Below are positions 1 through 62,093 of a stretch of 62,093 bases of DNA, one piece after another. The notes below the pieces were generated by a model, which made no database searches, was not told the DNA's origin, and saw nothing but the letters and a program-made list of their open reading frames with translations. The translations under genes were made by a program, and so were the position numbers. Numbering within the stretch: the first letter of the stretch is position 1; each line of letters starts with the position of its first letter. The stretch comes from Aeromicrobium sp. (GTDB taxonomy: Bacteria > Actinomycetota > Actinomycetes > Propionibacteriales > Nocardioidaceae): NCBI GenBank assembly GCA_025965175.1, contig JAOPXL010000213.1, forward strand, positions 1 through 62,093. Direction: 5' to 3'.

Positions 1-2
1 GC

Positions 3-233
3 GACCACCGTGAGCTCTGGACCCATGTGGCCGCGCCGGTCATGACCCGCCTGCGCCAGCCGCAGCGTCAGGTGCTCGACACCCTCATCGACGCAGGCGT
101 CGCGCGGTCGCGGTCCGATGCGCTCGCTTGGTGCGTTCGATTGGTCGGCCAGCACGAGAACGACTGGCTGACCGAGTTGCGCGACGCCGTGGCGAGCGTG
201 TCCGACGTAAGGGCGAAGGGTCCGGCAGCCTAA
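3..233 (+). CDS. C-terminal part of a hypothetical protein (cut by window start)
   Basis: The frame is open to the left edge and ends at TAA 231-233, so this is probably the last ~76 residues of a longer protein. The visible part has a helix-turn-like stretch (LIDAGVARSRSDALAWCVRL) followed by an amphipathic helix (WLTELRDAV). That arrangement resembles short ribbon-helix-helix or antitoxin-like C-termini of actinobacterial hypothetical proteins. An internal GTG at 27 could start a 68-aa protein, but the sequence before it reads equally well as protein, so I prefer the partial reading. Function unknown. Confidence 0.45.
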   Translation, partial: DHRELWTHVAAPVMTRLRQPQRQVLDTLIDAGVARSRSDALAWCVRLVGQHENDWLTELRDAVASVSDVRAKGPAA

Positions 234-894
234 GGGCACTTCGGCCCGAGACTGCCGGCAGGCTTCCGCTTCCTCTGAGGTCCAAGCCCAGTCCGTTGCG
301 ATTGCGGGGGCCGGAGCCGTCGGTCACCGTGCTCAAGAACGGCCCGGACCCAGAGCGCGAGAAGGCCAGGGCTTCGACGTCTGGCGCACGAAGGGACTCG
401 ACACGATGGTCGTGGTGAGCGGTCCTCCACGCACCTGGACTACACCGACATTCCGCTGGTGCTGCCGGCCCAGCCGTTACGGACAGGCGCTGACGCAGGG
501 GCTGATCGACTATTGGTCGGCGAGTGCGCTGTCATGCGGACGCAGGGCGACACGCTCAAGCTCCTGAGAGGCAATCGCACGCGGGCAACTGCCTTCGGCA
601 TGCCCGCTCGGTGAACACAGGCGGGCTTGGCATCCTCTGATTTGCCCGAAGCGGTGACCTGGTCGCCCATCCCGCGGTCGGGCGGCGTGCTGATCGCCTT
701 TCCCATGATCGGGCGGTGCGGCAGTCGCCCCATACCGTCGGGATGGGCGACTCACGCACCGCCCACCGGGTGTCTTGGGAGCTCGCGGGCTTAGCCGCCT
801 GAGAGGAGGGAGAGCTCGTGCCCAACTGAGTTCAAGACCAATGATGGGGACAGAGGCAATCCTGCTAAGACCTCGGGCTGATTAGACTCCGGCC
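234..894. other. 660-bp region without a convincing gene; possible decayed gene
   Basis: No frame here is both long and protein-like. Short stretches read like protein but in different frames (about 360-410 WRTKGLDTMVVVSG, 432-475 LDYTDIPLVLPAQP, then LTQGLIDYWSA about 490-525). This would fit a small gene broken by indels, but I do not recognise the family. A palindromic repeat lies at 711-764. The last bases hold the likely promoter of the next gene (-10-like TAGACT at 883-888). Confidence 0.3.
711..764. repeat. Palindromic intergenic repeat, copy A (single hairpin)
   Basis: The left arm at 711-733 (GGGCGGTGCGGCAGTCGCCC...) and right arm at 743-764 (ATGGGCGACTCACGCACCGC...) are near-perfect inverted copies around a 9-base loop. 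The same unit, GGcGGTGCnnnAGTCGCCC, recurs at 44339-44423 and 54751-54838. It behaves like a REP/RAYT-type or other dispersed palindromic element. There is no T-tract, so it is not a classical terminator. Confidence 0.7.
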
Positions 895-1173
895 ATGGAG
901 GAACTGCCCGCGCTCGCACCCAGTACGGGCGAAGTGCTCATATTTCTCGCGAACACCGCTCTCTTTCTGAGTGTGGCGGTAGCGAGCTACAAGCGAAGCC
1001 GGCGCCTCAGCCGGTATCCGGTGTGGAAGAGCTTGCTGATAGCCGTGGTCGCCGGGACGTACTGGCCAATCTGGTTGCTGGTGTCGGTGGTCAATCGCAA
1101 GCAACTCGATCGCGAGTGGAGCATCTACAAACAGGAGCAAGACAGTCAGCGAGTCCTCGTCTCATCTTCGTAG
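895..1173 (+). CDS. Small membrane protein, hypothetical
   Basis: This 92-aa protein has a hydrophobic helix near residues 14-31 (LIFLANTALFLSVAVASY), a basic loop (KRSRRLSRYPVWK), a second hydrophobic helix about 46-64, and a polar C-terminus. The pattern predicts two membrane helices. The ATG at 895 lies six bases after TAGACT (883-888), a good actinobacterial -10, so the transcript is probably leaderless; this supports both the gene and the start. No family recognised. It lies tail to tail with the desaturase-fusion gene. Confidence 0.5.
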   Translation: MEELPALAPSTGEVLIFLANTALFLSVAVASYKRSRRLSRYPVWKSLLIAVVAGTYWPIWLLVSVVNRKQLDREWSIYKQEQDSQRVLVSSS

Positions 1174-1297
1174 CCGTCCACAACTGACGAATCGTGTGAG
1201 CGCACGGCCCAGATCGTCATCAGAGGTCTCCGCGGCGTCATCAGTCGCTCGAAGCGGTGGAGCGGGCCAACTCATTGGACAGACACCCCGCAAGAGG

Positions 1298-3319
1298 TCA
1301 GGCGTCGTAGTCAACGTGAACCTCATCGCTCGTGGGGTGGGACTGGCAGGTCAGCACGTATCCGGCTTCCACGACGGCAGGCGAGAGGGCGAAGTTCTGT
1401 TCCATGGCGACCGACCCCAACAGAACTTTCGCCTTGCAGGTGCCGCAGGCTCCACCGAGGCAGGCGTACGGAGCATTCAGTCCGGCCTTCAGTGCAGACT
1501 CAAGGACGGTGTCGCCGGCTGCCAACGAGACCTCGTGCTGACGGCCGCGCAGGTTGACCGCGACCGTCGCCGGGGAGAAGCCGTCGGCGACCTTGGGCTT
1601 GAGGTAGCCGTGGAAAAGCTCCATGTGAACGCGGTCGGGCTCGGCGCCTCGCTCAAGGAGTAGTCCACGCAGGTCGGTCACCATCTCAACCGGTCCACAC
1701 AGGAACCACTCGTCCACGAAGCTCAGGGAAAGGTTGGAACCGAACAATTGGTCAAGTTTCGCTCGGTCGATGCGGCCGCGCAGATGCTCCGGGTGGCGTG
1801 GATCGCGGGAGCGCACATGGATGATCCGGAGCCGGTCTGCGTAGCGCGCCTCAAGATCGTCCAGCTTGTCGCGGAACATCGTGCTGTCTGAATCTCGGTT
1901 GCCGTAGACCAGGGTGAAGCGGCTTTCGGTTTCGACGTCGAGTGCCGTCTGCAGGATCGAGAGCACGGGGGTGATGCCGCTGCCGGCGGCAATTGCCACG
2001 TAGTTCTTCGTGGCGAGTGGGTGCAGCGGCGTGCCGAAGAAACCGGTCGGTGTCATCAGTTCGAGGGTGTGGCCGGCCCGGAGCTCCTCCATCGCGAAGG
2101 TGGAGAACGCCCCGCCGGGGATGTGCTTGACAGCGATTGCCAGCGCGTTGGAGGTGGCCGAGGAGCAGATGGAGTAGTTGCGCCGGACCCCCTCATCTCC
2201 GAGGTCCGTACGGACGGTGACGTGCTGACCGGGCTCGAAAGAGAACTGGTCGCGCAGATCGTCGGGCACCCCGAAGTGGATCAGCACGCTGTCATCGGTC
2301 AACCGGTCGACGCTGGCGACTGGGACTGAGTGGAATACCGCGGCATGGGCAGAGGATCGCGTCGGCATCCGCAACGGGAGGAGCCGGGCCAGCTTGCCGT
2401 TCAGCCTCTTCCAGTCGCGGTACTCATCTGGGTTGAGTTGTTGGCCGAAGACGGTGCCGATCGCGGCCTCTCGCTCGAGGTAGGCCTCCTCGTTGCGTCG
2501 CCAGGCTGCGACGTAGCGGTGGAACGGGATCGAGGGGTGTAGGTGGTGCACGAGGTGGTAGTTCTGCGAGAGGAGCAGGGGTGTGAGGATCCATTCAGAG
2601 CCGACCCGGTTGCGGGTGGCGCGGTAACGGTTCTCCTGCTGGGTGTCCTCCAGGTCGTGGTGTGGCAACCAGTCGAACCACCAGGCCAGGACGAACATGG
2701 CGACCCGCTCAGGGATCAGGTAGAGCACCGCCAGCGTCCACAGGTGGCCCGTGAATGCGCAGGTGAGAATCACCGCGACAGCCGTGCCCATCAGGAAGAT
2801 TGTCTCCAGCACTTCGGCCCGGGGACGGAGCTTCACGTTGCGCACCAGGAAGGACAGGTACGGCACGTCCATCAGCGGGAATCGAACGGGAACCTGCCAC
2901 CATGGAGCGCCACTGACGAAGTGGTCGGGGTCGTTCTCATCATCGTTGGTGTTGCGGTGGTGCTCGATGTGGATGAACGCGAACGACTTGAACGAGATCA
3001 GTGGCGATACGAAGAGCATCGCGACCCGGCCGAAGGCCACATTCACCCAGCGGTGGGTGCTCACCGAGTAGTGAGCGGCGTCATGCAGCACGGTGAAAAG
3101 CACAAAGATCGCGGTCGCACTGAGCAACACGGTCGCCGGGGCGGGAAGCCCGTCGGTCAGCGCCGCCCACGTGGAGAACGTGAAGACCCCGATGGCACCG
3201 GAAAAGATGCCAACAACCGGCCACGAGATCGCCGGGACCACCTCGCCTGAGTCAGGAAGCGCATGACGTGAGGCTGCGGGAGCGGGTTGCCTTGTGGTTG
3301 CTGACATGCCCCTCAACAT
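1298..3319 (-). CDS. Membrane fatty-acid desaturase/hydroxylase fused to ferredoxin reductase and [2Fe-2S] ferredoxin
   Basis: This 673-aa protein appears to be a self-sufficient diiron membrane oxygenase. The N-terminal ~300 residues carry the desaturase histidine boxes HDAAH (79-83), HIEHH (117-121) and HLVHH (255-259) among hydrophobic segments. From about 335 follows a flavodoxin-reductase-like module with an RRNYSICS FAD motif, the nucleotide-binding AGSGITPVL and a CGPVEM motif. A plant-type ferredoxin domain ends the chain (CLGGACGTC plus a later Cys). Electrons would pass NAD(P)H to FAD to 2Fe-2S to diiron in one polypeptide, where mycobacterial DesA3 uses a separate reductase. The box pattern is not that of AlkB. 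Substrate is unknown: a lipid or a hydrophobic growth substrate. ATG 3319 is used; ATG 3307 is possible. Oxygenase and reductase calls are secure; the role is inference. Confidence 0.85.
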   Translation of the reverse strand: MLRGMSATTRQPAPAASRHALPDSGEVVPAISWPVVGIFSGAIGVFTFSTWAALTDGLPAPATVLLSATAIFVLFTVLHDAAHYSVSTHRWVNVAFGRVAMLFVSPLISFKSFAFIHIEHHRNTNDDENDPDHFVSGAPWWQVPVRFPLMDVPYLSFLVRNVKLRPRAEVLETIFLMGTAVAVILTCAFTGHLWTLAVLYLIPERVAMFVLAWWFDWLPHHDLEDTQQENRYRATRNRVGSEWILTPLLLSQNYHLVHHLHPSIPFHRYVAAWRRNEEAYLEREAAIGTVFGQQLNPDEYRDWKRLNGKLARLLPLRMPTRSSAHAAVFHSVPVASVDRLTDDSVLIHFGVPDDLRDQFSFEPGQHVTVRTDLGDEGVRRNYSICSSATSNALAIAVKHIPGGAFSTFAMEELRAGHTLELMTPTGFFGTPLHPLATKNYVAIAAGSGITPVLSILQTALDVETESRFTLVYGNRDSDSTMFRDKLDDLEARYADRLRIIHVRSRDPRHPEHLRGRIDRAKLDQLFGSNLSLSFVDEWFLCGPVEMVTDLRGLLLERGAEPDRVHMELFHGYLKPKVADGFSPATVAVNLRGRQHEVSLAAGDTVLESALKAGLNAPYACLGGACGTCKAKVLLGSVAMEQNFALSPAVVEAGYVLTCQSHPTSDEVHVDYDA

Positions 3320-3333
3320 ACGAACGGCGAGCG

Positions 3334-3348
3334 ACCCCTACCAGGGGT
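3334..3348. promoter_or_regulatory. Short inverted repeat upstream of the desaturase-fusion gene
   Basis: ACCCCT-ACC-AGGGGT is a perfect 6-bp-arm palindrome 15-29 bases before the start of the minus-strand desaturase-fusion gene. Its position fits an operator for that gene, perhaps for the neighbouring PucR-type regulator. No second copy was noticed nearby, so this is only a candidate. Confidence 0.3.
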
Positions 3349-3385
3349 GCCGCGCCCACGCTGGTGTGCGCGCAGCACATGCCGA

Positions 3386-4654
3386 TCAGGTGCGGCCGGG
3401 CTCCGAGCTGAGCACCACCGGGCCGAGCACATGGACCAGCCGGAGCGCTGCATGCAGCTCGGCAACACGATTCGTAGCGGGACGCCCTCGACGTTCCTCT
3501 GCCCGGCGAATGCGCTGAAGCACCGTGTTGCGGTGTACCCCCAACTCCGCGGCCGCGGCCGTCAGCCCTCCTTGCGCGTCGAGTACCGCCAGCAAGGCCC
3601 GTCGCTCCTCGTTCTCCCGGCGCCCCCCGGCCGCCAGGGCGCCGAGTTCGGTCGCGACGAAGCCACGGGCAAGGTCCAGGTCGCCACTCATCGCGTCCAC
3701 CAGCGCGATCTCGGCGTACGACGTCACCGGAGCTCCCCGGCCGGAGAGATCGATGATCCGACGGCCGCGCTGCGCCTGTGCATGGGAGTCGCGGAAGCCG
3801 CCGGGGCCCTGCGCCGGCGTGCCGATGGAGACTCGAACCATCTTGGGAATCTGGTCGGCCAAGGACACCAGCTCCTCTGGTGACACAGCGGGTGCGCGCG
3901 CGGTGGAGACCCAACCCCACAGTGCCTGGGCGCCGTCCGGAACCAGCAGGGGATGAGGCGAACCGAAGTGAGCACCGACCGCAGGGCCAACGCGTGCGAG
4001 GTCGACGTCACCGCGATCGGTCCAGCAGACGAAGGCGGTCTGCCATCCGGTGAGCCGGTGGGACAACGTGCGCTCGGCACGCCCAAGGTCAATCTGGTCG
4101 CCGGCGATCAACCCGCGGACCGCATCAGTCCGGGCCGCGCGCACTCGGTTCTGGATACGGTCGAGCTCGGCGACGTACTCAGCGGCGACCTCACTGGAGA
4201 TGCGGTCGACGTACGCAAACGCGTAGCGCTGAAGGTCAGCCACCACCCGAAGCGAGAGGGTCGGGTCGGGCACGAGATCGGTGGTCCCGGCGAGGATCCG
4301 CTCGCTGAAGTAGGCGTGACCCATCCGATAGAAGCGCAGCATCACATCGACGCTGTAGCCGCGTGCCGCCATGGCGCGCGCATGTTCGAGGGCCGTGACT
4401 GGCGCGGTCGCGGCGCTCACGTCGATACCGTGCCGGACCATCGACAGCGCCGCCTCAAGGTTCGACGAACACGACCCGAGTGTCAGACCGCGGAGATCGT
4501 CGTCGGCACCGGCCTCCGGAATGCGCTCGAGGATGTAGTCGAGCATGTCATCGGCGTACGATGTGACGTTCCCCAACAGGTCAGCGGCAGTGCGACGCAT
4601 CTCGATCACCAGTGGCTCGAGGATATCTGCCGGCTCGCCCATACTCACGCCCAT
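3386..4654 (-). CDS. PucR/CdaR-type transcriptional regulator
   Basis: This 422-aa protein has the layout of PucR-family activators. It has an N-terminal RsbT co-antagonist/sensory-like helical region (about 1-190), a middle GGDEF-related segment, and a C-terminal helix-turn-helix ([21 protein letters not shown], about 365-385), the typical HTH_30. It lies directly upstream of and in the same direction as the desaturase-reductase fusion (about 65 bp gap), so that gene is the likely target. The start could also be Met5 (4642). The effector is unknown; family members respond to purine intermediates, fatty acids or amino acids. Confidence 0.8.
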
Positions 4655-4752
4655 TCCGGGAGGCTATCGGGGTCGCAGCAACAAGAGCCACTGATGGCCT
4701 GCCACCGGCTAGATGATCCCGCCGTAGGGCCAAAGGTGGTGGGTGCCGCGCA

Positions 4753-4878
4753 GCTATGAGGCGCGATGTTCTCGCGGAAGATGTCCCCGGTCCAGATGTG
4801 GGGCACACCCAGGATCGTCGCGAGGAGGGCAGCTTGCGTTCCCTTGCCCGCACCGGGCGGTCCGACCATCAGGATCCG
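4753..4878 (-). pseudogene. adk: Adenylate kinase N-terminal fragment
   Basis: The frame reads [20 protein letters not shown] followed by [17 protein letters not shown], unmistakably the first ~42 residues of adenylate kinase with the P-loop GPPGAGKGT and the AMP-site TGDIFR motif. After that the similarity stops and the frame runs on as unrelated sequence. The expected initiator Met before RIL is missing, and Ser of the usual ISTGD is Trp. It is an isolated 5' fragment between the PucR-type gene and the aldehyde dehydrogenase. It is probably debris of a recombination or insertion event and not functional. Confidence 0.7.
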
Positions 4879-4900
4879 AGCGTCAGCCTTTCACGGCCAC

Positions 4901-6382
4901 TCATCCGGCGTAGGGGTCAGCGATGCCAATGTACTGAGTTTCGAGGTATTCCTCGATGCCTTCGGAACCACCCTCGCGACCGAGTCCGGACTGCTTGACA
5001 CCGCCGAAGGGTGCCGCGGGATTTGAGATGACGCCGGTGTTGAGTCCCAGCATGCCCGACTCGACAGACTCCGCGACGCGAAGCGAGCGCGCCAGGTCGC
5101 GGGTGAACGCGTAGGCCGCAAGACCGTACTCGGTCGCGTTTGCCAGGTCGAACGCCTCGGTCTCGGTCGTGAACGACACGATCGGGGCCACCGGACCGAA
5201 GATCTCCTCACCGAGGATCGCTGAGCTCGCGTCGACGTGTGCAAGAACGGTCGGGGGATAGAAGTATCCGGCTCCTTCGGGCAACGCCCCGCCGGTCAGC
5301 AATGTCGCGCCTTCCTCGACCGCACCGCGGACAAGGCCGTGGATATTGTTCCTGCTCTTCGCGTCGATCATCGGACCGATGTCGGTGCCGGGCTCAGTGC
5401 CACGAGCGACGTTCAGCCGGCTCATGCGCTGCGCCAGTCGCGAGCCGAACTCCTCGGCTATGGAGTCATGGACGATGAAGCGGTTGGCTGCTGTACAGGC
5501 TTCCCCCATGTTGCGCAGCTTCGCCTTGAGAGCACCTTCGACGGCAGCGTCGAGGTCGGCGTCGTCGAACACCAGGAACGGGGCGTTTCCACCGAGCTCC
5601 ATGGACGTGCGGAGGACCTGGTCGGCGGACTCGCGCAGGAGTGCGCGACCGACTGGTGTCGAGCCGGTGAAGGAGATCTTGCGGAGCCTCGGGTCCTGCA
5701 GTAGCGGTCCCGTCACCTCACGGGCGCTGGTCGTCGGCACCACGTTCAGCACACCGTCGGGCAGGCCCGCGTCCTCGAACAGGCTCGTGAGGAGAAGGGT
5801 CGTCAGTGGGGTGAGGGCTGCGGGCTTGATGACGATCGTGCAGCCGGCCGCGATGGCGGGTGCGATCTTTCGCGTCGCCATGGCCAAGGGGAAATTCCAT
5901 GGCGTGATGAACAAGCACGGTCCCACTGCTCGCTTGCGTACGAGGAGCCGGCTGCCGCCATCGGGGGCATTGGAGAATCGGCCGGCCACGCGTGGAGCCT
6001 CTTCCGAGAACCACCGAAGGAACTCGGCACCGTAGGCCACCTCGCCGTGTGCCTCGGCCAACGGCTTGCCCATCTCCATTGTCATGAGCAGCGCGAAGTC
6101 CTCAGTCCGCGCGATGACCTGATCGAAGACGGTTCTCAGGATCTCTGCCCGCTCGCGTGCCGGTGTCCTGGCCCAGGCGGACTGGGCACCGTCTGCCGCG
6201 GCGAGGGCGGCGAGCCCGTCCTCGGCTGTGGCGTCTGCGACCTTGGCCAGGACGCTGTTCGTGGCAGGGTCCTCGACCTCGAATGTCTTCCTGCTTGCAG
6301 CGTCACGCCACGAGCCGTCGATGTACAGGCGAGTGTCCAGGCTGTCGAGCAGCTCGGTCTCGTGAGCTGATGACGTGGTCAC
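4901..6382 (-). CDS. NAD(P)-dependent aldehyde dehydrogenase (succinate-semialdehyde dehydrogenase-like)
   Basis: This 493-aa protein has full aldehyde dehydrogenase length. It shows the PWNFP motif (161-165), MELGGNAP with general base Glu262, and catalytic Cys296 in GEACTAANR; the last block is typical of the succinate-semialdehyde/GabD branch. It oxidises an aldehyde to the acid. The GTG start overlaps the stop of the upstream alcohol dehydrogenase (GTGA), so it is the third gene of a translationally coupled operon, ligase - alcohol dehydrogenase - aldehyde dehydrogenase. Context suggests it takes the aldehyde made by the neighbour and passes the acid to the CoA ligase. GabD-like function is the alternative. 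Confidence 0.9.
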   Translation of the reverse strand: MTTSSAHETELLDSLDTRLYIDGSWRDAASRKTFEVEDPATNSVLAKVADATAEDGLAALAAADGAQSAWARTPARERAEILRTVFDQVIARTEDFALLMTMEMGKPLAEAHGEVAYGAEFLRWFSEEAPRVAGRFSNAPDGGSRLLVRKRAVGPCLFITPWNFPLAMATRKIAPAIAAGCTIVIKPAALTPLTTLLLTSLFEDAGLPDGVLNVVPTTSAREVTGPLLQDPRLRKISFTGSTPVGRALLRESADQVLRTSMELGGNAPFLVFDDADLDAAVEGALKAKLRNMGEACTAANRFIVHDSIAEEFGSRLAQRMSRLNVARGTEPGTDIGPMIDAKSRNNIHGLVRGAVEEGATLLTGGALPEGAGYFYPPTVLAHVDASSAILGEEIFGPVAPIVSFTTETEAFDLANATEYGLAAYAFTRDLARSLRVAESVESGMLGLNTGVISNPAAPFGGVKQSGLGREGGSEGIEEYLETQYIGIADPYAG

Positions 6383-7503
6383 GCGTTTCCTCGTTCCGTG
6401 TCGAAGCTGATCATTTGCCGTAGCGCCCTGCCTTGGGCGAGCTCATCCATGCCTGTGTTGATGTCCTCGAGCCGGATCGTGGATGAGATGAGCGCCTCCA
6501 CCGGGAGCTTGCCGGCGCGCCACAGGTCTGCGAACACCGGAATGTCGCGGGACGGTACGGCGGACCCCAGGTAGCTGCCCACGATGGACCTGCCGCCGGC
6601 GACCAGCGCCGTGGGCGAGATCGACGCGAGCGCGTCAGGTGCCGGGAGGCCAACAGTGATTGTGGTGCCGCCTGCTTCGGTCATGCGGACGGCGCTTTCG
6701 AAGGCTCGCGCACTTCCCACCGCCTCGATGACGATGTCGGCTGTGACACCCATGTCGAGCGCGGTCGCCGGCTCGTAGGTGGCGGTGGCTCCCAGATCTG
6801 TGGCGCGCCGTAGCTTGTCGGGCATTCCGTCAATGCCGATGACTTCGACGTCGTCGAGCGCCAGCGCCGTGATCAGTGCGGCCATTCCCACGCCTCCTAG
6901 CCCAACTACGGCGACGGTCTGACCAGGCTGCGGGCGTCCGGCGTTGAGGACGGCACCGCCACCCGTCAGGACCGCACAACCCAGCACCGAGGCGATGGTT
7001 GCCGGCACGTCATGCGGCACCACGACCACCGAGCGTTGGTCGACGACAGCGTGGGTCGCGAAGCCTGAAACCCCGAGGTGATGGTTGACGAGCTGTCCGT
7101 TCCGCGTCAACCGCGTGCCGCCTTGGAGAAGGGTGCCGGCATTGTTGGCGGCGCTGCCCTCGATGCACGGGCGGATGCCGTTCGTGCGGCACCCGGCGCA
7201 TCCACCGCACCGAGGGAGAAAGGTCATCACCACGCGGTCGCCGACGGCGACAGTGTCGACGCCAGGGCCGCACATCTCCACGATGCCGGCGGCCTCGTGG
7301 CCGAGGAGCATCGGAACCGGCCGGGCTCGGTTGCCGTCCACCACTGACAGATCGGAGTGGCACAGGCCAGCCGCTTCCATCCTGACCAGGATCTCGAGCG
7401 GGCCCGGGGCGTCCAGGTCCATCTCGGAGATCGTGATGGGGCGCGAAGCAGCGAAAGGCTGGTCTGCGCCGATGGTTTCCAGGACGGCGCCGTGGATCTT
7501 CAT
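6379..7503 (-). CDS. Zinc-dependent alcohol dehydrogenase (MDR superfamily)
   Basis: This 374-aa protein has the catalytic-zinc site GLCHSD and GHEAAGIVE, a structural-zinc cluster CGGCAGC with a further Cys (RPC), and the Rossmann GLGGVG dinucleotide motif. It belongs to the class III/benzyl-alcohol-like branch of NAD(P)-dependent alcohol dehydrogenases. Its ATG overlaps the ligase stop (ATGA) and its TGA overlaps the aldehyde dehydrogenase GTG, so the three proteins are made together. In the proposed pathway it would oxidise a primary alcohol, or reduce the toxic aldehyde. Substrate not readable from sequence. Confidence 0.9.
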   Translation of the reverse strand: MKIHGAVLETIGADQPFAASRPITISEMDLDAPGPLEILVRMEAAGLCHSDLSVVDGNRARPVPMLLGHEAAGIVEMCGPGVDTVAVGDRVVMTFLPRCGGCAGCRTNGIRPCIEGSAANNAGTLLQGGTRLTRNGQLVNHHLGVSGFATHAVVDQRSVVVVPHDVPATIASVLGCAVLTGGGAVLNAGRPQPGQTVAVVGLGGVGMAALITALALDDVEVIGIDGMPDKLRRATDLGATATYEPATALDMGVTADIVIEAVGSARAFESAVRMTEAGGTTITVGLPAPDALASISPTALVAGGRSIVGSYLGSAVPSRDIPVFADLWRAGKLPVEALISSTIRLEDINTGMDELAQGRALRQMISFDTERGNA

Positions 7504-9089
7504 GCGGGTACTCCGTTGGTCGAGGTGGCGTGGCTGTCTCGGAACGCTTCTTGAAGGTGGAAGCGTTGCACCTTGCCTGAACCCGTTCGAGGGATGTGCG
7601 CCACCTCGAGCACCTCGGCCGGGATCTTGAAGTAGGACAGCTGCGAGCGGCAGGCCGCCATGATCTGCTCGATGTCGAGGCCGCCTCGGTTGGTGGCTAC
7701 GACACATGCGATCGGAATCTCGCCGAGGTCAGGGTGGGGCGCCGCGATGACCGCGACGTCTTGGACGGTGTCGCACGCAATGACGACGTTCTCGATCTCG
7801 GCTGGGTAGATGTTCTCGCCACCACGGATGATCAGCTCTTTGAGCCGTCCGCTGATGATGAGGAAACCGTTCTCGTCTCGGTGAGCCAGGTCCCCGGTCC
7901 GATACCAGCCGTCCTGCAACACATTGGCCGTGGCCTCGGGCAGCTCGTGGTATCCCAGCATCACATTGGGTCCTTGGACCCAAAGCTCGCCCTCCTCTCC
8001 ATGTGGGACGTCCTTGCCGTCCATGCCGACAAGCCGCACGGACAGACCCGGGAGGGGCAGCCCGCAGGAGCCGGGAACCCTGCTGCCCTCGGCGGAGTTC
8101 ATCGTCACCATCGTCGAGGTCTCGGTGATTCCATAGCCGTCCAGCAGGAGAATGCCCGTGGCGTCCTCGAACTCGGTGTTCAACGCAGCAGGCATCAGGG
8201 CGCCGGCAGAGACGCACAGGCGCAGGTGAGGGGCGTCCAGTTCAGAGCCGTCGAGGAAGTTGAGGAAGTAGCGGAACATCGTGGGCACACCCGGGAACAG
8301 CGTCACGACGTCGTCCGCCATGCGTCGCTGGACTTCTTGAGGCGAGAACTTGGGCAGCAGCGTCGCGCCGGCGCCTACGGCCGCGACGCCGATCACGGAA
8401 AGGACGAGCGCGTAGGAGTGGAACAAGGGCAGGACCGACAGCACCTCGTCGTCCTCATTGAGCCCGGCGATAGGCGCCCAACACGCTGCAACGACCCACA
8501 GGCAGCCGCGCTGGGTCAGGTGGACACCCTTGGGGCGGCCGGTCGTGCCGGACGTGTAGAGCATCCAGCACCAGTCGTCGATGCTCGCCGAATCCGGGCT
8601 CGCGGTCGGATCGGACTGTGCGAGAAGCTCCTCGTATGCCAGCACCGGAGTCGACCCAGGGAAGTCGGCGTGGTCGAACTCTCCAGCGACGATGATGGCG
8701 GTGATCGAGGTTCGCTCCTCAGCTAGAGCCATCACAGTGGCGAGGCGCTCGCCGTCAGTGAGGATGATCCTGGCGTCGCTGTTGACGGCCATGTATGAGA
8801 CCTCGGCGGGTGTGGCCTGAGGGTTGGCACAGACGGTGACGACGCCGGCACGGGGTGCCGCGAGATAGCCCTCGGCCACCTCGACCCGGTTGTCGAGGTA
8901 CATCAGAAACCGCTCCTGAGTCCCGAGGCCGAGCTTGAGCAGGGCAACGGCCAACCGCGCAGTCCGGTCGTCCAGCTCGCCGTAGGTGACGGATCTGCGC
9001 GAGTCGGTGAACGCGAGCCGGCCGGGCCGGACCGAGGCGTGCTGGCGTAGGAGGGAAGCGATGTCCCGTACCAGATCTGTGTGGATCAT
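7500..9089 (-). CDS. AMP-forming acyl/aryl-CoA ligase
   Basis: This 529-aa protein has the ANL adenylation motifs: P-loop YTSGTTGRPKG (178-188), GYGITET, YRTGDL, and the C-terminal GRLKELIIRGGENIYP and GSGKVQ with the catalytic Lys. It converts a carboxylic acid to its CoA thioester through an acyl-adenylate. It is the first gene of the minus-strand operon, and its promoter region carries the 16-bp operator at 9103-9118 shared with the molybdenum-hydroxylase operon. That suggests its CoA product, or a derivative, is the molybdenum enzyme's substrate. The exact acid is unknown; a furoyl-, nicotinoyl- or medium-chain acyl-CoA ligase would all look like this. Confidence 0.88.
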   Translation of the reverse strand: MIHTDLVRDIASLLRQHASVRPGRLAFTDSRRSVTYGELDDRTARLAVALLKLGLGTQERFLMYLDNRVEVAEGYLAAPRAGVVTVCANPQATPAEVSYMAVNSDARIILTDGERLATVMALAEERTSITAIIVAGEFDHADFPGSTPVLAYEELLAQSDPTASPDSASIDDWCWMLYTSGTTGRPKGVHLTQRGCLWVVAACWAPIAGLNEDDEVLSVLPLFHSYALVLSVIGVAAVGAGATLLPKFSPQEVQRRMADDVVTLFPGVPTMFRYFLNFLDGSELDAPHLRLCVSAGALMPAALNTEFEDATGILLLDGYGITETSTMVTMNSAEGSRVPGSCGLPLPGLSVRLVGMDGKDVPHGEEGELWVQGPNVMLGYHELPEATANVLQDGWYRTGDLAHRDENGFLIISGRLKELIIRGGENIYPAEIENVVIACDTVQDVAVIAAPHPDLGEIPIACVVATNRGGLDIEQIMAACRSQLSYFKIPAEVLEVAHIPRTGSGKVQRFHLQEAFRDSHATSTNGVPA

Positions 9090-9102
9090 GGAATCCTCCG
9101 AA

Positions 9103-9118
9103 ACTTATGAGTGTTAGT
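9103..9118. promoter_or_regulatory. Shared operator, copy 1
   Basis: Read on the minus strand this is ACTAAC-ACTC-ATAAGT, one mismatch from the ACTAAC-N4-ATTAGT palindrome found at 10598-10613 and 13076-13091. It lies between the CoA-ligase operon (start 9089) and the divergent TetR gene (9195). The overlapping GTTAGTTAGTAAC extends the repeat. A TetR-type repressor is the natural binder. Confidence 0.65.
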
Positions 9119-9194
9119 TAGTAACCATAACCTAGGTCACACTGCAGCAAAAGGCCTGAGCGAGATATCGCCCTTCGCGGGCTAGGCTTGCGCG

Positions 9195-9827
9195 GTGAAC
9201 AGATCAGGAGAGAAGGGCACGGCGGTGCGCGAGGTGGTCTCGAGCGAGCGCGTCAAGGACGCTGCGCTCACCCTGTTTGCTCAGCGGGGATACCACGGCG
9301 CGGCGCTCAGTGAGATTGCCGAGGCGCTGCAGATCCGAACCCCGAGCTTGTACAACCACATGACGTCGAAGCACGGGCTCCTGGTGGACATCGTCTCTGG
9401 GACGACCCAGAGCGTCTGGGCGGACTTTGTCGAGGCGACGTCGGGTGATCTTGATGTGGTCGCGCGGCTGAGGGCCGCGGTGTATGCCTACGCGTTGCGC
9501 CACGCCACACATCCGCGGGAGGCGCTAATCGTCAACAGGGACGCCGACAGCCTTGAGCCTCCGTTCCGCGACGACATCATGGCGTTGCGGCGAAAGCACG
9601 AGCAAGCGGTGCGTGCCATCATCGACGACGGAGTCGCTGAGGGTGAGTTCGCTGAGCAACCGACCTGGCTCGTCTCGTTCGCGATCCTCGAGATGTGCGT
9701 CAGCATCGCTCGCTGGTACAGGGGCGACCGCGAGCTCACCCCTGCCCAGGTGGCGTCGCAGTACAGCGAATATGCCGTGCGGATCGCGCGGGGCGAGGTT
9801 ATGGCTACCGGGCGCCCACCAGCCTGA
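9195..9827 (+). CDS. TetR-family regulator 1
   Basis: This 210-aa protein has an N-terminal TetR helix-turn-helix (DAALTLFAQRGYHGAALSEI ... TPSLYNHMTSK, about 18-60) and a helical ligand-binding C-terminal half. The GTG at 9195 lies six bases after TAGGCT (9183-9188), so the mRNA is probably leaderless; a GTG at 9225 is the alternative. It is divergent from the CoA-ligase operon with operator copy 1 between them, so it likely represses that operon and itself. It is a clear paralogue of the next gene, with which its 3' end overlaps tail to tail. Ligand probably an acyl- or aryl-CoA, by analogy with catabolic TetR proteins. Confidence 0.88.
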   Translation: MNRSGEKGTAVREVVSSERVKDAALTLFAQRGYHGAALSEIAEALQIRTPSLYNHMTSKHGLLVDIVSGTTQSVWADFVEATSGDLDVVARLRAAVYAYALRHATHPREALIVNRDADSLEPPFRDDIMALRRKHEQAVRAIIDDGVAEGEFAEQPTWLVSFAILEMCVSIARWYRGDRELTPAQVASQYSEYAVRIARGEVMATGRPPA

Positions 9828-10416
9828 GTGCATGCAACGTGTAGGTGTCTGCCACATCGGTGGCCGACAGTGGGCCTGCCGCGTCGAACCATCGTGCAAC
9901 ACTGACGCACATCTCGCGCACGGCGAACGACGCCAACTTCGCTGAGGGGACCTCGAACTGGCCAGCGTCCACCCCCTCGGCAATGACCTGACGGAATCGC
10001 CTCTCGTGCCTCCGACGCAATGCTTGTGCCTCGGAGAGGAACGGTTCGGGCAGGTGCTGGGTGTCCTGGTTGACAACCAACGCCTCGCGGCGGTGCACGG
10101 CGTGATGGAGCACGTAGATGTGCGTGGCCCGCTCGAGCTGCCCGCGAGGGTCCTCGTCGAAGGCCAATGCCTGCTCAAACTCGTCGTTGACCTCGACCAA
10201 GGTCGTCAGCACGATGTCCTGGAGCAGGTCTGCCTTGGAGTCGATGTGGTTGTAGAGGCTCGGCGTGCGGAGCTCGACGGCTTGCGCGACCTGCTTGAGC
10301 GACGTCCCATGAAACCCACGCAGGGCGAACAATGTCAGCGCAGCATCGCGCACATCAGCCCTCGTCACTGTGGGGCCGGCAACGCTGCGCCGGTCGAGGT
10401 GCTTGCCGGTCGTCAT
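9805..10416 (-). CDS. TetR-family regulator 2
   Basis: This 203-aa protein has a TetR helix-turn-helix near the N-terminus (DAALTLFALRGFHGTSLKQV ... TPSLYNHIDSK) and is visibly paralogous to regulator 1 along most of its length. The ATG at 10416 has a good Shine-Dalgarno (GGAGAAG), preferred over the longer frame to 10497. It faces away from the DUF485/symporter operon with operator copy 2 between them. Its 3' end overlaps that of regulator 1 by 23 bp. Either TetR protein, or both, could bind the shared operator. Confidence 0.88.
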   Translation of the reverse strand: MTTGKHLDRRSVAGPTVTRADVRDAALTLFALRGFHGTSLKQVAQAVELRTPSLYNHIDSKADLLQDIVLTTLVEVNDEFEQALAFDEDPRGQLERATHIYVLHHAVHRREALVVNQDTQHLPEPFLSEAQALRRRHERRFRQVIAEGVDAGQFEVPSAKLASFAVREMCVSVARWFDAAGPLSATDVADTYTLHALRLVGAR

Positions 10417-10597
10417 GTTCTTCTCCACGCTCAGCAGCCTAGGGCGACGCAAGCCCGCGCCCAGGCGCGGCTCGTCGTGTCTTGAGCCGTCCTGCATGTC
10501 GCCAACCCTCCTCTCGGCCTAGTTCGGGGGCGCGATCGAAGCCCCTCTCCATCAGCATGCCTCTTGACGTGACACGAATCACCCGCTTTAGTGTGCA

Positions 10598-10613
10598 ACT
10601 AACAATCATTAGT
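10598..10613. promoter_or_regulatory. Shared operator, copy 2
   Basis: ACTAAC-AATC-ATTAGT, the perfect consensus, lies inside a wider partial palindrome (GCAACT ... AGTTGC, 10596-10619). It sits 34 bp before the DUF485 start and in front of the divergent TetR gene 2, close to a -10-like TTTAGT (10588-10593). It links the transporter operon to the same regulon. Confidence 0.7.
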
Positions 10614-10646
10614 AAGTTGCCCCGGCATCGGAGAAATAGGAGCGTC

Positions 10647-10976
10647 ATGACGTCACCCCCCAAGGCCAACTACCGGGCCATTGCCCAGCTGAAGAGCTTC
10701 GAGGAGCTGCTCGAACGACGCCGGCGATTCGGTCGCGTCGCTCTCGGCGGAGCCATCCTGTGGTTCGGCGGATTCATCCTGCTCACGTGCTACGCGCACA
10801 GCTTCATGGGGACACTCATCGTCCCCGGTCTCTCGGTCGCCTACGTGCTCGGTCTGTCCCAGTTCGTCATGGTCTGGGCCATCACCGCCGCGTACCTGCA
10901 CGCATCGACCAAGACCTTTGAGCCGCTCCAGGAACAGGTTGTTGCTCACGAGCTCGCGATGGAGCCTGCCGCATGA
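10647..10976 (+). CDS. DUF485 membrane protein (symporter partner)
   Basis: This 109-aa protein has two hydrophobic helices (about 31-52 and 60-84) and a soluble N-terminus containing FEELLERRRRFGR. This is the DUF485 type, which almost always precedes an acetate/ActP-like sodium:solute symporter. The ATG at 10647 follows TAGGAG; the stop overlaps the symporter ATG (ATGA). It is probably a small subunit or stability factor of the transporter. Family recognition is good; molecular role is unproven even in relatives. Confidence 0.85.
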   Translation: MTSPPKANYRAIAQLKSFEELLERRRRFGRVALGGAILWFGGFILLTCYAHSFMGTLIVPGLSVAYVLGLSQFVMVWAITAAYLHASTKTFEPLQEQVVAHELAMEPAA

Positions 10977-12532
10977 ACGCGACCAGACTGATCTTCTTCG
11001 CCGGCATCCTTGCCATCACCATCGGCATCACTGCGTGGGCCTCCGGGCGAACCAAGACGCAGGCGGAGTTCTTCGCTGCAGGACGAAGCATCACCGGGCG
11101 TCAGAACGGTCTGGCGATCGCCGGCGACCTGATGAGCGCCGCGACCTTCCTGGGTTTCACCGGGCTGATCTACCTCACCGGGTTCGACGGCTGGATCCTT
11201 GCCACCGCGGCGATCTTTTCCTTCTTGCTGATCCTCATCCTCTTCGCGGAGCGCATGCGGAACGCCGGCCAGTACACGATCGCTGACGTTCTCTCGTTCC
11301 GGCTGTCCCGGCGGCCCGTACGGGCCGCTGCAGCCTTTACGACTCTCGTCGTCGTGATCTTCTACCTCATCGCCCAGCTGGTCGGCGCCGGGCTGCTGAT
11401 CCGGGCACTGACCGGCATGGCGTTCACGCCGGCCGTGATCCTGACCGGGCTCGCGATGCTGGCCTACGTCGTGATCGGCGGGATGTTGGCGACCACCTGG
11501 GTGCAGATCGTGAAGGCAGTGCTGCTTCTCCTGGTCGGAGCGGCGATGTGTGTTGCCATCTTGTGGAAGTTCGACTTCAACCTCTTCAGCCTCTTTGACA
11601 CGGCTGCCGGGCGCCACCCGCTCGGGGACAGGTACCTGGGCCCGGGGGGGTCGGACCCCAACCCGCTCAACACGCTGTCCGCAGCTGTGGCCTACGCGAT
11701 TGGCACCGCGGCGCTGCCGCACATCCTGATCCGATTCTTCACCGTCCCGGACGCGGGGGCGGCGCGACGGTCCGTCGGCTGGGCCGTGGGATTCATCGGC
11801 GCCTTCTTTGTGATGACCTCGATCATCGGCTACGGCGCCCGTGCGCTCCTGCCAGCAGGATCCGAGGAGGCGACCGCCGGCGGAAACCTCACTGCGCCTC
11901 TACTGGCTCAGTACCTCGGCGGCGGCGAGGGCACCTTCGGCGGGGACGTCTTCATTGCTCTCGTCAGCGCGGTCGCGTTCGCGACGATCCTGGCCGTGGT
12001 CGCAGGGCTGCTGCTGTCAGCCTCCGGAGCGATCTCGCACGACCTGTGGTTCAACGTCTTCCGTCGCGATGCGGGTCAGCGCGACCAGGAGGGCACGATG
12101 GTCGCGCGCATGGCATCACTGGCCATCGGTGTCGTCGCCGTACTGCTCACGATCGCCCTCGGTGATGACATCAACATTGCGCTGCTGGTCGGCCTTGCCT
12201 TGTCGATCGCGGCGAGCGCCAACTTCCCGGCGCTAGTGCTGTGCCTAGGGTGGCGACGCTTCAACACGACCGGTGCGGTGGTGGGGATCTTCACCGGACT
12301 CGTGGTTTCGGTCGCACTCATCATCTTGGGCCCGCAGGTGTGGCCCGGGGGACCGGAGAACGCGCCGTTCCAGCTGTCGTTCCCGGTGCTCGTGTCGATC
12401 CCGGCGGGCTTCCTGGGGTGCTGGCTCGGAACGGTCTTCAGCCGGCGGGAGCCCGAGGACGAGAACACCTACTACGAGCTGCTCGTGAGGTCGCAGACTG
12501 GTTTCGGCGCCGAGGAGGCCGTCGACCACTGA
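10973..12532 (+). CDS. Sodium:solute symporter, ActP-like carboxylate permease
   Basis: This 519-aa protein has about 13 hydrophobic segments and the SSS-family start: a kinked first helix, then FFAAGRSITGRQNGLAIAGD, close to acetate permease ActP/MctC proteins. It couples monocarboxylate uptake to sodium or protons. It is translationally coupled to the DUF485 gene and sits behind operator copy 2. It probably imports the acid degraded by the surrounding genes, which would enter the pathway at the CoA-ligase step. Substrate range is inference. Confidence 0.88.
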   Translation: MNATRLIFFAGILAITIGITAWASGRTKTQAEFFAAGRSITGRQNGLAIAGDLMSAATFLGFTGLIYLTGFDGWILATAAIFSFLLILILFAERMRNAGQYTIADVLSFRLSRRPVRAAAAFTTLVVVIFYLIAQLVGAGLLIRALTGMAFTPAVILTGLAMLAYVVIGGMLATTWVQIVKAVLLLLVGAAMCVAILWKFDFNLFSLFDTAAGRHPLGDRYLGPGGSDPNPLNTLSAAVAYAIGTAALPHILIRFFTVPDAGAARRSVGWAVGFIGAFFVMTSIIGYGARALLPAGSEEATAGGNLTAPLLAQYLGGGEGTFGGDVFIALVSAVAFATILAVVAGLLLSASGAISHDLWFNVFRRDAGQRDQEGTMVARMASLAIGVVAVLLTIALGDDINIALLVGLALSIAASANFPALVLCLGWRRFNTTGAVVGIFTGLVVSVALIILGPQVWPGGPENAPFQLSFPVLVSIPAGFLGCWLGTVFSRREPEDENTYYELLVRSQTGFGAEEAVDH

Positions 12533-12584
12533 CATGACGGGTCTGGCCGCTCGGACCTCCGAGCGGCCAGACCGCTGTCATGTC
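12531..12584. terminator. Long hairpin, bidirectional terminator
   Basis: A 15-bp perfect stem (GGTCTGGCCGCTCGG, 12540-12554, with its complement at 12559-12573) has a 4-base loop. It is extended by an outer stem GACATGAC/GTCATGTC (12531-12538, 12577-12584). It lies between the convergent symporter and thioesterase genes and overlaps the thioesterase stop. There is no T-run, as is common for actinobacterial terminators. Confidence 0.75.
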
Positions 12585-13024
12585 AGGGACGCCATGACGG
12601 CTCTCAGCGGCGCAGGCACGGGGGTGGGCCGTTTGGAGTCACGTCCGACGTAGACATGGACCCACCGGCCCGAGGCGCTCGCCATGGCGTCGGCGGCGGG
12701 ATCTACGCCCTCGAAGCACCCGAGCTCGTACGTGACGCTGGACCGCCCGAGACGGCTGATGCGAAACCCGACTGTCACGACGCCAGGAAAGGACAGGTCG
12801 GCATGGAAGCGGCACGCGGACTCCGCGACAACGCCGATCACGACGGATCGCTCGAAGGCGTCGCTTGCGTGCTGGGCCAGCCAGGAGTTGATCGCGGTGT
12901 CGAACAGCTCGTAATAGACAGCGTTGTTCAGGTGTCCGTACATGTCGTTGTCGGACCACCGCGTCGTGACGGCGCTTGTCACACGGAACTGGTCGAGCCG
13001 GCGTGCTTCTAGGGCGTCGTGCAT
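12578..13024 (-). CDS. Hot-dog-fold acyl-CoA thioesterase (4-hydroxybenzoyl-CoA thioesterase-like)
   Basis: This 148-aa protein has the family signature RWSDNDMYGHLNNAVYYELF (about 22-41), whose Asp is the catalytic residue of 4HBT-type thioesterases. It hydrolyses a CoA thioester to acid and CoA. It is divergent from the CoxG-molybdenum hydroxylase operon, and operator copy 3 lies between the two starts, so it is probably co-regulated. It may release a pathway end product or recycle CoA from dead-end thioesters. Substrate unknown. Confidence 0.85.
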   Translation of the reverse strand: MHDALEARRLDQFRVTSAVTTRWSDNDMYGHLNNAVYYELFDTAINSWLAQHASDAFERSVVIGVVAESACRFHADLSFPGVVTVGFRISRLGRSSVTYELGCFEGVDPAADAMASASGRWVHVYVGRDSKRPTPVPAPLRAVMASLT

Positions 13025-13075
13025 GTCGCACCTCTGGATGTGTTGACTGCCGAAACGGTTCCGGCTAGATTACAA

Positions 13076-13091
13076 ACTAACGCTAATTAGT
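13076..13091. promoter_or_regulatory. Shared operator, copy 3
   Basis: ACTAAC-GCTA-ATTAGT matches the palindrome consensus exactly. It lies just downstream of a -10-like TAGATT (13066-13071) and ends 13 bases before the GTG of the CoxG-like gene, where a bound repressor would block transcription start. It could serve the divergent thioesterase as well. Confidence 0.7.
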
Positions 13092-13104
13092 AAAGGGGTC
13101 GATC

Positions 13105-13854
13105 GTGGAACTCATCAACACCTTCGTGGTCAGTCTTCCGATCGAGGAGACATGGGAGACGTTCCTTGACCTGGAGCGGATCGCACCGTGCCTGCCCGGA
13201 GCAGCAATCACCGACGTCGATGGGGAGAACTTCCACGGCGGCGTCAAGATCAAGGTCGGTCCCGTCTCGGTCAAGTACGAGGGCGTGGCCACCTTCGTGG
13301 AGAAGGATCGCAGCACCCACACGGCGGTCCTTGATGCTCGTGGTCGCGACGTCGGTGGTCAGGGCAACGCCAACGCTGTGATCACCGCCAGGCTGGAGTC
13401 CCAGGCGGGCGGCACCAAGGTTGTCGTCCGCACGGATCTCGACCTGTCGGGCCGGGTCGCACAGTTCGGGCGAGGGGTCGTCGGTGACGTCGCTAGCAAG
13501 ATCCTCGGACAGTTCGCGAAGAATCTAGAGGCCGAGATCAACAGCGGCAAGATCGGCGGGGATGCGCCGAAGGAGGCGCCGAAGCGTCCCGCCTCTCTCG
13601 ATGACGTCGAAGCGATGAATGCCATGGGCACCTTGGGTCCCGTGCTCGCCAAGTACGTAGCACCGGCCGCAGGCGTGCTCGCTGCGCTGGTAGTCGTCGG
13701 CAGCTTGATCTCTCGTCGTTCCCGCGGGTCCGCCGGTGGCTACCGCTCCGCGGGGCTCGCAGGCGCCGTGCCGATCAACATCTTCCTGAACCTCCCGCCC
13801 AGCGCCCAGCCGTGGCGCGAGATCGTCCGAGCGGCCACGGAGGACGCGCGATGA
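13105..13854 (+). CDS. CoxG-like SRPBCC protein with C-terminal membrane anchor
   Basis: This 249-aa protein starts with a CoxG/START-type domain (LPIEETWETFLDLERIAPCL ... GATAFVEKD-like pattern, residues 1-~150). A linker, one hydrophobic helix (YVAPAAGVLAALVVVGSLI, about 190-208) and a short tail follow. CoxG proteins attach molybdenum CO dehydrogenases to the membrane and, as reported for mycobacteria, help pass electrons to menaquinone. Here it heads the molybdenum-hydroxylase operon, suggesting that enzyme feeds the quinone pool. GTG 13105 follows AAAGGGG. The stop overlaps the next ATG (ATGA). Confidence 0.85.
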   Translation: MELINTFVVSLPIEETWETFLDLERIAPCLPGAAITDVDGENFHGGVKIKVGPVSVKYEGVATFVEKDRSTHTAVLDARGRDVGGQGNANAVITARLESQAGGTKVVVRTDLDLSGRVAQFGRGVVGDVASKILGQFAKNLEAEINSGKIGGDAPKEAPKRPASLDDVEAMNAMGTLGPVLAKYVAPAAGVLAALVVVGSLISRRSRGSAGGYRSAGLAGAVPINIFLNLPPSAQPWREIVRAATEDAR

Positions 13855-14654
13855 GCAGCATCCGAATCGGAGGCATCCAGGTCAGCGCCGTCGCCGATGG
13901 TGCCGGGCTCGAGTGCGGCCGTGAGGTCCTGTCCAAGACGGACCGGTCCGACGGCTGGTCCGAGCATGAGGACGAGCTGGACGCCAACGGCGACGTTCAC
14001 CTCGCTCTGGGCGGCTACCTCATCCGTACGGGAGACCGCGTCGTCCTGGTAGATGTTGGAGTCGGGACGATCGACAACGGCCGCTATCGCGGTGGACTCT
14101 TCCTGGAGGGCCTGCGTGCGCACGGGCTGGAGCCCGAGGACGTCACCGACGTCGCCTTCACCCACCTGCACTTCGACCACGTCGGGTGGGCGACCCAGAA
14201 GGGTCAGGTCATCTTCAACCGCGCGACGCACCACGTGCACGAAGCCGAGTGGAACCACTTCGTGGAGGACCTGAATGCGCCGCCCGGTGGTGTGCGCAAG
14301 CTCGCCCCTCTCGCTGAGCACCTGTCGACATTCTCTGACATCAGCGCGATCGCGCCGGGCGTCACTGCCCGTCCGGCCATCGGTCACACTCCCGGTTCGA
14401 CGGTGTACATCGTGTCCGCCGAGGGAGACACGATGGTCCTGCTCGGAGACCTTGCACACAGCCGATTCGAGCTCACCGAGCCTGGCTGGACTTTCGTCCA
14501 TGACGTCGATCCTGAGCAGGCCGTGGCTTCGCGCCGGGAGATCGTCGAGGAATTCAAGGACACCGACGCCCTCATCGCGGGGGGGCACTTCCCCGACCTC
14601 GCCCCAGGACGACTCGTCTCACAGGGCGACGCCCTCAACTGGATCACCAACTAG
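13851..14654 (+). CDS. Metallo-beta-lactamase-fold hydrolase (lactonase-like)
   Basis: This 267-aa protein has the dinuclear zinc motif THLHFDH (104-110), a later GHTPGST histidine and a third metal-ligand region (LLGDLAH). The pattern matches MBL-fold lactonases and related hydrolases (AHL lactonase/AttM branch). The ATG overlaps the CoxG-like stop. In a catabolic operon with a molybdenum hydroxylase, a hydrolase that opens a lactone or enol-lactone ring is a reasonable role, but quorum-quenching-type or thioester hydrolysis cannot be excluded. Confidence 0.85.
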   Translation: MSSIRIGGIQVSAVADGAGLECGREVLSKTDRSDGWSEHEDELDANGDVHLALGGYLIRTGDRVVLVDVGVGTIDNGRYRGGLFLEGLRAHGLEPEDVTDVAFTHLHFDHVGWATQKGQVIFNRATHHVHEAEWNHFVEDLNAPPGGVRKLAPLAEHLSTFSDISAIAPGVTARPAIGHTPGSTVYIVSAEGDTMVLLGDLAHSRFELTEPGWTFVHDVDPEQAVASRREIVEEFKDTDALIAGGHFPDLAPGRLVSQGDALNWITN

Positions 14655-14663
14655 GAGAAGCTG

Positions 14664-15431
14664 ATGGACCTCAACCTCAAGAACAAGACCGTGCTCGTCA
14701 CGGGAGCCGGCAAGGGCCTCGGGAAGGCCATCGGGCTGGCGTTCGCCGACGAAGGCGCCAACGTTGCCTTCCACTACAACTCGTCGAGCGAGGGCGCCGA
14801 GAAGGCGGCCGTCGAGGCCCGCGAACGGGGCGTCTCGGCCATCGCGGTCGGCGCGGACATCACCGACGCCGATCAGGTCAAGGCCGCCGTCGCCCAGGTC
14901 AAAGATGAGCTCGGACCGATCGACGTGTTGATCAACAACTCCGCTGCCACCCAGAGCAAGCCGTTCCTCGAGACCACGGAGGACGACTGGGCTCCGCAGA
15001 TCGCCGTCACGATCGAGGGAACCCTGCGCGTCACCCAGGCCGTCGCCCAGCAGATGGTCGATGCGGGAGTCCATGGCTCCATCGTCAGCCTGATGGGCGA
15101 CTCGGGACGCGTGGGCGAGTCACGGCTGCTCGTCACTGCGACCACACGATCGACCACGGTCGGTCTGACCAAGTCGCTGGCCAAGGAGCTGGCCCGCCAC
15201 AAGATCCGCGCCAACGCTGTCTCCATTGCCCTCGTCCAGACAGGCAGCCTGGACGAGCACACCGGCAACGCCGACCCCGAGAAGATGAAGCGGATCTTGG
15301 CGGCTTATCCCTTGCGGCGGTTCGGTACGCCCGACGATGTAACGCCGACCATCCTGCTTCTTGCTTCCGAGGCGTCGTCGTGGACCACCGGTCAGGTGTT
15401 GTCCGTCAACGGCGGATACGCGATGCCATGA
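14664..15431 (+). CDS. SDR-family protein with altered active site
   Basis: This 255-aa protein has the classical SDR Rossmann motif TGAGKGLG (13-20), the NNSAAT block (91-96) and a C-terminal SVNGGYAMP. It looks like a 3-oxoacyl reductase. However, where YxxxK is expected the sequence is LLVTATTRS: aligned by the following VGLTKSLAKEL, Tyr is Thr158 and Lys is Arg162. The nucleotide fold is intact but the usual proton-relay pair is missing. It may be a non-redox member or use different chemistry. It begins 9 bp after the metallo-hydrolase and overlaps the molybdenum-subunit gene (ATGA). Confidence 0.85.
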   Translation: MDLNLKNKTVLVTGAGKGLGKAIGLAFADEGANVAFHYNSSSEGAEKAAVEARERGVSAIAVGADITDADQVKAAVAQVKDELGPIDVLINNSAATQSKPFLETTEDDWAPQIAVTIEGTLRVTQAVAQQMVDAGVHGSIVSLMGDSGRVGESRLLVTATTRSTTVGLTKSLAKELARHKIRANAVSIALVQTGSLDEHTGNADPEKMKRILAAYPLRRFGTPDDVTPTILLLASEASSWTTGQVLSVNGGYAMP

Positions 15432-17761
15432 GCCGCAGCGAGCAGCCCGTAGGTGCCGTCGGGCGAACTGTCACGCGCAAGGAGGACCGGCGTCTGTTGA
15501 CCGGCAACGGCAACTACGTGTCGGACCTCGAGCTGCCGCGGATGCGGCACGTGGCCTTTCTCCGCAGCCCCTACGGGCACGCCGAGATCCTGGGCGCCGA
15601 TGTGACGGCGGCGCGGGCGCACGTCGATGCTGTCTTCACTGGCGACATGCCCGAAATGAGTTCTGTCGAGCTGCGGGCGTTGTCCGCGCTGCCGACCTAC
15701 ATCGAGACCGCGCAACCGATCCTGGCGAGAGGCAAGGTGCGGTTCGCCGGCGAGGCGGTCGCCGCTGTGGTGGCCTCTGATCGGTACAAGGCGGAGGACG
15801 CCATCGAGCTGATCCGGATGGACTACAAGCCGCTGCCGGCGACGGTGGTGGCGTGGGAGAAGCCCCAGGTTCCGGTGCACGAGGGCGCGCCTGACAACGT
15901 GCTGCTCGAGCGGGAGTTCGTTTCCGGAGATGTTGACGCAGCTTTCGCTGAGTCGGCGGTCGTGGTGGAGAGAGAGCTGACAACCAACCGTCACGCAGGC
16001 AACCCGATGGAGTGCCGGGCCACTGTCGCGCTCTGGGACAAGGCGGACGACAAGCTGACCCTGTGGTCAGGCACGCAGGTCCCGCACCTCGTGAGGAACA
16101 TGCTCGCGGAGCTTCTCGGTCTGGCCGAGGGCAACGTGCGGGTCATTGCTCCCGATGTCGGCGGCGGGTTCGGCACGAAGGCCGTCCTCTACGCCGAGGA
16201 CGTGGCCATCTGCGTGATGGCGCGGGAGATGCGTGGCACGCCCCTGAAGTGGGTCGAGGATCGAGCCGAGCACCTGCAGGCCGCAGCCCATGCTCGTGAC
16301 CACCGCTATCTCATGAAGGTGGGATTTTCGAGCGAGGGCAAGATCACGGCGGTGCAGGCCGACGTGACGTGCAACATTGGTGCCTACTCCGTCTACCCAT
16401 GGACTGCGGGCATCGAGCCATTGATGGCAGGCGGTCTCTTGACGGGCCCGTACATGGTCGACAACTACCGCTGCGTGACACGCGGTGTCACGACCAACAC
16501 GGCCTATGCCGGGCCCTACCGAGGGGTCGCACGCCCGGCGACCGTCTTCGCGATGGAGTCAATGCTCAATGCCGGCGCCGACAAGCTGGGTATCTCGGAC
16601 CTCGACATCAGGCGTCTGAACCTGATCCCGGAGGACGCCGTTCCCTATCGGATGCCGTCTCGTCTCGTGGACGACTCCGGGTGGTACGGCAGGGCGCTGG
16701 AGTTGTGCGTCGAGGCGGTGGGCTACGACGACTTCCTGCTCGAGCAGAAGCGGAGAGCCGAACACGGTGAAGCGCCGATCGGCATCGGCTTCGCGTGTTA
16801 CAACGAGCTGACGGGCCTCGGACGGGCGGCGGCTGCCGGCCCCCGCATGCCGTTCCGGACCGGGCACGACGCCTGCACGGTGCGGGTTGAGGCGGACGGC
16901 ACGGTGACGGTTCTGAGTGGTGTGACCTCCCAGGGGCAGGCGCTCGAGACGACGATGGCTCAGGTCGTGGCGGATGCCGTCGGTGTCCCCTACGAGGACG
17001 TCAATGTGCGCATTGGCGACACCAACGAGGCCCTCTGGGGTTTCGGCGCCTTCTCGTCGCGGCAGGCCGTGATCGGCGGCGGCGCTGCGCACCGGAGCGG
17101 TGAGGCCCTTCGCGAACAGATCCTGAAGCTCGCCGCAGCGGTGTACGAGGTGCCGCCCGGTGAGATCCGGCTGGAGAACGGCCAGTTCTTCGGGAAGGAC
17201 GAGCGCATGGACACGTTGGGGACGTTGGCCGATGTTGCCCGGATTGCCTACATGGAGTCGAACAAGCTGCCGGCCGGGTTCGAACCCGGACTTCAGGTGA
17301 CTCGGTTCTACGACCCGATCCGCGGTGCCTTCTCGGCCGGCGCCCAGGTGGCGATCATCGAGATCGACACGGCGACGGGAGAGCTGAACATCCTGCGGTG
17401 GATCTGCGTGGAGGACGCCGGACGCGTCATCAACCCGCAGGTGGTCGACGGTCAGATCGCCGGGTCGATCGCCCAAGGTCTCGGCGGGGCCCTGTACGAG
17501 CACCTCGTCTACGACCGGTCGGGCAACCTCAGCACCGGCACGTTGTTGGACTACCTGATGCCGACCAGCCACGAGATCCCAGAACTTGAGATCGGGCACC
17601 TCTCGAAACCGGCTGACAACCCCCTCGGTGTGCGTGGCGTGGGTGAGGGAGGAACGCTGGGCCCGAACGCCGTGGTTGCGGGCGCGATCCGCAACGCGCT
17701 CGGGATCGAGATGAACCACCTGCCATTCACTCCGGCCAAGGTGTGGGAGGCGATGGCGTGA
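15428..17761 (+). CDS. Molybdenum hydroxylase large subunit (xanthine oxidase/CoxL family, not CO dehydrogenase)
   Basis: This 777-aa protein binds the molybdenum cofactor and hydroxylates its substrate with water-derived oxygen. Visible marks are the N-terminal RKEDRRLLTGNGNYVSDL, the cofactor motif GGGFGTK (245-251), and catalytic Glu740 in GVGEGG. At the active-site loop it has AYAGPYRGVARP (359-370), in place of the cysteine-containing AYRCSFR of CO dehydrogenase, so CO is not the substrate. It pairs with the FAD and 2Fe-2S subunits downstream; XdhC and a MocA-like protein would supply the cofactor. A likely substrate is an aromatic or heteroaromatic acid or its CoA thioester, with 2-furoyl-CoA a candidate. 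Start chosen at the ATG overlapping the SDR stop. Confidence 0.92.
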   Translation: MSRSEQPVGAVGRTVTRKEDRRLLTGNGNYVSDLELPRMRHVAFLRSPYGHAEILGADVTAARAHVDAVFTGDMPEMSSVELRALSALPTYIETAQPILARGKVRFAGEAVAAVVASDRYKAEDAIELIRMDYKPLPATVVAWEKPQVPVHEGAPDNVLLEREFVSGDVDAAFAESAVVVERELTTNRHAGNPMECRATVALWDKADDKLTLWSGTQVPHLVRNMLAELLGLAEGNVRVIAPDVGGGFGTKAVLYAEDVAICVMAREMRGTPLKWVEDRAEHLQAAAHARDHRYLMKVGFSSEGKITAVQADVTCNIGAYSVYPWTAGIEPLMAGGLLTGPYMVDNYRCVTRGVTTNTAYAGPYRGVARPATVFAMESMLNAGADKLGISDLDIRRLNLIPEDAVPYRMPSRLVDDSGWYGRALELCVEAVGYDDFLLEQKRRAEHGEAPIGIGFACYNELTGLGRAAAAGPRMPFRTGHDACTVRVEADGTVTVLSGVTSQGQALETTMAQVVADAVGVPYEDVNVRIGDTNEALWGFGAFSSRQAVIGGGAAHRSGEALREQILKLAAAVYEVPPGEIRLENGQFFGKDERMDTLGTLADVARIAYMESNKLPAGFEPGLQVTRFYDPIRGAFSAGAQVAIIEIDTATGELNILRWICVEDAGRVINPQVVDGQIAGSIAQGLGGALYEHLVYDRSGNLSTGTLLDYLMPTSHEIPELEIGHLSKPADNPLGVRGVGEGGTLGPNAVVAGAIRNALGIEMNHLPFTPAKVWEAMA

Positions 17762-18486
17762 TCGTCTCATCGCGCGCAGGTGACGTCGCCGTCATCTCCA
17801 TCGATCGTCACGACCGGCGGAACGCCCTCGACGTGCCTCATCTGGAGGCGCTCACGACGGCGGTCCGGGACCACGCCTCGGACGGGGTGAGAGCCATGGT
17901 GGTCACCGGGGTCGGCTCGGCCTTCAGCGCAGGTGCCGATCTTGACGGCGTCTACGGAAATCGGTTCCGTGACGCGCTGTACACCGCGCTGGGCACCGTC
18001 GTCGCGACTCCGGTGCCCGTTATCGCCGCCGTCAACGGGCCCGCCATCGGTGCCGGCGCCCAGCTCGCCATCGCCTGCGATCTGCGAGTGGCCAGCCCGG
18101 AGGCGCGATTTTCGGTGCCGACGGCTCGTAATGGGCTGGCGGTCAACCCATGGACGGTGAAACGACTCGCGCTGCTGTCGAACGGTGGAGTGGCCCGGTC
18201 CCTGTTGCTGGGGTGCGAGTCGCTGGACGCCGATCGTGCGCTGTCGTGCGGTCTCGTCGACCGTCTGGGCGACGTGGATGCCGCCACCGGCTGGGCCGAC
18301 GACATCGCGAAGTGCGCCCCGTTGACGCTCAGCTATTCCAAACGAGCGTTGAACGAGTTGTTCGAGGGTGGTGCCTGGTCGGCCGATCTCGACATGGCGT
18401 TCGACGCGTGCTGGGGCAGCGACGACTTCAAGGAAAGCGTGCGCGCGCGTGCGGACAAGCGCGCGCCAGTGTTCGAGGGACGGTGA
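17758..18486 (+). CDS. Enoyl-CoA hydratase/isomerase-fold protein lacking both usual catalytic Glu
   Basis: This 242-aa crotonase-fold protein has the CoA-binding and oxyanion-hole pattern (AFSAGADLDG, NGPAIGAGAQLAIACDLR). The position of catalytic Glu144 is Gln102 (GAQLA), and that of Glu164 is Thr122 (SVPTARNGL). It resembles the EchA6 type, which binds acyl-CoA without hydratase activity. It sits between the large and medium subunits of the molybdenum enzyme, with a GTG overlapping the large-subunit stop. The furoate pathway also contains a crotonase-family enzyme that acts after the hydroxylation; a similar ring-opening or hydrolytic role is possible but unproven. Confidence 0.85.
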   Translation: MIVSSRAGDVAVISIDRHDRRNALDVPHLEALTTAVRDHASDGVRAMVVTGVGSAFSAGADLDGVYGNRFRDALYTALGTVVATPVPVIAAVNGPAIGAGAQLAIACDLRVASPEARFSVPTARNGLAVNPWTVKRLALLSNGGVARSLLLGCESLDADRALSCGLVDRLGDVDAATGWADDIAKCAPLTLSYSKRALNELFEGGAWSADLDMAFDACWGSDDFKESVRARADKRAPVFEGR

Positions 18487-18493
18487 GGAAGCC

Positions 18494-19333
18494 ATGAAGA
18501 GTGCCCCATTCGACTACGTGAAGGTCGATAGCGTCCAGGACTGCGTAGCTGCGCTCGCCGCAGCCGACGGCGATGGCAAGATCCTTGCCGGAGGTCAGAG
18601 CTTCGCCCCCGTGCTGGCCATGCGGCTCGCCCGTCCGCGTCTGGTCGTCGACGTGAACGGGATCCCCGGACTCGCCGCCATCAGCGTCGATGACGGTCGT
18701 ATCGGGCTGGGTGCCCTCGTGCGCCACGTCGACCTGTTGGAGCAGCCCCATTCGCCGCTGCTGGCCGAGGTCGCTGGGTGGATCGGCCATGCGGCGATCC
18801 GCTCGCGGGGAACCACTGGTGGCAGCATCGCGCATGCCGACCCCTCGGCCGAGCTGCCCGTCGTGGCCGCGCTGCTCGACGCGCGGATGTCCGTGGTCGG
18901 CCCCGGCGGAACCCGCGTAGTCGCCGCCGGTGACCTGTTCGAGGACGCCCTGCAGACCACGCTCGAGGACGACGAGATGATCGTCCACGTCGACATGCCA
19001 AACCCCCAGGCCTGGGGATTCGCCGAGCTGTCCAGGCGTCACGGCGACTTCGGGATGATCACGGTCATCACGGCCTTGGTCGAAGACCAATGGAGAGTGT
19101 GTATCGGAGGCGTGGCAGGAGTGCCGTTCCGAGCGCTTGAGAGCGAGCAGATCCTGGCAGACGGTCCGCTCGACGCCGACCGGATCCGCGAGGCGGCCCG
19201 ATCGGCGGCGGCGGCGGTCGAAGTGAGTTCTGACCTGCACGCCTCAGCAACGTATCGCCGGGCGATGGCCGAGGAGTTCACCCTTCGGGCTCTTCGTCAG
19301 GCGACCACCCCCACGATGAAAGGTGTGGCGTGA
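18494..19333 (+). CDS. Molybdenum hydroxylase FAD-binding medium subunit (CoxM-like)
   Basis: This 279-aa protein shows the FAD-binding signature AGGQSFAPVLAMRLARP near residue 32 and a second block RGTTGGSIAHADPSAELP (about 108-125), both diagnostic for the CoxM/xanthine dehydrogenase FAD domain. It carries electrons from the iron-sulfur subunit to the acceptor. ATG 18494 is 8 bp after the crotonase-fold gene and is preceded by GAGG. Length is normal for the family. Confidence 0.92.
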   Translation: MKSAPFDYVKVDSVQDCVAALAAADGDGKILAGGQSFAPVLAMRLARPRLVVDVNGIPGLAAISVDDGRIGLGALVRHVDLLEQPHSPLLAEVAGWIGHAAIRSRGTTGGSIAHADPSAELPVVAALLDARMSVVGPGGTRVVAAGDLFEDALQTTLEDDEMIVHVDMPNPQAWGFAELSRRHGDFGMITVITALVEDQWRVCIGGVAGVPFRALESEQILADGPLDADRIREAARSAAAAVEVSSDLHASATYRRAMAEEFTLRALRQATTPTMKGVA

Positions 19334-19839
19334 TGCGCGTCAGCTTTGCCCTCAACGGACGTATGGAAGAGATCGATGTCGAGCCGCGACGCACGCTCGC
19401 TGATGCTCTCAGGGAGGATCTCGGGCAGACCGGCACCCACCTGGGGTGCGAGCATGGCGTGTGCGGGGCATGCACCGTCATGGTGGACGGTCGGCCCACA
19501 CGTGCATGTTTGATGTTCGCCGTGCAGGTGGACGGATGCTCGGTCACCACGGTCGAAGGTTTGCAGTCCGACGACGGGAAGCTGCATGCGCTGCAGACCG
19601 CATTCAGCGAGTGCCATGGTCTGCAGTGTGGTTTTTGCACACCCGGGATGCTCATCTCGGCGATGGACCTGTTGCATCGTGAGGTCGAGCCCAGCCGTGA
19701 GCGGATCCGCGAGGAGATGTCCGGCAACATCTGCCGCTGCACCGGTTACATGGGCATCGTGGATGCGGTCGAGCAGGCCGCCAAGCAGCTCAACGCACTC
19801 AACTCGACGACCGAGCCGCCGGCCGGCAAGACCGACTGA
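19333..19839 (+). CDS. Molybdenum hydroxylase [2Fe-2S] small subunit (CoxS-like)
   Basis: This 168-aa protein has all eight cluster cysteines: a plant-type ferredoxin cluster (Cys39, 44, 47, 59; CEHGVCGAC) and the helical second cluster (Cys99, 102, 134, 136; CGFC and CRC). It relays electrons between molybdopterin and FAD. The start is ATG 19333 in a TGATG overlap with the medium subunit; a GTG three bases earlier is equally possible. The stop overlaps the XdhC start the same way. Confidence 0.93.
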   Translation: MRVSFALNGRMEEIDVEPRRTLADALREDLGQTGTHLGCEHGVCGACTVMVDGRPTRACLMFAVQVDGCSVTTVEGLQSDDGKLHALQTAFSECHGLQCGFCTPGMLISAMDLLHREVEPSRERIREEMSGNICRCTGYMGIVDAVEQAAKQLNALNSTTEPPAGKTD

Positions 19840-21002
19840 TGCGAGACGTCCTCGACGACCTGATGGAGGTCTGGTCGGCGGGCGGGTCGGTCGGGCTCGG
19901 CACCGTCGTGTCGACGTTCCACTCCGCCCCGCGTTCTGCCGGCGCCTCCATGTTTGTCGACAAGCACGGTCGTGCCGTGGGGTCGGTGTCCGGAGGCTGC
20001 GTCGAGGGCGCACTGTACGACTTGTCCCGTGAAGTCCTCGACGGCGGTCGACCGGTGCTTACTCGCTACGGCGTGAGCGACGAGGAAGCCTTCGGGGTGG
20101 GCCTGACTTGCGGCGGGATCCTGGACATCTTCGTTGATCGCATCGACAAACAGTCTTTCCCTGAGCTTGGTGACGTCGCCCGGGACGTGAGAGCTCATCG
20201 TCCTGTCGCGGTGGTCACGATGGTCGACCATCCCGACCGCAGCCGGGTGGGGCGACGGTTGATCGTCCGCCCGTCGTCTGACCCGCGGGCAGTATGCGGG
20301 GATCTCGGGAGCGCTCGATTGAATGCCGCTGCGCGGGACGAGGCGCGTGGCCTGCTGGCGTCCGGCCGAAGCGGGTGTGTCGAAACGGGTCCTGAAGGCC
20401 AGCGGCGAGGGGTGGGTGCCAAGCTGTCGGTCGTTGCTATGGCCCCACAGCCGCGCATGATCGTGTTCGGGGCGATCGACTTTGCCAGCGCCGTCGCACG
20501 GGCGGGCCAGTTCCTGGGGTACCGCGTCACGGTGTGCGATGCGCGTCCGGTCTTTGCGACCAGCTCGAGGTTCCCGGGTGTCGACGACATCGTGGTGGAT
20601 TGGCCTCACCGCTATCTGAAGGCGCAGCACGAGCAGGGGCTGCTCGACGAGCAGACGGTCATGTGCGTGCTGACGCACGACCCCAAGTTCGACATCCCGC
20701 TGCTGACCTTCGCACTCACCGAGGCGTCTGCGGGCTACATCGGCGCGATGGGATCGAGGCGAACTCACGCCCGACGCATTCAAGCGCTTCTCGACCGCGG
20801 CGTGGCGCCCCATCAGATCGAACGGTTGTCGTCCCCCATCGGTCTTGATATCGGGGCCAGGACCCCCGAGGAGACGGCGATCAGCATCGTCGCGGAGATC
20901 TTGGCAGACCGGTCAAGCGCGACGGGGTCCCGGCTCGCGCTCAGGGATGGACCCATCCATCAAGACCCGTTGGTTCACCGCGCTGTTCCGCAGGCCGGCT
21001 GA
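19839..21002 (+). CDS. xdhC: XdhC/CoxI-family molybdenum cofactor maturation protein
   Basis: This 387-aa protein has the N-terminal XdhC/CoxI motif (SAGASMFVDKHGRAVGSVSGGC, shown in part) and a C-terminal Rossmann domain with ALTEASAGYIGAMGSRRT, typical of the family. XdhC proteins bind the molybdenum cofactor, help sulfurate it and insert it into xanthine-oxidase-type enzymes. It is the last gene of the operon. Length is close to CoxI-type two-domain members. Family call is secure. Confidence 0.9.
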   Translation: MRDVLDDLMEVWSAGGSVGLGTVVSTFHSAPRSAGASMFVDKHGRAVGSVSGGCVEGALYDLSREVLDGGRPVLTRYGVSDEEAFGVGLTCGGILDIFVDRIDKQSFPELGDVARDVRAHRPVAVVTMVDHPDRSRVGRRLIVRPSSDPRAVCGDLGSARLNAAARDEARGLLASGRSGCVETGPEGQRRGVGAKLSVVAMAPQPRMIVFGAIDFASAVARAGQFLGYRVTVCDARPVFATSSRFPGVDDIVVDWPHRYLKAQHEQGLLDEQTVMCVLTHDPKFDIPLLTFALTEASAGYIGAMGSRRTHARRIQALLDRGVAPHQIERLSSPIGLDIGARTPEETAISIVAEILADRSSATGSRLALRDGPIHQDPLVHRAVPQAG

Positions 21003-21017
21003 CGCCGGCACCAGCGC

Positions 21018-21608
21018 TCACTCGTCCGGGAATGCTGGTGACTTGCCCGGCGCAGGTGGGGGGTGGTCGACGTCTCGCCCGGTGGCGATGTCGCCGCACT
21101 CGACAGGTCTAACGTCCTGGGTGGCCAGGTAAAGGTTGGCCCCGGCATCGCCTTGTGCCTGCGCTATCACTGCGGACCAGTGTTGACGGCCGAGCAGCAC
21201 CGGGTGCCCGCGCTGCCCGTCGAACACTGCTCGCGCGACGGATGCCGGGGTTGCGACCTTCATGACTCGCCGCACCACGGGTTCGGTGACGTCCGGGAGG
21301 TCTACGAGGTGGATGACTGCAGCGTCTGGGCCCTCTGGGAGGGAGATGAGCCCAGCCCGCAAGGAGGCTGAGACCCCCTCCTGCCAGTCGTTGACGCAGA
21401 CTGGACGGACTGGCAGGTCCGCAAGCAGCGGGATCACCTCCTCGCGGCTAGCACCGACCATGACGTGTACGGGGTCGCATCCTGCTTGCAGGAGCACACG
21501 CGCCGCGCTGACCACCCACGGGACTCCGTCTCGGCCCATGATCAGCGCCTTCGGCATGCCCATGCGAGATCCCTGGCCAGCGGCGAGAAGAAGTCCTGCG
21601 ATTGGCAT
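21018..21608 (-). CDS. MobA/MocA-like molybdopterin nucleotidyltransferase
   Basis: This 196-aa protein has the signature LLLAAGQGSRMGMPKAL at residues 5-21, the nucleotide-binding loop of MobA/MocA NTP transferases, and the DLPDVTEPVV metal region. MocA-type enzymes add CMP to molybdopterin, giving the cytosine dinucleotide cofactor used by CoxL-type enzymes. It is convergent with the xdhC gene, 15 bp away. The start at MPIAG (21608) is preferred; the frame extends upstream without family-like sequence. MobA (GMP) is the alternative but context favours MocA. Confidence 0.85.
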   Translation of the reverse strand: MPIAGLLLAAGQGSRMGMPKALIMGRDGVPWVVSAARVLLQAGCDPVHVMVGASREEVIPLLADLPVRPVCVNDWQEGVSASLRAGLISLPEGPDAAVIHLVDLPDVTEPVVRRVMKVATPASVARAVFDGQRGHPVLLGRQHWSAVIAQAQGDAGANLYLATQDVRPVECGDIATGRDVDHPPPAPGKSPAFPDE

Positions 21609-21951
21609 TGTCCTGTCCCTTCGCACGCAGACTGTGGTCGCGGTGAATGCCTCGCCGAATCTCAGAGTACCGACTCCGTGAGCCCGACAGGGTGTGAGCA
21701 TGATGCATGCAAGGGGCCTACCGCCAGCACTCGTCGTCGAACAGACTTGCCGAGTCGCAGTTTCGAGCAACTGAGGGGGCTCCGAGCGGGACGATCAAGA
21801 TGGGAAAAAAGTCGACGTGGACCTTCAGACACTTGTCATGAGGATGTCGCGGGTTCGAATCCTGTCGGAGACGCCGCAGAACAAATCCGCGCGACCGCAC
21901 GTCCTACCTTCGTACGACGCGCGGAGGGACTGACCTGTCGTACGTTGAGCC
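21609..21951. other. 343-bp gene-free segment at the boundary between accessory and backbone DNA
   Basis: No protein-coding frame here is convincing. It contains A-rich sequence (about 21,800-21,811), a tRNA 3'-half-like fragment (21832-21874) and, at the right edge, a -10-like TACGTT (21941-21946) five bases before the histidine kinase ATG. To the left the genes are catabolic and somewhat less GC-rich; to the right they are GC-richer housekeeping and regulatory genes. Confidence 0.5.
21832..21874 (+). tRNA. tRNA 3'-half-like fragment (incomplete)
   Basis: GTCGCGGGTTCGAATCCTGT at 21846-21865 is a clear T-arm (GGGTTCGAATCC), followed by acceptor-like CGGAGACGCC. Upstream, TTGTCAT could be an anticodon loop (GTC, Asp; or CAT, Met, if shifted), but its stem does not pair well. 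No D-arm or 5' acceptor strand precedes it within 80 bases. I read it as the 3' half of a tRNA left as an attachment-site scar and not a working tRNA. Confidence 0.5.
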
Positions 21952-23118
21952 ATGCCCCGAGTCTGGCGATTCTTTGCGAGCTGGGGTCTGGACGTCCTGA
22001 TTGTCGTCGCTGCGGTGTCGAGCGCGATCGGCACCGCCGTCCGGACCGACACCGAGCGCCCGGACGGCGGACGGCTGGTGCTCGAGATCGTCTGGATCAG
22101 TCTCGTCGTGCTGGCGTTGCTGGCCCGCCGACAGCTTCCGTTCGTGGCTCCGATGGTGCTGTGGATCGGGGCCTCGGCGCTCAGCTTCGTCGACGGGCTG
22201 GCCATCACCAGCCAGGCCGGCGTGTTCCTGTGCGGCATGGGCGCCTCGGTGCTGCTGGGGGCGCTCACGAGCGGGCTCCAGGCGCGAATCGGGCTGGTGG
22301 TCGTGCTGATCGGCTCGACCCTCGTGGTCTATCACGACCCGACCCATCAGCCGGGTGACTTCCTGTTCACGCCGGTGCTGTTCGCGATCGGCTGGATCGT
22401 CGGCTTCGCGCTGCGCGAGCGCAAGCAACAGGCCGAGGTCGCGGAGGACCGGGCGCAGCGGGCCGAGCGCGAACGGGAGTCGACCGCACGGGTCGCCGTG
22501 GCCGAGGAGCGAGCGCGGATGGCGCGCGAGCTGCACGACGTGGTCGCGCACGCCGTCAGCGTCATGGTGCTGCAGGTCGGTGCGGTGCGGCACCGGATGC
22601 CGCAGCAGTCCGAGGAGGGCGAGGCGCTGCGGAATGTCGAGCAGGCCGGCCGCACGGCGCTCGCCGAGATGCGCCGTCTTCTCGGCGCGCTCCGGCAGGG
22701 CGACGACGTGCTCGAGCTGGCGCCCGGCCCGGGGCTCGCAGACCTGGAGCGCCTGGCGGCCGACGTACGCGCAGCGGGTCTCGCCGTACGTCTGCACCTG
22801 CGGGGCGAGCCGCTGGAGCTGCCCCGCTCGCTGGACCTGTCGGCGTACCGCATCGTCCAGGAGGGCCTGACCAACGCCCTCAAGCACTCCGGGGGACGCC
22901 GGGCGGAGGTGACGGTCCAGTACGCGCCCGACGCGCTGCGGCTGGAGGTGCGCGACGACGGTCCGGGGACGTCCGCCCGCAGTGATGGCCTGGGGCACGG
23001 CCTGATCGGTGTCGGTGAGCGGGTGAAGGCGTACGGCGGCGACATGTCCGCGTTCGTCTCCACCTCCGGGGGCTTCGTGCTCCGCGCGACCCTGCCGCTG
23101 GAGGGCGAGCGGGCATGA
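21952..23118 (+). CDS. Two-component sensor histidine kinase (NarL-partner, HisKA_3)
   Basis: This 388-aa protein has four to five N-terminal membrane helices (1-~145), a coiled segment, the HisKA_3 phospho-acceptor ARELHDVVAHAVSVMVLQVG (His at about 188), and a C-terminal HATPase with DDGPGTS and GHGLIGVGERV. It senses an unknown, probably membrane-associated signal and phosphorylates the regulator whose ATG overlaps its stop. Start ATG 21952 lies five bases after TACGTT, suggesting leaderless mRNA. Its likely target is the ABC exporter downstream. Confidence 0.9.
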   Translation: MPRVWRFFASWGLDVLIVVAAVSSAIGTAVRTDTERPDGGRLVLEIVWISLVVLALLARRQLPFVAPMVLWIGASALSFVDGLAITSQAGVFLCGMGASVLLGALTSGLQARIGLVVVLIGSTLVVYHDPTHQPGDFLFTPVLFAIGWIVGFALRERKQQAEVAEDRAQRAERERESTARVAVAEERARMARELHDVVAHAVSVMVLQVGAVRHRMPQQSEEGEALRNVEQAGRTALAEMRRLLGALRQGDDVLELAPGPGLADLERLAADVRAAGLAVRLHLRGEPLELPRSLDLSAYRIVQEGLTNALKHSGGRRAEVTVQYAPDALRLEVRDDGPGTSARSDGLGHGLIGVGERVKAYGGDMSAFVSTSGGFVLRATLPLEGERA

Positions 23119-23759
23119 CTATTCGGGTGCTGGTGGTCGACGACCAGGCCATGGTGCGTGCAGGTTTCGCAATGCTGCTCGGCGACGAGCCCGACATCGA
23201 GGTCGTCGCGGACGCGAGCGACGGCCTGGAGGCGGTCAGCGAAGCCGCGCGGGTGCACCCCCACGTCATCCTGATGGACATCCGCATGCCCGGGCTGGAC
23301 GGGCTGGAGGCGACGCGGCGCATCCTGGCTGCAGACCCGACGAGCCGAATCCTGATCCTGACGACGTTCGACCTTGACGAGTACGTCTACCGGGCGCTGC
23401 AAGCCGGTGCCAGCGGGTTCGTGCTCAAGGACGACCCGCCCGAGCAGCTGATCGCCGCTGTCCGCACCGTCGCTGGGGGAGACGCGTTGCTCTCGCCGTC
23501 GGTCACCCGCCGGGTCATCGCGCAGTTCACCCGCGCTCATCAGCAACCGCCGCCGAGCGTCGAGACCTTGACGGCGCGCGAGCTGGAGGTGTTCCGGCTG
23601 ATCAGCAAGGGTTACTCGAACGCCGAGATCGGACGCGAGCTGTTCATCAGTGACACGACGGTCAAGACCCACGTGACTCGGCTGCTGCAGAAGCTGGATC
23701 TGCGCGACCGGGCACAGGCGATCGTGCTGGCCTATCAGACCGGCCTGTTCGAGGCCTGA
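23115..23759 (+). CDS. NarL/FixJ-family response regulator
   Basis: This 214-aa protein has a receiver domain (VVDDQAMVRAGF acidic pocket, phospho-acceptor Asp in ILMDIRMPGLDG, Lys in FVLKDDPP) and a C-terminal LuxR-type helix-turn-helix (LTARELEVFRLISKGYSN). It is partner of the upstream kinase (ATGA overlap). Such pairs commonly control an adjacent ABC transporter, here the next two genes, in the manner of LiaRS- or DesKR-like systems. Confidence 0.93.
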   Translation: MTIRVLVVDDQAMVRAGFAMLLGDEPDIEVVADASDGLEAVSEAARVHPHVILMDIRMPGLDGLEATRRILAADPTSRILILTTFDLDEYVYRALQAGASGFVLKDDPPEQLIAAVRTVAGGDALLSPSVTRRVIAQFTRAHQQPPPSVETLTARELEVFRLISKGYSNAEIGRELFISDTTVKTHVTRLLQKLDLRDRAQAIVLAYQTGLFEA

Positions 23760-23761
23760 TC

Positions 23762-23779
23762 GTCCTCCTTTGGGAGGAC
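23762..23779. promoter_or_regulatory. Perfect inverted repeat between regulator and ABC genes
   Basis: GTCCTCC-TTTG-GGAGGAC has a 7-bp perfect stem right after the response-regulator stop. It could be a terminator hairpin (no T-run follows) or the operator of the regulator upstream of the ABC operon. A -10-like TAGCGT at 23848-23853 lies seven bases before the ABC ATPase ATG, so the exporter probably has its own promoter. Confidence 0.45.
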
Positions 23780-23860
23780 CCGCACCCGGCAGTTGGGATG
23801 ACCCAGGAAACGACCTCGCGACGACGCGTGGACCCCCTCGTCGTTCGTAGCGTTCTTGCC

Positions 23861-24772
23861 ATGATCACCATCGAAGCACTCTCCAAGGCGTACGGCGGCA
23901 ACACCGTCGTGCAGGACATCTCGTTCACGGCTCGGTCTGGCCGAGTCACTGGTTTCCTCGGCCCGAACGGTGCCGGCAAGTCGACCTCCATGCGGATGAT
24001 GGTCGGCCTGACAGCACCCACACGAGGGACCGCGACCATCAACGGTCGGCGCTTCGCCGACCTCCCCAACCCCGGCCGGGAGGTCGGCGTGATGCTCGAT
24101 GCCTCGGCGCAGCATGCCGGACGCACGGGCGGCGAGATCCTGACGATCGCCCAGCGGGTCATGGGGGTCCCGTCCTCGCGGGTCGCCGAGCTGCTCGACC
24201 TCGTCAGCCTCACGGGTGACGAGGCCGACCGGCGGGTGGGCAACTACTCGCTCGGCATGCGCCAGCGGCTCGGTATCGCGGCTGCCCTGGTCGGCGACCC
24301 CGGCGTGCTCATCCTGGACGAGCCGGCCAACGGGCTCGACCCGGCCGGCATCCGCTGGATGCGTGACCTGCTGCGTGACTACGCCGATCACGGCGGCACG
24401 GTCCTGCTCTCGTCCCACCTGCTCGGCGAGATCGAGATCATCGCCGACGACATCGTGATGATCGGCCAGGGCCGGATCGTCTGCCAAGGCTCGAAGGCCG
24501 AGCTGCTGCAGGCTGCCGGGACGGTCGTCCGCTCGCCGGACGTGGCCGCTCTTCGGGAGGCCATGGGGACAGCTGGCATCCAGGTGACCGTCTTGCCGGA
24601 CGGCTCGCTGCGCACCGACACCGACATCGCCGACGTCGGACGCGCGGCGTACGACGGCGGGGTGCTGCTCACCGAGCTCCGCACCGCCGACAGCGGCGGT
24701 CTCGAGGACATGTTCCTCGAGCTGACCGCCGACACCCAACGCGACACCCACACAGAAAGGTCAGTGGCATGA
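23861..24772 (+). CDS. ABC exporter ATP-binding protein
   Basis: This 303-aa protein has Walker A GPNGAGKST, signature YSLGMRQRLGIA, Walker B VLILDEPANGLDP and the switch His (SSHLL). It belongs to the DrrA/CcmA-like exporters that work with a separate permease. I chose ATG 23861 over 23798: the protein starts like the family (MITIEALSKAYGG) and a -10 box lies just upstream. Expected to respond to the two-component system. Substrate (lipid, peptide or antibiotic) unknown. Confidence 0.9.
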   Translation: MITIEALSKAYGGNTVVQDISFTARSGRVTGFLGPNGAGKSTSMRMMVGLTAPTRGTATINGRRFADLPNPGREVGVMLDASAQHAGRTGGEILTIAQRVMGVPSSRVAELLDLVSLTGDEADRRVGNYSLGMRQRLGIAAALVGDPGVLILDEPANGLDPAGIRWMRDLLRDYADHGGTVLLSSHLLGEIEIIADDIVMIGQGRIVCQGSKAELLQAAGTVVRSPDVAALREAMGTAGIQVTVLPDGSLRTDTDIADVGRAAYDGGVLLTELRTADSGGLEDMFLELTADTQRDTHTERSVA

Positions 24773-25575
24773 GCGCCATGACAACCACCACGGCCGGTCC
24801 GACCCGCGCCCGCCTCGGCGAGATCGCCCCGATCCCGCTCAGCCGGGTCGTCCGGGTCGAGCTGCGCAAGATGTTCGACACCCGGGCCGGATTCTGGCTG
24901 ATCGCGAGCATCGCGATCACCGGCCTGACCGCCACGATCGCGACCATCGCGTTCGCCCCCGATCAGGACCTCACGTACTACAACTTCGCCAAGGCGGTGG
25001 GCTACCCCGTCACGGTGATCCTGCCGATGGTTGCCCTGCTGGCGATCACCAGCGAGTGGAGTCAGCGCTCCGGACTGACGACGTTCACCTACGTACCAGA
25101 TCGGCGGCGGGTCATCCTCGCCAAGACCTGGTCATCGGTGATTGTCGCCATCGCCTCGATGCTGTTCGCCTTCGCGGCTGGCGCGGTCGGGAACGTCGCC
25201 GGCAGCACCATCGCCGGCACGTCGACGGTCTGGGACCTCTCAGCCGGGCACGCCACCACGATCGTGCTCGGCAACCTGGTCTCCCTGTCGATCGGCACGA
25301 TGCTCGGGATGGTGCTGCGCAGCTCGGCCGGCGGCCTGGTGATGTACTTCGTGCTGGTGCTGCTCGTGCCCAACCTGACGAGCCTGCTCGCCACCAGCCA
25401 GGACTGGTTCGCGCACGCGCAGCCGTGGGTGGACCTGCCGTTCGCGCAGACATCCCTGTTCGAGGGCATGCACACCGGCGCGCAGTGGGCCCACGTCGCG
25501 ACCACCGTCGGGTTGTGGATCGTGCTGCCCGGCATCTACGGGCTCCGGCGGGTGATTCGCTCGGAGGTGAAGTGA
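24769..25575 (+). CDS. ABC exporter permease (ABC-2 type)
   Basis: This 268-aa protein has a soluble N-terminus (LSRVVRVELRKMFDTRAGFWL) and six hydrophobic segments, the usual layout of ABC-2 permeases. The ATG overlaps the ATPase stop (ATGA). With the ATPase it would form a homodimeric exporter. No further specificity can be read. Confidence 0.87.
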   Translation: MSAMTTTTAGPTRARLGEIAPIPLSRVVRVELRKMFDTRAGFWLIASIAITGLTATIATIAFAPDQDLTYYNFAKAVGYPVTVILPMVALLAITSEWSQRSGLTTFTYVPDRRRVILAKTWSSVIVAIASMLFAFAAGAVGNVAGSTIAGTSTVWDLSAGHATTIVLGNLVSLSIGTMLGMVLRSSAGGLVMYFVLVLLVPNLTSLLATSQDWFAHAQPWVDLPFAQTSLFEGMHTGAQWAHVATTVGLWIVLPGIYGLRRVIRSEVK

Positions 25576-25678
25576 CCGGCCCTCCTCGCCAGGACTCGGC
25601 CTGCAGGCGGATGCCCGCCGGCCCATCAGGCAACGGCCTCTAGAGTGGCATCGTCCGCACCCAACTGAGGGGCATCCG

Positions 25679-28561
25679 TTGATCATCCTCGTCGCTGTGC
25701 ACTTCATTGCGGCGGTGATGGCGCCGTGGTTGGTGGGAGCGCTCCGGAGTCGAGCCTTCCTGGTCCTGGCCGCGATTCCGTTGGTCAGCTTCGGGTGGGC
25801 ACTCAGCCACGTCGCCGGCGTGCAGGACCACCAGGCCCCGGTGGAGGTCGTCCGCTGGGTGCCGAGCCTGGGGGTCGACCTGGCCTTCAGGATGGGGGCG
25901 CTGCAGTGGCTGATGATGTTGATCGTGACCGGTGTCGGGGCACTGGTGCTGGTCTACTGCGCGTGGTACTTCGCCGACGATGACCCCGCGCTCCCGGCCT
26001 TCACCGGCACGTTCATCGCCTTCGCGGGCTCGATGCTCGGTCTCGTCCTCTGTGACGACCTGCTGGTCCTCTACGTCTTCTGGGAGCTGACCACCGTCTT
26101 CTCCTACCTCCTGATCGGCAGCGACCCGGCCAGACGGGCCAGCCGGCAGGCGGCGATGCAGGCGCTGATCGTGACCACGATGGGTGGCCTGGCCATGCTC
26201 GTGGGGGTGCTCCTGCTCGGGCGGGAGGCCGGGACGCTCCGCATCAGCGAGCTGCTCGCGGACCCTCCGAGCGGGCCAGCGACCACCGTGGCGGTGCTGC
26301 TGCTCCTCGTCGGCGCCGTCAGCAAGTCGGCGCTCGTGCCGTTCCACTTCTGGCTACCGGCAGCGATGGCCGCGCCCACACCGGTCAGTGCCTACCTCCA
26401 CGCCGCGTCCATGGTGAAGGCCGGCGTCTATCTCGTCGCACTGCTCGCCCCGGCCTTCGCGGGCACGCCCGGATGGCACGAGGTGGTGCTCGTGCTCGGC
26501 ATCGTCACGACGCTGCTCGGCGGGTGGCGCGCGCTGCGGCAGTACGACGTCAAGCTCCTGCTCGCGTACGGCACCGTGAGCCAGCTCGGGTTCCTGCTCG
26601 TGATCTTCAGTGTCGGCACGCGGGCGGCGGCCCTCGCCGGCCTGGCGATGCTGCTGGCGCACGCCCTGTTCAAGGCGACCCTGTTCCTCGTCGTGGGCAT
26701 CGTCGACCACCAGGCGGGGACCCGCGACCTCCGGGTGCTCTCCGGCGTGGGCCGCAAGAGTCCCGTCCTGTTGGGCGCCGCGCTCGTCGCCGGGGCGTCG
26801 ATGGCCGGGCTTCCCCCGTTGCTGGGCTTCGTCGGCAAGGAGAGCGTTCTGGCGTCCCTGCTGGACGTGGCCCGTGCCGACGACCGTCCCGATCTCTCCC
26901 CGGCCGCTGGGTGGCTGGTGCTGGTCGGCGTCATCATCGGTTCGGTGCTGACCGTCGCCTACACCGTCCGCTTCCTGTGGGGGACGTTCGCCGACAAGCC
27001 GGACGTGCCGGCGACTGGGTTCGCCCCGGCGCCACCCGGCTTCCTCCTCGCGCCGGTCGTCCTGACCGTCTTCACCGTGGTGCTCGGCTTCGCGGGGTCC
27101 GGCCTCACCGACGTGCTCGAGCCGTACGCGAACCAGTTCCCCCCAGGTGCGCACCACGCCGAGCTGGCCCTGTGGCACGGCCTGGAGCTGCCCTTGGCGT
27201 TCTCGGCCCTGGCCGTGATCCTCGGCGTGGTGATCTTCGTGCTCCGCATGGAGTTCGGGCGCGTGCAGGCGGCATTGTCACCGCGATGGACGGCCGACGA
27301 TGCGTACCGGCTCGTCATGCGGACCATCGACCGTCTGGCGGTCGAGACCACGGGTCTGACCCAGCGGGGCTCCGTCGCCGCGTATCTCGCGATCATCCTC
27401 GTGGTCGTGCTGCTCCTGCCCGGCACGGCCGTGCTGACGGCGCTCGACGGCCCGATCGACGTCGTGCTGTGGGACAGCCCGGCCCAGGCCGTGATCGGGC
27501 TCGTCGTCATCCTGGCCGCGCTGTTCGCAGCGCGTTCGCGTCGGCGCCTGCGGGCCGTGATCCTGGTCGGTGTCACGGGCTACGGAACGGCGATGCTGTT
27601 CATCCTGCACGGCGCGCCCGACCTCGCCCTCACCCAGATCCTGGTAGAGACGACCAGCCTCGTGATCTTCGTGCTGGTGCTGCGGCGGCTGCCCGCCTAC
27701 TTCACCGACCGCCCGCTGTCGCCGCGCCGCTACCTGCGGATGGCGCTCGGCGCGGGCGTGGGAATCGCGGTCGGCCTCATCATGCTTGTCACGACCGGAT
27801 CACGCACGGCCACCCCGGTCTCGGCCCCCTACCCGAAGGAGGCCGTCGAGTTCGGCGGCGGCCACAACATCGTCAACGTGATCCTGGTCGATATCAGGGC
27901 TTGGGACACCCTCGGGGAGATCTCGGTCCTGGTCGCGGCTGCGACCGGGGTAGCGAGTCTGCTCTTCCTGGACACCAGGATGTCGGGGATCCGCAGGGTC
28001 TACGACATCCCGTACCCCTCGTCGGTCCAGAAGGTGCCTACCGGTCCCGGGCGACGGGTCTGGTTGCCCGGCCCGCGGACGTTGCCGCCCGATCGCCGGT
28101 CGATCATCTTCGAGGTGGTGGCCCGGCTGCTGTTCCCCATGCTCATCGTGTTCGCTATCTACCTCCTCCTCGCAGGCCACAACAACCCGGGAGGCGGGTT
28201 CGCGGCCGGGATCGTCACCGGCCTGGCGCTGATGGTCCGCTACCTGGCGGGCGGACGCTACGAGCTCGACGAGGCGGCGCCGATCGACGCCGGGGTGCTG
28301 ATGGGCACCGGGTTGTTCATCGCCGCAGCGTCCGGGCTCGCCCCCCTGGCGTTCGGAGGTGCTGTGCTTCAGAGCGCGAAGATCGACCTGGCCGTGCCCC
28401 TGCTTGGCGACCTGCACCTGGTCACGTCCACCGGCTTTGACATCGGGGTCTACCTCGTCGTCGTCGGGCTAGTGCTCGACCTGCTGCGTGCCCTCGGCTC
28501 CCGGATCGATCGCCAGATCCTGCGCGAGGAGCGCGCAGCCGAGCAGGGAGTGGGTTTGTGA
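25679..28561 (+). CDS. mrpA: Mrp Na+(K+)/H+ antiporter subunit A, with MrpB domain fused
   Basis: This 960-aa membrane protein has an N-terminal NuoL-like proton-channel domain (LLVLYVFWELTTVFSYLLIG; KSALVPFHFWLPAAM; LPPLLGFVGKE). An MrpA C-terminal part follows, and from about residue 790 an MnhB-type domain (RLLFPMLIVFAIYLLLAGHN; NPGGGFAAG). The fusion of A and B subunits in one chain is usual in actinobacteria and explains why no mrpB follows. The complex exchanges cytoplasmic Na+ or K+ for external H+ in pH and salt homeostasis. The TTG start (25679) is preceded by GAGGGG; no better start exists. Confidence 0.93.
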   Translation: MIILVAVHFIAAVMAPWLVGALRSRAFLVLAAIPLVSFGWALSHVAGVQDHQAPVEVVRWVPSLGVDLAFRMGALQWLMMLIVTGVGALVLVYCAWYFADDDPALPAFTGTFIAFAGSMLGLVLCDDLLVLYVFWELTTVFSYLLIGSDPARRASRQAAMQALIVTTMGGLAMLVGVLLLGREAGTLRISELLADPPSGPATTVAVLLLLVGAVSKSALVPFHFWLPAAMAAPTPVSAYLHAASMVKAGVYLVALLAPAFAGTPGWHEVVLVLGIVTTLLGGWRALRQYDVKLLLAYGTVSQLGFLLVIFSVGTRAAALAGLAMLLAHALFKATLFLVVGIVDHQAGTRDLRVLSGVGRKSPVLLGAALVAGASMAGLPPLLGFVGKESVLASLLDVARADDRPDLSPAAGWLVLVGVIIGSVLTVAYTVRFLWGTFADKPDVPATGFAPAPPGFLLAPVVLTVFTVVLGFAGSGLTDVLEPYANQFPPGAHHAELALWHGLELPLAFSALAVILGVVIFVLRMEFGRVQAALSPRWTADDAYRLVMRTIDRLAVETTGLTQRGSVAAYLAIILVVVLLLPGTAVLTALDGPIDVVLWDSPAQAVIGLVVILAALFAARSRRRLRAVILVGVTGYGTAMLFILHGAPDLALTQILVETTSLVIFVLVLRRLPAYFTDRPLSPRRYLRMALGAGVGIAVGLIMLVTTGSRTATPVSAPYPKEAVEFGGGHNIVNVILVDIRAWDTLGEISVLVAAATGVASLLFLDTRMSGIRRVYDIPYPSSVQKVPTGPGRRVWLPGPRTLPPDRRSIIFEVVARLLFPMLIVFAIYLLLAGHNNPGGGFAAGIVTGLALMVRYLAGGRYELDEAAPIDAGVLMGTGLFIAAASGLAPLAFGGAVLQSAKIDLAVPLLGDLHLVTSTGFDIGVYLVVVGLVLDLLRALGSRIDRQILREERAAEQGVGL

Positions 28562-28992
28562 GCACGAACGTGAGCCTGATCGTGACGGCGTCCGCGCTGA
28601 TCGGATGCGGCGTCTACCTGATCCTCGAACGCAGCCTGACCAGGGTGCTGGCCGGCCTGCTCATCATGGGCAACGGGGTCAACATCTTGTTCCTCATCGC
28701 CGGGGGACGCGCCGGCAAGGCCCCCATCGAGGGGACCGCTGACGCGGCCGACATGTCCGACCCGCTGCCCCAGGCGCTGGTCCTCACCGCGATCGTCATC
28801 GCGCTCGCGACGACCGCATTCCTGCTCGCCATGGCACACCGCAGCTGGCAGCTGAACGGCAACGACGACGTGCAGGACGACGTCGAGGACGCCTCGATCC
28901 GTCGTCTGGCCGCCGCCGACGAAGCCTCCGACAGCCACGACCTGGCCACCGGCGGCGATGACGACGAGGTCCTCACGGAGGAGGGCGCATGA
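28558..28992 (+). CDS. mrpC: Mrp antiporter subunit C (NuoK-like)
   Basis: This 144-aa protein has three membrane helices and the NuoK/MnhC motifs GVYLILERSLTRVLAGLLIMGNGVN (shown in part) and DPLPQALVLTAIVIALA (about 62-78). A longer acidic C-terminal tail than usual (DDVQDDVEDA ... DDDEV) follows. The GTG overlaps the mrpA stop and the mrpD ATG overlaps its stop, so the operon is tightly coupled. Confidence 0.93.
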   Translation: MSTNVSLIVTASALIGCGVYLILERSLTRVLAGLLIMGNGVNILFLIAGGRAGKAPIEGTADAADMSDPLPQALVLTAIVIALATTAFLLAMAHRSWQLNGNDDVQDDVEDASIRRLAAADEASDSHDLATGGDDDEVLTEEGA

Positions 28993-30683
28993 ACTACCTG
29001 GTTCCTCTCCCTGTGATCCTGCCGCTCTTCGGGGCAGGCGCCACCTTGATGCTGTCGCGCCGGCCCAGGGCCCAGCGGGTGGTCAGCCTGTCGGTGCTCC
29101 TGGCCGTGGTCGTGATCGCCGCGGCACTCCTCGTCCGGGCCGATCGCCTCGGCCCGCAAGTCGCTTGGATCGGTGCCTGGACGCCGCCCCTGGGCATCAG
29201 TCTCGTGGCGGACCGCCTGTCCGCGCTGATGCTCCTGGTCTCGGCCGTCGTCACGCTGGTCGTGCTGGCCTACTCGATCGGGCAGGGGATGACGGGGGAT
29301 GAGAGCGAGGCCCCCGTCTCGATCTATCACCCGACGTTCCTGGTCCTGGTGGCCGGCGTCTCCAACGCGTTCCTCGCCGGGGACCTGTTCAATCTCTTCG
29401 TCAGCTTCGAAATGCTGCTGTTCGCCAGCTACGTGCTGCTGACCCTGGGCGGGACGGCGACCCGGATCCGCGCCGGGACGATCTATGTCGTCGTCAACAT
29501 GCTGTCGTCGGCGTTGTTCCTGATCTCCATCGCGGCGGTGTACGCCGCCACGGGCAGCCTGAACCTCGCGCAGCTCGCGCAGCGCATCCAGGACCTGCCC
29601 GACTCCGTGAGCCTGACGCTGCAGATGCTGCTGCTCGTGACGTTCTCGGTCAAGGCGGCCGTGTTCCCGCTCTCGTTGTGGCTCCCGGACAGCTATCCGA
29701 CGGCACCGGCGCCGGTGACCGCTGTGTTCGCGGGACTGTTGACCAAGGTGGGTGTCTACGCGGTCCTGCGGGTGCAGACGCTCCTGTTCCCGGACAGCCC
29801 CCTCTCGAACCTGCTGATGTGGGCGGCCCTCGTCACGATGGTGATCGGCATCCTCGGCGCCATCGCACAGTCCGACATCAAGCGCATGCTCTCGTTCACC
29901 CTCGTCAGCCACATCGGCTACATGATCTTCGGCATCGGCCTGGCGACGGAGGCGGGGATCTCCGGCGCGGTGTTCTACGTGGCGCACCACATCACGATCC
30001 AGACCGCACTGTTCCTGGTCGTGGGCCTCATCGAGCGTCGCGCCGGCAGCACGTCATTGCTCCGGCTCGGAGGTCTGACCAGGCTCGCCCCGGTCCTGGC
30101 CATCCTGTTCTTCGTGCCCGCCATGAACCTCGCCGGCATCCCGCCCATGTCCGGGTTCGTGGGCAAGGTGGGCCTCCTGCAGGCCGGTCTCGACGTCGGC
30201 AGCCCGCTGGCGATCACGCTCGTGATCGGTGGGGTGGCCACGAGCCTGCTGACGCTCTACGCCGTGGCCAAGACCTGGGCGATCGCGTTCTGGCGCACGC
30301 CCGAGCAGGCGCACGAGACCGCCCTAGCGCTCCCCGGGCCGGGCGAGGAGGCGGACCTGGAGCATCCGACCGTGCCGATGGTCCGACACCGCGGCCACGT
30401 GCACGCCGGCGGCACGGCGTACGCCGCCGCCGACCTGGAGAACGCGCGGTTGGTCCGCGACGACGAGGCGCCCGATCGTGACCTCTACCAGCTCCTGCGG
30501 GACGGGGAGCTACCCGATCGGCTGCCCCGCTCGATGGTGCTGCCCGCTGCAGCGCTGGTCGGCTTCAGCCTGGTGTTCACCCTCGTCGCCGGTCCCATGT
30601 TCGACTACACCGACCGCACCGCTGCGGATCTGGTGCAGCGGACCCCCTACCTCCAGGCAGTCCTCGGCGGGAGCGTTCGATGA
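28989..30683 (+). CDS. mrpD: Mrp antiporter subunit D (NuoN/NuoL-like)
   Basis: This 564-aa protein has about 14 membrane helices with the antiporter-type proton-channel motifs (FVSFEMLLFASYVLLTLGG; KAAVFPLSLWLPDSYP; PPMSGFVGKVGLL). An unusual soluble, charged insertion (about 445-515, rich in Glu/Asp/His) precedes the last helix. It forms a proton pathway in the Mrp complex. ATGA overlaps on both sides. Confidence 0.93.
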   Translation: MNYLVPLPVILPLFGAGATLMLSRRPRAQRVVSLSVLLAVVVIAAALLVRADRLGPQVAWIGAWTPPLGISLVADRLSALMLLVSAVVTLVVLAYSIGQGMTGDESEAPVSIYHPTFLVLVAGVSNAFLAGDLFNLFVSFEMLLFASYVLLTLGGTATRIRAGTIYVVVNMLSSALFLISIAAVYAATGSLNLAQLAQRIQDLPDSVSLTLQMLLLVTFSVKAAVFPLSLWLPDSYPTAPAPVTAVFAGLLTKVGVYAVLRVQTLLFPDSPLSNLLMWAALVTMVIGILGAIAQSDIKRMLSFTLVSHIGYMIFGIGLATEAGISGAVFYVAHHITIQTALFLVVGLIERRAGSTSLLRLGGLTRLAPVLAILFFVPAMNLAGIPPMSGFVGKVGLLQAGLDVGSPLAITLVIGGVATSLLTLYAVAKTWAIAFWRTPEQAHETALALPGPGEEADLEHPTVPMVRHRGHVHAGGTAYAAADLENARLVRDDEAPDRDLYQLLRDGELPDRLPRSMVLPAAALVGFSLVFTLVAGPMFDYTDRTAADLVQRTPYLQAVLGGSVR

Positions 30684-31273
30684 GCCCCCAGCTGAAGACA
30701 CGCCGGGACGGTCAGGTCCGTCCGGCGCGCTACCGGTCCTTGCAGATGCCGGTCCTGCTGTGGCTCACCATGGTCTGGGTCGCGCTCTGGGGGGACATCT
30801 CGGTCACGACCGTGCTCGGGGGGTTCGTCGTCGCCGTCATCGCCTGCCTGGTGTTCCCCCTTCCCCCGTTGCGGATCGACGCCTGGGTCCGACCGTTGCC
30901 GTTGCTGTGCCTCGTGACGCGCTTCGCCGTCGACATCGTCGTGTCGAGCGTGCAGGTGGCGTGGGTCGTGCTCCGGCCGCGCCGACCGTTGCGAAACGCG
31001 GTCGTCGAGGTGAATCTCCGGACCCCCTCGGACATCGTCATGACCGTCGTCGCCGAGATGACCTGCCTCATCCCGGGAAGCCTCGTGATCGAGGCACGCC
31101 GCTCGACGCACACGCTGTTCCTGCACGTGCTCGACGTCGGTGACCAGGCTGGAGTGGAACGCTTCCGGCAAGGAGTGCTGGACCAGGAGGCCCGACTGGT
31201 CCGTGCGCTCGGGCGCCACGTCGAGCACCTCGACGACCCTGCATCCACCCCGACGGCAGGGGAGTTTCGATGA
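30680..31273 (+). CDS. mrpE: Mrp antiporter subunit E
   Basis: This 197-aa protein has two to three N-terminal membrane helices and the MnhE motif LRTPSDIVMTVVAEMTCLIP (about 115-134) before a soluble C-terminal domain. It is a complex-assembly and activity subunit. It overlaps mrpD and mrpF by ATGA junctions. Family is clear. Confidence 0.9.
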   Translation: MSPQLKTRRDGQVRPARYRSLQMPVLLWLTMVWVALWGDISVTTVLGGFVVAVIACLVFPLPPLRIDAWVRPLPLLCLVTRFAVDIVVSSVQVAWVVLRPRRPLRNAVVEVNLRTPSDIVMTVVAEMTCLIPGSLVIEARRSTHTLFLHVLDVGDQAGVERFRQGVLDQEARLVRALGRHVEHLDDPASTPTAGEFR

Positions 31274-31548
31274 CGATCGCGCTCCTCGTCGCCACAGCGA
31301 TGCTCTCGATCGGCGCTGTCTGCTCCGTGGCCCGGATGACCATGGGGCCGACGGTGCTCGACCGTGCCGTTGCGCTGGACGTGCTCGTCGCCCTGGGCGT
31401 CTGCGCACTGGCGATCGAGGCAGCACACAGCCGTCACACCTTCACCCTGCCCATCCTGCTGGTGCTGACCCTGCTCGGATTCGTCGGGTCGGTCAGCGTC
31501 GCGCGTTTCACGCAGGGCAGCGACGACATCGACGAGGATCGCCCATGA
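31270..31548 (+). CDS. mrpF: Mrp antiporter subunit F
   Basis: This 92-aa protein has three membrane helices and the MnhF core RMTMGPTVLDRAVALDVL (about 22-39). It is a small subunit near the ion pathway in known Mrp structures. ATGA overlaps with mrpE and mrpG. Confidence 0.92.
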   Translation: MTIALLVATAMLSIGAVCSVARMTMGPTVLDRAVALDVLVALGVCALAIEAAHSRHTFTLPILLVLTLLGFVGSVSVARFTQGSDDIDEDRP

Positions 31549-31913
31549 CCTGGTCCGAGACAGCTGACGTGATCGCCGCGGTGTGCTTCGTCCTGGGTGC
31601 GCTGCTGGGTCTGATCGCCGCGATCGGCGTCCTCAGGCTGCCCGACCTGCTCAGTCGGATGCACGCCGCCACGAAGCCCCAGGTGCTGGGAACGCTCCTC
31701 GTCCTCATCGGGCTGGGCCTTCGCCTCCGCGATCCCGGGACGATCGGGATCCTCGTGCTCATCGCTCTGGCCCAGATGTTGACCACGCCGGTCGCCAACC
31801 ACATGGTCGGCCGCGCGTCGTTCCGGGCCGGCCAGGTGCGCGGGGACCACCTCGTCGTCAACGACCTCGAGGACGGGATCGACGGTCACGGGGAGTCCCG
31901 CGGGGCGCCCTGA
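31545..31913 (+). CDS. mrpG: Mrp antiporter subunit G
   Basis: This 122-aa protein has three membrane helices and the MnhG signature IGVLRLPDLLSRMHAATKPQ (about 27-46), ending in a polar tail. It is the last gene of the mrpA(B)CDEFG operon. The ATG at 31545 overlaps the mrpF stop; the longer open frame upstream is not coding. Confidence 0.92.
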   Translation: MTWSETADVIAAVCFVLGALLGLIAAIGVLRLPDLLSRMHAATKPQVLGTLLVLIGLGLRLRDPGTIGILVLIALAQMLTTPVANHMVGRASFRAGQVRGDHLVVNDLEDGIDGHGESRGAP

Positions 31914-31991
31914 CCCCGGTCGTCAGGACGCTCCAGCTCTGGGCAGAGCACGGTCTTCCGGCACCCGCTGTGACGGATGTACGGTCGCGAG

Positions 31992-32699
31992 ATGACGTCA
32001 CACCTCGACAGCCTGACGATCGACGCCAAGGATCCGGAACGGGTCGCGCGCTTCTGGGCCGGTGTCCTGCACCGGGAGGTCGCCGATGACGGCGTGACGC
32101 TGCCGCCGGGGGACACCGGGTTCGCGATCTGCTTCATCCCGACGGACGAGCCCCGGACCGGGCCGAACCAGATGCACTTCGACCTGACGAGCTCGTCGCT
32201 GGAGGACCAGCAGGCGACGGTTGCCCGGGCGCTCGAGCTCGGTGGCTCTCACCTTGACATCGGTCAGCTCCCCGGGGAGGAGCACGTCGTGCTCGCCGAT
32301 CCGGAGGGCAACGAGTTCTGCGTCATCGAGCCGGGCAACGGCTTCCTCGCCGGCACGGGGGTCATCGGGGCGCTGTCGAGCGACGGCTCGCAGGCCGTCG
32401 GCTACTTCTGGAGCCAGGCCATGGGCTGGCCCCTGGTCTGGGACCAGGACGAGGAGACCGCGATCCAGTCACCGGACGGTGGCACGAAGATCGCCTGGGG
32501 CGGTCCGCCGGTTCGTCCCAAGACCGGCAAGAACCGGCTCCACCTCGACCTGACCCCGGCCGGCGGTGACCAGGCGGCGGAGGTCGAGCGCCTCGTCTCG
32601 CTCGGCGCGACCCGGGTCGACATCGGGCAGGGAGACGTCGACTGGGTCGTCATGGCTGATCCCGACGGCAACGAGTTCTGCGTGCTCCGGCCGCGCTGA
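31992..32699 (+). CDS. Two-domain VOC (glyoxalase/bleomycin resistance-like) protein
   Basis: This 235-aa protein has two tandem VOC modules, each ending with the same motif (VLADPEGNEFCVIEP and VMADPDGNEFCVLRP), so the gene arose by duplication. VOC modules bind a metal and small molecules; this 'glyoxalase-like' type is common in actinobacteria and its substrates are unknown. ATG 31992 follows a -10-like TACGGT (31980-31985), so it is likely leaderless and independent of mrp. Confidence 0.8.
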   Translation: MTSHLDSLTIDAKDPERVARFWAGVLHREVADDGVTLPPGDTGFAICFIPTDEPRTGPNQMHFDLTSSSLEDQQATVARALELGGSHLDIGQLPGEEHVVLADPEGNEFCVIEPGNGFLAGTGVIGALSSDGSQAVGYFWSQAMGWPLVWDQDEETAIQSPDGGTKIAWGGPPVRPKTGKNRLHLDLTPAGGDQAAEVERLVSLGATRVDIGQGDVDWVVMADPDGNEFCVLRPR

Positions 32700-32713
32700 G
32701 CTGCCTTCAACGG

Positions 32714-32754
32714 ACGAGAGCCCCCACCGACCCGGCGTCGGCGAGGGCTCTCGT
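32714..32754. terminator. Bidirectional hairpin terminator
   Basis: ACGAGAGCCC (32714-32723) pairs perfectly with GGGCTCTCGT (32745-32754) between the convergent VOC gene and katE. There is no long T-run. Confidence 0.65.
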
Positions 32755-32765
32755 TGATCGGCGTG

Positions 32766-35057
<2,292 letters not shown>

Positions 35058-35153
35058 GGTGCCCCCTTGGTGGTGCCGCGATCTGCGGACGTCGCACGTA
35101 CCCGAAGGGCCACTTCGACAAACGACTATTGCGGGGCGCTGCGGGTTTCCGCG

Positions 35154-35183
35154 GATCACCGCATGATTTTTCTTGCGGTGATC
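35154..35183. promoter_or_regulatory. 10-bp-arm inverted repeat upstream of katE
   Basis: GATCACCGCA (35154-35163) and TGCGGTGATC (35174-35183) are perfect inverted repeats around a T-rich 10-base spacer (TGATTTTTCT). The position, about 97 bp before the katE start and about 300 bp before the divergent hypothetical gene, fits an operator or activator site. A hairpin terminator facing the empty 300-bp stretch is less likely. Confidence 0.5.
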
Positions 35184-35368
35184 GTCCTTGCGGCCGGGTT
35201 GCGACCCTGCCCATACTCGTCAAGGAACAGAAGATCGGATCACACAGACCTGGAGCAGGCCCCTCCACCGGGCCAGCCCAGACCGACAGGGTTACGCCGA
35301 TGTGACAGGACTCCGCCGCCTGGCTCACGCAGACTGACGACGGCATGTCGCGGACACCTGCCGGCGAT

Positions 35369-35430
35369 GGAACCCCCACGAGGGTTCCTCGCGGTGGCGT
35401 ACCGGCCTCGAGTGACGAGGCCGGTACGCC
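35369..35430. other. Two adjacent strong hairpins before the 35478 gene
   Basis: First hairpin: GGAACCC/GGGTTCC at 35369-35375 and 35382-35388. Second: a 15-bp perfect stem GGCGTACCGGCCTCG (35396-35410) with its complement (35416-35430) and a 5-base loop. They end 48 bases before the ATG at 35478 and lack a T-run. They could be a structured 5' leader, a terminator isolating the gene, or protein sites. The rest of 35058-35477 holds no gene I can support. Confidence 0.5.
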
Positions 35431-35477
35431 GAGCCGCCCTGACGGGAGTGCCGAGCCGTGGCTCAGGGAGGTGGGTT

Positions 35478-35855
35478 ATGTATCCGTCCGACGACGCGCG
35501 CCAGCTCGGCATGCTGCTGCGGATCAGTCGGCGCATCGACATCGTGGGGGACGTCAGCGTCACTGTCGACGATCCCGCCGAGCTGCTCGCCTGGGCCAGC
35601 ATGCTGCCATCCCCGCAGGTCATCGCGTGGCGTGGGCTGGAGTCCGACAAGCGATACGCCCAGGTCAGCGCCGCGCACCACCGCAGCCCCATCCACGGCA
35701 TGGCAACGGCGGTGCTCATGTGCGACGGGCACCGCACGTTCTGGGACAAACTCATGGACGGGGGCGAGATCGAGCCGGGCACCGAGCGGCCGCTCGGGGT
35801 CGAGGACCTCGCGATGGCATGGGAGCAGACCCCGCTCGAGCCCCCGACACGATAA
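35478..35855 (+). CDS. Hypothetical protein, 125 aa
   Basis: The ATG at 35478 is preceded by a textbook ribosome site (GGGAGGTGGG), while the open frame upstream looks non-coding. The protein is soluble and mixed alpha/beta (MYPSDDARQLGMLLRISRRI; SPIHGMATAVLMCDGHRTFW). No signal peptide, membrane helix or metal motif seen; family not recognised. It ends 24 bp before the convergent hemerythrin gene. Confidence 0.65.
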   Translation: MYPSDDARQLGMLLRISRRIDIVGDVSVTVDDPAELLAWASMLPSPQVIAWRGLESDKRYAQVSAAHHRSPIHGMATAVLMCDGHRTFWDKLMDGGEIEPGTERPLGVEDLAMAWEQTPLEPPTR

Positions 35856-35878
35856 CCGCCGGATGCCCGAGCCGAACC

Positions 35879-36379
35879 CTACTTGACGATCGCGTCGACC
35901 GTCTTCTTGAGCGCGCTGGGCTGCGACGGGCGACGGGGAGCGGTCTTCTTGGACTCGATCATCTCGGCGCCGATCTCCTGCAGGGTGTTGCGGCCCAGAC
36001 CCTCCCGGACCTTGGGGAACCAGTCCTGCTCCTCCTCGTCCATGTGGTGCGTGACGTTCTCGATCAGGACGGTCGTCTTGGCGACGAAGCGCTCATGATC
36101 GGGCTTCATGCCCGCCAGCTCGATGACCAGGACGTCGGCGACGTGGTGCTCCTCGTACGACTCGAGGACGTCGTCCTCGAGCTCGGGCAGCAGGTCGCGG
36201 ACCCGGGGATACATGATCTCGTTCTCGATGTACGTGTGGACGGTCAGCAGCTCGATCATCTTGTCGACCAGCTTGCCCTTCGTCTTGTAGGCGTTCTCGC
36301 CGGCGTTCTCGAAGTCGGTGAAGACCTTGCGGATCTCCTGGTGGTCGTTCTTGAGCAGCACGATGGCGTCGGTCGACAT
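35879..36379 (-). CDS. Hemerythrin HHE-domain protein
   Basis: This 166-aa protein has two HHE repeats: LLKNDHQEIRKVF ... HTYIENEIMYPRV (His12, His49, Glu53 region) and the second EEHHVADVLVIEL ... HHMDEEEQDWFPKV. This binds a non-heme diiron centre for O2, NO or ROS sensing or iron storage. A Lys/Pro-rich C-terminal tail follows. ATG 36379 has AGGAGG upstream. It neighbours catalase, cyclase and heme oxygenase, giving the area an oxidative/iron-stress flavour. Confidence 0.9.
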   Translation of the reverse strand: MSTDAIVLLKNDHQEIRKVFTDFENAGENAYKTKGKLVDKMIELLTVHTYIENEIMYPRVRDLLPELEDDVLESYEEHHVADVLVIELAGMKPDHERFVAKTTVLIENVTHHMDEEEQDWFPKVREGLGRNTLQEIGAEMIESKKTAPRRPSQPSALKKTVDAIVK

Positions 36380-36466
36380 GGGTCCTCCTGGAAGCGCGGT
36401 GTGGGCGCTGGGGCTGTACCCCGCGCAACCGGACCGCAACCGTCCCGCGACCGCTACCGTGTTCCC

Positions 36467-37261
36467 GTGTCCGTCCTCGAGATCGCGCTCCTGGCGGTCT
36501 CCGCCGTCCTGGCAGTCCTGCTCGTCGTCACGACGACCCGGTTGCGCATGGCCCGCCGTGACATCGAGGACCTGACCTCCGGCGTCCCCCGGAGGCGGCT
36601 CGTGCCCCGGCCCGAGGACGCGGTCCGCACGGTCGTCGGGACCGCGATGAAGGTCCGCGACCACGGCCTGAGCGGCGCGCTCCGCAGCTCGATCGACGAC
36701 CTCGCCCTGTGGGCCGACGTCGAGCGTCCGGACCTGGCCCGGATGGCATCCGCTGACGGCACCGTGACGATCCTGTTCTCCGACATCGAGCGCTCGACCG
36801 AGCTCAACCACGACCTGGGCGACCAGGGCTGGGTCCGCCTGCTGGGCAAGCACGACCGGATCATCGAGAAGGCGGTCGCCGCTCACTCCGGCCACGTCAT
36901 CAAGACGCAGGGTGACGGCTTCATGGTCGCGTTCGCCGAGGCGTCGGAGGCAGTCGGCGCGGCGTGCGAGGTCCAGCGCAGCCTGGCGCGGGCGCGTCCG
37001 GGGTCCCGGATGTCCGGCGTCAGGGTGCGGTTCGGGGCCCACCGGGGGTCGGCGGTCCACCGCGACGGCGATCTCTTCGGCCGCAACGTGGCCTACGCCG
37101 CCCGGGTCGCCGCACAGGCGGAGGGCGGGGAGGTGCTGGTCAGCGACACGGTCCTCGAGTCCTTGGACGCGGACGACGTCGAGGTGCTCGAGTCGCGGGA
37201 AGCAACACTCAAGGGCGTACCCGGCACCCACGGGCTGCACGTGATCGACTGGCGTCGCTGA
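36467..37261 (+). CDS. Class III adenylate/guanylate cyclase, membrane-anchored
   Basis: This 264-aa protein has one N-terminal membrane helix (ALLAVSAVLAVLLVVTT, about 6-22), a linker, and a class III cyclase domain. Both metal aspartates are visible (ILFSDIERS and TQGDGFMVAF) plus the transition-state region (GRNVAYAARVAAQ). It makes cAMP or cGMP. GTG 36467 lies six bases after TACCGT (36455-36460), a leaderless arrangement. The longer frame upstream is antisense to the hemerythrin gene and rejected. Confidence 0.87.
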   Translation: MSVLEIALLAVSAVLAVLLVVTTTRLRMARRDIEDLTSGVPRRRLVPRPEDAVRTVVGTAMKVRDHGLSGALRSSIDDLALWADVERPDLARMASADGTVTILFSDIERSTELNHDLGDQGWVRLLGKHDRIIEKAVAAHSGHVIKTQGDGFMVAFAEASEAVGAACEVQRSLARARPGSRMSGVRVRFGAHRGSAVHRDGDLFGRNVAYAARVAAQAEGGEVLVSDTVLESLDADDVEVLESREATLKGVPGTHGLHVIDWRR

Positions 37262-37332
37262 CCTCTTGCGGGGGACCGGCTCCCGGTTCGGGACCATGAG
37301 AGCGCGACCAGCACCTGAACGAGGAGTCCCGC

Positions 37333-37983
37333 ATGACCCTGACCGCGGCAGACCGGACCGTCGCGTTGTCGGCGTTGCTGCGCTCGGGCTCGCAGGCCGA
37401 GCACACCGCCGCGGAGTCGTCGAGCTTCATGTCCGAGCTGCTGGCCGGAGGGGTCGACGAGGCGGGCTACGCGCACTACCTGGGTCTGCTGCGCCGGGTC
37501 TACGAGGCGCTCGAGCAGGTCGCCTGGGAGCTGTCCGACGATCCGATCGCGGCCGCCGTCATCGACCCGGCGATCGAGCGGCTCGCGGCGATCGACGCCG
37601 ATCTCGCCCACTGGGGCCGGACCGACGTCGCGAGCCCGGCGGCGGATGCGTACGTCGCGCGGATCCACGAGACCACTGGCTGGGGCGCGCTGTTCGTCGC
37701 CCATCACTACACGCGCTACCTCGGCGACCTGTCCGGTGGACAGGCGATCGGCCGGATCCTGACCCGTGAGTTCGACCTCGACGGAGCGGGGGTCGCGTTC
37801 TACGATTTCTCGGCCGTGTCGAAGCCCAAGCTCTACAAGGACGCCTACCGTGCCCGGCTCGACGCCCTGGAGCTGGACGATTCCGAGCGGGCGCGGGTCC
37901 TGGCCGAGGTCAAGGACGTCTTCCGCCTCAACGGCGGCCTGTTCGCCGAGCTCACGGGGCACCTGGAGTCGTACCGCCGTTGA
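37333..37983 (+). CDS. Heme oxygenase (biliverdin-producing)
   Basis: This 216-aa protein has the family features: proximal His in SQAEHTAAESSSFM (about 23) and the distal-helix motif YLGDLSGGQAIGRIL (about 131-145) that holds the flexible Gly pair over the heme. It opens heme to biliverdin, CO and iron. It resembles HmuO-type enzymes of actinobacteria. ATG 37333 follows GAGGAG. It probably supplies iron or recycles heme alongside catalase. Confidence 0.92.
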   Translation: MTLTAADRTVALSALLRSGSQAEHTAAESSSFMSELLAGGVDEAGYAHYLGLLRRVYEALEQVAWELSDDPIAAAVIDPAIERLAAIDADLAHWGRTDVASPAADAYVARIHETTGWGALFVAHHYTRYLGDLSGGQAIGRILTREFDLDGAGVAFYDFSAVSKPKLYKDAYRARLDALELDDSERARVLAEVKDVFRLNGGLFAELTGHLESYRR

Positions 37984-37998
37984 GCTCGGCTCGACAGG

Positions 37999-38466
37999 TC
38001 AGCTCACGGAGTCCCGGGTGGTGCGGGCGAGGCGCTGGCGCAGGAACAGGCCGAGGGCGGCCATCGCGGCAGCCAGGGCGATGTGCAGCCAGTTGTCGGC
38101 CGAGTTGACCGGCACGAAGTTCGCCGACGAGTCGTGGTCGACCACGACGCCGTAGATCGTCAGGACGAAATAGATCGCCGCGGCACCCAGGAGGTAGGGC
38201 GGGACGTTGCGGGCCGCGCGTGAGGCTGCGATACCGGCGACGCCGAACAGCAGGTGGACGATGTTGTGCAGGACCGACACCTGGAAGATGCCGAGCAGCT
38301 TGGCCTCGCTGTGGTGGTCGGCGAAGGTCAGCGTGTCGTAGTCGGTCGTGATCCCGGGCACGAATCCGAGGATCCCCACCAGGAGGAACACCACCCCGAC
38401 GGCCAGTCCGATGGTGCGGGCAAGCCGGGCGGTGTCACTGTCGTGATCATGGGATCGAGCAGTCAT
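37999..38466 (-). CDS. DUF4383-type membrane protein
   Basis: This 155-aa protein has four membrane helices and conserved text LLGIFQVSVLHNIVHLLFGV (about 58-77) typical of DUF4383 proteins. Function of the family is unknown. ATG 38466 is used; the frame continues upstream without support. It is convergent with the heme oxygenase. Confidence 0.78.
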   Translation of the reverse strand: MTARSHDHDSDTARLARTIGLAVGVVFLLVGILGFVPGITTDYDTLTFADHHSEAKLLGIFQVSVLHNIVHLLFGVAGIAASRAARNVPPYLLGAAAIYFVLTIYGVVVDHDSSANFVPVNSADNWLHIALAAAMAALGLFLRQRLARTTRDSVS

Positions 38467-38577
38467 GTGATTCCTTGGATCGAGAGGACGTGCTGGAAAG
38501 GGTGCGTACCCGCCTCCCGAACGTTCAAGCGTCACGCTCGGGAGGCGCGGCCTGTGGTCCCGTGGCACCGTGATCCG

Positions 38578-39966
38578 GTGACGACTGACGGACGCCTCGC
38601 CCTCGTGACCGGAGTGACCGGGTACATCGGGGCCCAGCTCGTCCCCCGGCTGCGTGCGGACGGCTGGCGCGTGCGCGTGCTCACTCGCGACGCCGACCGG
38701 CTCCGCGACGCGCCGTGGGCCGACGACGTCGAGGTCGTGGTCGGCGACGCCGCGGAGCGGGCCGTGCTGGACGAGGCCACGTCGGGAGTCGACGCCGCAT
38801 GGTTCCTGATCCACTCGATGAGCGGCGCGCGGGACTACGCGGCCCGTGACCGCGACATCGCGGAGTCGTTCGGCGAGTCCTGCTGGGCGAACGGGGTCTC
38901 CCGGATCGTCTACCTCGGTGGGCTGTACCCCAGTCACGCCAAGCTGTCCCGGCACCTGGTCTCCCGGCGGGAGGTCGGCGACATCCTGCTGTCCTCAGGC
39001 GTGCCCACGACGGTGCTGCAGGCCGGTATCGTCGTCGGTGTCGGCTCGGTGTCGTACGACCTGCTGCGGACGATGGCCGAGGCGCTGCCGGCGCTCGTGG
39101 CGCCGGACTGGATCGACCACCTGGTGCAGCCGATCTCGATCGACGACGCGCTGCACTACCTCATCGCCGCGGCGGACCTGCCCGCCGACGTCAGCCGTGC
39201 CTTCGACATCGGCGGCCCTGACGCCCTGTCCTACCGGGACCTGCTGCACGTCTACGCCGAGGAGGCCGGGCTGCGGCGCCGGCCCATCGTCACGGTGCCG
39301 GTCCTGATGCCACGCGCGACCGCACTCGCGGCGGGAATCGTCGCTCCCGTGCCCACGACCCTGGTCAGTGCGCTGGTCGCGAGCCTCGCGCACGACATGG
39401 TCTGCCGGGAGAACGACATCGCGGAGCACCTGCCCGAGCCGGCCGAGGGGCGCCTGACCTTCCGCGACTCGGTCGCCCGCGCCCTCGAGTCGCCGGACGA
39501 GCCCGGCGACGGACCGGCCGACGTCGAGGACGTACGCACCGTCGACACCTCGCTGCCAGCGGGCGAGCTGTGGCGGGCCGTCGAGGCGATCGGCGGGAGC
39601 AGCGCGGCGTACCCCTTCGCGCCGCTGTGGTGGGCCCGCGGCACGGTCGACCGCGTGCTCGGCGGCCCGGGGTTCGCGATGGGGCGCGAGGACGGCGCAC
39701 TCGACCGGGGTGACCTCGTCGACTTCTGGACCGTCGACCGGGTCGTGCCGGGACGGTCGGTCCGGCTCCGGCCGCGCATGAAGATCCCGGGACGTACGCT
39801 CGTCGACCTCTCGGTCGAGCCCACTGAGGCCGGGTCGCGCCTCGTGATCCGGACGTCGTTCCGTCCGCACGGCGCGATCGGGATGGCGTACTGGTACGGC
39901 TTCCTCCCCGGCCACGTCGTGCTGTTCCAGCGATGGGCCGAGCGACTCGCCAGCAGTGCCCGCTAG
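38578..39966 (+). CDS. NAD(P)-binding epimerase-like protein with DUF2867 domain
   Basis: This 462-aa protein has an N-terminal Rossmann domain (LVTGVTGYIGAQLVPRL, about 8-24) of the NAD(P)H-binding atypical SDR type. A C-terminal SRPBCC/DUF2867-like domain follows (about 315-462; WWARGTVDRVLGGPG ... RPHGAIGMAYWYGFLPGH). It is a common actinobacterial two-domain protein with no proven reaction. GTG 38578 is the best start by homology pattern (VTTDGRLALVTGVTG). Confidence 0.82.
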   Translation: MTTDGRLALVTGVTGYIGAQLVPRLRADGWRVRVLTRDADRLRDAPWADDVEVVVGDAAERAVLDEATSGVDAAWFLIHSMSGARDYAARDRDIAESFGESCWANGVSRIVYLGGLYPSHAKLSRHLVSRREVGDILLSSGVPTTVLQAGIVVGVGSVSYDLLRTMAEALPALVAPDWIDHLVQPISIDDALHYLIAAADLPADVSRAFDIGGPDALSYRDLLHVYAEEAGLRRRPIVTVPVLMPRATALAAGIVAPVPTTLVSALVASLAHDMVCRENDIAEHLPEPAEGRLTFRDSVARALESPDEPGDGPADVEDVRTVDTSLPAGELWRAVEAIGGSSAAYPFAPLWWARGTVDRVLGGPGFAMGREDGALDRGDLVDFWTVDRVVPGRSVRLRPRMKIPGRTLVDLSVEPTEAGSRLVIRTSFRPHGAIGMAYWYGFLPGHVVLFQRWAERLASSAR

Positions 39967-40049
39967 CCAAACCCGCTGCTCGGACAACCTGGTGAGCGGT
40001 GCGCTGGCGTCCACGCGACGGCCGGACCTGGACACTGGCGCATCGGTCC

Positions 40050-40065
40050 GGTCCACACGTGGACC
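40050..40065. terminator. Perfect palindrome between convergent genes
   Basis: GGTCCAC-AC-GTGGACC lies in the 100-bp space between the epimerase-like gene and the AI-2E permease, which converge. It is a likely terminator hairpin, with no T-run. Confidence 0.45.
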
Positions 40066-40068
40066 TGC

Positions 40069-41208
40069 CTAGCCCTCGTCGGCCTCCAGGTCCTCCGCTG
40101 ACCGGGAGTCCCGCTTGGGTGCGAGGACCGAGACCGAGTCATCGATGCGCTCGTTGACGTAGCGCAGGATCTCCGCGACGCTGGCCGCGACCGGAACCGC
40201 GAGGAACGCACCCGTGACGCCGAACAGGCTGCTGCCGGCGGTCACGCTCATCAGGACCACGGCGGGGTGCAGGTTCATGTTCTTGCCCTGCAGCAGCGGC
40301 GACAGGACGTTGCCCTCGAGCTGCTGCACCGCGACGACGATGATCAGCGCGATCAGGGCGTCCTTGGGGTTGTTGGTCACGAGGGTCACGAGTACCGCCA
40401 GGGCGCCGCTGACAAAGGCACCGACAATTGGGATGTACGCCGCGAAGAACGTCACGACCGCCAAGGGGACTGCGAGCGGGGACCCCAGGATCGCGAGCCC
40501 CGCGCCGATGATGATCGCGTCGATCAGGGCGACGACGGTCTGCGTGCGGATGAAGCCGCCGAGGGTGGCCCACACCCGGCCCAGCACCTCGGTCGTGTGC
40601 TCACCGGAGCGGGTACCGCCGATCGAGTTGACCCACGGCAGGAACTTGTGGCCGTCCTTGACGAAGAAGAACGTCAGCATCAGGACGAGCACGAGGTTGA
40701 CGATGATCGACGAGGCCGTGCTGATCGTCGTGAAGACGCCCGAGCTGATCGTCGTGGCGCTCGACTGCAGCTTGTCCTGCAGCGCCGAGATCGCTCCGGT
40801 GATCTGTCCCTCGGACAGGTTGAGGGGCTCCCCGGTGAGCCAGTCGCGGATCTTCTGCAGTCCGTCGGAGGCGCCGGCAGCGACCTCGCCGGCCTGGCCC
40901 GCCACCTGGGGGGTCAGCACCGCGATGACCGCGACGAGGCTCGCGATGAAGCCGATGACGACGACGGCCGCGGCGAGCGCAGAGGGCCAGCCCTTCGTGC
41001 GTAGCCAGGTCGTCGGCGGACCGAGAACCGTCGAGACGATGAGCGCCAGCGAGACGGGGAACAGCACCATCCAGATGTGGCCGATCGCCCAGCCGAGGAC
41101 ATATGCCGCGGCCGCGATCGCCACGACCCGCAGCCCCCATCGCTGGAGCCCACCGAACACCTCGTCGATGACGACGCCACGGTCCCGGATCTTCTGTTGC
41201 TCAGCCAC
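40069..41208 (-). CDS. AI-2E-family transporter (DUF20 permease)
   Basis: This 379-aa protein has eight hydrophobic segments and the conserved C-terminal block QQLEGNVLSPLLQGKNMNLH (about 292-311), the hallmark of AI-2E/PerM/TqsA proteins. Members include autoinducer-2 exporters and Na+/H+ antiporters, so substrate is open. It is the third gene of the minus-strand group MFS - ung - permease, 9 bp after the ung stop. Confidence 0.87.
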   Translation of the reverse strand: MAEQQKIRDRGVVIDEVFGGLQRWGLRVVAIAAAAYVLGWAIGHIWMVLFPVSLALIVSTVLGPPTTWLRTKGWPSALAAAVVVIGFIASLVAVIAVLTPQVAGQAGEVAAGASDGLQKIRDWLTGEPLNLSEGQITGAISALQDKLQSSATTISSGVFTTISTASSIIVNLVLVLMLTFFFVKDGHKFLPWVNSIGGTRSGEHTTEVLGRVWATLGGFIRTQTVVALIDAIIIGAGLAILGSPLAVPLAVVTFFAAYIPIVGAFVSGALAVLVTLVTNNPKDALIALIIVVAVQQLEGNVLSPLLQGKNMNLHPAVVLMSVTAGSSLFGVTGAFLAVPVAASVAEILRYVNERIDDSVSVLAPKRDSRSAEDLEADEG

Positions 41209-41217
41209 CCGCCCAGC

Positions 41218-41898
41218 CTAGTCGCCGAGAGCCCAGTCCACCGGTGACGACCCCTGCGCCAAGAGCAGCTCGTTGGTCCGGCTGAACGGCCGGGAGCCGA
41301 AGAAGCCGCGCGATGCCGACAACGGGCTGGGGTGCACCGACTCGATCGTGGGCACGTCGCCGAGCATCGGCCGCAGGCCCTGGGCGTCCCGGCCCCACAG
41401 GATCGCGACCAGCGGGCCGCCCCGCGTGACGAGCGCCCGGATGGCCTGCTCCGTGACGGCCTCCCACCCCTTGCGGCGGTGGCTGGCGGCCGCGCCCGGG
41501 CGGACCGTCAGGACCCGGTTGAGCAGCAGCACGCCCTGCTGCGACCACGGGGTGAGGTCGCCGGACGCCGCCGGCGCGAGGCCCAGGTCGTCCTGCAGCT
41601 CCCTGAAGATGTTGACCAGGCTGCGCGGCAGCGGCCGGACGTCGGGGGCCACGGAGAACGACAGTCCCACGGGGTGGCCCGGGGTCGGATAGGGGTCCTG
41701 GCCCGTGATGAGCACCCGCACGTCGGCCATCGGCTCGGCGAACGCGCGCAGGACCAGGTCACCTTCGGGCAGGTACGGCCGCCCGGCTGCAACCTCGTCA
41801 CGGAGGAACTGGCCCATCGCCGCGATGTCGTCCGCGACCGGCCGCAGGGCCTCGGCCCAGTCGGGGGCCATCAGCTCGGACAGGTCACGTGCCCTCAC
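41218..41898 (-). CDS. ung: Uracil-DNA glycosylase, family 1
   Basis: This 226-aa protein has the water-activating loop [18 protein letters not shown] and the C-terminal [14 protein letters not shown] leucine-loop motif of Ung. It excises uracil from DNA. The GTG at 41898 overlaps the stop of the upstream MFS gene (GTGA); an internal ATG ten codons later is an alternative. Catalytic Asp and His are present and length is standard. Confidence 0.95.
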
Positions 41899-43040
41899 GC
41901 GGGCTCCTTGGCGCGGAGCGCCGACGGGGCCAGCAGGCCGGCGAGCAGGCAGCCGACGATCGGCACGGCGAAGGCCGTCGTCAGGGAGACCCAGTGGGTC
42001 AGCAGGCCGATGATCGACGGCCCGGCGAGCAGGCCGAGGTAGCCCATGCCGGTGACCCGGGCGAGGTACGTGCCCGACGCCGACTCGTCGACGTTGCCGG
42101 CGGCGCTGAAGAACTGCGGCACGCAGCCGGCCAAACCGACGCCGAACACTGCCCAGGCGATGATCGCCACCGCGGCACTGGGGGCGAGCGCCGCGCCGAG
42201 CAGTCCCGCGGCGCCGAGCAGGGCGGCCCGTCCGACGTACACCGCCGGACCCCACGCCGCGACGACCCGGTCGGCGAACAGGCGCACGATCGTCATCGTG
42301 ATCGAGAACGCGCCGTAGGCGAACGCTGCGACGGTCTCGCTCGAGCCGAGCGAGTCGCGCAGATGGACCGTGCTCCAGTCGTAGGCGACGCCCTCGCCGA
42401 GGAGCAGCGCGAATGCGAGCAGGCCCAGCAGGAGGACGCGCGACGTCCACGATGCCCGGGTCCGCGGCCCGGCGTCCTCGACCGGGGCGGGCGCCGGCAC
42501 GAACGACGTGCGCAGCGCGAGCGCGATGAGCAGACCCACGACGGCGGCCACGCTGAGGCTGATCCGGACGTCGACGTCCAGCGCGATGAGACCGCCACCC
42601 AGCACCGCGGCCAGGAGTCCCCCGAGGGAGAAGAAGGCGTGGAATGCGGCCATGATCGGTCGGCCGTACGCGCGTTCGACGACGACCGCCTGCGCGTTCT
42701 GGGCGACGTCGACGATGCCGTTGAAGAAGCCGACGACGGCCAGCACCAGGACGAGCTGCATCCCGCTCGTGGCGAAGGCCGGTCCCGGGATCGTGAGGGC
42801 CAGGGCACTCGCGGCGACCGTCACGACGGGGCGGCTGCCCCACCGGTCGATCGCGCGGCCGGCGAGCTGCATCCCGACCCACGCAGCCCCGCCGAGGACC
42901 AGCAGGATCAGCCCCAGCTCGGCCTGGTCGATGCCGGTCCGGTCCTTGATCGTGGGGATGTTGACGATCCACATGCCGAGGATGAACCCGTTGAGGGCGA
43001 ACACGGCGAAGGTCGCGAGTCTGGCTCTCGTGGGCGGCAC
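41895..43040 (-). CDS. MFS transporter 1
   Basis: This 381-aa protein has about 12 hydrophobic helices and a typical MFS fold, with the [12 protein letters not shown] loop after helix 2. It resembles small actinobacterial efflux permeases of the YbjJ/FucP-like branch. Its stop overlaps the ung start. Substrate unknown. Confidence 0.85.
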
Positions 43041-43100
43041 ACGACGAGCCTAATCGGGGTGGCCAGGACACCGTGTCACGACCGGTAAGATGATCCGGCT

Positions 43101-44321
43101 GTGTCAGCCATCGCCGCCTACCGCGCGCTTCTGCGGATCGTCGGGCCCGCCTACATCCTCGTAGCCTTCCTCGGGCGGATTCCGCTCGCCATGAGCCAGC
43201 TCGGCGTCCTGGTCCTGGTCAGCACGACGACCAACAGCTACGGCGTCGGCGGTGCGGCGGCCGGCATCCTCGCCATCGCGAACGCGATCGGCTCGCCGAT
43301 CTTCGGGTCCCTGTCGGACCGGATCGGCCAGCGTCCCGTCGTGCTGGCCCAATCCCTCGTCGGTGCGCTGGGCCTGGCCGGGATCGTCCTCGTGACCGAC
43401 CCGGACGCTTCCCAGGGGCTGATCTTCGCGGCGGCGGCGATCACGGGCTTCGCGATGCCGCAGGTCGGCCCGCTCGCACGCGTCCGCTGGCGGCCGATCA
43501 CCCGCGACAAGGGTGACCAGCGTCGACTCGTCGACGCCGCATTCTCCTACGAGGGTGCCGCCGACGAGGCGTCGTTCGTCCTCGGCCCCGCGACGATCGG
43601 GCTCCTGGCGATCGTCGCCGAGCCGGCCGGGGCGCTGCTGGCCGCGGCGGCCCTGCTGGCGGTGTTCGGCTCGTGGTTCGCGATCCACCCCACCTCGGCG
43701 CTCGTCGCGCGGCGGTCGTCGAGCGGCGGCGCTGGCAGCCAGCCGCTGTGGACCGGTGTCTTCGTCGTCCTCGTGCTGGCGCAGCTCAGCATCGGCATGA
43801 TCTTCGGCAGCGTCCAGACCGGCACAACGGTGCTGGCGACCGCCGAAGGGCAGGCCGGGCTCGCCGGGCTGATCCACGCCGTGCTCGGCATCGGCAGCGT
43901 CATCGCCGGGCTTGCGGTGACGGGCCTGCCCGAGCGTGTCCTGTACGCCACCCGGATGGCGGTGGCCGCGATCGGCCTGCTCGTGCTGGCCTCGCCGCTG
44001 CTCCTGGTCGACGCGTTGCCGTCCCTGATCGCGGTCATCGGGCTGCTGGGCTTCGCGGTGGCGCCCTACATGATCAGCAACTTCGCCCTGGCCGGGATCC
44101 TGGTCCCGGTCCACCGGGTCAGTGCCGCCATGACGATGCTGGCCGGGGCGACGGGCATCGGCTACGCGCTGGGCGCGGCGCTGGCCGGCCGGCTCGCCGA
44201 CGCCAGCGGGCACACCGCGGCGTTCGCCGTGACAGTCGCCGCGGCAGCCTTCGCGGTGCTGATCGCGCTGTCGGCCAACCGCGCCCTTCGCGAGGCCGTC
44301 CCGGTCGACCAGGGCTACTGA
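43101..44321 (+). CDS. MFS transporter 2
   Basis: This 406-aa protein has about 12 membrane helices and the MFS loop [13 protein letters not shown] (about 73-85). The GTG at 43101 lies nine bases after TAAGAT (43086-43091), a likely -10, so the leader is very short or absent. It is divergent from MFS transporter 1 with a ~60-bp gap. Substrate unknown; sugar-efflux or drug-efflux-like. Confidence 0.85.
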
Positions 44322-44338
44322 CTCCAGGCCCCCGAGTT

Positions 44339-44423
44339 GGCGGTGCATGAGTCGCCCTAACCACGGGGTGTAAGGCGACTGGTGCACCGCCCTCGCGGGG
44401 TGAAGGGCGACTGGCGCACCGCC
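44339..44423. repeat. Palindromic intergenic repeat, copy B (one inverted plus two direct units)
   Basis: The unit GGCGGTGCATGAGTCGCCCT (44339-44358) is followed by two inverted units, AGGCGACTGGTGCACCGCC (44373-44391) and AGGGCGACTGGCGCACCGCC (44404-44423). It fills the space between convergent genes. Copy C at 54751 has the same one-plus-two arrangement. Confidence 0.75.
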
Positions 44424-44430
44424 TCCGGGG

Positions 44431-45540
44431 TCAGAGGGCGCTGAGCGGGGTGACCTCGAGGTCGAGGGCCTCGCCGACGGGGCCGTTGACGAGGTGCCCG
44501 GCGTGGGTGCTGAGCCCGCCGGCCAGGGCGGCGTCATCAGTCACGGCCTGGCGCCAGCCCTTGTTGGCGAGCGCCACGGCGTAGGGCAGCGTCACATTGG
44601 TCAGGGCGTACGTGGAGGTGCGCGGCACGGCGCCGGGCATGTTGGCGACGCAGTAGAAGATCGAGTCGTGGACCGCGAACGTCGGGTCGTCGTGGGTCGT
44701 GGCCCGGGAGCTCTCGAAGCAGCCGCCCTGGTCGATCGCGATGTCCACAAGGACCGAGCCGGGGCGCATCTGCGCGACGAGGTCGTCGCTGACCAGCTTG
44801 GGGGCCTTGGCGCCGGGCACCAGGACGGCACCGATCACCAGGTCTGCCTCCCGGACGGCCTTCTCGACCGCGAACGCGCTCGAGGCGACGGTCGTGATCA
44901 TGCCCTGGAACCGGGCGTCGACCTGACGCAGCTTGGACACGTCGAGGTCGAGGATCTCGACCCGGGCACCCATCCCACGGGCGACCTCGGCGGCGTTGAC
45001 GCCCGAGACGCCGGCCCCGATCACGACGACGTCGGCGGGATAGACGCCCGGCACGCCGCCCGGCAGCACGCCCCGGCCGCCGTTGCTGGCCATGAGGTGC
45101 TGGAAGCCGACCTGCGGCGCGAGCCGTCCGGCGACCTCCGACATCGGCGCCAGCAGCGGCAGAGAGCGGTCGGGCAGCTGGACCGTCTCGTACGCGATCT
45201 AGGTTGACCCGGAGGCCAGCAGCGCGTCGGTGCACGGCCGGTTCGCGGCGAGGTGAAGGTACGTGAAGAGGGTCTGACCCTTCCGCATGCGGCCGTCCTC
45301 CTCGGCGATCGGCTCCTTGACCTTGAGCACAAGCTCCGCGGACGACCAGACGACGTCGGCGGTGTCGAGGATCTTGGCGCCTGCGGCGACGTACTCCCCG
45401 TCCGTGATCGAGGAGCCGAGCCCGGCGCCCTGCTCGATCACCACGTCGTGGCCGTGGCGGACCAGCTCGTGCACGCCGGCGGGCGTGATCGCGACCCGGT
45501 ATTCGTGGTTCTTGATCTCGCGGGGGACACCGACCAGCAT
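44431..45540 (-). pseudogene. ald: Alanine dehydrogenase interrupted by an in-frame TAG
   Basis: Residues 1-113 ([20 protein letters not shown] ...) and the rest (IAYETVQLPD ... VVVIGAGVSGVN, the NAD motif; GAVLVPGAKAPKLV; DIAIDQGGCFE) together form one full-length alanine dehydrogenase of 369 codons with no frameshift. Codon 114 (45199-45201) is TAG in SGST*IAYETV, where relatives have Ser or Ala; TCG to TAG needs one change. The enzyme converts L-alanine to pyruvate and ammonia with NAD. ATG 45540 has AGGAG upstream. Either the gene is dead or recently mutated, or this is a sequence error. Its regulator is intact. Confidence 0.9.
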
Positions 45541-45675
45541 GAGCTGCTCCTTCGATGGGGACTTCGTTCTCCCATCGTGAAGGTTCTGCAGGATTCTCGG
45601 CAACAGCGCGAAGAAGATTCTGTAAACTCCTGATATCCAGTCATTTAGGCTGAATTCACGAGGAGGTAGACGGTC

Positions 45676-46143
45676 ATGGCGAAGGATGTTCGTGAGCTGG
45701 ACGACATCGACGCGCGGATCGTCGCGACGCTCCGCCGGGAGGGCCGCCTGCCCAACAACGCGCTGGCCGACAAGGTCGGCGTCGCGGCGTCGACGTGCCT
45801 CACCCGGTTGCGCGCCCTCGTCGACCGCGGGGTCATCGCGGGCTTCCACGCCGAGGTCGATCCCGCGTGGTTCGGCCGGCCCATCCAGGCCATGATCGCG
45901 GTGCGTCTGAGGAGCGACGCGCGAGCCTCGATCAACGAGTTCTCCGACCGGCTGGCCGCGATGACCGAGGTGCTCAACGTCTACTTCCTGGCCGGCGCCG
46001 ACGACTTCCACGTGCACGTCGCCGCCAAGGACCCCGACGACCTGCGGGCGTTCGTGGTCGACAACCTGAGCTCGGCGCCGGAGGTCGCGCTGACCGAGAC
46101 CAACCTGATCTTCGAGCACAAGCGGGGCCGGCTGGCCGACTGA
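45676..46143 (+). CDS. Lrp/AsnC-family regulator (AldR-like)
   Basis: This 155-aa protein has an N-terminal helix-turn-helix ([20 protein letters not shown] ... [16 protein letters not shown]) and a C-terminal RAM/ACT-like domain. It is divergent from ald, which in mycobacteria is controlled by the Lrp-type AldR, so it very likely regulates ald. Start has GAGGAGG. The 135-bp intergenic region is the expected binding site. Confidence 0.9.
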
Positions 46144-46164
46144 CGGCCGGCGTCCCGGTGAGGG

Positions 46165-47205
46165 TCAGTCCGTGAGCTCGATGTCCTTGAACCACGAGTC
46201 GGTCGCGTAGTCGGTCGTCCAGCCCAGCGCGAGGTAGAGCTGGTCGGCCTTGGTGGGGGAGTCGGCGTCGACCTCGAGGCCGACCCGGTCCCGTCCACGT
46301 TGCGCCGCGTCGGCGATGACGGTACCGAGCAGCGACTTGGCGACGCCACGGCCGCGGGCGACCCGGTTGACGCCGATGTACTCGACGTACGACCCCTCGA
46401 CGCCGCCCTCGGGTGCCGACGCGACCGACACGACCAGGGCGCCGGCGGCGACGGGCTCGCCGCCGTCCTCGGGCTCCACGTACGCGAGCCACCAGTGGTC
46501 CCAGCTGTGGCCCGGGTCCTCCCGGAGCCGTTGGACGAACTCGGGGAAGCTCTCGCGGTAGGAGTTGAAGTGGTCCTCGAAGGACTCCTCCAGCATCTGG
46601 TGCACGACCTGCAGGTCCGCCGCGACGGGCAGGCCGTTCTCGTGCCGCTGGACGGGGCGCACCGTGACTCCCGCGCGTGGAGTCAGGCCGGCGTCCTCCG
46701 CCGTGACGGGACGGTTCATGTGCAGCCACGTGCGGCGCTTGGCGTAGCCGGCTCGCTTGAGCCAGCCGGCCTGCCGGACGTCTTCGGCGAACGGGCTCTC
46801 GTCGAGCCGGGTCGTGGTCACGCCGCGCATCCGCGCCATCGCGATCGCGATCTCCTCGGCCCAGGCGTAGAACGCGTCGGCGATGTCGTCCACCTCGGCG
46901 ACGTCCCGGTCGAAGTAGCCCCAGATGAGCGCGCGCCCGGCAGCGCGGTCGTGCACCGTGATCCAAGCGCGGGGCACGTCGTCGTCGCCGACCGCCACGA
47001 CCTGGCGCCGGGTCCACGACGCCTGGCCTGCGACCTCCGACTCGATGCCGGCCGGGTCGACGTGCGCCTCACCCGTCCCCTGGAGCTCGTCCAGGTGCCG
47101 CAGCGCGATCAGCGCGTCGATGTCGGCGTAGGCGGGGACGCGTGCACGCCATGGTCCGGGAAGGGTGGGCAGGTCCTGGCTTGCGTCAGTCGTCGTGTCG
47201 GTCAT
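46165..47205 (-). CDS. GNAT-family N-acetyltransferase, two-domain
   Basis: This 346-aa protein has a C-terminal GNAT fold with the acetyl-CoA loop RVARGRGVAKSLLGTVIADA (about 275-294) and a divergent N-terminal GNAT-like half, the layout of mycothiol-synthase-like tandem acetyltransferases. Start at ATG 47205 is chosen because the upstream extension is unlike protein. Substrate unknown. Confidence 0.8.
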   Translation of the reverse strand: MTDTTTDASQDLPTLPGPWRARVPAYADIDALIALRHLDELQGTGEAHVDPAGIESEVAGQASWTRRQVVAVGDDDVPRAWITVHDRAAGRALIWGYFDRDVAEVDDIADAFYAWAEEIAIAMARMRGVTTTRLDESPFAEDVRQAGWLKRAGYAKRRTWLHMNRPVTAEDAGLTPRAGVTVRPVQRHENGLPVAADLQVVHQMLEESFEDHFNSYRESFPEFVQRLREDPGHSWDHWWLAYVEPEDGGEPVAAGALVVSVASAPEGGVEGSYVEYIGVNRVARGRGVAKSLLGTVIADAAQRGRDRVGLEVDADSPTKADQLYLALGWTTDYATDSWFKDIELTD

Positions 47206-47243
47206 CAGGGACCATTGTGGCGGACCGGGCGCTGCGGCGTCGA

Positions 47244-47828
47244 TCAGCGTCCGAGCCGGGCCTCGAGCGCGGCGCGCGTGGTGGGCCACTCGTCGTCGGT
47301 CATGGAGAACGTCACGGTGTCCCGCCACGAGCCGTCGCGGCGGATCCGGTGCTTGCGCATGACCCCCTCCCGCTGCGCGCCGAGCCGCGCGATCGCGGCC
47401 TGCGAGCGTTCATTGCGGATGTCGGTGTGCCAGACGACGCGCACGCAGCCGAGGTCCTCGAACGCCCGGGTCAGGAGCAGCAGCTTGGCCTCGGTGTTCG
47501 CGCCGGTGCGCCAGAACCGCCTGCCGAGCCAGGTGTGGCCGATCGCAACGGTCCGCAGCGAGGGGTCGATGTCGTAGTACGTCGTGACGCCCGCCAGCTC
47601 GCCCGATGCCCGGTCCATCTGGGCCCACATCACCAGGTCCGTACGCCCGAGGTAGTGGTCGACGAGCTCCTGGGCGGCGGCGAGCGTCGTCGGACGCTCG
47701 ATCGTCAGCCAGGCGAACACGGCGTCGTCGTCCGCCGCGGCCAGGACTCCCGCCGCGTCGTCGGACTGCAGCGGTCGCAGCTCGACGTGCTCACCGGTCA
47801 GCGTCGGGAGGTCGCGGAAGTCGGGCAC
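47244..47828 (-). CDS. GNAT acetyltransferase, RimJ/RimL type
   Basis: This 194-aa protein starts LTGEHVELRPLQSDDAAGVL and has IGHTWLGRRFWRTGANTEAKLLLLTRAFE-like text (motif A with tandem Arg), typical of RimJ/RimL-like enzymes that acetylate protein N-termini or small amines. The GTG at 47828 lies six bases after TATGTT on the minus strand, suggesting leaderless mRNA. It is independent of the other acetyltransferase gene 38 bp away. Confidence 0.83.
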   Translation of the reverse strand: MPDFRDLPTLTGEHVELRPLQSDDAAGVLAAADDDAVFAWLTIERPTTLAAAQELVDHYLGRTDLVMWAQMDRASGELAGVTTYYDIDPSLRTVAIGHTWLGRRFWRTGANTEAKLLLLTRAFEDLGCVRVVWHTDIRNERSQAAIARLGAQREGVMRKHRIRRDGSWRDTVTFSMTDDEWPTTRAALEARLGR

Positions 47829-47893
47829 CCGCCCAACATATCCACGGCCGCCCGCCGGATCGTCCCGGAGGGCGCCCCGCCTACGATCGCGAC

Positions 47894-49531
47894 ATGAGTG
47901 CCACCCTGGTTGCGAAGGGGCTGTCCGGGGGACATGCCCACCGGACGTTGTTCGAGGACCTCGACCTGACGGTCGCTCCCGGTGACGTGGTCGGGATCGT
48001 CGGCGCCATCGGGGCCGGCAAGTCGACCCTGCTGCAGATCCTCGCCGGGCAGGCGGCCCCGCTCGCCGGTACGGTCTCGACGGCGCCGTCGGACGCCTTC
48101 GTCGGCTGGCTGCCGCAGGAGCACGAGCGGTGGGGCGGTGAGACGATCGCGGCGCACATCGCCCGGCGCACCGGCGCGACCGCCACCGCCGAGGCGATGC
48201 AGGCCACCGCCGAGGGGCTCGGCTCGGGCGTGCTCGGTGCCGACGACGCGTACGCCGTGGCCCTGGACCAGTGGCTGGCCTCCGGCGCTCCCGATCTCGA
48301 CGACCGGATCCCGGGTGTCCTGGGCGATCTGCGCCTCGGGCTGGACGGTGACGCCTTGATGACCTCGCTGTCGGGAGGCCAGGCCGCTCGGGTGGGGCTC
48401 GCGGCCCTCCTGCTCAGTCGCTTCGACGTCGTCCTGCTGGACGAGCCGACCAACGACCTCGACCTCGACGGCCTGGACCGGCTGGAGAGCATGGTCACCG
48501 GCATGCGCGCTGGGATCGTGCTGGTCTCCCACGACCGGGAGTTCCTCGCTCGCACCGTGACCAGGGTCGTGGAGCTGGACCTCGCGCAGCAGCACGTACG
48601 CGTCTACGACGGCGGCTACGACGCATTCCTCGAGGAGCGCGCGGTCGCCCGGCGTCACGCGCGGGAGGCCTACGAGCAGTTCGCCGACACCAGGGCGGAC
48701 CTGGTCTCGCGGGCTCGGACGCAGCGGGAGTGGAGCTCCCAGGGGGTGCGCAACGCGATGAGGAAGAGCCCCGACAACGACAAGGTCCGGCGCAGGGCGC
48801 AGACCGAGTCCTCGGAGAAGCAAGGCCAGAAGGTGCGCCAGATGGAGTCCCGCATCGCCCGGCTCGACGAGGTCGAGGAGCCGCGCAAGGAGTGGGAGCT
48901 GCGCTTCGACATCGCCGCCGCGCCGCGTTCGAGTGCCGTCGTGGCGACGTTGGACGGTGCGACCGTGCGGCACGGCGACTTCGTGCTGGGACCGGTCTCG
49001 GTGCAGGTCAGCGCGGGCGACCGGATCGGGATCACGGGGCCCAACGGTGCCGGCAAGACCACCCTGCTCCGGCTGCTGCTCGGTCACGCGTCTCCCGACG
49101 ACGGCCGCGCCTCGCAGGGCGCGTCACTGGCCGTCGGCGAGATCGACCAGGCCCGGGGGGTGCTGGCCGATGACGCGACCCTGGCGGACGCCTTCGAGGC
49201 GGCGGTCCCGGACCTCTCCCCCGCCGAGGCGCGCACCCTGCTGGCCAAGTTCGGGCTCAAGACCGACCAGGTCGGCAGCCTCGTCGGGCAGCTGTCCCCC
49301 GGCGAGCGGACCCGGGCCGCGATGGCGCTGCTGCAGGCCCGCGCCGTCAACGTGCTCGTCCTCGACGAGCCCACCAACCACCTCGACCTGCCCGCGATCG
49401 AACAGCTCGAGCAGGCGCTGGCGGCGTATGAGGGAGCCCTGCTGCTGGTCTCCCACGACCGCCGGCTGCTCGACAACGTCAGCCTGGACCAGCGCTGGCA
49501 CGTCGAGGACGGCCGCGTCGACGTGCGCTGA
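47894..49531 (+). CDS. ABC-F family ATPase (ribosome-associated type)
   Basis: This 545-aa protein has two ABC domains in one chain, each with Walker A (GAIGAGKST, GPNGAGKTT), signature (LSGGQAARVGLA, LSPGERTRAAMA) and Walker B (VVLLDEPTNDLDL, VLVLDEPTNHLDL). They are joined by the ABC-F linker and there are no membrane helices. ABC-F proteins act on the ribosome in translation control or antibiotic protection. ATG 47894 lies six bases after TACGAT (47882-47887), a leaderless arrangement; the longer frame upstream is antisense to the acetyltransferase. Confidence 0.92.
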   Translation: MSATLVAKGLSGGHAHRTLFEDLDLTVAPGDVVGIVGAIGAGKSTLLQILAGQAAPLAGTVSTAPSDAFVGWLPQEHERWGGETIAAHIARRTGATATAEAMQATAEGLGSGVLGADDAYAVALDQWLASGAPDLDDRIPGVLGDLRLGLDGDALMTSLSGGQAARVGLAALLLSRFDVVLLDEPTNDLDLDGLDRLESMVTGMRAGIVLVSHDREFLARTVTRVVELDLAQQHVRVYDGGYDAFLEERAVARRHAREAYEQFADTRADLVSRARTQREWSSQGVRNAMRKSPDNDKVRRRAQTESSEKQGQKVRQMESRIARLDEVEEPRKEWELRFDIAAAPRSSAVVATLDGATVRHGDFVLGPVSVQVSAGDRIGITGPNGAGKTTLLRLLLGHASPDDGRASQGASLAVGEIDQARGVLADDATLADAFEAAVPDLSPAEARTLLAKFGLKTDQVGSLVGQLSPGERTRAAMALLQARAVNVLVLDEPTNHLDLPAIEQLEQALAAYEGALLLVSHDRRLLDNVSLDQRWHVEDGRVDVR

Positions 49532-49674
49532 GCGCGGCTACCGCGACAGCCGGTCCAGGAAACGCGATCAGGAGGGCCCCGCGCAGGGGCGGTGGAGCCA
49601 CGTCGAGCAGCGCGTCGCCATCCGCTCGGGGACGGTGACCTCGCCGCTGCCCGACCCGAGACCGGCCAGGGGCC

Positions 49675-49917
49675 TGTCGCGTTGAGCATCGTGTAGCGGG
49701 GCCAGTCGGCGCTGGCGAAGAACTGGCTGCGTCGCAGCTCGGGCGTCGCGTGCAGCAGCAGCGGGACCCCCTTGGGCGTGTAGGCGTACTCGTGCAGGTC
49801 GGCCGAGATGCTCGTGGCGCCGGGGACCCCGAAGAGGTGGAACCGCCGGCCCCGGCGCACGGTCTCGGCGGTGATCGCCCCGATCGGGTCGACGACCCCA
49901 TGGGCGTTAGGAGCAGC
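49675..49917 (-). pseudogene. Remnant of a PLP-dependent lyase (sphingosine-1-phosphate lyase/group II decarboxylase-like)
   Basis: The frame reads AAPNAHGVVDPIGAITAETV, then GVPGATSISADLHEYAYTPK and LRRSQFFASADWPRYTMLNA. These are successive conserved blocks of the family, but the VDAC...GG segment expected between RRGRRFH and GVPGATS is missing. The Schiff-base Lys (SADxHKY) is Glu (SADLHEY), and the protein loses sense after MLNAT. Flanking sequence in 49532-50061 is degraded and holds no other gene. This is a decaying, internally deleted gene between the ABC-F gene and otsA. Confidence 0.7.
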
Positions 49918-50061
49918 AGGCCTGGGACCGCGCCGAACGTGCCGGTGGCGACGCTGCCGAAGGCCTACCCACGACGTACTGCGGGTGTCAGCGCGTCCAG
50001 GGCCCATGTCTATCGGAACCCGGGGTCGCTGCGCGGCGGAACCACGGTGCGAGACCGCGGG

Positions 50062-51489
50062 TCAGACCGGGCGGGGATTCTTCTCGTGCAGCTCGCGGTC
50101 GGAGGTGAGCTCCTCGAGGAAGTTGTTGGCCCACAGCTCGATGTCGTTCTCCATGACCTGCTTGCGCATCGCCTTCATGCGGCGGCCGTTCTCACGCGGG
50201 CCGGCGTTGATCGCGGCGAGCATCATGCTCTTCATGCCGTTGATGTCGTGCGGGTTGACCTGGTAGGCCGACTTGAGCTCGGACGCGGCGCCGGCGAACT
50301 CGCTGAGCACCAGGGCGCCGCGGTCGTCGTAGCGGCACGCGACGTACTCCTTCGCGACGAGGTTCATGCCGTCTCGCAGCGGGGTCACGACCATGACGTC
50401 GGCGGCCCGGTAGAGCGCGGCCATCTCGGCGCGCGGATAGGACGCGTGCAGATAGGTCACGGGCTGCTGGCCGATGCGGGCGACGTCGCCGTTGATGCGG
50501 CCGACGAGCCGGTTGATGTCGTCGCGGAGCAGCTTGTACTGCTGCACGCGCTCTCGCGACGGCGTCGCGACCTGGACGAAGACCGCGTCGTCGACGTGCA
50601 GCGAGCCGTCCGCGATGAGCTCGCCGAACGCGCGGAGCCGCTGGCGCAGTCCCTTGGTGTAGTCGAGCCGGTCGATGCCCAGCAGGATCGTCTTGGGGTT
50701 GCCGAGGCTCTCGCGGATCTCGGCGGCCCGGGCGATGACGTCTGGGGTCCGCGCGAGCTCCTCGAAGCCGGCCGCATCGATCGAGATGGGGTACGCCTTC
50801 GCCATGACGACCCGGCCGTCGGGCAGATAGATCGTGTCGCGGTGCGTCTTGTGGCCGACGCGCTGGCGCACGAGGCGGACGAAGTTCTGCGCGGCGCCGG
50901 GCATCTGGAAGCCGACCAGGTCGGCGCCGAGGAGGCCCTCGAGGATCTGCCGGCGCCACGGGAGCTGCTGGAACAGCTCGGTCGGGGGGAACGGAATGTG
51001 CAGGAAGAAGCCGATGCGCAGGTCGGGTCGCAGCTCGCGGAGCATCGAGGGGACGAGCTGGAGCTGGTAGTCCTGCACCCAGACGACCGCGTCCTGCTGG
51101 GCGACGGCGGCGGCCTTCTCGGCGAAGCGACGGTTGACCCGTACGTAGGAGTCCCACCACTCGCGGTGGAACTCCGGGGGAGCGACGACGTCGTGGTAGA
51201 GCGGCCAGAGCGTCGAGTTGGAGAAGCCCTCGTAGTACTCCGCGACTTCGTCCTCGCTGAGCGGGACCGGGACGAGGTGCATCCCGTTGTGCTCGAAAGG
51301 TTCGACGTCCTCGTCGGCCGCGCCGTGCCAACCGATCCACGCGCCACCGTTGCGGACCATGACCGGCTCCAGGGCCGTCACGAGCCCGCCGGGCGAGGTG
51401 CGCCACATGGTCTTGCCGGTGGGGGAGAGGACCCGGTCCACGGGTAGACGGTTGGCAATCACCACGAAGTCTGCGGTGCCGGTCTCCAT
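50062..51489 (-). CDS. otsA: Trehalose-6-phosphate synthase
   Basis: This 475-aa GT20 glycosyltransferase starts DFVVIANRLPVDRV and has WVQDYQLQLVPSMLR, FLHIPFPPTELFQQLPW and TPLRDGMNLVAKEYVACR with the nucleotide-sugar-binding glutamate (V-A-K-E-Y). It joins UDP- or ADP-glucose to glucose-6-phosphate. Together with otsB at 53508 it gives the OtsAB trehalose pathway for osmotic and stress protection, though the two genes are in opposite directions 2 kb apart. ATG 51489. Confidence 0.95.
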   Translation of the reverse strand: METGTADFVVIANRLPVDRVLSPTGKTMWRTSPGGLVTALEPVMVRNGGAWIGWHGAADEDVEPFEHNGMHLVPVPLSEDEVAEYYEGFSNSTLWPLYHDVVAPPEFHREWWDSYVRVNRRFAEKAAAVAQQDAVVWVQDYQLQLVPSMLRELRPDLRIGFFLHIPFPPTELFQQLPWRRQILEGLLGADLVGFQMPGAAQNFVRLVRQRVGHKTHRDTIYLPDGRVVMAKAYPISIDAAGFEELARTPDVIARAAEIRESLGNPKTILLGIDRLDYTKGLRQRLRAFGELIADGSLHVDDAVFVQVATPSRERVQQYKLLRDDINRLVGRINGDVARIGQQPVTYLHASYPRAEMAALYRAADVMVVTPLRDGMNLVAKEYVACRYDDRGALVLSEFAGAASELKSAYQVNPHDINGMKSMMLAAINAGPRENGRRMKAMRKQVMENDIELWANNFLEELTSDRELHEKNPRPV

Positions 51490-51531
51490 GTCCTCACCCT
51501 ATCCGTCGGGCGGCCGGTGTGCCGATCTGTC

Positions 51532-52509
51532 TCAGCGCGCCGCGACCCCGAGCTGGGCCAGGATCTCGTCCATCTGTCGCTGGATCGCGACGGTCTCGTC
51601 CAGCGGCAGCAGGACCGACTCGGTCGAGCCCGCGCGCAGGCACGCCGCGACCTCCTGGATCTCGTGGGCGTAGCCGCGTCCGGTGACGGGCTCAGCGACC
51701 TCCTCACGCTGGTCCCCGCGGGTCACGGCGAACCCCGCCGGGTGGTGGAACCGGCCCGGCACCTCGATCCGACCGGTGTCGCCGGCGACGGTCGCCCGGC
51801 CGTCGCCGGTCGCCAGCTGGGTCCACGCGATGCTCGCGACGGCCCCCGAGGCGTACGTCAGGGTCGCCCCCGCGTTGACGTCGGTGCCCCGGTCCGACAG
51901 CACTCCGCTGGCCGCGATGTCGACCGGCTCGCCCAGCAGCAGGTGCGCGAAGGTCAGGGGATAGATCCCGACGTCCAGCAGGGCGCTCGCGCCGAGGGCC
52001 GGGTCCCACAACCGGGCATTGGCCGTGGGGGCGGCGAAGCCGAGCTCGGCGCGGACCTGGCTGACCCGGCCGATCGAGCCGGACGCCGCGATCTCGGCGA
52101 CACGGCGGATGTTGGGGTTGGTGCGCATCCACATCGCCTCGGCGAGGAACAGACCCCGGTCACGGGCCTCGGCGACCAGCGCCGCGGAGTCGGTGGCGTT
52201 CATGGTCAGGGCCTTCTCGCACAGGACGTGCTTGCCGGCCGCCAGGCACAGCTGGACGTCCTGGAGGTGCCGGCTGTGCGGGGTCGCGACATAGATGACG
52301 TCGACGTCCGGGTCGGCGGCCAGCTCTTCGTACGATCCGTAGGTCCGCGCGGCCCCGAACTGCGCGCCGAACGCCTCCGCGGCCTCGGGCCGGCGGGACC
52401 CCACGGCGGCGAGCGGGTTGTCGGCGACGAGCGCCAGGTCGCGGGCGAAGTGACGGGCGATCGACCCCGTCGCGAGAATTCCCCATCGGACGGGGTCGTG
52501 GGACGTCAT
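51532..52509 (-). CDS. Gfo/Idh/MocA-family oxidoreductase
   Basis: This 325-aa protein has an N-terminal Rossmann motif (WGILATGSIARHFARDL) and the EKALTMN block (usual EKP) after VATPHSRHL, followed by the family's beta-sheet C-terminal domain. It oxidises or reduces a sugar, inositol or related alcohol with NAD(P). Start ATG 52509 (MTSHDPVRWG) is preferred over 52557. It ends 42 bp before otsA, so the two may be co-transcribed and linked to sugar metabolism. Confidence 0.87.
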   Translation of the reverse strand: MTSHDPVRWGILATGSIARHFARDLALVADNPLAAVGSRRPEAAEAFGAQFGAARTYGSYEELAADPDVDVIYVATPHSRHLQDVQLCLAAGKHVLCEKALTMNATDSAALVAEARDRGLFLAEAMWMRTNPNIRRVAEIAASGSIGRVSQVRAELGFAAPTANARLWDPALGASALLDVGIYPLTFAHLLLGEPVDIAASGVLSDRGTDVNAGATLTYASGAVASIAWTQLATGDGRATVAGDTGRIEVPGRFHHPAGFAVTRGDQREEVAEPVTGRGYAHEIQEVAACLRAGSTESVLLPLDETVAIQRQMDEILAQLGVAAR

Positions 52510-52535
52510 GCCCCCACTGTGCCATTGCCGCAAGT

Positions 52536-52555
52536 GAATGACACCGGTGTTATTC
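52536..52555. promoter_or_regulatory. 20-bp palindrome in a divergent promoter
   Basis: GAATGACACCGGTGTTATTC is symmetric except for one base pair. It covers the -35 region (TGACAC, 52539-52544) of a plus-strand promoter whose -10 is TATCCT (52562-52567). It also lies just upstream of the minus-strand oxidoreductase. It looks like a strong operator for a dimeric regulator controlling both sides. Confidence 0.65.
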
Positions 52556-52573
52556 ATGCCTTATCCTTCTTGC

Positions 52574-52660
52574 ATGAGCGAGCGCCAGCGAGTGAATCAT
52601 GAGGCAGTAGTCGTGCCGCTGCCTGCCTATCGTTGGCTTTTCATGGAGGTAGCGGCATGA
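52574..52660 (+). CDS. Candidate 28-aa leader ORF coupled to the DUF3263 gene
   Basis: An ATG at 52574 lies six bases after TATCCT, so an mRNA could start exactly at this codon (leaderless). The short frame (MSERQRVNHEAVVVPLPAYR...) ends at TGA 52658-52660, overlapping the ATG of the DUF3263 gene (ATGA), the junction used between coupled genes here. The ribosome site for the next gene (GGAGGT) lies inside it. It could be a real microprotein or a leader that couples translation. Coding status is not proven. Confidence 0.4.
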   Translation: MSERQRVNHEAVVVPLPAYRWLFMEVAA

Positions 52661-52953
52661 GCGCAGTGGAGAAGTCGAGCACCCAGACCTCGGCTGCCGT
52701 CGAGACGTTGTCGGAGCGCGACCGCGAGATCCTGGCCCTTGAGCGCCTGTGGTGGCAGTACGCCGGCGCCAAGGAGCAGGCGATCCGCGACAAGTTCGAC
52801 ATGTCCTCGACGCGCTACTACCAGGTGCTCAACGCCCTGATCGACCGTGAGGACGCCCTCGCGTTCGACCCGTTGCTGGTCAAGCGCCTGCGACGTCTGC
52901 GTGCGCAGCGCCAGCGCAGCCGGTCGGCCCGGCGCCTCGGCATCGACCTCTAG
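52657..52953 (+). CDS. DUF3263 protein (small DNA-binding-like)
   Basis: This 98-aa protein has a helical core LSERDREILALERLWWQYAG and KFDMSSTRYYQVLNALID, typical of the actinobacterial DUF3263 family, whose helix-turn-helix-like pattern and basic C-terminus (RRLRAQRQRSRSARR) suggest nucleic-acid binding. GGAGGT precedes ATG 52657. Function unknown. A short ORF overlaps it upstream and the next gene begins 10 bases after its stop. Confidence 0.85.
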   Translation: MSAVEKSSTQTSAAVETLSERDREILALERLWWQYAGAKEQAIRDKFDMSSTRYYQVLNALIDREDALAFDPLLVKRLRRLRAQRQRSRSARRLGIDL

Positions 52954-52963
52954 GGTCGCCGGA

Positions 52964-53500
52964 GTGCAGCACCGGAAGAATCTCTCACCTCGCAAGGCCT
53001 ACGTACCGTCCAGCTGGCTCCTGGTCCTGACGGCCCTGGTCTGCCTCGGTGGTGCCGGCTGGATCGGCTGGCTCCTCGTCGACGACTCGTCCTCGACGCC
53101 AGCCGCGACCGCGAGCGCGAGCGCGACGCCGTCGGCCACCCAGACCCCTGCGCCGACGCCGAGCAGGACGACCCCGTCCCCGACCCCCGAGCCGACGCGG
53201 ACCACCAAGGCGCCCGAGGCCGAGGTTGCCCGCGACGTCCCCGTCTCGGTGCTCAACAACTCCGGCATCCGGGGCGTCGCCGCGGCCTTCTCCGCCAAGG
53301 TCACCCAGGCCGGCTGGCCGCTGGGCGGTGTCGGCAACTGGACGGGGGCGATCGAGGGCAACACGGTCTACTACCCGTCCGCCTTTGAGGCCCAGGCCCG
53401 GCTCCTGGCCCGGGATGTCGGGATCGATCGGGTCCTGCCACGCCTGCCCAACATGCGATCGGACCGCCTGACGATCATCCTCACGACGGCCGGGTCATAA
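52964..53500 (+). CDS. Membrane-anchored LytR_C-domain protein
   Basis: This 178-aa protein has a cytoplasmic basic start, one membrane helix (SSWLLVLTALVCLGGAGWIG, about 16-35), a Ser/Thr/Pro/Ala-rich spacer (about 42-82), and an extracellular LytR C-terminal domain (VSVLNNSGIRGVAAAFSAKV ... TVYYP). It probably acts at the cell wall. The GTG at 52964 lies seven bases after TAGGGT (52951-52956), which itself covers the DUF3263 stop, so it may also have its own leaderless promoter. DUF3263 and LytR_C genes are often neighbours in actinobacteria. Confidence 0.85.
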   Translation: MQHRKNLSPRKAYVPSSWLLVLTALVCLGGAGWIGWLLVDDSSSTPAATASASATPSATQTPAPTPSRTTPSPTPEPTRTTKAPEAEVARDVPVSVLNNSGIRGVAAAFSAKVTQAGWPLGGVGNWTGAIEGNTVYYPSAFEAQARLLARDVGIDRVLPRLPNMRSDRLTIILTTAGS

Positions 53501-53507
53501 TCGAGGC

Positions 53508-54299
53508 ATGACCTCGTCCGTACGCGCCGACGTGGTCGCGGATCCCTCCGGCACACTGCTGGCCCTCGACTTCGACGGCACCCTCGCGCACATCGTGGAC
53601 GACCCGACCCAGGCATACGCCCACCACCGCTCGGTTGAGGCGCTCGAACGCCTGGGGTCCGTCCTCGGCCAGGTTGCGATCGTGACGGGCCGTCCGGTCG
53701 AGCAGGCGCTCGAGCTCGGCGGCTTCGAGGGGCTCTCCGGGCTCGACGAGCTTGTGATCTACGGGCAGTACGGCGCCGAGCGCTGGGACGCCCGTCAGGG
53801 TCGCATGGACGACTCACGGCGCCCCGGGGAGATCGAGCGGCTAGCCGACCTGCTCCCCGGGTGGCTCGCCGAGCGTGGGGCCTCGCACGTCCGCATCGAG
53901 GACAAGGGCCTGGCGATCGCGGTCCACACCCGCGGTGTCGCCCCCGAGCTGCTCGACACCCTCGCTGCGCCACTGGCCGCCCTCGCCGCCGAGCTCGGCC
54001 TCGCCGTCGAGCCGGGGCGCCAGGTCATCGAGATGCGGGCTGCCGGGTCCGACAAGGGTGACGCCGTCCGCGCGCTGGTCGCGGCCCTCCCGGCACGCCA
54101 AGTGATCTTCGCCGGGGACGACCTCGGCGACCTGCCGGCGTTCGACGCCGTCGACGAGCTGCGGACGACCGGGGTCGGCGGCCTGCTGATCTGCTCGGCC
54201 TCCGCGGAGCAGGACGCACTGGTGTCCCGGGCCGATCTCGTCCTCGACGGCCCGGACGAGGTGGCGACCTGGCTCGAGGACCTGGCCGATGAGTTCTAG
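53508..54299 (+). CDS. otsB: Trehalose-6-phosphate phosphatase
   Basis: This 263-aa HAD-fold protein has the nucleophile motif ALDFDGTLAHI (about 18-28) with both aspartates, the substrate cap (VIYGQYGAERW) and the C-terminal GDDLGDLPAF acidic motif. It removes phosphate from trehalose-6-phosphate made by OtsA. It starts 7 bp after the LytR_C gene; its 3' end overlaps the next gene by 11 bp. Confidence 0.93.
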   Translation: MTSSVRADVVADPSGTLLALDFDGTLAHIVDDPTQAYAHHRSVEALERLGSVLGQVAIVTGRPVEQALELGGFEGLSGLDELVIYGQYGAERWDARQGRMDDSRRPGEIERLADLLPGWLAERGASHVRIEDKGLAIAVHTRGVAPELLDTLAAPLAALAAELGLAVEPGRQVIEMRAAGSDKGDAVRALVAALPARQVIFAGDDLGDLPAFDAVDELRTTGVGGLLICSASAEQDALVSRADLVLDGPDEVATWLEDLADEF

Positions 54300-54741
54300 C
54301 GGTCCCGAGCCGCTGCCTCACACGTTCTGGACCCGGGTCCGTGCGGTCGTCAACTGGGTCAACCTCAGCACGCCACTGGGCTTGATCGTGGCCCGTGTCG
54401 GGGGTGCCACGGTCATCCGCCACGGGCGTGGGACCTATCTCGCGACGGGCTACCGCCTCGACTTCCCGGTCGCCGGCGCCTTCACGATCGGCAGCGTCAT
54501 CGACAGCCACCATGACGTGGCATACCTCCTCGACCGGCCGCTTCTGCTCCGGCACGAGGACCGCCACGTCACGCAGTACGCCTTCGCCGGCGTCGTGATG
54601 CTCCCGCTCTACCTGGTGTGCGTCGGCATCTCCTACGCCATCGCGGGGGACCGCTCGTCGTACAACCCCTTCGAGCGCCTCGCCGACCTCGCGGACGGCA
54701 ACTACCCCTCGCCCCGCACCCGCTTCTCCCGCCACCCCTGA
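54289..54741 (+). CDS. Hypothetical protein, 150 aa
   Basis: This protein has a soluble start, a TPLGLIVARVGGATVIRHGRG segment (about 27-47, part shown), HEDRHVTQYA (about 89-98), and one hydrophobic helix (FAGVVMLPLYLVCVGISYAI, about 99-118). The HEDRHxxQ stretch recalls zinc-dependent or DUF4157-like motifs, but I do not recognise the family. It overlaps otsB by 11 bp, so it is probably translated with it. Confidence 0.7.
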   Translation: MSSSGPEPLPHTFWTRVRAVVNWVNLSTPLGLIVARVGGATVIRHGRGTYLATGYRLDFPVAGAFTIGSVIDSHHDVAYLLDRPLLLRHEDRHVTQYAFAGVVMLPLYLVCVGISYAIAGDRSSYNPFERLADLADGNYPSPRTRFSRHP

Positions 54742-54750
54742 CCCCGGCCG

Positions 54751-54838
54751 GGAGCGGTGCACCAGTCGCCCTTCCGCCGCTGGAAGGGCGAGCCACGCAC
54801 CGCTCCGGGGCCGGTGAGGCGAGCCATGCACCGCGTCC
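54751..54838. repeat. Palindromic intergenic repeat, copy C (one inverted plus two direct units)
   Basis: GGAGCGGTGCACCAGTCGCC... (54751-54775) is followed by inverted units at 54782-54806 (...AGGGCGAGCCACGCACCGCT...) and 54817-54838. The layout is the same as copy B. It lies between a plus-strand gene end and the SAM-riboswitch promoter. A longer hairpin with arms CACGATGT/ACATCGTG (54838-54845, 54859-54866) adjoins it. Confidence 0.72.
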
Positions 54839-54853
54839 ACGATGTGGACCAAG

Positions 54854-54883
54854 TGGACACATCGTGAGACGCGGACGTACGCT
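54854..54883 (+). promoter_or_regulatory. Promoter of the SAM-riboswitch transcript
   Basis: TGGACA (54854-54859) and TACGCT (54878-54883) are separated by 18 bp and match actinobacterial housekeeping -35 and -10 boxes. The predicted transcript would start about 54,890, right at the base of the riboswitch. Confidence 0.6.
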
Positions 54884-54888
54884 GGGGA

Positions 54889-55002
54889 ACTCATCCAGAG
54901 GGGTAGAGGGATACGGCCCGACGACACCCCAGCAACCAGTCGCACTCCACGCGGCCAGGTGCTCATTCCGTCCCGGACGATCGTCGATCCGGGAAAGATG
55001 AC
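54889..55002 (+). ncRNA. SAM-I (S-box) riboswitch
   Basis: The S-box core is present in order: TCATCCAGAG, GGGTAGAGGGATACGGCCCG, ACACCCCAGCAACC, GGTGCTCATTCC, and the closing AAAGATGA that pairs with TCATC at 54891-54895 (P1). It binds S-adenosylmethionine. The ribosome site AGGAGG follows P1 by only a few bases and there is no terminator hairpin before the GTG, so control of translation start is more likely than attenuation. This puts the downstream gene under methionine/SAM control. Confidence 0.9.
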
Positions 55003-55014
55003 CAGGAGGATCGC

Positions 55015-56283
55015 GTGACCACCACCGCCGAGACATCCACCCCCACGATCCGCGACGGTGCCTTCGGCAACGCTACCGGGCTGGTGTGCCGCGAGTGCGG
55101 CGCGACCAAGGAGCTGGGTCCGCACTACGTCTGCCACGAGTGTTTCGGGCCGCTGGAGATCAAGTACGACTTCCCGGCGATCACCCGCGAGCAGATCGAG
55201 GCCGGCCCCGCCAACATCTGGCGCTACAAGGCGCTGCTCCCCGTCCCCGACGACATCGAGCAGAGCCCCAACCTCGAGCCCGGTTACACCCGGCTGCTGC
55301 GCGCCGACAACCTCGCCGCCGAGCTCGGCCTGACGAAGCTCTGGGTCAAGGACGACAGCACCAACCCGACCAACTCCTTCAAGGACCGCGTCGTGGCCTG
55401 CGCGCTGAGCGCCGCCCGCGAGCTCCACAGCAAGGTCTTCGCCTGCCCCTCTACCGGCAACCTGGCCAACGCGGTCGCCGCCGCCGGGGCACGCGCCGGC
55501 ATCAAGACCGTCGTGTTCATCCCGAGCGACCTGGAGACGCCCAAGCAGGTCAACTCGGCGGTCTACACCGAGAACCTCGTCGCGGTCGACGGCAACTACG
55601 ACGACGTCAACAAGCTCGCCAGCGAGATCGCGGGCGAGGAGGACGGCTGGGCATTCGTCAACGTCAACGTCCGCCCGTTCTACGCCGAGGGCTCCAAGAC
55701 CCTGGGCTACGAGATCGCCGAGCAGCTCGGCTGGCGCCTGCCGGACCAGATCGTCATCCCCGTCGCATCCGGCTCGCAGCTGACCAAGGTCCACAAGGCG
55801 TTCCAGGAGCTCATCGCGCTGGGCCTGGTCGAGGACAAGCCCTACAAGGTCTTCGGCGCCCAGGCCACGGGATGCTCCCCGGTCTCTGAGGCGTTCCGCG
55901 AGGGCTGGGACGTCGTCCGCCCGACCCGCCCCGACACGATCGCCAAGTCGCTCGCGATCGGCAACCCCGCCGACGGCGTGTACGTCCTGGACATCTGCCG
56001 CGAGACCGGCGGTGCGATCGCCGACATCTCCGACGACGAGGTCCGCGCCGCCATCGTCCTACTGGCCCGCACCGAGGGGATCTTCACCGAGACCGCCGGT
56101 GGAACGACGGTAGGCGTGCTCAAGAAGCTGACCGAGACCGGACTGCTGGATCCCACGCTCGAGACCGTCGTGATCAACACTGGCCACGGCCTCAAGACCC
56201 TCGACGCGGTGACCGGCCTGGTCGGACCCGCCGCCACCATCGCGCCGACGTACGACGCCTTCGTCGCCGCCGGTATCGCCTGA
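55015..56283 (+). CDS. Threonine-synthase-family PLP enzyme under SAM riboswitch control
   Basis: This 422-aa protein has an N-terminal zinc-ribbon-like motif (Cys25, 28, 40, 43; CRECG ... CHECF), the PLP-lysine block TNSFKDRVVA (Lys123), a phosphate-binding CPSTGNLANAVAA and a C-terminal region typical of threonine synthase. By family it acts on O-phosphohomoserine. The SAM riboswitch and the CysO-like sulfur carrier 17 bp downstream argue for methionine: replacing phosphate with sulfur to give homocysteine. I recall a Streptomyces route of this kind (MetM with a sulfur carrier). Ordinary ThrC is the alternative; no hom or thrB lies nearby. GTG 55015 follows AGGAGG. Confidence 0.88.
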   Translation: MTTTAETSTPTIRDGAFGNATGLVCRECGATKELGPHYVCHECFGPLEIKYDFPAITREQIEAGPANIWRYKALLPVPDDIEQSPNLEPGYTRLLRADNLAAELGLTKLWVKDDSTNPTNSFKDRVVACALSAARELHSKVFACPSTGNLANAVAAAGARAGIKTVVFIPSDLETPKQVNSAVYTENLVAVDGNYDDVNKLASEIAGEEDGWAFVNVNVRPFYAEGSKTLGYEIAEQLGWRLPDQIVIPVASGSQLTKVHKAFQELIALGLVEDKPYKVFGAQATGCSPVSEAFREGWDVVRPTRPDTIAKSLAIGNPADGVYVLDICRETGGAIADISDDEVRAAIVLLARTEGIFTETAGGTTVGVLKKLTETGLLDPTLETVVINTGHGLKTLDAVTGLVGPAATIAPTYDAFVAAGIA

Positions 56284-56299
56284 CATCCCTAGGAGCACC

Positions 56300-56575
56300 G
56301 TGAGCATCAACGTCCGCATCCCCACGATCCTTCGCACGTACACGCAGGACCAGTCGCAGGTCTCCGCCGACGGCGCGACCCTGACCGACGTCCTCGACTC
56401 GCTCGAGTCAAGCTTCCCGGGCATCCGGGCGAGGGTCGTCGACGACGAGGGCAAGCTGCGCCGCTTCGTCAACATCTACGTCGCCGAGGAGGACGTCCGG
56501 TTCGCGCAGGGCCTCGACACCCCCACGCCCGACGGCGCCCAGGTCTCGATAATCCCGGCCGTCGCGGGTGGCTGA
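56300..56575 (+). CDS. CysO-like sulfur carrier protein (MoaD/ThiS fold)
   Basis: This 91-aa protein matches mycobacterial CysO in layout: IPTILRTYT start, FVNIYVAEEDVRFAQGLDT centre and IIPAVAGG end. The terminal Gly-Gly is the site of thiocarboxylate formation. In mycobacteria CysO-thiocarboxylate gives sulfur to CysM for cysteine, but here the partner in the operon is a threonine-synthase-like enzyme. It is expected to need an E1-like adenylyltransferase (MoeZ type) elsewhere and possibly a Mec-type protease to release the product. Confidence 0.92.
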   Translation: MSINVRIPTILRTYTQDQSQVSADGATLTDVLDSLESSFPGIRARVVDDEGKLRRFVNIYVAEEDVRFAQGLDTPTPDGAQVSIIPAVAGG

Positions 56576-56698
56576 TCGACTGCTGGACGGTGAACGGGCG
56601 GCAAAGACCGGCCGTAGCCCCGGGTTGCCCAGCCGTATAGGCTCAGCCCATCGGGCCCTCGGCAGACGGCTCGACTCGTGACAGGTGGGAGTGGCGGC

Positions 56699-56899
56699 AT
56701 GGTGCAGGGCACCGTCAAGTGGTTCAACGCAGACAAGGGTTACGGATTCATCGAGGTCGAGGGTCAGGACGACGTGTTCGTCCACTGGTCCAAGATCGCG
56801 TCTGATGGATACAAGACCCTCGAGGACGGCCAGAAGGTCGAGTTCGAGGTCATCGACGGCCCCAAGGGTCGCGAGGCCCAAGAGGTCATCGGGCACTGA
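56699..56899 (+). CDS. Cold-shock domain protein
   Basis: This 66-aa protein has the RNA-binding motifs [17 protein letters not shown] (RNP1) and DVFVHW (RNP2) of CspA-type proteins; it binds single-stranded RNA or DNA. ATG 56699 is chosen since the protein then starts MVQGTVKWF as in the family. A strong terminator follows 14 bases after the stop. Confidence 0.93.
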
Positions 56900-56912
56900 A
56901 CAGCCCAGGAGG

Positions 56913-56941
56913 AACCCGGTCTGGGGGGACCGGGTTTTTTT
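56913..56941 (+). terminator. Rho-independent terminator after the cold-shock gene
   Basis: AACCCGGTC (56913-56921) and GACCGGGTT (56928-56936) form a perfect 9-bp stem followed by a run of seven T, the only classical T-tailed terminator seen in the window. Confidence 0.92.
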
Positions 56942-56973
56942 CTGCGCGGAATCGCGCGTGACCCATGCGACAC

Positions 56974-57002
56974 TTGCCATGTCACATAGCCGCTGACATA
57001 CT
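56974..57002 (+). promoter_or_regulatory. Promoter of the membrane/cupredoxin operon
   Basis: TTGCCA (56974-56979), 17-bp spacer, CATACT (56997-57002), then six bases to ATG 57009. This is a well-formed -35/-10 pair with a leaderless start. Confidence 0.6.
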
Positions 57003-57008
57003 CGCAGT

Positions 57009-58835
57009 ATGTTGATTTCAGCTGCCGAACCCGTGACGGCCCCCGCCGGCGGAGCAGAGCTCGGCCAGGTCATCGGCCTCTCGATCGCCGCGACCCTGGT
57101 CACCGCAGTGCTCCTCGTGATCGCCTGGGCCCACCGCACCCACCGCATCGACTGGTTCGACAGGCTCGGTCGCCGCCTCGGCGCGCAGTACGGCGAGCCC
57201 GGCTGGTCGACGATCCCCACGATGTTCGTCGCGAGCTCGTTGATCGTCGCGCTGCTCGGCTTCATGTGGGACGTGAGCCTGCACGCCGGCCGCGGCCGCG
57301 ACGCCGGCCCGCTGGCCAATCCCGCGCACTACCTGATCCTCTACGGGCTCTTCGCCCTGTTCGTCGCGGGCATGTCGGCGATCGTCTATCCCCGTGACGG
57401 GGAGAAGCCCGGCATCGCGGCCGTGCGCATCACCCGCACCTGGTACGCCCCGGTCAGTGGCATCTTCATCGCCGCGTGTGGACTGTATGCCCTGATCGGC
57501 TTCCCGCTCGACGACATCTGGCACCGGATGTTCGGCCAGGACGTGACCCTGTGGGGACCGACCCACCTGATGCTGATCGGCGGTGCGGGCCTGTCCACCG
57601 CCGGCATCATCCTGCTCAACCGCGAGGCCGAGATCCACATGCGGGCCCGCGGGAAGGCGCTCCCGGTGTGGCTCAGGACGATCATGACCTCGACCGCGTT
57701 CGGTGGCCTCCTGATCGGCCTGTCGGTCTTCCAGGCCGAGTTCGACTTCGGCATCGCCCAGTTCCGCATGGTGTTCGCGCCGATGATGATCGTCGCCGCC
57801 GCGGGCCTCGCCCTGGTCGCCGCACGCCTCTACATCGGACCGGGCGCCGCTGTCGCCACTGCGGTGTTCTTCCTCCTGATGCGCGGCATCATCTCGTTCA
57901 TCGTCACCGACGTCATGGGCGAGGCGCACCACGTCTTCCCGCTCTACCTCGGCAGCGCCGTGCTGGTCGAGCTGCTCGCGATCTCCCGGCTGCGCCACCG
58001 GCCCCTGGTGTTCGGCGCCGTCGCCGGCCTGCTGATCGGCACGGTCGGCCTCGTCATTGAGAAGCTGTGGAACGACCAGGTCTTCCAGTTCCCCTGGAGC
58101 CAGGACATGTGGGCGGAGGGACTGCTGATGGCCGTCCCGGTCGCCATCGCGTCGGGCCTGTGCGGTGCGCTGTTCGCCCTCGGCCTGCAGGGCCGCCTCC
58201 CCGCCCGCAACGTCGGCCGCGCCATCGTCACCGGCTCGGTGCTGGTCCTGTCTGCCGCGGTGGCCAACGGCCTGTACGCCACGGTGCCGAAGGACGAGTC
58301 GGCCGCCTTCACGCTGACCCAGGTCGGCACGATCGAGAAGCCCGAGGTCACCGCCAGCGTCACGCTCTCGGACGGCGTCGCGGACGACGACCCGACATGG
58401 GTCCAGATCACAGCCTGGCAGGGTGGTGGCGCCGGCGTTGTCACCGACCGACTCCGCCGCACCGGCGCCGACACGTACGAGTCGACCAAGCCCGTGCCGG
58501 TGGGCGGCAACTGGAAGACGCTTCTGCGCGTGCAAGACGGACGTACGCTCGCCGCGGTCCCGATCTTCCTGCCCGCCGACGCGCCGCTTAAGGTCGACGA
58601 GGTCCCCGCGCTGGACTCGTTCACGCGCGACTTCGTGCCCGAGATCGACATCCTGCAGCGTGAGCGCAAGGACGGCAGCTCGCCGTGGCTGTGGGGCGCG
58701 GCCAACATGGTCGTCCTGCTGTGCAGCCTGGGGATCATCCTCGGCATCTGCGTCTCGGTCTCGCGGGTCGCCCGCAGGATCGAGCAGGACGATGCGGCGG
58801 GGACGGTCGACCGTACGCCTACGCTGATTTCATGA
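57009..58835 (+). CDS. Large polytopic membrane protein with C-terminal extracytoplasmic domain, function unknown
   Basis: This 608-aa protein has about 12 hydrophobic segments (residues 20-425). A soluble beta-rich region follows (about 430-555; FTLTQVGTIEKPEVTASVTL), then one last helix (ANMVVLLCSLGIILGICVSV). Histidines and Met cluster in several loops (HLMLIGG, EAHHVFPLY), which could bind metal. It heads an operon with a 59-aa membrane peptide, a cupredoxin-like lipoprotein and a second membrane protein. Family not recognised; a metal or redox role is inferred from its neighbours only. Confidence 0.8.
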   Translation: MLISAAEPVTAPAGGAELGQVIGLSIAATLVTAVLLVIAWAHRTHRIDWFDRLGRRLGAQYGEPGWSTIPTMFVASSLIVALLGFMWDVSLHAGRGRDAGPLANPAHYLILYGLFALFVAGMSAIVYPRDGEKPGIAAVRITRTWYAPVSGIFIAACGLYALIGFPLDDIWHRMFGQDVTLWGPTHLMLIGGAGLSTAGIILLNREAEIHMRARGKALPVWLRTIMTSTAFGGLLIGLSVFQAEFDFGIAQFRMVFAPMMIVAAAGLALVAARLYIGPGAAVATAVFFLLMRGIISFIVTDVMGEAHHVFPLYLGSAVLVELLAISRLRHRPLVFGAVAGLLIGTVGLVIEKLWNDQVFQFPWSQDMWAEGLLMAVPVAIASGLCGALFALGLQGRLPARNVGRAIVTGSVLVLSAAVANGLYATVPKDESAAFTLTQVGTIEKPEVTASVTLSDGVADDDPTWVQITAWQGGGAGVVTDRLRRTGADTYESTKPVPVGGNWKTLLRVQDGRTLAAVPIFLPADAPLKVDEVPALDSFTRDFVPEIDILQRERKDGSSPWLWGAANMVVLLCSLGIILGICVSVSRVARRIEQDDAAGTVDRTPTLIS

Positions 58836-59011
58836 ATCCCGCCGGCGGGGAGCTCCTCGCCCATCACGTCGCGCTGCTCGCGATCCCGGCGCTGGTCCCG
58901 GCCGTCGTCGTCGTGGGTGTCGTGCTCTACATCGCCCGCAAGGATCGCCGTGAGGAGCGCGAGGAGCGCGACCTCGTCGAGCGCGCCTTCGACACCGAGG
59001 AGAACGAGTGA
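58832..59011 (+). CDS. Single-helix membrane peptide, 59 aa
   Basis: This small protein has one hydrophobic helix (about 12-34, ALLAIPALVPAVVVVGVVLY) followed by a charged tail (RKDRREEREERDLVERAF). The ATG overlaps the upstream stop (ATGA) and its stop overlaps the next GTG (GTGA), so it is clearly translated as part of the operon. Probably a small subunit of the membrane assembly. It has no recognised family. Confidence 0.75.
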   Translation: MNPAGGELLAHHVALLAIPALVPAVVVVGVVLYIARKDRREEREERDLVERAFDTEENE

Positions 59012-59451
59012 AGACGATCGCCGCCGCGCTCGCCGCTGCACTGCTGCTGTCGGGGTGCGCCGGTTCCGGGTCCGACGAGACGTCGCGGGGCGAGGCCAAG
59101 GAGCAGACCGAGCCGCAGTCGTCCCAGGACGCCGAGGCCCAGCACAAGCTCGCCGACAAGGTGCGCGAGGAGGCCGACGCCGCCGGCGCGATCGTCGAGA
59201 TCGTCATCAAGGACGGCAAGGTCTCGCCGCGGGGCGACCGGGTCGAGGTCAAGGCCGGGCAGAAGGTCACGCTCGCCATCACGTCTGACGCCCACGAGCA
59301 GATCCACGTGCACTCCGAGCCGGAGCACGAGTACGAGGTCGGGCCCGGCGACACCGTGACCAAGAGCTTCACGATCGAGACGCCCGGACAGGTCGCGGTC
59401 GAGGCCCACCACCTCGACGCGACGATCGTGCAGCTCGTCGTCCGCCCGTGA
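59008..59451 (+). CDS. Cupredoxin-like lipoprotein
   Basis: This 147-aa protein has a lipoprotein signal (LLLSGC, Cys about 17), a charged spacer, then a small beta-sandwich domain (IVIKDGKVSPRGDRVEVKAG ... VTLAITSDAHEQIHVHSEPE ... VAVEAHHLDATIVQLVVRP). The layout resembles EfeO/cupredoxin_1-type domains but lacks the full blue-copper Cys ligand. His-rich positions (EQIHVHSEPEH, EAHHLD) may bind copper or iron. It is exported and lipid-anchored outside the membrane, coupled by GTGA and GTGA junctions to its neighbours. Confidence 0.8.
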   Translation: MKTIAAALAAALLLSGCAGSGSDETSRGEAKEQTEPQSSQDAEAQHKLADKVREEADAAGAIVEIVIKDGKVSPRGDRVEVKAGQKVTLAITSDAHEQIHVHSEPEHEYEVGPGDTVTKSFTIETPGQVAVEAHHLDATIVQLVVRP

Positions 59452-60701
59452 CGCTGCCCTCGGCGGTGGGCACGGGCCTCGCGACCCACGGCCTGGGCGG
59501 GTCGACGGACCTGCCGATCCCGTTCATCTATGCGATGGTCGGGGCCTCGTGGGCGCTGACGATCTCGTTCGCGGTCCTCGCGCTGGCATGGAAGGAGCCG
59601 AGGTTCGCCGACGAGCCGCCCAACCTCGACCCGCCGCCACGGCGGCCGTCGCTCCAGGTCCTCGGCCTCCTCCTGGCGGCCTGGGGCCTCATCGCGCTGT
59701 ACGCCGGCCCGTCGGACGCTTCCAACGGCGGCCTGCAGGCGTTCTACATCTTCGTGTGGGTCGGGCTGGTCCCGCTCGCACTGGCCGCGGGCCACGTCTG
59801 GCGTGACCTGTCGTCGTGGCGGACCCTGACGGGCGCCGGCCGCTGGGCATACCCCGAGCGGCTCGGCTACTGGCCCGCCGCGGCGGGGCTGCTGGCCTTC
59901 GTGTGGCTCGAACTGGCCTCGCCCGACCCGGGCGACGTGGGCGCGGTCCGGGTGTGGGTCGCGGTCTACGTCCTTGCGATGCTGGCCGGTGGTGCCGCCT
60001 TCGGTCCCCGCTGGTTCGACCGGGCGGACCCGTTCGACGTCTACAGCGCGATCGTCGCCCGGCTGTCGCCCTTCGCGCAGGACGGACGGTGGCGGATGCA
60101 CAACCCCCTGCGCAGCCTCCCGCAGGTCCCGGTCGCGCCGGGACTCGTCGCGGTGCTCGCGGTGCTGCTGGGCTCGACGGCGTACGACAGCTTCTCCGCG
60201 TCGTCGTTCTGGCAGGGCCGGGCCGTCTCGGGCGCCCAGGGCACCGCGACCCTGATCGCCTTCTGCCTCGTGGTCGGCACGTTGTTCGTCGTCGCCGCGC
60301 GGGCGACCGGGGGAGTGAGCCGCGAGGAGCGTCGGGCGTTGCCCGGGCTGCTGGCGCACTCGCTCGCGCCGATCGTGGTCGGCTACGTCTTCGCCCACTA
60401 CCTGACCTACCTCGTGGAGAAGGGGCAGTCGGCGTTCTACGCGCTGCTCGACCCGCTGGGCCGGGGCTGGGCCCCGCTCGGCGACCCTGACCCGTCCTTC
60501 TACCTGTCGCAGCACACCTCGACGCTCGCGGCACTCAAGGTTATGTTCGTCGTCGCCGGGCACGTCCTGGCGGTCATCGCCGCCCACGACCGGGCACTCG
60601 TGCTGCTGCCGCGGGCCCACCGGCTCAGCGGCCAGCTCGGCATGCTCCTGCTGATGGTCGCCTACACATTCACGGGCCTCTATCTCCTGTTCTCCGTCTG
60701 A
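59448..60701 (+). CDS. Polytopic membrane protein (actinobacterial 'fenitrothion hydrolase'-like family)
   Basis: This 417-aa protein has about 9-10 hydrophobic segments. Its start, LATHGLGGSTDLPIPFIYAM, resembles actinobacterial membrane proteins often annotated as fenitrothion hydrolase, a label I would not take as function. It contains conserved His/Tyr in membrane segments (YVFAHYLTYLVEKGQ, VAGHVLAVIAAHDRAL), reminiscent of heme- or metal-binding membrane proteins. It is the last gene of the four-gene coupled operon. Role unknown. Confidence 0.75.
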   Translation: MTLPSAVGTGLATHGLGGSTDLPIPFIYAMVGASWALTISFAVLALAWKEPRFADEPPNLDPPPRRPSLQVLGLLLAAWGLIALYAGPSDASNGGLQAFYIFVWVGLVPLALAAGHVWRDLSSWRTLTGAGRWAYPERLGYWPAAAGLLAFVWLELASPDPGDVGAVRVWVAVYVLAMLAGGAAFGPRWFDRADPFDVYSAIVARLSPFAQDGRWRMHNPLRSLPQVPVAPGLVAVLAVLLGSTAYDSFSASSFWQGRAVSGAQGTATLIAFCLVVGTLFVVAARATGGVSREERRALPGLLAHSLAPIVVGYVFAHYLTYLVEKGQSAFYALLDPLGRGWAPLGDPDPSFYLSQHTSTLAALKVMFVVAGHVLAVIAAHDRALVLLPRAHRLSGQLGMLLLMVAYTFTGLYLLFSV

Positions 60702-60728
60702 GCTCCTCTGGGGTCGTACTTTGGTGCC

Positions 60729-61301
60729 ATGGCGACGATCTACAACACCGCGACGACCCTCGACGGGTTCCTGGCGACGCCGGACAACTCGCTCGACTGG
60801 CTGTTCGCGGTCGAGGGCGCCGACGACGCCGAGTCGTCCTTCCCTGCTTTCCTCGCCGGCATCGGCGCGGTGGCGATGGGCTCCACGACGTACGAGTGGC
60901 TGCTCGAGCACGAGGCCCTCGTGGACGAGCCGCAGAAGTGGCAGGAGTGGTACGCCGACCGGCCGACGTGGGTCTTCACGCACCGTGACCTGCCGGTCGT
61001 GCCGGGCGCCGACATCCGGTTCACCGCCGAGGACGTGCGCGCCGTCCACGCGCAGATGGTCGAGGCCGCGGGGTCGAGGGACGTGTGGCTGATGGGCGGC
61101 GGCGACCTGGTCGGGCAGTTCGCCGACGCCGGCCTGCTGGACACGATCACCGCGACAGTCGCCCCCGCGACCCTGGGCTCTGGGGCGCCGCTGCTGCCGC
61201 GGGTCATCGGCCCGGGCCGCCTGCGGCTGGTCTCGGTCGAGCAGCGCGGCCAGTTCGCCGAGCTGACGTACGCCGTGGGTGCGCCGAAAACACCGGGCTG
61301 A
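60729..61301 (+). CDS. RibD C-terminal/dihydrofolate-reductase-like protein
   Basis: This 190-aa protein has an N-terminal TTLDGFLATPDNSLDWLF (about 9-26) and GGGDLVGQFADAGLLDTI (about 124-141), both typical of the stand-alone RibD_C family (YwjB/YyaP-like). These are probable NADPH-dependent reductases of unknown substrate. ATG 60729 lies six bases after TACTTT (60717-60722), so it is probably leaderless. Confidence 0.87.
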   Translation: MATIYNTATTLDGFLATPDNSLDWLFAVEGADDAESSFPAFLAGIGAVAMGSTTYEWLLEHEALVDEPQKWQEWYADRPTWVFTHRDLPVVPGADIRFTAEDVRAVHAQMVEAAGSRDVWLMGGGDLVGQFADAGLLDTITATVAPATLGSGAPLLPRVIGPGRLRLVSVEQRGQFAELTYAVGAPKTPG

Positions 61302-61315
61302 TTGCGCCACATCGA

Positions 61316-61342
61316 TTAGCACTCGTATGATGAGAGTGCTAG
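61316..61342. promoter_or_regulatory. CIRCE element (HrcA operator)
   Basis: TTAGCACTC-N9-GAGTGCTAG is the canonical heat-shock inverted repeat with one end mismatch, 135 bp before the groEL start. HrcA bound here represses groEL until heat stress. Confidence 0.95.

Positions 61343-62093
<751 letters not shown>

Follow-up and report, generated by a model that had tools for sequence, protein, structure and literature searches.

A candidate metM-metO operon for homocysteine synthesis behind a SAM-I riboswitch in Aeromicrobium

A SAM-I riboswitch precedes a threonine-synthase-like gene and a sulfur-carrier gene

We analyzed a 62,093-nucleotide stretch of DNA from Aeromicrobium sp. (contig JAOPXL010000213.1, assembly GCA_025965175.1), referred to here as the window. 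On its plus strand, a SAM-I riboswitch aptamer (54888..55004) is followed by a gene for a PLP-dependent threonine-synthase homologue (55015..56283; 422 aa, GTG start), assigned by Pfam, NCBIfam and alignments, and by a gene for a ThiS/MoaD-type sulfur carrier (56300..56575; 91 aa) with a C-terminal Gly-Gly (...PAVAGG). The two genes are denoted metM-like and metO-like, and their products MetM and MetO.

The aptamer matched RF00162 with 69.2 bits (E 4.5e-14) over the full length of the model (1-108), with helices P1-P4. An earlier note on this DNA, made from the letters alone, had claimed a clear S-box here, and the score, well above the gathering cut-off of 44.4 bits, bears this out. An Rfam scan of the whole window returned no other match above gathering, and a SAM riboswitch search found the aptamer ahead of the metM-like gene to be the only one in the genome. 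The earlier note also gave the riboswitch its own promoter. A likely promoter (54854..54883, plus strand) can be read from the sequence just 5' of the aptamer, with TGGACA at 54854-54859, an 18-nt spacer and TACGCT at 54878-54883. TANNCT was seen by eye at the place of TACGCT in 17 of 19 Aeromicrobium metM promoters. However, a sigma-70 consensus scan returned no site at its threshold, so that the promoter claim is borne out only in part. Given this placing, transcription would start near the first base of the aptamer.

The Shine-Dalgarno sequence AGGAGG (55004..55009, plus strand) abuts the 3' end of the aptamer, and the 3' strand of P1 stops two unpaired nucleotides short of it. Only 10 nt separate the aptamer from the GTG start of the metM-like gene, and no terminator-like site was found in 54700-56760. 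Transcription termination was therefore rejected as the expression platform, and the same two findings suggest that the leader probably acts at translation. The fold stability of the leader RNA was ordinary (z -1.47), with 17 of 200 shuffles equally good. Judging from the aptamer class, SAM would repress the metM-like gene.

The enzyme and the carrier

The metM-like product was found to belong to the ThrC family, as the earlier note had read it, with a Pfam PALP match (E 8e-68) and 261 bits against NCBIfam TIGR00260 thrC (cut-off 167). Its score against PRK08197 was below the cut-off (287.6 vs 303). The SFKD lysine motif is present, and the best solved relatives of the protein are threonine synthases (PDB 6cgq, 2zsj, 1uim and 2d1f). 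The N-terminal region contains a C-x2-C...C-x2-C pattern (Cys 25, 28, 40 and 43), which suggests that this segment may form a zinc ribbon. When five MetM-type and two ThrC sequences were aligned, many sites constant in MetM differed in ThrC, and constant sites of MetM were also seen across 13 aligned MetM-type rows. An AlphaFold model made from 13 rows had a mean pLDDT of 62.4, too poor for a fold search. Among the best 80 of 593 loci, the closest protein was the MetM of Aeromicrobium sp. RYN_205 (97% identical), which places the source in Aeromicrobium or close to it.

The metO-like product matched Pfam ThiS (E 3e-15) and NCBIfam SAMP1 (61.5 bits, cut-off 60). The Gly-Gly carrier of the earlier note is thus present, but the gap from the threonine-synthase-like gene is 16 nt and not 17 bp. 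Its closest PDB chains were 4n6e_B, the best match, a ThiS/MoaD family protein, presumably from the BexX-CysO complex that acts in 2-thiosugar biosynthesis, and 3dwg_C (E 4e-24), presumably CysO. A ThiF-rhodanese protein of the MoeZ type is encoded elsewhere in the genome. In addition, contig C88 contains a CysM-like gene, a gene for a CysO-like carrier that is 54% identical to MetO, and a further gene that we name JAMM-like, presumably Mec, from a visible HSH...D motif. Two predicted carrier-enzyme pairs, MetO-MetM and CysO-CysM-like, are therefore found side by side in the genome. The presence of the second pair on C88 suggests that carrier chemistry may be in use in this host.

Other threonine and methionine genes of the genome

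The source genome is a draft of 2.96 Mb in 241 contigs and is 87.7% complete. A second, ordinary thrC was identified on contig C8 (TIGR00260, 287 bits). It is 33% identical to MetM and sits between genes for a homoserine dehydrogenase and a GHMP kinase, in the order hom-thrC-thrB; such a cluster had been expected in the earlier note. Because TIGR00260 takes in both proteins, this model does not separate MetM from ThrC.

The same note had predicted that metX, metY and metB would be absent, and this prediction failed. MetX was found on contig C108 (NF047917, 507 bits, cut-off 475), adjoined by MetY (PRK07812, 752, cut-off 703), and a cystathionine gamma-synthase was found on contig C126 (PRK07811, 689, cut-off 513). 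We therefore rejected MetM as the sole homocysteine route of the genome. Because this alternative route is complete, methionine synthesis in the genome can be explained without MetM. With the chemistry proposed below, the genome would have two homocysteine routes, MetM and MetX-MetY.

Conservation and co-occurrence

To place the locus among its relatives, we used a genus and order sample of 30 genomes, own genome included. In 29 of them, we found exactly one SAM riboswitch, together with a MetM-type protein that scored at least 638 bits. By coordinates, the riboswitch was located directly before metM in all 29 genomes with MetM, and the carrier directly behind metM in all 29. In genome G003, metM is split over two contigs and the carrier follows the second piece. 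In G022, riboswitch, MetM and carrier are all absent and MetX is present.

A class sample comprised 246 actinomycete genomes with a completeness of at least 95%, to which the own genome had been added. Cut-offs were E<=1e-100 for MetM, 1e-60 for MetX, 1e-140 for MetY and 1e-5, with stricter filters, for the SAM riboswitch. MetM was detected in 155 genomes, MetX in 162, MetY in 161 and the SAM riboswitch in 165. A SAM riboswitch was present somewhere in the genome in all 155 genomes with MetM, compared with 10 of the 91 without it; the other 81 of the 91 had neither. The riboswitch was adjacent to metM in 141 of 142 genomes with both positions listed, a count that leaves out 8 MetM genomes without a listed riboswitch position and 5 without a MetM position. 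The median distance separating the two model matches was 38 nt. The exception, G241, has two riboswitches, and the only one listed is on another contig.

The distribution of MetM was complementary to that of MetX and MetY. MetM occurred with neither of them in 79 of the 246 genomes, and MetX and MetY occurred without MetM in 83 (MetX without MetM in 86 in total), while all three were found together in 75. The remaining combinations were rare: MetX alone (3), MetY alone (3), MetM and MetX without MetY (1) and none of the three (2). These counts are raw and uncorrected for shared ancestry, and MetA lies outside the table. By these counts, MetM can stand in for MetX and MetY in whole genomes.

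Further relatives came from the 80 top-ranking named loci among 593 confirmed ones; Streptomyces appears in none of their titles. A carrier was located within 900 nt downstream of metM in 70 of these 80. At L119 the carrier is cut by the contig end, and at L175 the contig ends inside MetM. Eight of 79 usable loci (L129, L133, L149, L158, L179, L184, L191 and L193) were free of a carrier over the 802-2500 nt past MetM. The C-terminus was Gly-Gly in 59 of the 70 carriers, with one or two extra residues in the other 11.

Operator-like dyads and a possible link to metY

Two operator-like dyads were observed around the promoter. Dyad 1 (54835..54849), GTCCAC-GAT-GTGGAC, is a perfect 6-bp inverted repeat and a putative operator; degenerate versions were seen by eye in other Aeromicrobium metM promoters. 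Dyad 2 (54856..54870, plus strand), GACACA-TCG-TGAGAC, overlaps the putative -35 element and the spacer. Of 19 Aeromicrobium genomes, 18 have [TC]GAGAC at a distance of 23-26 nt upstream of the aptamer.

We built a matrix from 17 sites of dyad 2 and scanned 115-130 nt before metY. Matches were found in 13 of the 15 genomes for which this region was available, own included, with a fraction below 0.05 in shuffles that keep base composition only; the misses were G003 (0.11) and G008 (0.063). For the cystathionine gamma-synthase gene, 0 of 11 reached this level in the 160 nt that precede its matched part. The dyad pattern, allowing up to two mismatches, occurs at 56 places in the genome compared with 17 for a reversed control, so that the motif alone is unspecific. 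As a hypothesis, one regulator may act on both the metMO and metYX routes. No paper about a shared metM/metY operator was found in a literature search of titles and abstract openings.

Pairing of P3 with the start region in relatives

In many metM leaders outside Aeromicrobium, an arm of P3 was found to be complementary to the stretch between the Shine-Dalgarno and the start codon. One such P3/tail complement, from Actinomadura, is GCGAGGCC/GGCCUCGC, and another, from locus L043, is UCAGAGGC/GCCUCUGA. All 16 loci that were scanned against Rfam were SAM-I (RF00162).

In a first comparison, we set the longest complement against that with tails of other groups and that with shuffled P3. The values were 4.29 vs 3.19 and 3.66 in Aeromicrobium, 5.31 vs 4.88 and 4.43 in Nocardioides, and 6.67 vs 4.57 and 4.59 in the other leaders, while Kribbella (4.14 vs 4.62 and 4.40) was under both controls. 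A permutation test then covered 82 leaders, of which 60 were distributed across genera in the class sample and 22 were picked by eye from other loci; P3 is short in 16 of the 82. Own P3-tail pairs gave 8.15 compared with 6.90 (sd 0.15) for permuted pairs, with 0 of 20000 at or above. Among the 30 leaders that combine a long P3 with a tail free of GGCCTC, the values were 7.76 and 6.66 (sd 0.25), again with 0 of 20000. When leaders were anchored on GAGG/CCUC, for which 32 of 75 were usable, the six flanking positions paired at 0.667 vs 0.576 (sd 0.019; 1 of 4000 at or above), although the outermost downstream position paired in just 0.19.

For Aeromicrobium and its nearest kin (22 leaders), own pairs gave 6.35 vs 6.01 for permuted ones (sd 0.21), with 1102 of 20000 at or above. 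In the window itself, the only candidates were CUCC/GGAG and, involving the start codon, CACGCG/CGCGUG. As the genus test was not significant, a pseudoknot between P3 and the Shine-Dalgarno is not supported for the window. A literature search of titles and abstract openings found no paper about P3 pairing on SAM-I.

Taken together, these results can be arranged into a tentative model to which we give somewhat less than even odds. Homocysteine supply in Aeromicrobium would be a two-route circuit in which one DNA-binding regulator acts at metMO and metYX through dyads of the GWCWCA-N3-TGAGAC type, with a SAM-sensing RNA layer on metMO only. Many actinomycete metM leaders would combine a SAM-I aptamer that has P4 with a SAM-IV-like pseudoknot between P3 and the start region, acting as a translational switch.

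Discussion

Our preferred reading, at a probability of about 0.87, is that 55015-56575 is a metM-metO operon encoding a homocysteine synthase and its sulfur carrier under a SAM-I riboswitch. The earlier note had arrived at homocysteine from the SAM control of a ThrC-like gene and a carrier, and this interpretation appears well supported by the genome context and by the co-occurrence in 246 genomes. In the proposed mechanism, the MoeZ-like enzyme would load MetO with sulfur, as a thiocarboxylate at its C-terminal glycine. O-phosphohomoserine would be bound by MetM in the manner of a threonine synthase, and PLP chemistry would expel the phosphate from the gamma-carbon. The sulfur of MetO would then be added at C-gamma, in place of water at C-beta, yielding homocysteine that could pass to methionine synthase. 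At high SAM, the aptamer would close P1 next to the Shine-Dalgarno and translation of metM would fall. The chemistry of MetM, the loading of MetO, the repression by SAM and its translational mode are all predicted, the chemistry after the published system and established PLP chemistry.

Alternatively, the enzyme could be a second threonine synthase. SAM would then report indirectly on aspartate-family supply, and the carrier would be an incidental neighbour. This is consistent with the TIGR00260 score above cut-off and with the absence of an adjacent carrier at 8 of 79 usable relative loci. It could also draw on cyanobacteria, where MetM homologues occur: in the available text of PMC12172450, the homologue from Microcystis shows in vitro activity as a threonine synthase, threonine deaminase activity is reported as well, and a full MetM role in the cell is doubted. 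However, the separate hom-thrC-thrB cluster makes SAM control of plain threonine synthesis unlikely. The carrier was adjacent in 29 of 29 genus and order genomes with MetM and within 900 nt in 70 of the 80 named loci, and the complementarity of MetM with MetX and MetY also speaks against a threonine synthase. We consider this alternative improbable.

Only marginally less probable is that the enzyme makes homocysteine from free sulfide in vivo, with MetO serving another, coincidentally co-regulated pathway. Related PLP enzymes of fold-type II accept sulfide, and the eight loci without an adjacent carrier are compatible with this. The MoeZ-like loader argues against it, as do the CysO-CysM-like pair with its JAMM-like gene on C88 and the fact that most relatives have metM and metO linked. 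Least probable by a clear step is that the carrier gives sulfur to a different acceptor and MetM forms a C-S bond of another kind, such as one in a secondary metabolite: the best PDB match of the carrier, 4n6e_B, presumably from the BexX-CysO complex, would fit, but MetM is found in 155 of 246 actinomycete genomes and always together with a SAM riboswitch, a distribution that points to core methionine metabolism.

A metM-metO operon for homocysteine synthesis can be compared with several known systems. Threonine synthases (PDB 6cgq, 2zsj, 1uim and 2d1f) have the family and the SFKDR lysine motif in common with MetM, and O-phosphohomoserine is the expected substrate. The motifs differ, with CPSTGNLANAV in MetM for CASTGNTSAS in ThrC and ASGSQL for GNAGN. 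MetM also has a four-Cys N-terminal segment of about 65 residues, whereas the ThrC of the same genome has no room for one before its matching part. In the Mec+-CysO-CysM system of Mycobacterium tuberculosis, CysM is a fold-type II PLP enzyme that acts on an O-phospho amino acid with the thiocarboxylate of a Gly-Gly carrier, and in this it resembles MetM and MetO. CysM makes cysteine, unlike MetM, and the Aeromicrobium genome has a CysO/CysM-like pair of its own.

Among riboswitches, PK-2 is also present in SAM-I/IV, and the new part in the relatives would therefore be such a pseudoknot on an ordinary SAM-I aptamer. According to the available text of PMC6890682, PK-2 of SAM-IV involves one strand at the 3' end and one immediately 5' of the returning P3 strand, and P4 is absent from SAM-IV, while SAM-I/IV has P4 and lacks PK-1. 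The aptamer in the window is a full-length SAM-I match with P4 and differs in that it runs straight into the Shine-Dalgarno. Its relatives outside Aeromicrobium resemble SAM-IV PK-2 in the pairing between P3 and the start region. This pairing and the shared operator are the parts that are worth a specialist's second look.

In S. albulus, metO is reportedly located directly behind metM, and the MetO thiocarboxylate is said to be the sulfur donor in the 2024 work. PMC12172450, a paper citing that work, credits Hasebe et al. 2024 (Appl Environ Microbiol 90:e01247-24) with identifying the Streptomyces MetM as a homocysteine synthase. Its available text also reports a SAM riboswitch upstream of S. 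albulus metM and likens a Microcystis gene of the carrier family to S. albulus metO. The earlier note had pointed to riboswitch control in another lineage; given the S. albulus riboswitch, such control is no novelty of this lineage. The riboswitch-metM-metO unit is a real and well-conserved regulatory operon that is ordinary given the 2024 paper. The O-phosphohomoserine route is no Streptomyces peculiarity, as a MetM-type gene occurs in 155 of 246 actinomycete genomes. Because TIGR00260 takes in MetM, it is likely to be annotated as a threonine synthase, and methionine pathways are likely to be misread. In genomes with two routes, such as this one, the reason for keeping both and their coordination can be studied. 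Compared by description, the S. albulus and Aeromicrobium systems have in common a ThrC-homologous enzyme, an adjacent metO and an upstream SAM riboswitch. They differ in that metX, metY and a cystathionine gamma-synthase accompany metM in the Aeromicrobium genome, where operator-like dyads are also common to metM and metYX. By its testable features, the predicted operon is a member of the S. albulus MetM/MetO system.

Homocysteine routes share a promoter motif in Aeromicrobium

A dyad motif with a TGAGAC half-site was found in the promoter of metM, the threonine-synthase-like gene encoding a putative homocysteine synthase (window 54835-54870), and in that of metYX, the classical homocysteine route (11723-11737 on contig C108 of the draft genome G000, equal to 5724-5738 of locus L025). 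The motif was present in the metM promoters of 18 of 19 Aeromicrobium genomes and in the metYX promoters of 13 of 15; it was found upstream of the cystathionine gamma-synthase gene in none of 11. Its occurrence in both the metM and the metYX promoters suggests a single regulator for the two homocysteine routes of Aeromicrobium.

Sulfur carriers and their genomic context

Among the 70 MetO carrier homologues from the best 80 of 593 loci, 11 extend 1-2 residues (C, S, Q, SR, YR or AR) beyond the Gly-Gly (loci L118, L120, L125, L130, L143, L146, L151, L152, L156, L189, and L194), and one more has a longer tail. The 11 with the short extension would have to be trimmed ahead of sulfur loading. At loci L129, L133, L149, L158, L179, L184, L191, and L193, no carrier gene was found in the 802-2500 nt examined downstream of the metM-type gene; these genomes may encode the carrier elsewhere or use a different one.

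On contig C88 of G000, a JAMM-like gene is followed by a CysO-like carrier gene and a CysM-like gene (locus L003, 664-1908). The carrier has AHDGSW after its Gly-Gly, and these genes form a second carrier system whose carrier seems to need trimming. The gene for the ThiF-rhodanese protein, a candidate sulfur loader, occurs in G000 in two near-identical copies (C4, 506-1201; C204, 15647-16342) with similar downstream DNA, and this duplication probably reflects a strain mixture in the draft genome.

Reading the sequence by eye shows a cold-shock-protein-like ORF (window 56699-56945) downstream of metO; behind this ORF, an inverted repeat rich in GC and a stretch of T residues look like its terminator.

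SAM riboswitches and metM leaders

With MetM called at E at most 1e-100, ten genomes of the class sample have a SAM riboswitch and no match to MetM (G031, G048, G053, G078, G238, G244, G248, G253, G259, and G266). Upstream of metM, the SAM-I P3 arm is complementary to the translation start region in leaders L043, L158, L160, L201, L225, L233, L234, L237, L239, and others, with compensatory changes between lineages. This complementarity resembles PK-2 of SAM-IV riboswitches.
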